Below are positions 1 through 33,509 of a stretch of DNA of 33,509 nucleotides, piece after piece. The notes under the pieces were generated by a model that saw only the letters and a program-made list of their open reading frames with translations, was not told the DNA's origin and ran no database searches. This stretch comes from Actinomycetes bacterium (GTDB taxonomy: Bacteria > Actinomycetota > Acidimicrobiia > Acidimicrobiales > Palsa-688). The position numbers and the translations under genes are program-made. Each line of letters opens with the position of its first letter. The first letter of the stretch is position 1. Location: positions 1 through 33,509 of the forward strand of contig JAKBAX010000010.1 of the NCBI GenBank assembly GCA_021808785.1. The letters are read 5' to 3'.

Positions 1-23
1 CAGCCACGGGTCCCTCCCTTTGT

Positions 24-63
24 CCGATGGCCGATGGCCGATGGCCGATGGCCGATGGCCGAT
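24..63. repeat. Perfect 7-bp tandem repeat (CCGATGG)5 + CCGAT
   Basis: Direct reading: five full ccgatgg units at 24-58 followed by ccgat at 59-63; 3' of the minus-strand SDR gene. Confidence 0.95.
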
Positions 64-84
64 CACATTATAACGCTGTTACAT

Positions 85-858
85 TTATCGGGCCACCACC
101 ATGCCGCCGTCGGCGATCAGGACCTGGCCGGTGATGAAGCTGCCGGCGTCGGAGGTGAGGAGGAGGGCCGGGCCAACCATCTCGTCGGGGTCGGCCATCC
201 GCTTCAAGAACATGATCTCCGCCATGTTCTGTACCTTCTCCTCGGAGTTGGCCCGGACCATGTCGGTGTCGACCGTCCCCGGGGCCAGGGCGTTCACCCG
301 GATACCGTACTGGGCGTACTCGGCGGCGGCCGATCGGGTATGGGCCAGCAGGCCGGCCTTGCCCACTGCGTACATGGATACCCCGGCCGAGTACATGAAG
401 GCGGCGCCGGACAAGATGTTGAGCACCGCGGCGTGCCTGCTCGCCACGAGATGCGGCAGCGCCTCCTGGACCAGGAATACCGGACCTTTGAGGTTGACGT
501 CGAGCGACTTCTGCCAGGCGTCCTCGGTGTAGGCGCCGACGGTCTGGGTGAGGGCGGTGGCGGCGTTGTTGACCACCACGTCCACCCCGCCGAATTCCTC
601 CACGGTCCGCCGCACCACCTCGGCCAGGTCCTCGAGTCGGGCCATGTGGGCCGGCACCGCGATGGCCTGGCCGCCCATGGCCCGCAGGTGCTCCTCGGTC
701 TCCCTGCAGGCTTCGGCCTTGCGGCTGGCCACCACCACCCGGGCCCCGGCGCTCGTATATCCCTCGGCCAGCGCCCGGCCGATGCCCCGGGTGCCGCCGG
801 TGATGATCACGACCCGGCCGGTCATGTCGAACAGGCTCCTCAACTTCTCCGGGTTCAT
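85..858 (-). CDS. SDR-family oxidoreductase
   Basis: MNPEKLRSLFDMTGRVVIITGGTRGIGRALAEGY: TGGTRGIG nucleotide-binding motif, NNAA, YAVGK active site, C-terminal ADGG. The ORF-track start (1017) is too long; ATG at 858 fits the family N-terminus. Confidence 0.93.
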   Translation of the reverse strand: MNPEKLRSLFDMTGRVVIITGGTRGIGRALAEGYTSAGARVVVASRKAEACRETEEHLRAMGGQAIAVPAHMARLEDLAEVVRRTVEEFGGVDVVVNNAATALTQTVGAYTEDAWQKSLDVNLKGPVFLVQEALPHLVASRHAAVLNILSGAAFMYSAGVSMYAVGKAGLLAHTRSAAAEYAQYGIRVNALAPGTVDTDMVRANSEEKVQNMAEIMFLKRMADPDEMVGPALLLTSDAGSFITGQVLIADGGMVVAR

Positions 859-868
859 GGCCTGGCTC

Positions 869-2080
869 TCAGTACTTGCCGAGGAGCTCTTCGAAGCAGT
901 CGGTGACGTAGCCCACCGCGGTGTCGTCCATCCCGTGGTTGCAGGGCAGGACGAACCCGGCCCGCATGATCTCGTCGGCGCACGGCAGCCCGGCCTCGGG
1001 CACCTTCCACTCGACACCGCGCATCATGGGCTGGCGGGCTGCGTTGCCCGTCCACACCGTGCGGGTGTCGACCTGCTTGGTATCGAGGAAGCTCTGCACG
1101 TCGCCCCGCTCGAAGCCGGCGCCGGCCCGGATGGTGAGCGGGTAGCAGAGCCAGGCGGTGTCGACCTCGGGCAGCTGTCGCGGGAGCACCAGCCGGTCCT
1201 CGTGCTGGCGGAAGAAATCGCTGTAGAGCTCGAAGTTGCGCCGGCGGCGGGCCCTGTTGTCTTCCAGCTTGTCCAGCTGCACCAGCCCGAAGGCCGCCCC
1301 GAGCTCGGATGGCTCGAAGTTCCAGCCCAGCTCGTCGAAGATGAACTGGTTGTCGTAGGGGACCCCGTCGAGGTCCTCCCAGTAGGTCCGGTCCCGGCGC
1401 TTCGAACCGAAGAAGTGCAGCTCCGACCGCCGCCCCCACCGCCGCAGCAGGACGGCCCGGTCCCGCATGTCGAGGTCGTCCAGCATGAGCATGCCGCCGC
1501 CGCCGGCGCAGGTGATGATGTGCGAGGAGGCGAAAGAGGTGAGGCTCATGTGGGACCGCTCCCCGGTGGGCCGCCCCCGGAGGGTGGGGGCCATGGCGTC
1601 GCACGAGTCCTCGATCACGACCAGGCCGTGGCGGTCGGCGATCTCGCGCACCGCGTCCCAATCAGGCACGTTGCCGATCAGGTTGGCACCCAGGATGGCC
1701 CGGGTCGTGGGGGTGATCGACGCTTCGAGGCGGGCCGGATCCACGCAGTAGGTGTCAGCCTCCACATCGACAAAGGACGGGATCAGGCCGGCCCGCACCA
1801 CTGGCGCGATGTCGGTGGAGAAGGTGACCGCCGGGATCAGCACCTCGGCGCCCGGTTCGAGGCCCATCAGCTCCACCGCCAGGTACAGCGCCGACGAGCC
1901 CGAGTTGACCATCACCCCGGATTGCTTGGCGAAGAGGGCGCTGACCCGCTTCTCCATCTGGTTGACCCGGCGGCCCACCCAGAGGCCCCTGTCGTCGCGC
2001 AGCACCTCGACGACCGCCTCGATCTCGCGCTCGTCGTGGACGCTGGCTGCGTAGTACACCCGCTGGTGGGGATTGGGCAT
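869..2080 (-). CDS. DegT/DnrJ/EryC1/StrS-fold PLP/PMP enzyme with His at the Schiff-base lysine position (putative dehydratase/deoxygenase type)
   Basis: Fold motifs VNSGSSALYLAVELMGLEPGAEVLIPAVTFSTD, VVIEDSCDAMAPTLRGRPTG, TSFASSHIITCAGGGG. The SF..K position is His187. Confidence 0.88.
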   Translation of the reverse strand: MPNPHQRVYYAASVHDEREIEAVVEVLRDDRGLWVGRRVNQMEKRVSALFAKQSGVMVNSGSSALYLAVELMGLEPGAEVLIPAVTFSTDIAPVVRAGLIPSFVDVEADTYCVDPARLEASITPTTRAILGANLIGNVPDWDAVREIADRHGLVVIEDSCDAMAPTLRGRPTGERSHMSLTSFASSHIITCAGGGGMLMLDDLDMRDRAVLLRRWGRRSELHFFGSKRRDRTYWEDLDGVPYDNQFIFDELGWNFEPSELGAAFGLVQLDKLEDNRARRRRNFELYSDFFRQHEDRLVLPRQLPEVDTAWLCYPLTIRAGAGFERGDVQSFLDTKQVDTRTVWTGNAARQPMMRGVEWKVPEAGLPCADEIMRAGFVLPCNHGMDDTAVGYVTDCFEELLGKY

Positions 2081-2084
2081 CTGG

Positions 2085-2885
2085 TCAGCCCTCCTTGCTC
2101 GGGCGGCGGTGCCTCGCCGCGTACGCCTTCATGTAGTCCCGGACCTCCTCGGACCGGGCGCCCAGCTCCTGGTTACGGTTCTCCAGGGCGATGGCAGCCG
2201 CCATGCTTCCCACGTCCAGGTTGAGCCACATCACTTCCTTGGTGTTGCGTAGGCCGAAGCGGGTGTAGCCGGCCACCGCCTCGGCCATGGAGACGGCCTC
2301 CGACCAGAGGGCGTCGTCGGCCACCAGGCGCGACACCAGACCCATCCGCTCCGCCTCGGACGCGTCGATGGTGCGTCCGGTGAGGATCAGATCAAACGCC
2401 CGCGCCGCCCCGATCAGGCGCGGCAGCAGGTAGGTGACGCCCACGTCCGTGCCGGTCAACCCGGTCTTGATGAAGGCCGAGCACATCGTTGCCGACATCC
2501 CGGCGATGCGCAGGTCGCAGGCCAGCGTCAGGGCCAGTCCGCCGCCGATGGCCGGGCCGTTGACGGCCGCGATCACAACCTGCGGGGTGGCCCGGAGGTG
2601 CTGGGTCAAATTGGCCAGAAACGCTTGTCCGGTCCGGCCGGCCGGCATGTGGCGGTGCTCTCCCGGCTGAGGGGCCTGCCCCCAGTCGGCCAGGTCCAAA
2701 CCGGCGCAGAACGCCCGGCCCGCCCCGGTGAGGATGACGACCTTGCAGGCGTCGTCGGCCGCCACCTCGTCGAGGGCGTCGTGGAGCCCGGTGACCAGGT
2801 CGAAGTTGAGGGCGTTGAGCCGTTCCGGCCGATCGAGGCGGATGACCCGCACCGAGTCGGACAGGCTTTCCAGCTGGACGTACAT
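2085..2885 (-). CDS. Enoyl-CoA hydratase/isomerase (crotonase) family
   Basis: RLDRPERLNALNFDLV, ILTGAGRAFCAGLDL, AAVNGPAIGGGLALTLACDLRIA, LLPRLIG. MYVQLES start chosen inside the longer ORF. Confidence 0.92.
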   Translation of the reverse strand: MYVQLESLSDSVRVIRLDRPERLNALNFDLVTGLHDALDEVAADDACKVVILTGAGRAFCAGLDLADWGQAPQPGEHRHMPAGRTGQAFLANLTQHLRATPQVVIAAVNGPAIGGGLALTLACDLRIAGMSATMCSAFIKTGLTGTDVGVTYLLPRLIGAARAFDLILTGRTIDASEAERMGLVSRLVADDALWSEAVSMAEAVAGYTRFGLRNTKEVMWLNLDVGSMAAAIALENRNQELGARSEEVRDYMKAYAARHRRPSKEG

Positions 2886-2934
2886 CGGCCCCCTCCCTCG
2901 ATCTCCGGCTACCGGCCGCGCCGCCACGCTAACC

Positions 2935-2956
2935 CCAAGTCATTGACTTGGTCAAG
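2935..2956. promoter_or_regulatory. Nested palindromic operator candidate CCAAGTCA-T-TGACTTGG plus overlapping TTGAC-ttg-GTCAA
   Basis: Perfect 8-bp arms at 2935-2942 and 2944-2951; second inverted repeat 2943-2947/2951-2955. Lies upstream of the crotonase gene (start 2885, minus). Confidence 0.6.
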
Positions 2957-2995
2957 TTTCTCCGGTCTGGCGCCATCCCGTGTGGGATGGAGGAG

Positions 2996-4225
2996 TCAAC
3001 CGGCGAAGGTCAGCTCACGGGCGTTGTCGACCATGATGCGGCGCTGGTCGGCGGGGGAGAACGACGCCACGTTGGCGAAGAAGTCCCTCGGCTCGGGGAG
3101 GCCTTCGGCGTGGGGCCAGTCGGATCCGAAGAGGATGCGCTCGACCGGCAGGTAGCGGGCCAGGTCCTCGACGTCGTCCTCGACGAAGGGGGCGACCCAG
3201 CAGTGGTCGATGAACTGCTCGGCAGGATTGCTCCGGAACATCCCGGGGTTCTGGCCGTGCAGCATCTGAAGGGTATGGAGGACGGGGCGGACCCAATCGG
3301 CGCCATTCTCTACGTAGGCGAGGCGCAGGCGGGGGAACCGCTCGAACAGCTTGTGGGCCACCACGACGGTGGCGAAGTCCTGGATGAGGCGGTGCTTCAT
3401 CAGGTGGTACGTGAGGCCGGCCACCCCGTCGGCGGCGTCGCCGTCAGCCGCCAGGAGCGACTGGTTGCCCCCCGTGCCCCAGGTGGCGGCCACCGCATCG
3501 GTGACGTCCACGTAGCCGTCCTCGAAGCCGGCGTGGGCGGTCACGACGACGCCGGCTTCTTGGACCCGGGCCCAGAACGGGTCGAACATCGGATCGGCTG
3601 GCGACCGGGTGCCTGATCGGGTGAATACCGGTCCGTTTCGGATGGTGATGATGCGGGCGCCCCGCTCTGTGCACCATTCCAGCTCGGCCACCGCCCGGTC
3701 CAGGTCGGACAGGGTCAGGAAAGGGACCCCGAAGATGCGGTCCCGGTAGGCGAAGCCCCAGTCCTCGTCCAGCCAGCGGTTGAAGGCCCGCAGCACCTCG
3801 ACGGACGCGTCGATGTCGGGCTGCATGGGACCCTCCATGCACACCCCCTGGGAGGGGAACATCCACGCCGCTTCGAGGCCCTGGGCGTCCATGGCGGCCA
3901 GCCGGGCGTCGCGGTCGAACCACTCCGGATGTTCGGCCGGCACCTCGCAGGCCAACTCGTCGCCGACGCGCGCCTTGTCCGACCTGCCCTGGAAGTATTC
4001 GTACAGGGCGCCGGGGCGGGGCCGCATGTGCACGTCGCCGGGACCGGGGACGATGGGATGGATGCGGTCACCGAAGAAGTACCGGGGCTTGCCGGCCACC
4101 TCCCGCAGCACCACGCCGCGGTCGGCGAAGCGAGGGTCGCGGTGGCGGGTGAAGGCGTCGCTCGGCTCCCAGTAATGGTTGTCGGCGTCGAAGACGGTGT
4201 CGGGGAAACCGGCGTCGTCGCTCAT
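2996..4225 (-). CDS. Amidohydrolase family 2 (PF04909-like) metal-dependent hydrolase
   Basis: VFDADNHYWEPSDAF N-terminus, VTAHAGFEDGY, YVENGADWV, ILFGSDWPHAEGLPEPRDF. ATG at 4225 overlaps the stop of the upstream gene (ATGA). Confidence 0.92.
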   Translation of the reverse strand: MSDDAGFPDTVFDADNHYWEPSDAFTRHRDPRFADRGVVLREVAGKPRYFFGDRIHPIVPGPGDVHMRPRPGALYEYFQGRSDKARVGDELACEVPAEHPEWFDRDARLAAMDAQGLEAAWMFPSQGVCMEGPMQPDIDASVEVLRAFNRWLDEDWGFAYRDRIFGVPFLTLSDLDRAVAELEWCTERGARIITIRNGPVFTRSGTRSPADPMFDPFWARVQEAGVVVTAHAGFEDGYVDVTDAVAATWGTGGNQSLLAADGDAADGVAGLTYHLMKHRLIQDFATVVVAHKLFERFPRLRLAYVENGADWVRPVLHTLQMLHGQNPGMFRSNPAEQFIDHCWVAPFVEDDVEDLARYLPVERILFGSDWPHAEGLPEPRDFFANVASFSPADQRRIMVDNARELTFAG

Positions 4226-5955
4226 CAGTCGGTGCCGTGCAGCAGCAGGCGGCCGGGCGTGGCCTGGGTGCACTCGCCGTCGATGAAAGTGGTGACCCCG
4301 TTGACGATGATCCGGTCGTAGCCGTGGGCCTTCTGGATGAGGCGCCACTCCCCCGCCGGGTAGTCCCACACCCGTTCCTGGGGGCCGCTGTCGACCGTGT
4401 CGGGGTCGTAGACGACCACGTCGGCCGGCGCCCCCTCGGCCAGGAAGCCCCGGCCCGCGAGCCCGGCGGCCACCGCCGGGTAGTAGGAGAGGCGCCAGTG
4501 GGCCTCCTCCAACGACATGATCTGGTGCTCGCGCACCCAGTAGCCGAGCAGCTCGGTCGGGTAGCGGGCGGTGGTGACGAACTTGGTGTGGGCCCCGCCG
4601 TCGCTGACCCCGGGCAGGGCGACAGGCGAGGTGGCGATCTCCTTCATCGACTCGGGCGGGGTCTCGAGCATCTTGGTGGCGAACCCGACCCGGAGCTGCC
4701 CGGCGACGGCTACGTCGAGGAAGGCGTCGATCTCGTGCTTGCCTTCGCGCTCGGCCACCTCGCCGACGAACCAGCCCTCGTACCTCTCCTTCAAGGCGGC
4801 GGCGTCGGGGACGTCGCTCGAGATCCAGTTGATCTTGATCTCCGACAGGTCATAGCCGGCCCCGAAGAGTCCGCCCCGCTCCTCGTGAACCTGCTTCATG
4901 GCGGCCCGTCGCACCGGGTCGGCGAATTTCACCAACTTCTCTTCGACGGTGCCCAGGCAGGCCTCCTTCCAGCACGGCACGGTGTCGGCCAGGTTGTAGT
5001 CCTCGAGGGTGAACTCCGACACGAAATTGGTGGTCAGCGCCTGGGCGAACACCCGCAGGCCCTCCTCCTCGTTGAAGTAGGCCAGCTGCTTCAGGGCGTC
5101 GCGGTGGGTGTACTTGGCCCCGCCGTGCTGGTTGAGGGCGCCATCGGCCAGCAGGGCATTCCAGATGATCGGGCGGCCGCTCTCGCGGGCCATCAGACCG
5201 GCCACCTCCAACGTGCCGGTCAGCTGGGCCACGCCCCGCCCCAGCGATCCCATGGCCCGGGAGAAGGCGATCACCTCCCGGTCGGTCATGCAGTCGGTGA
5301 CCATGGGCGTGCCGTCGAAGTCCAGCTGGACGTTGCCGATCTCGCCCTGGATCTGGGCGCTGAACCCGCATGCCCCGGCCTCCATGGCCTCGACCAGCAG
5401 CCGGCACATCTCGTCGAGCTGCTCGTCGGTGACCCGGTGGGCCTTGGCCTGGTCCACCCCGGCGACGTAGGCGTAGAGGGGGGCGAGGGGGACGAAGGAC
5501 ATGACGTTGACGCCCTTCGGGGTGCGGCCCACGCTGTCGAGGAATTCGGGGAAGGTCTCCCAGTCCCACGGCATACCGGCCTGCATGGTCTTCAGAGGGA
5601 CCGCCTCGTTGCGCGACAGGGCCAGCATGGCCCGATCCCGCTCGTCGGGCTTGCACGGAGCGAACCCGAAGCCGCAGTTGCCGATCACCACGCTGGTCAC
5701 CCCGTGCCAGCCCGACATCGTGCACCACGGGTCCCAGAACACCTGGCTGTCGTAATGGGTGTGCAGGTCCACGAAGCCAGGAGCGACGATGCGACCGGCG
5801 GCGTCGACCACCTCGGCGCCGCCGACCTCGGACGGCTGGATGCGGCCGATGCGGGTGATGCGGCCGGCGGCGATCCCCACGTCGGCCTTGTAGCGGGGCG
5901 TCTGCAGGCCGTCGATGACGGTGCCGCCCTTGATGACGATGTCGAACTCCGACAT
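4225..5955 (-). CDS. N-acyl-D-amino-acid deacylase-like amidohydrolase (amidohydrolase 3 type)
   Basis: FDIVIKGGTVIDGLQTPRYKADVGI, IVAPGFVDLHTHYDSQVFWDP, GVTSVVIGNCGFGFAPC, GVSDGGAHTKF, ADVVVYDPDTV. Confidence 0.93.
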   Translation of the reverse strand: MSEFDIVIKGGTVIDGLQTPRYKADVGIAAGRITRIGRIQPSEVGGAEVVDAAGRIVAPGFVDLHTHYDSQVFWDPWCTMSGWHGVTSVVIGNCGFGFAPCKPDERDRAMLALSRNEAVPLKTMQAGMPWDWETFPEFLDSVGRTPKGVNVMSFVPLAPLYAYVAGVDQAKAHRVTDEQLDEMCRLLVEAMEAGACGFSAQIQGEIGNVQLDFDGTPMVTDCMTDREVIAFSRAMGSLGRGVAQLTGTLEVAGLMARESGRPIIWNALLADGALNQHGGAKYTHRDALKQLAYFNEEEGLRVFAQALTTNFVSEFTLEDYNLADTVPCWKEACLGTVEEKLVKFADPVRRAAMKQVHEERGGLFGAGYDLSEIKINWISSDVPDAAALKERYEGWFVGEVAEREGKHEIDAFLDVAVAGQLRVGFATKMLETPPESMKEIATSPVALPGVSDGGAHTKFVTTARYPTELLGYWVREHQIMSLEEAHWRLSYYPAVAAGLAGRGFLAEGAPADVVVYDPDTVDSGPQERVWDYPAGEWRLIQKAHGYDRIIVNGVTTFIDGECTQATPGRLLLHGTD

Positions 5956-5987
5956 GCGGTCCCCCTTGCCTGTCAGGCGTGTGGGCT

Positions 5988-6031
5988 ACATCCTAGTTAC
6001 TTGTTGCTTAACCAGCAAGCTTGTAGGATGT
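5988..6031. promoter_or_regulatory. Divergent promoter/TetR operator candidate with inverted repeat ACATCCTA...TAGGATGT
   Basis: 8-bp perfect arms 5988-5995/6024-6031; inner TTGCT-taacc-AGCAA. Sits between the divergent deacylase (start 5955) and tetR (start 6038). Confidence 0.5.
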
Positions 6032-6037
6032 CCGGGC

Positions 6038-6682
6038 ATGGCAGGCGAGGGGGTGGCCCGGCGCACGCAGGCGGAACGGCGCGGTCGATCCGAGGAGGCA
6101 CTCCTCGACGCGGCCGCCGTCCTGATCGCCGAGCGGGGCGTCGAAGGGGCCTCCCTGGCCCGCATCGGCGGCCGCGCCGGGCTCAGCCGGGGGCTGCCCA
6201 CGCACCACTTCGGGTCGAAGGACACCCTCGTCGCCCGCCTGGCCCGGCGGGCCCAGGAGCGCATTGCGGCCGGATTCCTCGACACCCTCGCCGACGAGGC
6301 CCGCACGCTGGCCGACCTGACCGGCCTCGAGCTGGTGTACATGACCGTGGACTCGTACCTGCAGCTCTTCGAGGACCCCTCCGACGACGTGCGGGCCCTC
6401 ATCGTCATGTGGGGCTCGACCTTTCCGGCCCGGTCCTCGGTCGAGGGCATGATCGACGCCGAGCGGCGCAGCTACGTCGGCCTGTCCGAGGTGATCGCCG
6501 ACGGGCAGCGAGACGGATCCATCCGGGCCGATCTGGAGCCGGACGCGGCCGCGGTACTGGTGCTCGGCATGATGCGAGGCGTGGCCGCCCTGCTCCTGAC
6601 CGACTCGGAGATCACCGACATGCGGCGAGTGCGACGCACGTGCCGCGACATGATCAACCAGGCACTGGAGGCGAGACCGTGA
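6038..6682 (+). CDS. TetR/AcrR family transcriptional regulator
   Basis: RRTQAERRGRSEEALLDAAAVLIAERGVEGASLARIGGRAGLSRGLPTHHFGSKDTLVARL, typical TetR HTH. Confidence 0.92.
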   Translation: MAGEGVARRTQAERRGRSEEALLDAAAVLIAERGVEGASLARIGGRAGLSRGLPTHHFGSKDTLVARLARRAQERIAAGFLDTLADEARTLADLTGLELVYMTVDSYLQLFEDPSDDVRALIVMWGSTFPARSSVEGMIDAERRSYVGLSEVIADGQRDGSIRADLEPDAAAVLVLGMMRGVAALLLTDSEITDMRRVRRTCRDMINQALEARP

Positions 6683-7902
6683 ACCCACCGTCCGAACCGC
6701 TGACCACCTTCTTCGACGCGGACAACCACTACTGGGAGTCGAGCGACGCCTTCACCCGTTACCGCAGCCCGGCCTTCGCCGACCGGGGCGTGGTGGTGAA
6801 GCAGTTGGACGGCCGCTGGCGCTACGTGGTCCACGGTGAGCCCCACCCATGGGTGCCCGGCCCGGGTGACCTCAACCCGCGGCCCCGACCCGGCGCCCTG
6901 TTCGACTACTTCTCGGGCCGGGGCACCAAGACCGACGTGGCCGACATGCTCACCTGCGAGGATCCGGCCGACCACCCCGAGTGGTTCGGCCGCGACGCCC
7001 GGCTGGAGGTGATGGACCGCCAGGGCCTGGACGGGGTGTGGATGTTCCCCTCCCAGGGAGTGTGCATGGAGGGCCCCATGCAGCCCGACATCGAGGCCGC
7101 CATCGACATCTTCGGTGGCTTCAACCGGTGGCTGGACGACGAGTGGGGCTACGCCTATCGGGACCGTATCTTCGGGGTGCCCTACCTGATCCTCTCCGAC
7201 CTCGACGCCGCGGTGGGCGAGCTCGAGCGGGTCATCGAGCGGGGCGCCCGGGTGGTCGCGGTGCGCCCCGGGCCCGTGTTCACCACCGATGGGCTCAGGT
7301 CGCCGGCCGATCCGCGGTTCGACCCCTTCTGGGCCCGCGCCGCCGAAGCCGAGCTGGTGGTCACCGCCCACGCCGGCTTCGACGACGGGTACCGGGATGT
7401 GGAGGACGCGGTGGCGCGAGCCTGGGGCTATCCGAGCCGGCGCCGCCACGGCGCGGTGTCGTCGCTGGCCTTCTACGAGCCGTTCGTCGACGCTGTCATG
7501 CACCACCGGCTGATCCACGACTTCGTCGCCGCCCTGGTCGCCCACGGCCTGTTCCAGCGCCACCCCCGCCTCCGGGTGGCCAGCATCGAGAACGGCGCCA
7601 CCTGGATCCCGGAGCTGCTCCGGGTCCTGCGCCGCCTGCACACCCAGAACCGTGGGCTGTTCGACCAGGACCCGATCGAGCAGCTGCACGAGCACGTCTG
7701 GATATCGCCGTTCGTGGAGGACGACGTGCCGGAGCTGGCCCGCTACATCCCGGTGGAGCGCATCCTCTTCGGCTCCGACTGGCCCCACGCCGAAGGCGTG
7801 CCCGAACCGAGGGACTTCCTCACCAAGGTGGCCGGTCTTCCCCCCGGCGATCAGCGCCGGATCATGGGCGACAACGCCCGGGCCCTGATGCGACCCTCAT
7901 AA
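6679..7902 (+). CDS. Amidohydrolase family 2 (PF04909-like), paralogue of 2996..4225
   Basis: GTG start overlaps the tetR stop (GTGA). TFFDADNHYWESSDAFTRY, GVWMFPSQGVCMEGPMQPDIEAAI, ILFGSDWPHAEGVPEPRDF closely parallel the first copy. Confidence 0.92.
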   Translation: MNPPSEPLTTFFDADNHYWESSDAFTRYRSPAFADRGVVVKQLDGRWRYVVHGEPHPWVPGPGDLNPRPRPGALFDYFSGRGTKTDVADMLTCEDPADHPEWFGRDARLEVMDRQGLDGVWMFPSQGVCMEGPMQPDIEAAIDIFGGFNRWLDDEWGYAYRDRIFGVPYLILSDLDAAVGELERVIERGARVVAVRPGPVFTTDGLRSPADPRFDPFWARAAEAELVVTAHAGFDDGYRDVEDAVARAWGYPSRRRHGAVSSLAFYEPFVDAVMHHRLIHDFVAALVAHGLFQRHPRLRVASIENGATWIPELLRVLRRLHTQNRGLFDQDPIEQLHEHVWISPFVEDDVPELARYIPVERILFGSDWPHAEGVPEPRDFLTKVAGLPPGDQRRIMGDNARALMRPS

Positions 7903-8415
7903 GAGGTCCACGGCAAAGGCCCGGGCCTCCTCGTAGCGGCCGAAGGGAGCGATGCGCCGGTACCCCCGTCCCACGTACATGGCCTCCGCCTCGGGCTGGC
8001 GCGGCCCGGTCTCGAGCACCAGACGGCGGTATCCGGTGGCAGCCGCCTCTTTCTCCAGTAGTGCCAGCACCTGCACGGCCAGCCCCCGGCGGCGGTAGGC
8101 CGGATGGGTCCACATCCGCTTGACCTCGCACGTGCCCTCGTCGTGGGGCCGGTAACCGCCCCCGGCCACTGTCATCGGCGACCGGCCGTCCCGCCCGCCG
8201 GCGCCGGGCAGGGGGTCGACCAGGACGAGGAACAAACCCACCGGCGGGTCGAACTCGGCTTCCTCGGTCTGGAGGATCTCGTCGTTCGGCCCGTACCGCA
8301 CCCGGTACTCCTCGTCGAGGCCGGCCAGCAGGGGGGCGGTGAGAGGATCGGTCAATCGGACCCGTCGGAGCTCCACAGCCGTCCATACTGGCACCGGCGT
8401 GGACCTACCGGCCAT
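7897..8415 (-). CDS. GNAT-family N-acetyltransferase
   Basis: CEVKRMWTHPAYRRRGLAVQVLALLEKEAAATGYRRLVLETGPRQPEAEAMYVGRGYRRI: acetyl-CoA binding RRxGxA and GY motifs. Exact start uncertain. Confidence 0.88.
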   Translation of the reverse strand: MAGRSTPVPVWTAVELRRVRLTDPLTAPLLAGLDEEYRVRYGPNDEILQTEEAEFDPPVGLFLVLVDPLPGAGGRDGRSPMTVAGGGYRPHDEGTCEVKRMWTHPAYRRRGLAVQVLALLEKEAAATGYRRLVLETGPRQPEAEAMYVGRGYRRIAPFGRYEEARAFAVDLL

Positions 8416-8474
8416 CCGATTTCGACGTCGCTGTTAGCTCTGGGGCGGCCCCCGGTGTTAGCCTCTGCGCTGCT

Positions 8475-9272
8475 ATGAGAACGGTGATTGTCGGTGCTTC
8501 CACCGGCCTGGGGCGCTGTCTGGCGCTGGGCCTGGCCGGGAAGGGCAGCCAGGTCGCGCTGATGGCCCGCCGCGAGGAGCTCCTGCTCGACGCGGCCCGG
8601 CAGATCGGCGAAGGGGCCCACGTGATCACCTGCGACGTGACCGACGAGGCTTCGTCTCGCGCCGCGGTGGCCCGGGCCGCGGAGACCATGGGCGGCATCG
8701 ACGGCGTGGTGTACTGCCCGGGCATCGGCATCCTGCGCCGAATCGAAGAGCTGGAGATGGCCGACTGGCGACGGGTCTTCGACACCAACGTGGCCGGCGC
8801 GGCCCTGTTCACCGCGGCCGCCCTGCCCCATCTGGTGGAGTCCAAGGGCGCCGTCGTCTTCCTGTCGAGCGTCAGCGCCTCCTTCACCGCCCCCTGGCCC
8901 GGGCTGGCTTCCTACACCGTCACCAAGGCGGCCATGGACAAGATGGTCGAGGCATGGCGGGCCGAGCACCCAGGGGTGGGTTTCACCCGGGTGGTCGTCG
9001 GTGACTGCGCGGGAGGCGAGGGGGTGGCCGGCTCGCAGTTCATGACCGGGTGGGACATGGAGTTGCTGGGTGAGCTGTTCCCGACCTGGATGAGCAGGGG
9101 TCTGCTGGCCGGCACCGTCTACGAGCCGCAGGAGCTGGTGCACGTGGTCGACTCGGTGCTGCGCCTGGGCAGCACCGCAGCCATCCCGACCGTCACCGTG
9201 ATCCCCCGGCAGTCACCTGATGCGGTGTCGCTGGCCGACCTTCAGAACGCCGCCGATCTGCCCCTGCCCTGA
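8475..9272 (+). CDS. SDR-family oxidoreductase
   Basis: MRTVIVGASTGLGRCLALGLAGKG, YCPGIG, SSVSASFTAPWPGLASYTVTKAAMDKM. Confidence 0.9.
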   Translation: MRTVIVGASTGLGRCLALGLAGKGSQVALMARREELLLDAARQIGEGAHVITCDVTDEASSRAAVARAAETMGGIDGVVYCPGIGILRRIEELEMADWRRVFDTNVAGAALFTAAALPHLVESKGAVVFLSSVSASFTAPWPGLASYTVTKAAMDKMVEAWRAEHPGVGFTRVVVGDCAGGEGVAGSQFMTGWDMELLGELFPTWMSRGLLAGTVYEPQELVHVVDSVLRLGSTAAIPTVTVIPRQSPDAVSLADLQNAADLPLP

Positions 9273-9312
9273 TCGGCCGGGCGGGGCGACCTCTCGACGT
9301 CAAGGGGAAAAA

Positions 9313-10086
9313 ATGGAGACCCTCGATGTGCAGGCACCAGCGGAGGGAGTGACCCTTCTGCGCCTGGCCCGGCCCGAGCGGCTGAACGCCGTCAACCAGG
9401 TCATGGTCGGTGAGCTGCACGACACCCTGGCGACCGTCGGTGCCGACCAGTCGGTCCGGGTCGTGGTGCTGACCGGTGCCGGCCGGGGCTTCTGCTCGGG
9501 CATCGACATGAAGCACTTCGGTCCCGGGCTGCCCGACGACTCCGCCTCGGCAGGCGAGTTCCTGGCCCACCAGGAACGTATGGCCGCGCTACCCCAGCTC
9601 TTGCGGGACCTGCCGCAGCCGGTCATCGCCGCGGTCAACGGTCCGGCGGTGGGCGGCGGTTTCGCGCTGTGCCTGGCCTCCGACATCCGCGTCTGCGGCG
9701 CGTCGGCGACATTCGCCAACGCGGCCATCCGCCTCGGCCTGTCCGGGGCCGAGATGGGCATGAGCTACCACCTGCCTCGCATCGTGGGGACCAGCGTGGC
9801 CGCCGACTGGATGCTCACCGGGCGCACCGTGGCTCCCGACGAGGCGCTGCGGACCGGTCTGGTCAGTGCCCTGGTGGACGACGATCAGCTGGTACCCCAC
9901 GCGCTGGGGCTGGCCGGTCTGATCGCCTCGCACACCGCACTCGGGGTACGGCTGACCAAGCGGGCCCTGCAGCACAACACCGACGCCCCCGGCCTGGCCG
10001 CCGCCCTCGAGCTCGAGAACCGCAACCAGGTCATCACCGCGGCCACCACCGAGGCCGCCGCCATCCGGGCCGGCTGGGGCCGGTAG
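9313..10086 (+). CDS. Enoyl-CoA hydratase/isomerase (crotonase) family
   Basis: METLDVQAPAEGVTLLRLARPERLNAVNQVM, VLTGAGRGFCSGIDM, VNGPAVGGGFALCLASDIR, GLSGAEMGMSYHLPRIVG. Confidence 0.92.
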   Translation: METLDVQAPAEGVTLLRLARPERLNAVNQVMVGELHDTLATVGADQSVRVVVLTGAGRGFCSGIDMKHFGPGLPDDSASAGEFLAHQERMAALPQLLRDLPQPVIAAVNGPAVGGGFALCLASDIRVCGASATFANAAIRLGLSGAEMGMSYHLPRIVGTSVAADWMLTGRTVAPDEALRTGLVSALVDDDQLVPHALGLAGLIASHTALGVRLTKRALQHNTDAPGLAAALELENRNQVITAATTEAAAIRAGWGR

Positions 10087-10094
10087 ACGACCGG

Positions 10095-10116
10095 AGCCGG
10101 GCCTCCGGGCCCGGCT
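10095..10116. terminator. GC-rich hairpin between convergent genes
   Basis: AGCCGGGCC-tccg-GGCCCGGCT: 9-bp perfect stem, 4-nt loop, no U-tract; 9 bp after the crotonase stop. Confidence 0.6.
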
Positions 10117-10222
10117 ACTGCTACCTGCTCCGGCTCGATGGCCGGGGCCGCCCGGTTCGGGCCGCCACCTCGGGCCGCACCACCTCGGCCCGGTTGCCGT
10201 CCAAGTAGTTCGGAGGCGGGGC

Positions 10223-11425
10223 CTAACGTCGAGTCGGGGTGTTGGTGTACACCACCGCCCCGCCGAAGTGGGGGGAGGAGTGGCAGGCCACCCCTACATT
10301 GACGCCCTGGCGTTGGCGCTCGCCCGCCCGGCCCGAGAGCTGCAGATAGCACTCGAGCATCTGCGGCACCCCGTGCATGCGCCCGTTACCCAGGGCCCCG
10401 CCACTCGAGAGGGCAGGGATGGCGCCGGGCCGGTCGCTGTCGATCTGGCCGTCCAGCACGAAACGGTGGGCCTCCCCCTTCGGGCAGAGGCCGAGACACT
10501 CCAACCAGAAGTACACGAACGGCGAGAAGCCGTCGTAGACCTGGGGCAGGTCCACATCGCCGGGACCGATGCCGCTCGACTCCCACAGGCGGCGGGCCGT
10601 TTCCTCCCCCACCCCCATGATGTCATCGAGGGGCCAGTGCACCGGGGTGCGCCGGGTAACCGGCGCCCCCATACCGAAGCCCGAGACATACACCGGCTGG
10701 TTGGGCAGATCCTTGGCCCGCTCCGCAGTGGTGAACACGAAGGCGGCCACCCCGTCCACCGGTATGTCGCAGTCGTAGCGGCAGATCGGGTCGCTGATGA
10801 AGGGGGCGGCCAGGTACTCCTCGGCGGTGAGCGGCTGGCCGTACCAGTGGGACCACGGCAGCCGGGCCCCGTTCTTGCGGGCCTCGACCAGCACCTGGGC
10901 CATGGCCTCGCGGGTGGCGCCGTAGCGCTGGATGTACTCCTGGTAGGGCAGGGCGATCATGGCGAGCGGCCCGAAGTAGCCCTGCGGCACCGTCCACTGC
11001 TGGGACCCGCGGGCGTCGCGCATGGTGTTCTCGTGGTACTTGCCCTTCGGGTTGTGCAGCGCCCGGTGGAGCAGGACGTAGTCGGCTGCCCCACTGGCCA
11101 CCGCGTTGACCGCCATGGTCACCGAGCCGGGGATCTGCCCGAAGCCCTGGAAGCCGGCCGCATAGCGGGGATTGATGCCCAGGTGCTCGGCCAGCCAGTT
11201 GGCCGTGACCAGGCTGATCCCGTCCTCGGCGGCATGGCTGCCGGAAGTCGGGAACAGGGCACCCGTGACGAACCCGTCGACGGCGTCGAGACCGGCGTCG
11301 GCGATGGCCCGGCGGGCGGTGTCGACCGCCATGGAGCCGAGCTGCTGGTCGGAGTGGCGTTCGACCTGGCTGTGGGCGTACCCGGCGATCACCACCTTGT
11401 TGCGGGCGGCCATGGTCCCACTCAT
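10223..11425 (-). CDS. Thiolase-like / SCP2-type lipid-transfer protein (Ltp2-like), lacking the usual thiolase nucleophile Cys
   Basis: MAARNKVVIAGYAHSQVERHSD, AVDTARRAIADAGLDAVDGFV, YDGFSPFVYFWLE, GGALGNGRMHG, VACHSSPHFGGAVV. The loop that normally holds NxxCxSG reads FQGFGQIPGS. Confidence 0.88.
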   Translation of the reverse strand: MSGTMAARNKVVIAGYAHSQVERHSDQQLGSMAVDTARRAIADAGLDAVDGFVTGALFPTSGSHAAEDGISLVTANWLAEHLGINPRYAAGFQGFGQIPGSVTMAVNAVASGAADYVLLHRALHNPKGKYHENTMRDARGSQQWTVPQGYFGPLAMIALPYQEYIQRYGATREAMAQVLVEARKNGARLPWSHWYGQPLTAEEYLAAPFISDPICRYDCDIPVDGVAAFVFTTAERAKDLPNQPVYVSGFGMGAPVTRRTPVHWPLDDIMGVGEETARRLWESSGIGPGDVDLPQVYDGFSPFVYFWLECLGLCPKGEAHRFVLDGQIDSDRPGAIPALSSGGALGNGRMHGVPQMLECYLQLSGRAGERQRQGVNVGVACHSSPHFGGAVVYTNTPTRR

Positions 11426-11868
11426 GAATCCGCCCCCGCCGTCAGGACGAAGGCCGGTACCGACACTTCAGGCGTCACGTCCTCGAAAGCCACATGGACC
11501 TCGGACCCGAGACCGAGCGGCGCGTCCGGACCGTCGAGCAGGCGGCCGATCAGGCGAAGGTCGGCCTGCTCCACCAGCTCCACGTCGACCAGCACGTAGG
11601 GAAGATCGGCCCTGAAACCGGGCAGGAAGGACTGGTGCATGACGGTCCACGACCGCACCCGGCCCCGGCCGCTCACCTCGGTGAAGCGGAACTCGGGATC
11701 GCTGGTGCCGCACGCCTGGCACACCACGTCCGGCGGGTGGGCGAAGGTACCGCAGCGGGAGCAACGGGCCACCGCGAGCCGGTGACGGGCCGCCGCGTCC
11801 CAGTACGGCGCCGACAGCTCGTCGGGCACCGGCAGCGGTCGTAGCGGCTCGGCCGGGGGGCCGGTCAA
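11422..11868 (-). CDS. DUF35 / OB-fold Zn-ribbon acyl-CoA-associated protein
   Basis: PYWDAAARHRLAVARCSRCGTFAHPPDVVCQACG rubredoxin-like Zn ribbon, then an OB-fold-like region (SGRGRVRSWTVMHQSFLPGFRADLPYVLVDVEL). Start uncertain: TTG at 11868 or GTG at 11829. 4-bp overlap with the thiolase-like gene. Confidence 0.88.
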   Translation of the reverse strand: MTGPPAEPLRPLPVPDELSAPYWDAAARHRLAVARCSRCGTFAHPPDVVCQACGTSDPEFRFTEVSGRGRVRSWTVMHQSFLPGFRADLPYVLVDVELVEQADLRLIGRLLDGPDAPLGLGSEVHVAFEDVTPEVSVPAFVLTAGADS

Positions 11869-13085
11869 AGGATGGCCCCCGCCTCCTTGAAGGCGATGAT
11901 CTCGTCCCAGCCGAACCCCAGCTCGGCCAGCACCGTCTCGCTGTCCTCCCCGTGCTCGGGCGCTCGTCGAAGCAGCGGCGGTTGGCCGTCGAACTGGACC
12001 GGGACAGCCGGGAGCCGGTACGCCGTCTCCCCGTCGATCACCACGTCGCCGATGTAGCCGTTGGCCTCCACTTGTGGGTCGTCGATCAGCTCCGGAACGG
12101 ACTGCACAGGAGCCCACGGGGCGTCCAGCCGGCGCAGCAGGTCCTTCCACTCGGCGAAGCTGCGGGTGGCGAACTCGGCGTCGAGCGCGGCCACACAGGC
12201 ATCCGCATTCTCCCGGCGCACCTCGATGTCGGCGAAACGGGGGTCGTCGAGCAGGTCCTGTCGGTCGATGAGCCGGCAGAAGTCGGCCCAGTAGCGGTCG
12301 GGCTGCAGGAACATCAGCTGGATGTGCCGGCCGTCCTTGGTCCGGTAGTTACCCACCACCGGGTTGAACGCCGGGCCCCTGCCGGCCGCCGCCTTGGGCT
12401 CGTCCCCGCTCAGGGCGGCCAGCACGTCGGAGGAAAGGGTCCACATGGCGGTGGCCAGCAGGGACACGTCCACGATCGAACCCCGGCCGGTCCGCGTCCG
12501 CTTCAGGAGGGCGGCGGACACGCCGAAGGCCAGGGCCATGCCGCCGTTGCGGTCACCCATGGCCCCCCGCTGGCCGATGGGGTAGTCCCGTTCGGGCGGG
12601 GTCAGCACATGGGCCAGGCCGCCCCGGGAGAAGAAGGCGGTGGAGTCGTAGCCGGCCTGGTTGGCGTCGGGCCCGTTGGGCCCGTAGCCGCTGCCTCTGG
12701 CGTAGATCAGCTTCGGGTACTTGGCCGTGAGTTGCGCCGCGTCCAGGCCGAGCCGCTCGAGAGCCTTGGGCCGCGTATTGGTGAGGAACACGTCGGCCGA
12801 CTCGAGCAGGCGCTCGAGGACGTCCCGGCCCTGCTCGCTTCGTACATCGAGAGCGATCGAGCGCTTGCCCCGGTTGGCCAGGGCCAGCGACATGTTGACC
12901 CCGCCCCTTTCGGTGCCGATGCCCTGGGTGGCCAGCCCCCGGTAGGGGTCGCCCTCAGTAGGCTCGATGTGGATCACGTCCGCCCCCCAGTCGGCCAGCA
13001 GGGCACCGGCCACCGGCACGAACACCCATTGGGCCAGTTCCACGACGCGTATCCCGTCGAAGGCCCCCTGCTGATCGTCCGCCAC
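11865..13085 (-). CDS. CaiB/BaiF family III CoA-transferase (single domain)
   Basis: FDGIRVVELAQWVFVPVAGALLADWGADVIHIEPTEGDPYRG, LALANRGKRSIALDVRSEQGRDVLERLL, TGRGSIVDVSLL. Confidence 0.95.
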   Translation of the reverse strand: MADDQQGAFDGIRVVELAQWVFVPVAGALLADWGADVIHIEPTEGDPYRGLATQGIGTERGGVNMSLALANRGKRSIALDVRSEQGRDVLERLLESADVFLTNTRPKALERLGLDAAQLTAKYPKLIYARGSGYGPNGPDANQAGYDSTAFFSRGGLAHVLTPPERDYPIGQRGAMGDRNGGMALAFGVSAALLKRTRTGRGSIVDVSLLATAMWTLSSDVLAALSGDEPKAAAGRGPAFNPVVGNYRTKDGRHIQLMFLQPDRYWADFCRLIDRQDLLDDPRFADIEVRRENADACVAALDAEFATRSFAEWKDLLRRLDAPWAPVQSVPELIDDPQVEANGYIGDVVIDGETAYRLPAVPVQFDGQPPLLRRAPEHGEDSETVLAELGFGWDEIIAFKEAGAIL

Positions 13086-13090
13086 CCGGG

Positions 13091-13528
13091 TCAGCCTCTC
13101 CTGCTCAGGACCACGAGGGGTATCTCACGGTCGGTGCGGCTCTGGTACGTGTCGTAGTTGGGCCAGGCATCGGTCATGATCTTCCACAGGCGGGGCTTCT
13201 CCTCCGCCGTCGCGGTGCGCGCCGTCACCGGGATGCGCTCCGCCTGGACCTGGATCTCGCAGTCCGGGTGGGATTGGACGTTGTGGTACCAGTTGGGATG
13301 GGTCGGCGCCCCGCCCTGCGACGCGATGATGAGGTAGTCGTCGCCGTCGCGGCCGAAGATCAGCGCCGAGGTACGCGGTTGGCCGCTCTTGCGGCCGGTG
13401 GTCGTGAGGAGAAGGGTGGTCACCCCGTTCCACATGTAGCCGACCTCGCCGCCGGTCTCCCTGTACCGCTTTACGTGATCGGGGCCCACGAGGGTGATGT
13501 CGGGCGCGCTGTAGCCTGGTTCGCTCAT
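13091..13528 (-). CDS. Deazaflavin (F420)-dependent nitroreductase-like (DDN family) protein
   Basis: LLTTTGRKSGQPRTSALIFGRDGDDYLIIASQGGAPTHPNWYHNVQSHPDCEIQV. Confidence 0.92.
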   Translation of the reverse strand: MSEPGYSAPDITLVGPDHVKRYRETGGEVGYMWNGVTTLLLTTTGRKSGQPRTSALIFGRDGDDYLIIASQGGAPTHPNWYHNVQSHPDCEIQVQAERIPVTARTATAEEKPRLWKIMTDAWPNYDTYQSRTDREIPLVVLSRRG

Positions 13529-13542
13529 ATCAGTCCTTCCGT

Positions 13543-14796
13543 CTACCCAAAGACTACGGGGATGGCGGTGGCGCCCCGCTCGTACAGGCCACCAAAGGTG
13601 GGCGGTTCGGCGTCGGGGTCGAGGCGCAGGCCGGGGAGGCGGTCGAGAAGGGCATTGATGCCCACCGTCATCTCCGCCCGGGCCACGTGCTGGCCCAGGC
13701 ACACATGCGGCCCGCCACCGAAGCCGAAGGTGGGCTTGAGGGGGCGGGAGATGTCGTACTCGTCGGGCCGATCCCAGCGGGCCGGATCCCGGTTGGCCGC
13801 GCCGATGCACATGTGCAGCACCGATCCCTTGGGCAGATGCTGGCCCTCGAGCTCGGCGTCTTGGGCCAGCCAGCGGGAGAACATGGGGTCGGTGGGCATC
13901 CACCGCATGGTCTCCTCGATGGCCGGGCGCAGGAGGTTGCGGTCGGCTGCCACGGCGGCCAGAACCTCAGGGCGCGACAGCATGGCGGTCAGGGCGATGC
14001 CCATCTGCTTCCAGGTGGTACCGGAGCCGGCCGCCAGCAGGAGCAGCGAGAACGAGTAGATCTCAGCGTCGGAGAGGCGATGCGTTGCACCTTCCTCATC
14101 GGACACCTCGGAGTGGGTGAGCACGCTGATCAGGTCGTTCTGCGGATGCTCCCGCCGGGCCGCGACGATGGGCTTGATGATCTCGATGAGGGCATCGGGC
14201 TGACGGCTGACCGTCTCGCGGATGTCGAGTGCCTGGTCCACCGGCACGCCGAAGCTGCCGGTGATGGTCAGCACCGGGATGGCGGCACAGAACTCCACGT
14301 TGAGCTCGGCCCGCCCCTGCGCCTCGAAACAGTCGATCAGTGCGTGCACCGTCTGGTCGATCCAGTTCTCGATCCACCAGCGGGCCCGGGCCGGGCCGAA
14401 CGAGGGCTGGACCAGGGCTCGGTACCGCCGGTGCTGGGCCCCGCCCATGGACAGGAGGCTGTTGGTGATGGTCGCCTGCCCCGACTCCACGTCCACCGGT
14501 TCCGGTGACGAGGCGAAGGTTTCGGGATCCCGGTAGGCGGCGTCGCAGGCCGCCCAGCTGAACGCCGAGAAGTGCTCGCGGTCCGGCTCGGGCAGGCCGT
14601 GGAAGCCGATGTCGTCGGTGACGCCCATCAGTTGGTGGACGACGCCCGGTTGGACGGGTGCCCTCTGGCGCAGGTCGTGCCACAGCGGGTACGGGTCGTC
14701 CCGGTACTTGCCCCCGGTCCAGACCAGGTAGCTCCCGGCCAGGTCGAAGATCTCCCGGACCCGGTCCAGGTCCAGGATCGGGTTCGTGCTGGTCAT
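13543..14796 (-). CDS. Cytochrome P450
   Basis: Heme loop FGFGGGPHVCLGQHVARAEM; ExxR (EETMRW); I-helix LLLAAGSGTTWKQ. Confidence 0.96.
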   Translation of the reverse strand: MTSTNPILDLDRVREIFDLAGSYLVWTGGKYRDDPYPLWHDLRQRAPVQPGVVHQLMGVTDDIGFHGLPEPDREHFSAFSWAACDAAYRDPETFASSPEPVDVESGQATITNSLLSMGGAQHRRYRALVQPSFGPARARWWIENWIDQTVHALIDCFEAQGRAELNVEFCAAIPVLTITGSFGVPVDQALDIRETVSRQPDALIEIIKPIVAARREHPQNDLISVLTHSEVSDEEGATHRLSDAEIYSFSLLLLAAGSGTTWKQMGIALTAMLSRPEVLAAVAADRNLLRPAIEETMRWMPTDPMFSRWLAQDAELEGQHLPKGSVLHMCIGAANRDPARWDRPDEYDISRPLKPTFGFGGGPHVCLGQHVARAEMTVGINALLDRLPGLRLDPDAEPPTFGGLYERGATAIPVVFG

Positions 14797-14842
14797 CGCC
14801 GCACCTCCTCTGTCATCTCGCTCGCTCCCCCGGTGACCGGTA

Positions 14843-15622
14843 TCAGCGGGCCACGTAGCCGCCGTCGATGGGCAGCAGCACCCCGGTGACGTTGGCCGCC
14901 CGGTCCGAGCAGAGGTAGACGGCCGCCTCGGCGCAATCCTCGGCGGTGATCGGTCGGCCCAGCGGGTGCATCGAACCGGTCTGCTGACCCAGCACCTCGG
15001 GATCGACGCCCGAGTTGTCTATCCCCATGGCCGCCATGAACTGGGTGAAGGGCATGCCGGCCGGGCAGATGGCATTGCAGCGGATCCCGAAAGGGGCTCC
15101 CTCGATGGCCGCCGCCCGCGTCAGCTGGTGCACTCCGCCCTTGGTCGAGCCGTACACCGAGCCACCCCACGCCACGAGACCGGCCACCGACCCGGTGTTG
15201 AGGATGACACCTCCGCTCTCCTGCTTCTTGAACTGCAAGATGGCGTGCTTGGTCCCGAGGAACACGCCCCGGTAGTTGATGGCCACCAGCCGGTCGAAGT
15301 CCTCGACCGTGTGCTCCTCGAGCTCGAGGCCGGGCCGGGGGGTGGGCACGCCCACGTTGTTGTACATGATGTCCAGCCGACCGAAGCGGTCCACCGCCAC
15401 CGCGATGGCCGCCTGCACGTCGGACTCCTGGGACACGTCGCAGCGTTCGGCCACGGCCACACCGCCGGCCGCCTCGACGAGTGCGACGGTCTCCTTGGCC
15501 CGGTCCAGGTCGATGTCGGCGCAGACCACACGGGCGCCTTCTTCGGCGAAGCGCAGGCACGATGCCCGCCCTACGCCGGCCCCTCCCCCGGCGACGACCG
15601 CCGACTTTCCCTCCAGCATCAT
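14843..15622 (-). CDS. SDR-family oxidoreductase
   Basis: GKSAVVAGGGAGVGRASCLRFAEEGARVVCADID, YNNVGVP, YGSTKGG, PIDGGYVAR. Confidence 0.92.
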   Translation of the reverse strand: MMLEGKSAVVAGGGAGVGRASCLRFAEEGARVVCADIDLDRAKETVALVEAAGGVAVAERCDVSQESDVQAAIAVAVDRFGRLDIMYNNVGVPTPRPGLELEEHTVEDFDRLVAINYRGVFLGTKHAILQFKKQESGGVILNTGSVAGLVAWGGSVYGSTKGGVHQLTRAAAIEGAPFGIRCNAICPAGMPFTQFMAAMGIDNSGVDPEVLGQQTGSMHPLGRPITAEDCAEAAVYLCSDRAANVTGVLLPIDGGYVAR

Positions 15623-15629
15623 CTTGCGC

Positions 15630-15866
15630 TCACACTCCTTCTGATTCGTAGACGAGGGCCAGGGCGCCCGTCGGGCACGCCTCGACCGCGTTGTGCAGCG
15701 CCTCGAGCGAGTCGCCGTCGATGTCGATCACCACTGCTTTGGTCTCGTCGTCGTGGGCGAAGGTGTTGGCCGCGTACATGATGCACATGCCGCTGCCCAT
15801 GCACTGGGCCCGGTCGACGTGTATGGCCGTGGGGCGCGGTGCTCCTGGCATTTGCCCGTCAGCCAT
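15630..15866 (-). CDS. Single-cluster ferredoxin (P450-associated CxxXxxC(n)CP type)
   Basis: IHVDRAQCMGSGMCIMYAANTF...AVEACPTGALAL. Confidence 0.92.
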   Translation of the reverse strand: MADGQMPGAPRPTAIHVDRAQCMGSGMCIMYAANTFAHDDETKAVVIDIDGDSLEALHNAVEACPTGALALVYESEGV

Positions 15867-17073
15867 TCAACCGCGACGGTGGTTCGGCCGGGGTGTAGCG
15901 GTACAGCTTCTCGGCGTTGCCCCGGAGGAGCTTGTACTGGGTCTCGGCCGGCAGGTGGCCGATCACCTTCTTGACCCCGGTGATGCAGTTGGGCCAGGTC
16001 GAGTCGGAATGGGGGTAATCGGTCTCGCACATGATGTTGTCCTCGCCGATCTCACCCAGGCTGGCGATCCCGTGGTGGTCCTCGATGAAGCAGCCGTACA
16101 CGTGGTTGCGGAACAGCTCCCGGATGTTGAGGGTGTCCATGTCCACATCGGTGGTGGCGTGATCCATGAACTTCTGGCCCCGAGACACCCAGTATCGCTG
16201 CTTGTCCAACACCTGCTCGGCCCGTTCGAGGAAATACGGCATCCAGCCGATCTCCCCCTCGGAGAGGGCGATCTTCAGGTTGGGGTAGCGGGTGAACATA
16301 CCGCTGAAGAGCCACGAGAGCATGGCCCCCGAGGTGCGGATGGCGCCCCAGGCCAGATTGGCCATGAACGGCGAATCCGGAGCGATCTGGGGCACCTGCG
16401 ACGAGGAACCCACGTGCATCGAGGCGACCATGCGAAGCTCGTTGGCGGCCGCCATCACGGGGTCCCAGTAACGGCCGTGATCGTGGATGGTCGGGAGGCC
16501 CAGAGGAGCCGGGTTCTCCGAGAAGGCGAAGGCAGTGACGCCCTTGGCCGCCATGCGCTCCATCTCCTTGGCCGCAAGGGGCGGGTCCCACATCGGAATG
16601 AGCATGAGCGGGATGTACCGCCCCGGCGCCGCCCCGCACCACTCCTCCACGACCCAGTCGTTGAAATGCTGCAGCATCTCGAAGCCGAATTCGCGGTCGC
16701 TCGCCTCCATGAAGAGCTGCCCGCAGAATCGGGTGATGGTGGGGAAGCACAGGGAAGCGAGGATGCCGGCCCGGTCCATGTCCTCGATGCGGGCCTTGGC
16801 GTCGTAGCACCCCGGCCGCATCTCGGAGTACGGCAGCGGCTCCGGGCTGAACTCCTCCTTGGCCTTGCCGGCACAGGCCGACAGGCCGGAGCTCGGGTAG
16901 CGCTTGCCGTCGTAGACCCAGTAGTCCATCCCGTCGATGAGCTCCACGTGGGGCGCCCGCTCCCGGTCCTTGGCTGCGACCCGGTCGACCCACAGGTTGG
17001 GCGGCTCCAAGATGTGGTCGTCGACGGAGATCAACCAGTCCAGGTTCAGGACGGTCGAATTCGGATCAGTCAT
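15859..17073 (-). CDS. Amidohydrolase family 2 (PF04909-like)
   Basis: LDWLISVDDHILEPPNLWVDR, DRAGILASLCFPTITRFCGQLF, MCETDYPHSDSTWPN. ATG at 17073 (MTDPNST) preferred over 17085. 8-bp overlap with the ferredoxin start. Confidence 0.92.
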   Translation of the reverse strand: MTDPNSTVLNLDWLISVDDHILEPPNLWVDRVAAKDRERAPHVELIDGMDYWVYDGKRYPSSGLSACAGKAKEEFSPEPLPYSEMRPGCYDAKARIEDMDRAGILASLCFPTITRFCGQLFMEASDREFGFEMLQHFNDWVVEEWCGAAPGRYIPLMLIPMWDPPLAAKEMERMAAKGVTAFAFSENPAPLGLPTIHDHGRYWDPVMAAANELRMVASMHVGSSSQVPQIAPDSPFMANLAWGAIRTSGAMLSWLFSGMFTRYPNLKIALSEGEIGWMPYFLERAEQVLDKQRYWVSRGQKFMDHATTDVDMDTLNIRELFRNHVYGCFIEDHHGIASLGEIGEDNIMCETDYPHSDSTWPNCITGVKKVIGHLPAETQYKLLRGNAEKLYRYTPAEPPSRLNG

Positions 17074-17092
17074 ATTCCCTCCCATGGCCGGG

Positions 17093-18592
17093 CTACTTCG
17101 GCAGCTCGCCGATCAGCAGATGTTTTACTTCCTGAAAGGCCCGCACACCCTCGACACCGCGCTCGCGACCCAGGCCGCTCTGCTTGTAACCGCCGCTCGG
17201 GGCGTAGGCGCTGAACATGCCGGTGTTGACGTTGGCCGCTCCGGCCCGCATGCGACGGGCGATGGCGGTCGCCGCCGCCGTATCGGCGCCGTAGACCTGC
17301 GACGACAGGCCGTACACGCTGTCATTGGCGATGCGCACCGCGTCGTCGACATCGCGGTAGCCGATCACCCCGATCACCGGCCCGAATATCTCCTCCTGGG
17401 CGGCCGGGTTGGAGCTGTCCGGGAGATCGAGCACCGTCGGCTCGAAGTAGTAGCCCCTGTCCAGGCCGGCCGGTCGCCCACCGCCGCATACCACCTTGCC
17501 GCCGTGCTCCTCGGCCAGAGCCACGAAGCGCGCACAGCGGTCCCGCTGGGCGGCGCTGATAAGTGGCCCCATCATGGCGGTCGGTTCGCTCGGCGGGCCG
17601 ACCTCGATACCTGCGTAAGTAGCGGCGACCGCCTCGAGCACCTCGCTCTTGCTCTCCTCCGGGACCAGCATGCGGGTGGCTGCCACGCACGCCTGACCGG
17701 CGGTCATGGCGATCACCGCGGCCGCTCCGGGGCCGACCCGGTGGAGGGCGTCGGGCAGGTAGATCTGGGCCGACTTGCCGCCCAGCTCCAGGGCGACGCG
17801 CTTCACCGTCGTGGCCGCCTGAGCCAGGATCTGGCGGCCCACCGCGGTGGACCCGGTGAACGACACCATGTCCACCGCCGGGTCGGTCGTGAGCAGTTCG
17901 GCGCCGGCCGAACCGGCCTCGACCACCACACTCAGCACTCCGGGAGGCAGGCCGGCAGCCTCGGCGGCCGCGCCGAAGGCGAGCGACGATATCGGTGTCA
18001 GGGGGCTCGGCCTCAGGATGACGGAGTTTCCCGCCATCAGGGCCGGGATCAGCTTCTGGAAGCCCATGATGACCGGGGCGTTGTACGGCGTGATGGCGGC
18101 CACCACACCGATCGGCTCGTAACGGCGCACGCTCAGCGCCACCCGACCCCGCACCAGCTCGTCGACGGGCACCGGGTTGGACTCCTCCTGCGGGAGGCCC
18201 AGGTACAGGTCGATGGTGTTGCGGGAATAGGTGATACCGGCCGAGTACTGGGCCATCTCGGCGAACATCGAGGGCTGGCCCGCCTCCGCCACCATCGTGG
18301 CCACCCAGGCCCCGTGCACGGTCTCCAGGTAGTCCACGAAGGCATGCAGGATCTCCGCCCGGCGGCGAGCCGGGAGATCGGCCCACACACCCGCGTCGAA
18401 GGCGCGCCGGGCCTCGGCCACGGCCCGGGCGATCTGGTCGATCGGCGTCACCGACACATCGGTGACATGCGACTCGTCGGCCGGGTTCTCGACCGCCATC
18501 GACTCTTCCCCGTCCACCCACCGACCGGCCACGTAGGAGGCTCTCTGGGTGATCAGCTCTCCCCCGGCTTGGCTGGCGCCCGTCACATCCAT
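17093..18592 (-). CDS. Aldehyde dehydrogenase (NAD(P)+-dependent)
   Basis: ITPYNAPVIMGFQKLIPALMAGNSVILRPSPLTP, SFTGSTAVGRQI, ALELGGKSAQIY, GQACVAATRMLV (catalytic Cys), EEIFGPVIGVI. Confidence 0.95.
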   Translation of the reverse strand: MDVTGASQAGGELITQRASYVAGRWVDGEESMAVENPADESHVTDVSVTPIDQIARAVAEARRAFDAGVWADLPARRRAEILHAFVDYLETVHGAWVATMVAEAGQPSMFAEMAQYSAGITYSRNTIDLYLGLPQEESNPVPVDELVRGRVALSVRRYEPIGVVAAITPYNAPVIMGFQKLIPALMAGNSVILRPSPLTPISSLAFGAAAEAAGLPPGVLSVVVEAGSAGAELLTTDPAVDMVSFTGSTAVGRQILAQAATTVKRVALELGGKSAQIYLPDALHRVGPGAAAVIAMTAGQACVAATRMLVPEESKSEVLEAVAATYAGIEVGPPSEPTAMMGPLISAAQRDRCARFVALAEEHGGKVVCGGGRPAGLDRGYYFEPTVLDLPDSSNPAAQEEIFGPVIGVIGYRDVDDAVRIANDSVYGLSSQVYGADTAAATAIARRMRAGAANVNTGMFSAYAPSGGYKQSGLGRERGVEGVRAFQEVKHLLIGELPK

Positions 18593-18606
18593 CCCCCACT
18601 GTCACG

Positions 18607-18623
18607 GTAGATCATCGTTCTAC
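18607..18623. promoter_or_regulatory. Inverted repeat GTAGA-tcatcgt-TCTAC in the divergent promoter region
   Basis: Perfect 5-bp arms with 7-bp spacer between ALDH (start 18592, minus) and the fused CoA-transferase gene (plus). Confidence 0.35.
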
Positions 18624-18685
18624 ATTTCCAGAGTATGTACTATCCGTCAAGCTGTCGTGGACGCGATCGGAGAGGAGCTTCGGGA

Positions 18686-21013
18686 TTGACGACCGCTTCA
18701 CCGGTTCCCGGCGCCCTCGCCGGGTGGCGGGTTCTCGAGTTGGCCGAGGGCCCGGCCGCCGCGTTCTGTGGCCGGGTACTGGCCGATCTGGGCGCGGAGG
18801 TCCTCACCGTGGAGCCCGTCGGAGGGTCCCCGCGGCGGGTCGACCGATCGGAGCCCGGCCGCGGCGATCCGACGTTCGCGTACCTCCACGCCGGCAAAGG
18901 AAGCGTCTGCGTACCCGGCGGCCCGACCGGCGCCGACGACGAGGGCATCATCGAGAAGCTGGCCGGGCTGGCTGACGTGATCGTCAGCGACCTCGATCCG
19001 GCCCGGCTGCGGGAGCTCCTCGGGCCCTCCCCGGCGGGCGCGGCCGTCTGCGTGCGGCCGTTCGGGGGAACGGGACCGAGGGCCGACCAGCCGGCCACCC
19101 ACCTGACCATCTTCCACTCCTCCGGCGAGAGCTCCACCCTGCCGAGCGGGCCGGGATGGGAGATGTTCCCGGACCGGGCCCCGATCCAGCTGGGCAGCGA
19201 CATCGGCTGGTACGACGCCGGCTGGAACGCCGCACTGGTGTCGATGGCCGTCCTCGTGGACCGGCTCCACGGCCGGGTTGGGCAGCAGGCCGACCTCTCG
19301 GTGCAGGAGTGCATCATCTCCTCCAATCGGACCCGCCTCAACCGGTTCCACAACGAGGGGGTATGTGTAGGTCGGGAGAGAGGCCGGTACGGGATCCTGG
19401 GGATGCTGCGCTGCCGGGACGGTTGGGTGCAGGCGGTCGGGATGCGCGACGAACATTGGGATGCCCTCGTGGCCGCGCCTGGGAGCGAGAGCTTCCGCGC
19501 CGCCGGCTTCGCCGATGCGGCCACGCGGTCGGCCGATCAGGAAGGCCTCGGGCGAACCCTCCACGAGTGGTGCTCGGGTCGACCGAAGGCGGAGGTGGCG
19601 GCCCAGCTCTCGGGGCTCGGTGTGCCGGCCGGGATTTTCGCCGACCCGGGCGATCTCCTCCGCAGCGACCAGCTGGCCCACCGCCGCTTCTTCTCCTCCG
19701 TCAACAGCGGCGATGGGCATCTGGTGACGTTGCCGGGGGCGCCCTACCGCCTGTCACGCACCCCGGCCCGGACCGGCGCGGTTCCCGCCGCCGGATCGCA
19801 CACCTCTTTCTCCGAGCGATCCGAGGCGCCGAGCGCACCGGTTGCCGGCACCCGGTATCTGGAAGGGATAAGGGTCCTGGACTTCACCTGGGCTGCGGCC
19901 GGTCCCTACGCCACGCTCCTGCTCGGGTTCCTCGGTGCCGACGTGGTCAAAGTGGAGTCGCCCAACCGGCTGGACCCCGCTCGATCCGGTTTCATCGCCC
20001 GCTACGACGGGGTGGACCGGTCCCCCATCTTCAACGAGATCAATCTCAACAAGGCCTCCGTGCAAGCCGACCTCAAGGACCCGGCGGCTCTAGCTGCCAT
20101 ACGGGCCCAGCTCGGCTCGTTCGACGTGGTCGTGGACAACTTTCGCCCTGGGGTCATGGATCGACTCGGTCTGGGCCCGGCCGACCTCCTGGCTTCGCAC
20201 CCCCACCTGGTCGTGGCATCCTCGTCGGCCAACGGGGCCACCGGTCCCGAGGCCAAGGGTGGCGGCCTGGCCAGCATCTTCGCCGCTAGCGGTGGTCTGA
20301 GCGGGCAGACCGGCTATCCCGACGGGCCTCCGACGGAGGTGGGCGATCCGATGGACTACCGCAGCGGAACCGCCCTGGCCGCGGCGATCGTCGCCGCCCT
20401 GCTACACAGGAGCATGACGGGGGAAGGTCAGCACGTCGATGTGTCCTCCCGGGAGGTGACCATCGCCAGTTCCCCGGCCGCGGTGTTGGCCCATGGGGCC
20501 GGCGAGTCCCCCGAGCCGCGACTGGGCAACCGCGACCGGTCCATGTCTCCCCATGACGTGTACCCCTGCCTCGAAGCCGGTTGGGTAGCGGTGAGTGTGC
20601 GCCACGCTGCGGACTGGGTCGGCCTGTGCCGGATACTCGAGCGTCCGGAATGGGGGGACCCGATGACCGAGGTATCGGCCCGGGCGGCGCGGCGCGAGGA
20701 GATCGACGCCGCCATCTCCGAGTGGTCGGCCGGCCTCACGGCCCACGAGGCCGCCGGCCGCCTGATCGCCGCGGGGATACCGGCGGCGCCGGTGATGTCA
20801 TTCGCCGACGTGGCCCAAGACGCACATCTGGAGGCCCGGCACGCGTTCGTCGACATCGAGCACGCGGTCCTCGGCTCCCAGCGGGTCATGGGGGCCCCGT
20901 GGCATCTGTCAGATGGACCGCAGGAGGTGCGCCGGGCCGCCCCGCTGCTGGGCGCCGACACGGCCGCCCTCCTGGGGCCGGCGTCGAGTGGCCTGAGCCC
21001 GGCGTCGAGTTGA
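18686..21013 (+). CDS. Fused tandem-domain CaiB/BaiF family III CoA-transferase
   Basis: Two complete-looking domains: LAGWRVLELAEGPAAAFCGRVLADLGAEVLTVEP...GQQADLSVQE and YLEGIRVLDFTWAAAGPYATLLLGFLGADVVKVESP...GQHVDVSSRE. TTG start at 18686 inferred (the ORF also permits ATG 18635). Confidence 0.9.
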   Translation: MTTASPVPGALAGWRVLELAEGPAAAFCGRVLADLGAEVLTVEPVGGSPRRVDRSEPGRGDPTFAYLHAGKGSVCVPGGPTGADDEGIIEKLAGLADVIVSDLDPARLRELLGPSPAGAAVCVRPFGGTGPRADQPATHLTIFHSSGESSTLPSGPGWEMFPDRAPIQLGSDIGWYDAGWNAALVSMAVLVDRLHGRVGQQADLSVQECIISSNRTRLNRFHNEGVCVGRERGRYGILGMLRCRDGWVQAVGMRDEHWDALVAAPGSESFRAAGFADAATRSADQEGLGRTLHEWCSGRPKAEVAAQLSGLGVPAGIFADPGDLLRSDQLAHRRFFSSVNSGDGHLVTLPGAPYRLSRTPARTGAVPAAGSHTSFSERSEAPSAPVAGTRYLEGIRVLDFTWAAAGPYATLLLGFLGADVVKVESPNRLDPARSGFIARYDGVDRSPIFNEINLNKASVQADLKDPAALAAIRAQLGSFDVVVDNFRPGVMDRLGLGPADLLASHPHLVVASSSANGATGPEAKGGGLASIFAASGGLSGQTGYPDGPPTEVGDPMDYRSGTALAAAIVAALLHRSMTGEGQHVDVSSREVTIASSPAAVLAHGAGESPEPRLGNRDRSMSPHDVYPCLEAGWVAVSVRHAADWVGLCRILERPEWGDPMTEVSARAARREEIDAAISEWSAGLTAHEAAGRLIAAGIPAAPVMSFADVAQDAHLEARHAFVDIEHAVLGSQRVMGAPWHLSDGPQEVRRAAPLLGADTAALLGPASSGLSPASS

Positions 21014-21046
21014 AGAGCCGCAAGAGGGAGTCGGAAGGGTGAGAAC

Positions 21047-21985
21047 ATGAGCGGGATCAGCGGGAGGCTTTCGATCGGGTTCGTGGCCGCCGGGGACCTG
21101 GCCCGCGCCGCGGCCCTGGAGCAACTGCCGATCGATTCGCTGTGGACCGGCGGCCACGTGGCCTCGCGCAACCCGTCCACCGAAGCACTGGTGAGCCTGT
21201 GCCGGCTCTCGGCTGTGACTTCGAGGGTGAAGGTCGGCACCTCGATCCTGTTGCTGCCTCTGTACCCGCCCGCCATCGTCGCCAAGCAGATAGCCGACCT
21301 GGACCGGGCCACCTCCGGCCGCGTCGTTCTCGGAGTGGGCATCGGCGGCGAATACCCCCAGGAGTTCCGGGCCTGCGGGGTACCCATTACCGAGAGGGGG
21401 CGACGTACCGACGAGGCCATCCAACTCATTCGCCGCCTCTGGAGCGCGGACGAGATCACCCACGAGGGTCCCTTCTTTCCCATGCAGGACGTCCGGATCC
21501 ATCCGGCCCCGGCCCAGGCCGGCGGTCCCCCGATCGTGGTCGCCGGGCGCAAAGCTCCGGCCATGCGGCGGGCCGCCCAGCTGGGCGACGGCTGGATGCC
21601 CTACCTGTACTCACCGCGGCGCTACCGCGATTCGGTCGCCACGATCACGGCCCACGCGGCGGAGGCCGGTCGGGACCTGTCCCGGTTCGAATGGTACGCA
21701 TGGGTGTTCGTCAACGTCGATGCCGATTCGAGGCGGGCCAAGGAGCAGGCCGCGGCCACCATGGGCGGGAACTACAACCAGGACTTCAAACCGATGATCG
21801 ACAGCGTGGCCGCGGCCGGATCGGTACCAGAGGTGACGGACCGCCTCGAGGAGTTCGTGGATGCCGGGGCCCGCCATTTCATCTTCATGCCGGCGACTGG
21901 CGGTGAGGACCCCGATCCGGTCATCCATCGGCTGCTGGAGGACGTCCTGCCCGCCGTCCAGACCCACGCCGCTGGAGCCCCCTGA
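21047..21985 (+). CDS. LLM-class (luciferase-like) oxidoreductase, probably F420-dependent
   Basis: LSIGFVAAGDLARAAALEQLPIDSLWTGGH, RVKVGTSILLLPLYPPAIVAKQIADLDRATSGRVVLGVGIGGEYPQEFRACGV, PPIVVAGRKAPAMRRAAQLGDGWMPY. Confidence 0.93.
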   Translation: MSGISGRLSIGFVAAGDLARAAALEQLPIDSLWTGGHVASRNPSTEALVSLCRLSAVTSRVKVGTSILLLPLYPPAIVAKQIADLDRATSGRVVLGVGIGGEYPQEFRACGVPITERGRRTDEAIQLIRRLWSADEITHEGPFFPMQDVRIHPAPAQAGGPPIVVAGRKAPAMRRAAQLGDGWMPYLYSPRRYRDSVATITAHAAEAGRDLSRFEWYAWVFVNVDADSRRAKEQAAATMGGNYNQDFKPMIDSVAAAGSVPEVTDRLEEFVDAGARHFIFMPATGGEDPDPVIHRLLEDVLPAVQTHAAGAP

Positions 21986-21989
21986 CCGG

Positions 21990-24428
21990 ATGCGCCAAGC
22001 CCTGAGTGACATTTCCGTCGTGGAGGTCGGCCACGGCGTAGCCACCGGATGGTGCGGCAAGGTGTTCGCCGATCTGGGCGCGGACGTGGTCAAGGTGGAA
22101 CCCCCCTCCGGCGACCCGCTGCGGACCGACCCGGGCGCATTCGCCCACCTCCACACCAACAAGCGCAGTTGCCCGCTTCCCACCGGCGGCCGCGAAGACC
22201 TGATCGAGCTGATCTCCGGGGCGGACCTGGTGATCGAAGCCCCGGGACGCGGCGGCTTGAGCGACTGGGGCGTCGACCGGGGCGCCCTCATCCGCAACCG
22301 CCCGGCGCAGGTCGTGACGGCTATCACCGGCTTCGGGCTGACGGGCCCCTATCGCGACTACCGCTGGTCCGACCTGGTGGCCCAGGCCTTCGCCGGGACC
22401 CTGGTCGTCGACGAGAAGGGTCCGGTCCGGTTGCCCTTGTCGGTGTGCGAGTGCAGCGTCGGGCACACCGCCGCCTTCGGCGGTCTGGCCGCCGTCCTGC
22501 GAGCCCGGGCCACCGGCATCGGAGCGGTGGTCGACTGCGCCGCGGTGGAGGCGGTGGCCGCCAACCCGATGCGGATGGGCCGCCACCTCGGCTGGGAGTA
22601 CCGCGGGCGGGTCGATCTCGAGCAGCAGCGGGTGGACAGCTCGTCCACTCTGCTCCCGCTTGGCACGTTCCCGTGTGCCGACGGGTACGTCGCCATGATG
22701 ATGACGCCCCAGCAGTTGGGCGAGATGCTCTCAGTGCTGGACAGCGATGAGCTCAGGGCCTTCTTCGCCCAGCCCGATGCCTTCTCCCGGCCCGACGCCA
22801 AGGAGGTCCTGGACGGCGTCCTCTACGCCTGGTTGCTGCCCCGGACCCGACAGGAGATCACCGACACCGCCCAGGCCGCGGGCTGGCCGGTGGCCCCCGT
22901 GCACGTCCCCGCCGAGCTGCTCGGCGCGGACCATCTCCACCAGCGCGGCTTTTGGACCCACGTGGCCGACGAGGGGCAAGGCCACCTGCTGTTGCCCGGA
23001 CCTCCGTACCGCTTCAGCGAAGGAGGCTGGAAGCTCCGACGTGGTGCGCCGCGCCTCGGCCAGGGAGACTCGCCGACCGGGTTTGCCGGCGGGTTGCAGG
23101 AGCCGGCGCCCGCCTTCGTGTCGACCGACCCCGACGCTCCTCCGCTGACCGGTATCCGGGTGCTGGACCTGACCACCGTCTGGTCCGGCCCTCTCTTCAC
23201 CATGCACTTGGCCGACCTGGGCGCCGAGGTGATCAGACTCGAGAGCCCCCGGGTGTTCCCGCCGACGACCAAAGGCTACCTACCCCGCCCGGATCCGCAG
23301 ATGCTCCTGAGCGTGGTCGTCGGCGGCTACGGTCCCCGCCAGGGAGATCGGCCCGACCGACCGTACAACCGTCACTCGATGAACAACTCGGTCTCTCGTG
23401 GCAAGCGGTCCTGCAGCATGGACGTCCGTGACCCGGAGCAGCGGGAGCTGTTCTTCCGGCTGGTGGCCCAGTCGGACGTGTTCGTCGAGAACCTCAAGGC
23501 CACGACCCTGCACCAGATGGGCATTCACGAATCGGAACTGCTGGAGGCCAACCCCCGTCTGGTCGTGGTCCGCATCCCTCCGGCCGGCCTCACCGGAGAC
23601 TGGGCCCACTACACCGGGTTCGGCGGGCAGTTCGACGGCCTCACCGGTTTCGCGTCGATGTGCGGCCACCGCAACACCGAATTGATGGAGACCCCTTCGA
23701 CCCAGCACATGGACAGTGCCACAGGTCCGGCCGCCACGTTCGCTCTGTTGGCCGCCCTCCACTACCGGGCCGCCACCGGCCGGGGCCAGGTGCTCGAGTT
23801 CGCCCAGATGGAGAATGTGCTGGCCCAGATGGGCGACATGTTCACCGACCTGCAACTGGGTAGGGCGCCCGAGCGCCTCGGCAACCGCGACCGCCACCTT
23901 GCGCCGCAAGGTCTGTACCCATGTTCGGACGGCCGCCTGCTCGCCCTCACGGTGATCGACCAGGCCGGTTGGATCGGTCTCTGCTCAGTCATGGACCGGC
24001 CGGACCTGGCCGACGATCCCCGCCTGTCGAGCGCGTCCGGGCGCCATGCTGCTCACGACGAGCTGGACCGGGCCATCTCGGCGTGGTCGTCCACCGTCAC
24101 CGCTGGCGCCGCCTTTCGAGCTCTGCAGGAGGTCGGGGTGGCGGCCGCCCCCCATCTCGACGAAGCCGCCTTCGCAGCCGACCCCCAGGTGATGGCCCGC
24201 GAGTGGATCCGGCCGCTCACCAGTCTCGATGTCGGCCCGTTTCCCCATCTGGGCCAGGCCGTGCGTGGCATTCCCCTGGCGTGGGAACGCGGTGCCCCGG
24301 TGCTCGGGCAGGACAACGAGTACGTATACCGGAGTCTGCTCGGCCTAAGCGTCCGGGAATACGAACTCCTGGTCGGACGTGGCGCCATCACCGAGAACTA
24401 CCTGGACGCCGAAGGCAATCCGTACTGA
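21990..24428 (+). CDS. Fused tandem-domain CaiB/BaiF family III CoA-transferase (second copy)
   Basis: Domain 1 LSDISVVEVGHGVATGWCGKVFADLGADVVKVEPPSGDP...GIGAVVDCAAVEA; domain 2 LTGIRVLDLTTVWSGPLFTMHLADLGAEVIRLESP...GRGQVLEFAQMENV. ATG at 21990. Confidence 0.92.
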   Translation: MRQALSDISVVEVGHGVATGWCGKVFADLGADVVKVEPPSGDPLRTDPGAFAHLHTNKRSCPLPTGGREDLIELISGADLVIEAPGRGGLSDWGVDRGALIRNRPAQVVTAITGFGLTGPYRDYRWSDLVAQAFAGTLVVDEKGPVRLPLSVCECSVGHTAAFGGLAAVLRARATGIGAVVDCAAVEAVAANPMRMGRHLGWEYRGRVDLEQQRVDSSSTLLPLGTFPCADGYVAMMMTPQQLGEMLSVLDSDELRAFFAQPDAFSRPDAKEVLDGVLYAWLLPRTRQEITDTAQAAGWPVAPVHVPAELLGADHLHQRGFWTHVADEGQGHLLLPGPPYRFSEGGWKLRRGAPRLGQGDSPTGFAGGLQEPAPAFVSTDPDAPPLTGIRVLDLTTVWSGPLFTMHLADLGAEVIRLESPRVFPPTTKGYLPRPDPQMLLSVVVGGYGPRQGDRPDRPYNRHSMNNSVSRGKRSCSMDVRDPEQRELFFRLVAQSDVFVENLKATTLHQMGIHESELLEANPRLVVVRIPPAGLTGDWAHYTGFGGQFDGLTGFASMCGHRNTELMETPSTQHMDSATGPAATFALLAALHYRAATGRGQVLEFAQMENVLAQMGDMFTDLQLGRAPERLGNRDRHLAPQGLYPCSDGRLLALTVIDQAGWIGLCSVMDRPDLADDPRLSSASGRHAAHDELDRAISAWSSTVTAGAAFRALQEVGVAAAPHLDEAAFAADPQVMAREWIRPLTSLDVGPFPHLGQAVRGIPLAWERGAPVLGQDNEYVYRSLLGLSVREYELLVGRGAITENYLDAEGNPY

Positions 24429-24517
24429 GTCCCGAAGGACAGTAGGTAGAATGTCATTGTGGAAGATCTCGATACGTGGTAGTTTCCGGCGTCAAACGCA
24501 ACCGGGGGTAGCTCCTG

Positions 24518-25765
24518 ATGGGTCTGAAACGGCTTCTCGTCGTCGCCGCGACTCTCGCGCTTATAGGCGCAGGATGCAGCAGCTCGAACAAGAAACCGAC
24601 AGGATCACCGACGACGACCGGCGGCCAGGCACCTACCGCTACTGCATACACGATCGGCCTGCTGACGGACCTCACGGGGCTGGCTTCCAGCGCTGAGTCG
24701 AGCACCCCGAATGGTGTCAAGGCGGGCGTCGGGCTGGCGAACGCCAGCGGCTACAACATCAAATACATAGTTGCTGACGCCCAGTCTTCCCCCGGCGGCG
24801 CCCTCTCTGCCGCCCAGAAGCTCGTGGAGCAGGACCATGTGTTCGCGGTGATCGCCGTATCAGGTCTGACGTTCGCCGCTGCGAGCTACCTCACCAGCCA
24901 CGACATCCCGGTGATCGGAGCCAATACCGACGGAACCGAGTGGATCACGGCACCAAACATGTTCTCCGTGTTCGGCACGGGCGATTATCACAAGGTCAGC
25001 ACCACGGCAGGGGCCATCTTCAAACTGCTCGGCGCCACCAACATCGCGTCCCTCGGTTACAGCATCGTGCCCAGCGCCAAGCTGTCGGCGGAAGGCTCAG
25101 CCGCGTCGGTGGAGGCCGCCGGTCTCAAGGTCGGATATCTGAACCCCAACTTCCCGTTCGGTGGCACGAACGTGGGACCGACCGTCATCGCCATGAAGAA
25201 CGCCAAAGTCGACGGCTTCACCGGGTCGGTAGAGGAGAACACCAGTTTCGCCATCGCCGAGGGGATGCGCCAAGCCGGGGCCCCCCTGAAGGTAGCCCTC
25301 TTCTCCGTCGGGTACGGAGGTGATCTGTACTCCGCCGGCCCGGGCGCGGAGCAGGCTGCTCAGAACGGCTATTTCTCCGTCAGCTACGAGCCGGTCGAGA
25401 TGCATACGGCCGCCACCGAACGGCTACAGAAGGCCCTCGCGACCTACGCCGGCATCACCCAGGACCCCACCCTCAATGAGTACATCGGTTACGCATCGGT
25501 GAACGCTTTTACCAAGGGACTGCAGGCGGCCGGGCCCAATCCGACCCAGGCCACGTTCATCAAGGCCATGCTCAGCATCCGGTCATACAACGCGGATGGT
25601 CTGTTCGGCTCTCACAGCGTCGGGTTCGCCCTGGACCAGCGGGGCATCGTGGGCGGCGCCGACAACTGCATCTGGTTGGCCCGCTTCGCCGGTACGACAT
25701 TCCACCTGGTCCAGGGGGCCGAGCCGATCTGCGGGACCAATATCCCGGGCAAGACCGTGTCCTGA
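24518..25765 (+). CDS. ABC transporter solute-binding lipoprotein (branched-chain amino acid / LivJ-like type)
   Basis: Signal peptide with lipobox MGLKRLLVVAATLALIGAGCSSS; YTIGLLTDLTGLASSAE...GVKAGVGLAN, AAQKLVEQDHVFAVIAVSG, IPVIGANTDGTEW. Confidence 0.9.
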   Translation: MGLKRLLVVAATLALIGAGCSSSNKKPTGSPTTTGGQAPTATAYTIGLLTDLTGLASSAESSTPNGVKAGVGLANASGYNIKYIVADAQSSPGGALSAAQKLVEQDHVFAVIAVSGLTFAAASYLTSHDIPVIGANTDGTEWITAPNMFSVFGTGDYHKVSTTAGAIFKLLGATNIASLGYSIVPSAKLSAEGSAASVEAAGLKVGYLNPNFPFGGTNVGPTVIAMKNAKVDGFTGSVEENTSFAIAEGMRQAGAPLKVALFSVGYGGDLYSAGPGAEQAAQNGYFSVSYEPVEMHTAATERLQKALATYAGITQDPTLNEYIGYASVNAFTKGLQAAGPNPTQATFIKAMLSIRSYNADGLFGSHSVGFALDQRGIVGGADNCIWLARFAGTTFHLVQGAEPICGTNIPGKTVS

Positions 25766-25954
25766 ATCGGCAGCGGTATACCCCTCCTGCCGAAGTGGCG
25801 GACTCAGAATCTGTCTTGAAGAGTCGAGGCGAGGAGATGGCGGCCATTGGTCAGACATTTAAAGGGAGACAGATAACACGAGATATGAGTCGAATGGCCG
25901 CTGTCTCCTCTCCAATCTCCTTCTTCACGACAGCTTCTCAGGCCCATAAGCAGG

Positions 25955-27217
25955 CTAATCCCAGATGCCGGTGCGGAAGGCCCAGGACTGGGCCACCCCC
26001 TCCTCGGGAACGTGAGCGAGCGGCTGCATGACAGCGTCCACGGAGGGACCTATCCGACGGACCGTGCGCCTCAACGCATGTTCGTCGAAACCGTAGCACC
26101 GGACGGCATTCTCGCCGACGATCGCCATCGCCTCCGATTTCGGTATCCCGCTGAGGGCGAGCCGGAGGCTGTCCATGGTCCAGGGCCAGGTACCTTCGGT
26201 GTGCGGGTAGTCAGAGCCCCACATCAGCCGATCGAGTCCGATGTCGTGTCGGTTCTCGCATTCGGCCCGGGAGAGAAAGCTCCCGCCGACGTAGCAACTC
26301 TGCCCGAAGTACTCGCTCGGCGGCTTCGGAAGGAACGCCCGCAGGCCTTCGGAAATCCTGGAGCGGTAGATCGAATCGAGCTCCTCGAGTGTCGGCCGGA
26401 CCCAGTGCGCCCGTTGCTCCGTAACCACGAGGCGCAGGCGGGGAAACCGTTCGAATACCCCCGAGAAGATCAGGAACCAGAGCGTCCGGCGGCTCAGGAA
26501 GTCGGTCTCGGCCAGTATCAACCCGACCTCCTCCGGTCCGCCTCCGTAGAATTGGCCGGCGCTTCCATGGAGGTTGAGAGGAGCGTCGAGATCCTGGCAG
26601 ACCGCCCAGAGGCGGTCGTAGTCTCGATCGTTGTACTTCACGGCCAGATCGCCGACCGGGGGCAGTGACACGCCCCCTTTGAGACCGAGAGACACTGCGA
26701 GCTGCACCTCCTGCACCGCCGCGTCGATTCCCTCCCGCATCGGAAGCACGGCTACGCCATGGTGTCGGGCCGGCTCTTCGCTGCAGAGGTCCGCCAGCCA
26801 GCGGTTATAGGCGCGGGGTCCGGCCAATCGCTCCTCCGACGAGGCCTCCCATCGCAGTGGATCACTGGTCCCGCCGCCTATGGCAGGGTAGCGGCCGAAG
26901 GGCACGCCCCCTTGGGGGAAGATGACCTCGCCCGCTACGCCATCGGCATCGAGATCCTGACGCCGTACGGTGGTGTCCCAGAGCCCACTCGTTTCCGATC
27001 TCGTGCCGGCGCCGCCGAGACGCATCCGACCCGATCCGAGTCGGGCGTCGAAGCGCTCGACCTGCGATGTGTATTCGTCGAATCGGGACCGCACAGCCGG
27101 GTCGAGATACGGCCTGTAGTCGGCGATTCCCTCAGGGCCGGCGTGGCAGTCGACCGACACGATCAACATCCGACCTGCAGGCGATTCCCGCGGAACGGCA
27201 GCTACTCCTGTGGACAC
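25955..27217 (-). CDS. Amidohydrolase family 2 (PF04909-like)
   Basis: MLIVSVDCHAGPEGIADYRPYLDPAVR, LNLHGSAGQFYGGG, VVTEQRAHWVRPTLEELD, LMWGSDYPHTEGTWPWT. GTG 27217 with AAAGGA upstream preferred; ORF extends to 27259. Confidence 0.88.
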   Translation of the reverse strand: MSTGVAAVPRESPAGRMLIVSVDCHAGPEGIADYRPYLDPAVRSRFDEYTSQVERFDARLGSGRMRLGGAGTRSETSGLWDTTVRRQDLDADGVAGEVIFPQGGVPFGRYPAIGGGTSDPLRWEASSEERLAGPRAYNRWLADLCSEEPARHHGVAVLPMREGIDAAVQEVQLAVSLGLKGGVSLPPVGDLAVKYNDRDYDRLWAVCQDLDAPLNLHGSAGQFYGGGPEEVGLILAETDFLSRRTLWFLIFSGVFERFPRLRLVVTEQRAHWVRPTLEELDSIYRSRISEGLRAFLPKPPSEYFGQSCYVGGSFLSRAECENRHDIGLDRLMWGSDYPHTEGTWPWTMDSLRLALSGIPKSEAMAIVGENAVRCYGFDEHALRRTVRRIGPSVDAVMQPLAHVPEEGVAQSWAFRTGIWD

Positions 27218-27355
27218 GAACGATCCTTTCGCCAAAGGGAGCCTCGGCCCGAGCGGCACTGGACACAGTATGATCGGCTCATGGGAGGCGGTGGGTCACA
27301 TCACGGTTCCTCTCGAACCGACAGCATGCTAGGTCGGCCGGCGGAGGTTCGGGGC

Positions 27356-28144
27356 GTGAGTATCCTGACGGACACGGCCCGCGGGGTGGAGTTCGAGGTG
27401 CTGGAGGAGGGCGACGGCGATCCAGTGGTGCTCCTGCCGTCGGCCCAACGAGGGGCCGCCGATTTCACCCTTCTGCAGACGGCCCTGTCAGCAGCCGGTT
27501 ACCGTTCGATCGCGGTCAATCTGCGAGGCGCCGGGCGCAGTACGCCCCCACCGGCGGCAATGACGTTGCGTGACCATGCCGATGACGTCGCCTTTGTGAT
27601 CCGACAAGTTGCGAGCGGGCCCGCCCACGTAGTGGGACACGCCCTCGGCAACGTGGTGGCGCGGGCGACTGCAAGCTATCGACCCGAGGTGGTGGCCTCG
27701 GTTGTGGTGATGCCGTGTGGGGGCCATTCGCTCGCCACGTACCCCGTTGCCGACGAGGTGCTCTCTGCGTTCTCACGCTGTCACGATCGGTCGCTGTCGC
27801 GCGAGGAACGCCTCGAGGCGCTCCAGACTGCCTTCTTTGCCCCCGGCAACGATCCGAGCCCCTGGTTGAACGGGTGGTGGCCGAGCGCCGGGTCAGGCGC
27901 CATAGGAACTGCCGACCCCGACGAGTGGTGGCACGCCGGCGACACGCCGCTGCTGATCGTCCAACCACTGGACGACGCTATGGCACCGATCGGCGTGGGT
28001 AGGGACGCCGCGGCGGCCCTCGGCCGACGGGCCACTTACGTGGAGATACCGCATTGCGGCCACGCCATCCTTCCCGAGCAACCCGATCTGGTGGCCCAAC
28101 ACGTAATAGACTTCCTCCGAGCCCAACCCGCCGTTCGACCGTGA
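27356..28144 (+). CDS. Alpha/beta hydrolase fold protein with Ala at the nucleophile position
   Basis: GDPVVLLPSAQRGAADF, SIAVNLRGAGRS, VVGHALGNVVARATA, IPHCGHAILPEQPDLVAQHVIDFL. GTG start with GGAGG upstream. Confidence 0.88.
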   Translation: MSILTDTARGVEFEVLEEGDGDPVVLLPSAQRGAADFTLLQTALSAAGYRSIAVNLRGAGRSTPPPAAMTLRDHADDVAFVIRQVASGPAHVVGHALGNVVARATASYRPEVVASVVVMPCGGHSLATYPVADEVLSAFSRCHDRSLSREERLEALQTAFFAPGNDPSPWLNGWWPSAGSGAIGTADPDEWWHAGDTPLLIVQPLDDAMAPIGVGRDAAAALGRRATYVEIPHCGHAILPEQPDLVAQHVIDFLRAQPAVRP

Positions 28145-28941
28145 GGGACCTCTTCGGGCTCGAAGGCGAGCCAGCCCTAGTCGTAGGTGGCGGCTACGGA
28201 AGTGGACGCCTTCTAGCTATTCTCCTCGCTCGGGCGGGTGCCCGTGTGGCCGTCGCCGACATTGACAGAGAGCGGGCCGCGAGCGTGGCAGCCGAGGTTG
28301 GCGGTCATGCCATAGTCGCCGACGTGCGTTCGGCCGAGGCAGCCGTCGCCGCCGTGGACGAAGCCCACGAGGTCCTCGGCGGACTTACCCGCGTGGCCAA
28401 CATCGTCGGTCTGGTCGACATGAGGCCATTCGCGACGACCGACCCGGCCCAATGGGAGGCGCAGCTGCGCCTCAATCTCCTATCGCAGGTCAACGTCTGC
28501 CATGCATCCGGCCGCCACCTCCTCGCCGACGGGCGAGGAGGAGCGATCGCCATGGTTGCTTCGGTGAGCGGTATTTATGGGGCGCGCAACCAGGCGATAT
28601 ATGGCGCCAGCAAGGCCGGTGTCATGTCGCTGGCTCGCACCCTGGCCGACGAGTGGGGTCGCCACGGGGTCCGCGTAAACTGCGTGGCGCCCGACATCAC
28701 CGCCGTACCCCGCCTCACGGACGCGATCGATGTCCCTCTCGACGAGGCGCTGGCTACCATGGATGCAATGGCGGCTGAGGAGGGAGTTCCCCTGCGGCGC
28801 ATGGGGAGGGCCCACGAGATCGCCGGCCCCCTTCTATTCCTTCTATCGGACCTCTCGTCGTTCATGACCGGGCAGACGCTCGTGGTCGACGGCGGAACGA
28901 TCGTGCATTTTCCCCACCGCACCGGTGGCGATCAAACCTAG
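28141..28941 (+). CDS. SDR-family oxidoreductase
   Basis: ALVVGGGYGSGRLLAILLARAGARVAVADIDRE, VASVSGIYGARNQAIYGASKAGVMSLARTLADEWGRHGVRVNCVAPD, TGQTLVVDGGT. GTG start overlaps the upstream TGA (GTGA). Confidence 0.92.
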   Translation: MRDLFGLEGEPALVVGGGYGSGRLLAILLARAGARVAVADIDRERAASVAAEVGGHAIVADVRSAEAAVAAVDEAHEVLGGLTRVANIVGLVDMRPFATTDPAQWEAQLRLNLLSQVNVCHASGRHLLADGRGGAIAMVASVSGIYGARNQAIYGASKAGVMSLARTLADEWGRHGVRVNCVAPDITAVPRLTDAIDVPLDEALATMDAMAAEEGVPLRRMGRAHEIAGPLLFLLSDLSSFMTGQTLVVDGGTIVHFPHRTGGDQT

Positions 28942-29236
28942 AGAAGCGGTTCGAAATAGCGGTTCCGGACGCCCTCGTCGAGCAGTCCTGGCCGGACAGC
29001 CGGTTCTGCTACTTCCAGATGGGAATCTTGGGATCGACATTCGCGCCGCCGCCGACGCCTGGTCGAAGCCTTCGGAGTCTGCCCTTTCGTCCTGTACCCC
29101 ACCGTCGATGCCGACTAGTGCTTCAGTGGCACGGAGGCAGCCATCACCATCCAGACCGCCACGAGCTGGGCTGGGCCAGTTCGGATCGAGTTGGTGAAGC
29201 AGCATTGTGATCGCCCGAGCATCATCCGCGAGCCGC

Positions 29237-29460
29237 TCTGGGGGCTACCAGGCCCAGCAGTCGACACGGACGCCGCCACTCGCCTACGCCCTCACTGATT
29301 CCCCGATAAGCCAGATGGCATGGATCACTGAGAAATTCTGGGCCTGTACGGCTAGCGGCGGCGATCCGTACAGGACCTTCAACCAAAGATCAGCTCCTTG
29401 GCAGTGTCACGGTGTAGTGGCTGACCGCCACAGGGGCGTCCTCGGCACGCTCCACTGGGA
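29237..29460 (+). pseudogene. Decayed epoxide hydrolase (C-terminal remnant)
   Basis: GGYQAQQSTRTPPLAYALTDSPISQMAWITEKFWA, then +1 frame: DQLLGSVTV-stop-WLTATGASSAR, with an in-frame TAG at 29415-29417. Matches the microsomal/EphA-type epoxide hydrolase C-terminus (YALTDSPvg..AWI.EKF...DeLLtnvtlYWlTgT..SSaR). Confidence 0.8.
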
Positions 29461-29499
29461 GGCCGCTGCCCTGTACCGTGCCATCAAGTGGGAGGAACA

Positions 29500-29767
29500 A
29501 TGCCTAGGCCATACCTCACGCCAGCCGGAGCGAAGGCAGCAACCGAGATGTTCGGCGATGGTGGTCCCGAACAGATGGAGGAGAACGCCAAGCGGTGGGA
29601 GACCAGAGTCGACGAGAGCTGGTCGGCGATCATCACCAGGTACGTGATCAATGGTATGTATTCCCGCAACGTGATACCGACGTCCGCCCGGGAACTTTGT
29701 GCCGTGGCCGCCCTGACGGTCCTCGGCCGGTCGAGAGAGCTCGAGCATCACATCCGTATCGCGCTGA
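29500..29767 (+). pseudogene. 3'-truncated carboxymuconolactone decarboxylase/AhpD-like gene
   Basis: MPRPYLTPAGAKAATEMFGDGGPEQME...IITRYVINGMYSRNVIPTSARELCAVAALTVLGRSRELEHHIRIAL with GGAGGA upstream. The reading frame then runs into antisense amidohydrolase sequence. Confidence 0.72.
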
Positions 29768-29769
29768 AG

Positions 29770-30183
29770 ACGAAGGCGGTCGAGGTAGTCGGCGGTAGAG
29801 GTCCAGTCCCATGGAACGCCGGATTCCAACGCGGATACCGGCATGCCCTCGACTCTGGCCAACATCGGCAGCAGATAGCTGGCCGCCTCCCGGTCGAGCG
29901 GAGCCACGCTGAAACCGCAGTTACCGCCGACCACCGTCGTCACTCCGTGCAGAGGCGACGGGGTTAGGGCCGTGTCCCAGAAACCCTGGACATCCAGGTG
30001 GGTGTGGACGTCGATGAAGCCGGGCGCCACAACCAGGCCGTCGGCGTCGATGATGCGCCTCGCTCCACCTACGGAACACCCGATCGCGGTGACCCGGGCG
30101 CCGTCGATCGCCACATCAGCGGTGCGCCGCGCGCTTCCAGTTCCGTCCACGACGTGACCACCACGTATCACCAGGTCATGCAT
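29770..30183 (-). pseudogene. 5' fragment of an N-acyl-D-amino-acid deacylase-like amidohydrolase
   Basis: MHDLVIRGGHVVDGTGSARRTADVAIDGARV...VVAPGFIDVHTHLDVQGFWD...GVTTVVGGNCGFSVAP...GVPWDWTSTADYLDRL, parallel to 4225..5955; homology stops at about 29,773. Confidence 0.85.
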
Positions 30184-30332
30184 GTAGCCCCTCCATTACG
30201 GGTACGATCAAAAGCCATCAGGTGACCCTTCCACGAACTGTACGTACTCAGACGGATGCACCGTGTCGGCGTACATGTTAAGTGCAGGAATTTGCAAAAT
30301 ATCCGGCTTCACCCCGAATCCACCTCTGCCGG

Positions 30333-30955
30333 TCAGAGGCGGTAGACCCGACGAGCTGTCTCGGAGAACAAGCACGCACGCTCCGCCGAGGTGTAGCCAC
30401 TGGCGAGAATCTTGAAGGGGCATTCCACAATCTGTCGTAGCTGAAGCTTTGCTTGTCTACCGGGAAGTTGCTCTCGAACATGCACCGGTCGGGTCCGAAC
30501 GCGGCGATCGCTGCGTCGACGTAGGGCCGCCAAGCCTCAGCCAGCACATGGGAGCGTGGCCGATCGGCCGCCTCGAATCCGAACCCGTACACCGGCATGC
30601 CAACCCCCCCGATCTTCATCACTGCGTTGGGTCACCGGGTGCCAGGTCCTCGATCCCGCGACGCCACTCGTCAAAGACGGCGCGGCGTGATGCCTCCGTC
30701 GGCTCGTCCGGCACCGGACCGCCCAGATGGTTGACCACACAGTTCAGGTGGGGAACCGCATCGAGTACGCCGGCCAACTCTCCGAGCTGTGGGTGGTAGA
30801 GCCAGACGTCGTAAGTGAGGCCCCGCTCTGCCACATGTCTCAGGCTACGGAGGTAGCCCTCGTCAAGAAGCATGTAAGGGAATGTCGGTCGTCCGGCATG
30901 AGTGGTACTGCTGTGCCGATCGTGCCACACAACGTTGAACCGTACGCCCGGAATC
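30333..30955 (-). pseudogene. Frameshifted amidohydrolase (PF04909, lactone-hydrolase-like)
   Basis: Across three frames: GVRFNVVWHDRHSSTTHAGRPTFPYMLLDEGYLRSLRHVAERGLTYDVWLYHPQLGELAGVLDAVPHLNCVVNHLGGPV / MKIGGVGMPVYGFGFEAADRPRSHVLAEAWRPYVDAAIAAFGPDRCMFESNFPVDKQSFSYDRLWN / FKILASGYTSAERACLFSETARRVYRL. Confidence 0.82.
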
Positions 30956-30956
30956 T

Positions 30957-31294
30957 ACCCCCGCCGGGCCCATGGGTGGAAACACCCCTGCGTTGTTGAC
31001 GCAGATTTCCACGTGCTCGATTCACTACAGGCCGGGACGGCGAGGTCCTCCACCGCGTTCCGGTCTGTGACGTCCAGCGTGTGACCCAGAGAGTCGACGG
31101 TGTCGGCCAGCTCTCGGGCGATGGTCTCCGCTCCGGCACCGTCGATGTCAGCGGCGACGATGTGGCACCCCTCGGCGGCGCGGGCCCGGGCAATGCCCCC
31201 TGCCGATGCCGCTCGCGACCCCGGTAACGACCGCGACCTCGTCGTGCAGTCCTTTCACGCGATCGGCCCAACCTGAGTGGGCGCAAACTGCCAT
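30957..31294 (-). pseudogene. Frameshifted, truncated SDR gene
   Basis: VKGLHDEVAVVTGVASGIGRG / ARAAEGCHIVAADIDGAGAETIARELADTVDSLGHTLDVTDRNAVEDLAV / EHVEICVNNAGVFPPMGPAG in different frames; 3' half absent. Confidence 0.78.
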
Positions 31295-31296
31295 CG

Positions 31297-31911
31297 TCAG
31301 CCGCGCTCGTGCTGCGTCAACAAACCTTGCAGCTTGCCCGATATGGCATCGAACGCCAACTCGGCGGCGTCGTGCCAGCTCTGTCCGCCCTCCATGGTGA
31401 CGGCACCGGTGAAATACGGGCAGAGGTGGGCGAGCACGCACGAGGTCAGTCCGTCCGGCGGGCCCCCAACACCCCCGCTCGCCTGCCACAAGGTGCGGGC
31501 CACGCTCTTGGCCGCCGCCCGCTGACGCCCCCGGCGGTGCTTCTCGAGTTCCTGCAGCTCCGGGGGAAGATCGTTGCGGGAGGTGAGAGCCCAGAAGCCC
31601 GGCCCGGACCCGGTGTTCATCCGGTGCGCGGCCAGGCATGTCGCCCGCAACCAGCCGTCCCGGTCACCGTCGAAGACCGGAAGCTGATGGGCGTAGCCCT
31701 CCATGCCGGCGGTGAAGGCGTCGACGATCAGCCGTTCGCGCGAGCCGAAGTAGCGGAACAACGTGCGGCGACTGACGCTGGTCGATTCGGCCATTTGGTC
31801 CATGGTGATGTCCAGCCCCTGCTCGATGACCGCTCTTCGCGCCGCAGTCAAGATGTGCTGGTAGCCGGCTTGCCTCTTGGCTTCCGACAGACTGAGGACC
31901 GCCTCACTCAT
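31297..31911 (-). CDS. TetR/AcrR family transcriptional regulator
   Basis: AGYQHILTAARRAVIEQGLDITMDQMAESTSVSRRTLFRYFGSRERLIVDAF. Confidence 0.93.
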   Translation of the reverse strand: MSEAVLSLSEAKRQAGYQHILTAARRAVIEQGLDITMDQMAESTSVSRRTLFRYFGSRERLIVDAFTAGMEGYAHQLPVFDGDRDGWLRATCLAAHRMNTGSGPGFWALTSRNDLPPELQELEKHRRGRQRAAAKSVARTLWQASGGVGGPPDGLTSCVLAHLCPYFTGAVTMEGGQSWHDAAELAFDAISGKLQGLLTQHERG

Positions 31912-32093
31912 TCCAGCGACGCTACTTCCTCGACCGCACTGTTGGTACTTGCCGATGCCCGTGAGAGCAACCGCCGGGTCGTTCCGACCATGGAATCAAC
32001 TTCTCGCACAGAGGCCCGCCCGTCGCCTCGGTCGCCCGCACAGTAGACGAACACAGGATGCGGGAGGGCCACACCCGCCATCGTATCCCTTGG

Positions 32094-32123
32094 TTGACAT
32101 CAATGAGTGCCATCACGTACACT
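32094..32123 (+). promoter_or_regulatory. Sigma70-type promoter candidate TTGACA-N18-TACACT for the esterase gene
   Basis: TTGACA 32094-32099, TACACT 32118-32123; overlaps CACGT-N8-ACGTG inverted repeat (32114-32118/32127-32131). ATG 32134 would be near the +1. Confidence 0.5.
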
Positions 32124-32133
32124 AAAACGTGCC

Positions 32134-33102
32134 ATGACGCCGGAGGGGACGAGTAGCGACCATTCCGTTTCCCTATCACTGCCCGGCTGGCGCGACGCTG
32201 ACGCAGAGGCGCTGGTTAGCCAGATTCGGGCCGGTGGTCAGCCGGCCTTGAGTGAACGGGGCGTGGACGGGGCAAGGGCCTATCTGGAGGAGCGCGCCGC
32301 CGCCGGTCCTCCGGGTCCGGAGGTGGGGTGGGTTCGGGACGAGATGGTCTCCTACGGGGCGGAATCGGTGCCGGTCCGGGTCTACGGGCCTACCGTCGAG
32401 TCGTCCGGACCGATAGTGGTCTACTTCCACGGCGGTGGATGGGTGGTGGGCAGTGTGGCCGCATCGGATGCCTTCTGCCGGCGCCTGTGCCGGGCGGCGC
32501 AGTGCGTTGTCGTTTCCGTCGATTATCCGCTGGCGCCCGAGCACCCTTTCCCGGCGGCGGTTGAGAGCGCCACGTCCGCTGTTGAATGGTCGGCCAGCCA
32601 GGCGGCGGCCTGGGGCGCAGATCCGCAGTGGGTGGTCGTGCTGGGTGACTCGGCCGGGGGCAACATAGGAACGGTCGCCGTCCGCCGGCTGTCCGCCGCC
32701 GGGATGACGGCGGTACGCCGGCAGATTCTCGCCTATCCGGGAACCTCACCCGACCGAGCCAGCTCCGGCGGCCACTTCGGGCACGAGTGGCCGCTCACCG
32801 ATTCGGACCGGTCGTGGTTCAAGGCCCAGTACGTGGCCGAGGACCTTCGGGCCGACCCCGACGTCGCCCCTCTCCTGGCCGACCTGCGAGGGCTCCCCCC
32901 GACCACCATCCTCCTGGGTGGATGCGACCCCATCGCTGTCGAGGGCCTGGCCTACGCCAATCGACTCTGGGATGCCGGCGTTTCGGTCGATCTGCACTTC
33001 TTCTCCGGACAGGTGCACGGCTTCTTGACTTTCGACGAATCGATCCTGCCCAGAAGCCGTGAAGCTCTCGGCTTGATCGCCAATGCCATCAGGAACTCAT
33101 GA
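32134..33102 (+). CDS. Alpha/beta hydrolase fold-3 / HSL-family esterase
   Basis: IVVYFHGGGWVVGSVAASD (HGGGW oxyanion), VVLGDSAGGN (GDSAGG nucleophile), DPIAVEGLAYANRLWDAGVSVDLHFFSGQVHGF. ATG 32134 or 32107. Confidence 0.94.
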   Translation: MTPEGTSSDHSVSLSLPGWRDADAEALVSQIRAGGQPALSERGVDGARAYLEERAAAGPPGPEVGWVRDEMVSYGAESVPVRVYGPTVESSGPIVVYFHGGGWVVGSVAASDAFCRRLCRAAQCVVVSVDYPLAPEHPFPAAVESATSAVEWSASQAAAWGADPQWVVVLGDSAGGNIGTVAVRRLSAAGMTAVRRQILAYPGTSPDRASSGGHFGHEWPLTDSDRSWFKAQYVAEDLRADPDVAPLLADLRGLPPTTILLGGCDPIAVEGLAYANRLWDAGVSVDLHFFSGQVHGFLTFDESILPRSREALGLIANAIRNS

Positions 33103-33509
33103 CCAAACTCCTCCAGCATCTCGAGCTCGATGTCATCAAAGACGACGACGATCTGATCGCCGCTGCCCTGGACGACCTGTCGACTCCTGCGCTGATCGCC
33201 TCGGTCGTCCAGCTCACCGGGAACCCGTCCTATGTGCGGGGCCCGATCCGGCCGCGCGAGTTCGTGCTCAACGAGTTCCAGGGCAAGCTGCACGAGGACG
33301 AGAAGGCCGAGTTACGGGCCCAGGCGCTCGAGGCGATCATCGCCTGGCGCGACGCCGGCTGCCCTGCGTGTGCGCCTCTCGCCTCGGACGTGGTCAAGGA
33401 AGTGATGGACTGGATCGCCTGCGAGACGGTGGCCGAAGACTATGCGGCCATGTACGTCGACGAGATGGACCTCTTCGGCGAAAATCCTCGCGCCTTTCCG
33501 ATCCATTCC
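33099..33509 (+). CDS. Partial: N-terminal region of a HAPMO-like flavin-containing (Baeyer-Villiger) monooxygenase
   Basis: Manual translation MTKLLQHLELDVIKDDDDLIAAALDDLSTPALIASVVQLTGNPSYVRGPIRPREFVLNEFQGKLHEDEKAELRAQALEAIIAWRDAGC...; ATGA overlap with the esterase; runs off the window end. Confidence 0.75.
   Translation, partial: MTKLLQHLELDVIKDDDDLIAAALDDLSTPALIASVVQLTGNPSYVRGPIRPREFVLNEFQGKLHEDEKAELRAQALEAIIAWRDAGCPACAPLASDVVKEVMDWIACETVAEDYAAMYVDEMDLFGENPRAFPIHS

Follow-up and report, generated by a model that had tools for sequence, protein, structure and literature searches.

The gene at positions 869-2080 of the window (the whole stretch analysed, 33,509 nucleotides of contig JAKBAX010000010.1 from an Acidimicrobiales bacterium) encodes a DegT-fold protein in which the lysine that binds PLP is replaced by histidine. 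The protein and its relatives form a real and conserved third lineage of PMP-type (histidine) DegT enzymes, besides E1/SpnQ and ColD, which is unnamed in the libraries searched. With moderate confidence, we propose that the enzyme is a PMP-dependent, Fe-S-free dehydratase or deoxygenase of an alpha-hydroxyketone provided by the adjacent dehydrogenase, with a catabolic substrate that is not a nucleotide sugar. The features on which the analysis relies are collected in Table 1.

Table 1. Genes and sequence elements around the His-type DegT gene, in window coordinates
Feature	Position	Strand	Remarks
Classical SDR dehydrogenase	85..858	-	downstream of the DegT gene, 10-bp gap; TGGTRGIG and YxxxK intact
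His-type DegT-fold protein, 403 aa	869..2080	-	ORF; PF01041; nearest solved relative E1 dehydrase
WTGNAARQ, residues 343-350	1031..1054	-	Gly345-Asn346 motif as in E1/SpnQ/ColD, not in Lys-type enzymes
Glu256	1313..1315	-	replaces Lys/Arg of 23 of 24 E1/SpnQ/ColD/Lys-type comparators (Cys in the remaining one)
SELHFF, residues 219-224	1409..1426	-	place of E1 Fe-S ligands C251/C253; no Cys
Cofactor loop SFASSHIITCA, residues 182-192	1505..1537	-	Ser182 (phosphate site), Ala184, His187; roles of equivalent residues from PMC5936713
His187 codon CAC	1520..1522	-	PLP-lysine position, equals E1 His220; alignment, 66/66 members
IEDSCDA, residues 156-162	1595..1615	-	Asp158 (pyridine N), Cys160 (equals E1 Cys193), Asp161
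Crotonase-fold protein	2085..2885	-	directly upstream of the DegT gene, 4-bp gap
Amidohydrolase_2 protein	2996..4225	-	upstream; family recurs beside the DegT gene elsewhere
Amidohydrolase_3-type protein	4225..5955	-	

The protein matched PF01041 (DegT_DnrJ_EryC1/StrS) over residues 16-396 (2e-77, 261 bits against a cut-off of 19.8), and its best match among solved structures in a phmmer search was the E1 dehydrase (PDB 3bcx, 5.3e-56). The boundaries given for the ORF in the preliminary description were exact, the strand, which it had left out, is minus, and the motif that it quoted, TSFASSHIITCAGGGG, is present in the protein. A scan for relatives with one genome per species returned 27 proteins with identities of 61-86%, every one with the histidine and almost all of them belonging to Acidimicrobiia or uncultured actinobacteria; the same scan also drew in three Lys-type aminotransferases. 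Whole-genome searches added subfamilies B (about 55-60% identity) and C (45-52%), which brought the family alignment to 66 distinct proteins (29 A, 22 B and 15 C). At E<=1e-45, matches turned up in 69 of 397 genomes from the order, a set that includes a few canonical E1/SpnQ-type proteins, and in another actinobacterial class the family occurs in four genomes out of 297. Two or three paralogues coexist in several genomes; in the host genome the gene in the window is the single full-length DegT match. None of the curated families searched names this His-type clade. Canonical E1-type and SpnQ-like (SFYPxHHMTTGEGG) dehydrases with Fe-S cysteines also occur in Acidimicrobiia, at separate loci (L101-L106, L044).

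The replacement of the PLP lysine by histidine at residue 187, claimed from the sequence beforehand, is confirmed. The codon, read from 1522 to 1520, falls in the phmmer alignment column of the catalytic His220 of E1, where 3bcx reads SFYPAHHIT and the H220K mutant of E1 (3bb8) has its lysine. Histidine occupies this position in every member of the family at a median pairwise identity of 57%, which places it far beyond a chance substitution. Two relatives from the same genus (L001 and L002, 85-86% identity) carry it as well, and their agreement with all other relatives rules out a sequencing error. The only near-invariant lysines of the 66 members are K52 and K271; since both are distant from the active-site loop, no other lysine fits the Schiff-base role, and the alignment gave no candidate for the alternative Schiff-base lysine that the preliminary description had named as grounds for giving up its reading. 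The protein therefore lacks the lysine by which the Lys-type sugar aminotransferases are defined. In total, 89 positions are invariant or nearly so over the 66 proteins, and the cofactor contacts and His187 are among them, which points to selection on the catalytic site.

An AlphaFold2 monomer model built from a 20-sequence alignment (pLDDT 87.8, pTM 0.88, with the loop 181-200 near 89) has the fold type I aminotransferase fold, with TM-scores of 0.8-0.9 to DegT structures in Foldseek. The six best matches were chains of E1 and ColD, ahead of the Lys-type enzymes, with scores that lie close together (E1 0.86, ColD 0.82, perosamine synthase 0.82). For the alignment and the phylogeny we used as comparators canonical RfbH, SpnQ-like and ColD-like proteins of the same order (the SpnQ-like rows being assigned by motif alone), E1 and ColD from the PDB, and Lys-type proteins. 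In a careful maximum-likelihood tree (48 rows, nine of them Lys-type, unrooted and with long branches), His-type and Lys-type rows were split by a branch with 100/100 support, and the new proteins came out as a single clade (100/100), whose long branch measured 1.3 changes per column. The E1/SpnQ clade (100/100) and the ColD clade (100/99) were both separate from the new clade, and the branching order of the three had a support of just 84/60. A larger quick tree agreed with the 48-row tree. This placement on the His side excludes the grouping with ordinary aminotransferases that would have spoken against the initial assignment; together with the dehydrase-specific residues described below, it bears out the idea that the change from lysine to histidine marks the branch of PMP-type dehydrases. 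Membership of the ColD group was rejected, as the two clades are separate and fully supported. The protein is not RfbH either: it scored 265 bits with the NCBIfam RfbH model (288 bits for subfamily B, 287 for C), below the equivalog cut-off of 423, a true RfbH of the same order scored 700, and three of the four Fe-S cysteines are missing. Labels such as 'aminotransferase' or 'RfbH' on these proteins are probably wrong.

The cofactor residues S60, G61, F87, D158, S182 and N254 are retained in all 66 members, and Ser62 in all except one, which has Thr. In sugar aminotransferases the equivalent of Asp158 contacts the pyridine nitrogen, those of Ser182 and Ser62 the phosphate, and that of Phe87 stacks on the cofactor (PMC5936713). 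Fourteen positions are common to the new proteins and E1/SpnQ/ColD and are not found in the Lys types (N59, S62, S63, T89, P93, N137, C160, H187, W215, R217, D243, W310, G345 and N346). We take C193, C251, C253 and C261 of E1 to be its [2Fe-2S] ligands, in agreement with their published spacing. The equivalents of C251, C253 and C261 are absent from all 66 members, and C160, which corresponds to C193, is the sole ligand position kept by the clade; ColD has a cysteine there too. The absence of an E1/RfbH-type Fe-S pattern, as initially described, thus holds for three of the four cysteines and not for the C193 equivalent. E1 and SpnQ each have four cysteines for the cluster, and ColD has no cluster (PMC8987622).

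Three positions mark the clade, two of them close to where sugar aminotransferases bind glutamate and one usually basic, and at each the customary residue is replaced throughout the family. Residue 184, three before His187, is Ala here and Tyr or Phe in E1/SpnQ/ColD, and its equivalent in ArnB and Spr1654 is a His that helps to bind the gamma-carboxylate of glutamate (PMC5936713). Residue 194 is Gly, Asn or Thr in all members, and Glu in other members of the DegT family, including the sugar aminotransferases. The third is Glu256. As far as sequence can tell, these replacements say that the pocket has been rebuilt; with 184 and 194 replaced and a basic position reversed to Glu256, glutamate may not be the amine donor. 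A reading of Glu256 as a lost pyrophosphate-binding residue was not upheld: the published link of this region to donor or diphosphate binding is loose (PMC5936713), and we therefore use Glu256 as a clade marker only.

The nearest characterised relative by both sequence and fold is E1 (RfbH, CDP-6-deoxy-L-threo-D-glycero-4-hexulose-3-dehydrase), at 30-31% identity. It shares with the new protein the histidine in place of lysine, D161, W215, R217, GN345-346 and C160, whereas the new protein lacks C251, C253 and C261, has A184, I188, a residue other than Glu at 194 and E256, and is not encoded in a deoxysugar operon. ColD (GDP-4-keto-6-deoxymannose 3-dehydratase, 2gms) likewise has His for Lys, no set of Fe-S ligands, W215, R217, W310 and the GN motif, but is only 25-27% identical, belongs to a separate clade and has Glu at 194, an aromatic residue at 184 and Arg at 256. 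The earlier view that the protein would be closer to ColD is therefore right as regards the lack of an Fe-S cluster; beyond that it is not supported, with E1 nearest by sequence and fold, a branching order of low support, and Glu194 and the aromatic 184 replaced. SpnQ (TDP-4-keto-2,6-dideoxyglucose 3-dehydratase) is His-type and PMP-dependent (PMC8987622), as we propose for the new clade, but has the Fe-S cysteines that the clade lacks. The Lys-type sugar aminotransferases ArnB, perosamine synthase and Spr1654 have in common with the new protein the fold and the cofactor site (D158, S182, F87 and N254); unlike them, it has neither the Schiff-base lysine nor Glu at 194, and carries dehydrase-only residues instead.

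On the minus strand of the window the gene order is amidohydrolase, amidohydrolase, crotonase, DegT and SDR, so the SDR and the crotonase are neighbours as first reported. The crotonase-DegT-SDR trio is syntenic in both same-genus genomes at 83-87% identity (in L001, 84% for the SDR and 83% for the crotonase), where it sits behind a propionate/acetate-CoA-ligase-type gene. The crotonase-fold protein reads AFIKTG, followed by TGTDVGVTYLLPRLIG, in place of the catalytic Glu segment of enoyl-CoA hydratases (QPEI.LG), and is probably not a standard hydratase. Just past the end of the SDR gene, positions 24-63 hold a perfect tandem repeat of the 7-bp unit CCGATGG in 5.7 copies. The wider window is catabolic too, with a P450, type III CoA-transferases, a thiolase with a ChsH2-type OB-fold protein, and a luciferase-type monooxygenase.

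Neighbour enrichment was calculated on non-redundant loci by comparing genes no more than two places from the DegT gene (175) with genes five to eight places away (193). SDR genes made up 29 of the near set versus 13 of the distant one (p=0.002), ArsR-type regulators 12 versus 0 (p=1e-4) and amidohydrolase_2 genes 11 versus 5 (p=0.07); at E1/SpnQ-type loci the count for SDR was 0 of 23. Further direct neighbours were P450s, TetR regulators, a Zn-dependent alcohol dehydrogenase, GMC oxidoreductases, an amidase and an acyl-CoA ligase, with Gfo/Idh/MocA and AP_endonuc_2 proteins in some loci. A thread shared by these loci is a neighbouring enzyme potentially able to produce a ketone. In more than 40 distinct loci no sugar-nucleotide cluster was seen and the neighbours were mostly catabolic; the catabolic setting proposed for the gene in the window extends in this way across Acidimicrobiia and a few other actinobacteria. 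In one locus (L005:642-4486, same contig as L097), a C-type and an A-type His-DegT gene flank a P450 gene on the same strand, with a divergent ArsR-type regulator, an arrangement suggestive of a heterodimer or of two PMP-dependent steps in succession. Another (L135:3289-13216, genome G460) has a B-type His-DegT gene with the operon of a Dpp-type ABC transporter immediately upstream of it and, downstream, an SDR gene and a 3-ketosteroid-dehydrogenase-type gene. Two loci (L088:2502-8159 and L090:7007-12713) have a C-type His-DegT gene followed by SDR, SDR, Gfo/Idh/MocA, SDR and an AP_endonuc_2 sugar-isomerase-like gene, a run for which a cyclitol or keto-glycoside pathway is possible.

These neighbourhoods bear directly on a different reading, in which the protein is a ColD/E1-like 3-dehydrase of a nucleotide sugar whose gene lies apart from any deoxysugar cluster and whose NDP-4-keto substrate is supplied in trans by the NDP-sugar 4,6-dehydratases of the genome. 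The well-characterised His-type DegT enzymes, E1, SpnQ and ColD, all act on nucleotide sugars (PMC8987622), and all characterised ones that we found use NDP-4-keto sugars (PMC8987622, PMC10440746). The statement that no nucleotide-sugar genes are visible is correct for the window and does not extend to the genome, where other contigs encode a GDP-mannose-dehydratase-type protein (1.3e-133) and several nucleotidyltransferases; the notion of a host without nucleotide-sugar enzymes is wrong. An NAD-epimerase-type gene adjoins the DegT gene in one locus (L019). Because nucleotide sugars are made elsewhere in the genome, an NDP-sugar substrate keeps some probability, but we consider it unlikely: it has to be set against the mostly catabolic loci, the rebuilt pocket (Glu256 for Lys/Arg, Ala184 and the changed 194), and the two or three paralogues of several genomes, which would be odd for a single O-antigen step. 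From the sequence, a catabolic substrate that is not a nucleotide is likely.

E1 and ColD begin in the same way: PMP and the ketone condense, the histidine takes a proton from C4' of PMP and the carbon next to the ketone loses its hydroxyl (PMC8987622). In E1 the intermediate is then reduced via Fe-S clusters (PMC8987622), and in ColD it is hydrolysed and PMP is reloaded from glutamate (PMC8987622, PMC10440746). The residue set of the new clade fits the shared first half and argues against the electron route of E1. For the protein in the window we infer PMP binding, the reaction, the recycling step and the class of substrate as follows. PMP would be held non-covalently through Asp158, Ser182, Ser62 and the stacking Phe87, and would form a ketimine with the carbonyl of the alpha-hydroxyketone made by the adjacent dehydrogenase, here the SDR. 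His187 would take the C4' proton and drive the departure of the adjacent hydroxyl. Since the E1 iron-sulphur cluster is missing, the enzyme would finish without electron transfer, as ColD does, with hydrolysis to a deoxy-ketone, ammonia and PLP. Conversion of PLP back to PMP would draw on an amine donor. A ColD-type ending on the SDR-supplied alpha-hydroxyketone is the simplest reading. With Glu194 and the aromatic 184 replaced throughout the family, ColD-type recycling is uncertain and its dependence on glutamate doubtful, and the unusual donor-site residues leave room for another amine donor or for a redox-neutral dehydration.

In the redox-neutral case the enzyme would be a PMP-dependent dehydratase without net deoxygenation, PMP serving as a covalent amine catalyst by which a hydroxyketone undergoes elimination or isomerisation; PMP would be regenerated as the Schiff base is hydrolysed, and neither an amine donor nor a reductant would be needed. 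Such a cycle accommodates the loss, in all 66 members, of both the Fe-S ligands of the E1 ending and the glutamate-linked residues of the ColD ending alongside retention of His187 and the cofactor site, but we know of no characterised DegT protein that works by this route. We rate it as improbable, marginally more so than the nucleotide-sugar substrate, since elimination by E1 and ColD oxidises the cofactor carbon, which then has to be reduced or reloaded (PMC8987622). A non-catalytic or regulatory B6-binding protein descended from the dehydrases, to which the loss of glutamate-site residues, the adjoining small ArsR/TetR regulators and the lack of a known enzyme activity for the family might point, is very improbable given the near-invariance of the cofactor contacts and His187 and the placement of the gene among enzymes in an operon.

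For the preferred reading, a PMP-dependent alpha-hydroxyketone dehydratase or deoxygenase, the conserved neighbours give conflicting cues, and we therefore name no substrate: a KstD-type protein (L135), the ChsH2 OB-fold protein and thiolase of the window and an LEH-fold protein (L081) are steroid- or terpenoid-like cues, Gfo/Idh/MocA and AP_endonuc_2 (L088/L090) are sugar- or cyclitol-like ones, and the Dpp-type system (L135) is a transporter cue. As the neighbourhoods differ among the subfamilies, their substrates may differ too. The literature, in a search with partial coverage of journals that counts as weak evidence, yielded no non-sugar His-type DegT enzyme. To our knowledge, there is no earlier case of E1/ColD chemistry outside nucleotide-sugar biosynthesis, and this would be the first if true. 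A deep and widespread sister clade, a rebuilt pocket and catabolic operons together suggest that this route for taking out a hydroxyl beside a ketone has a wider use. The wider statement, that the whole lineage consists of Fe-S-free PMP-dependent dehydratases or deoxygenases acting on free (non-nucleotide) alpha-hydroxyketones in catabolism, perhaps drawing on some amine donor that is not glutamate or on none at all, is one that we put forward tentatively. If true, it would put a name to one biochemical step in Acidimicrobiia, whose metabolism is poorly known, and would provide a deoxygenase that needs no iron-sulphur cluster.
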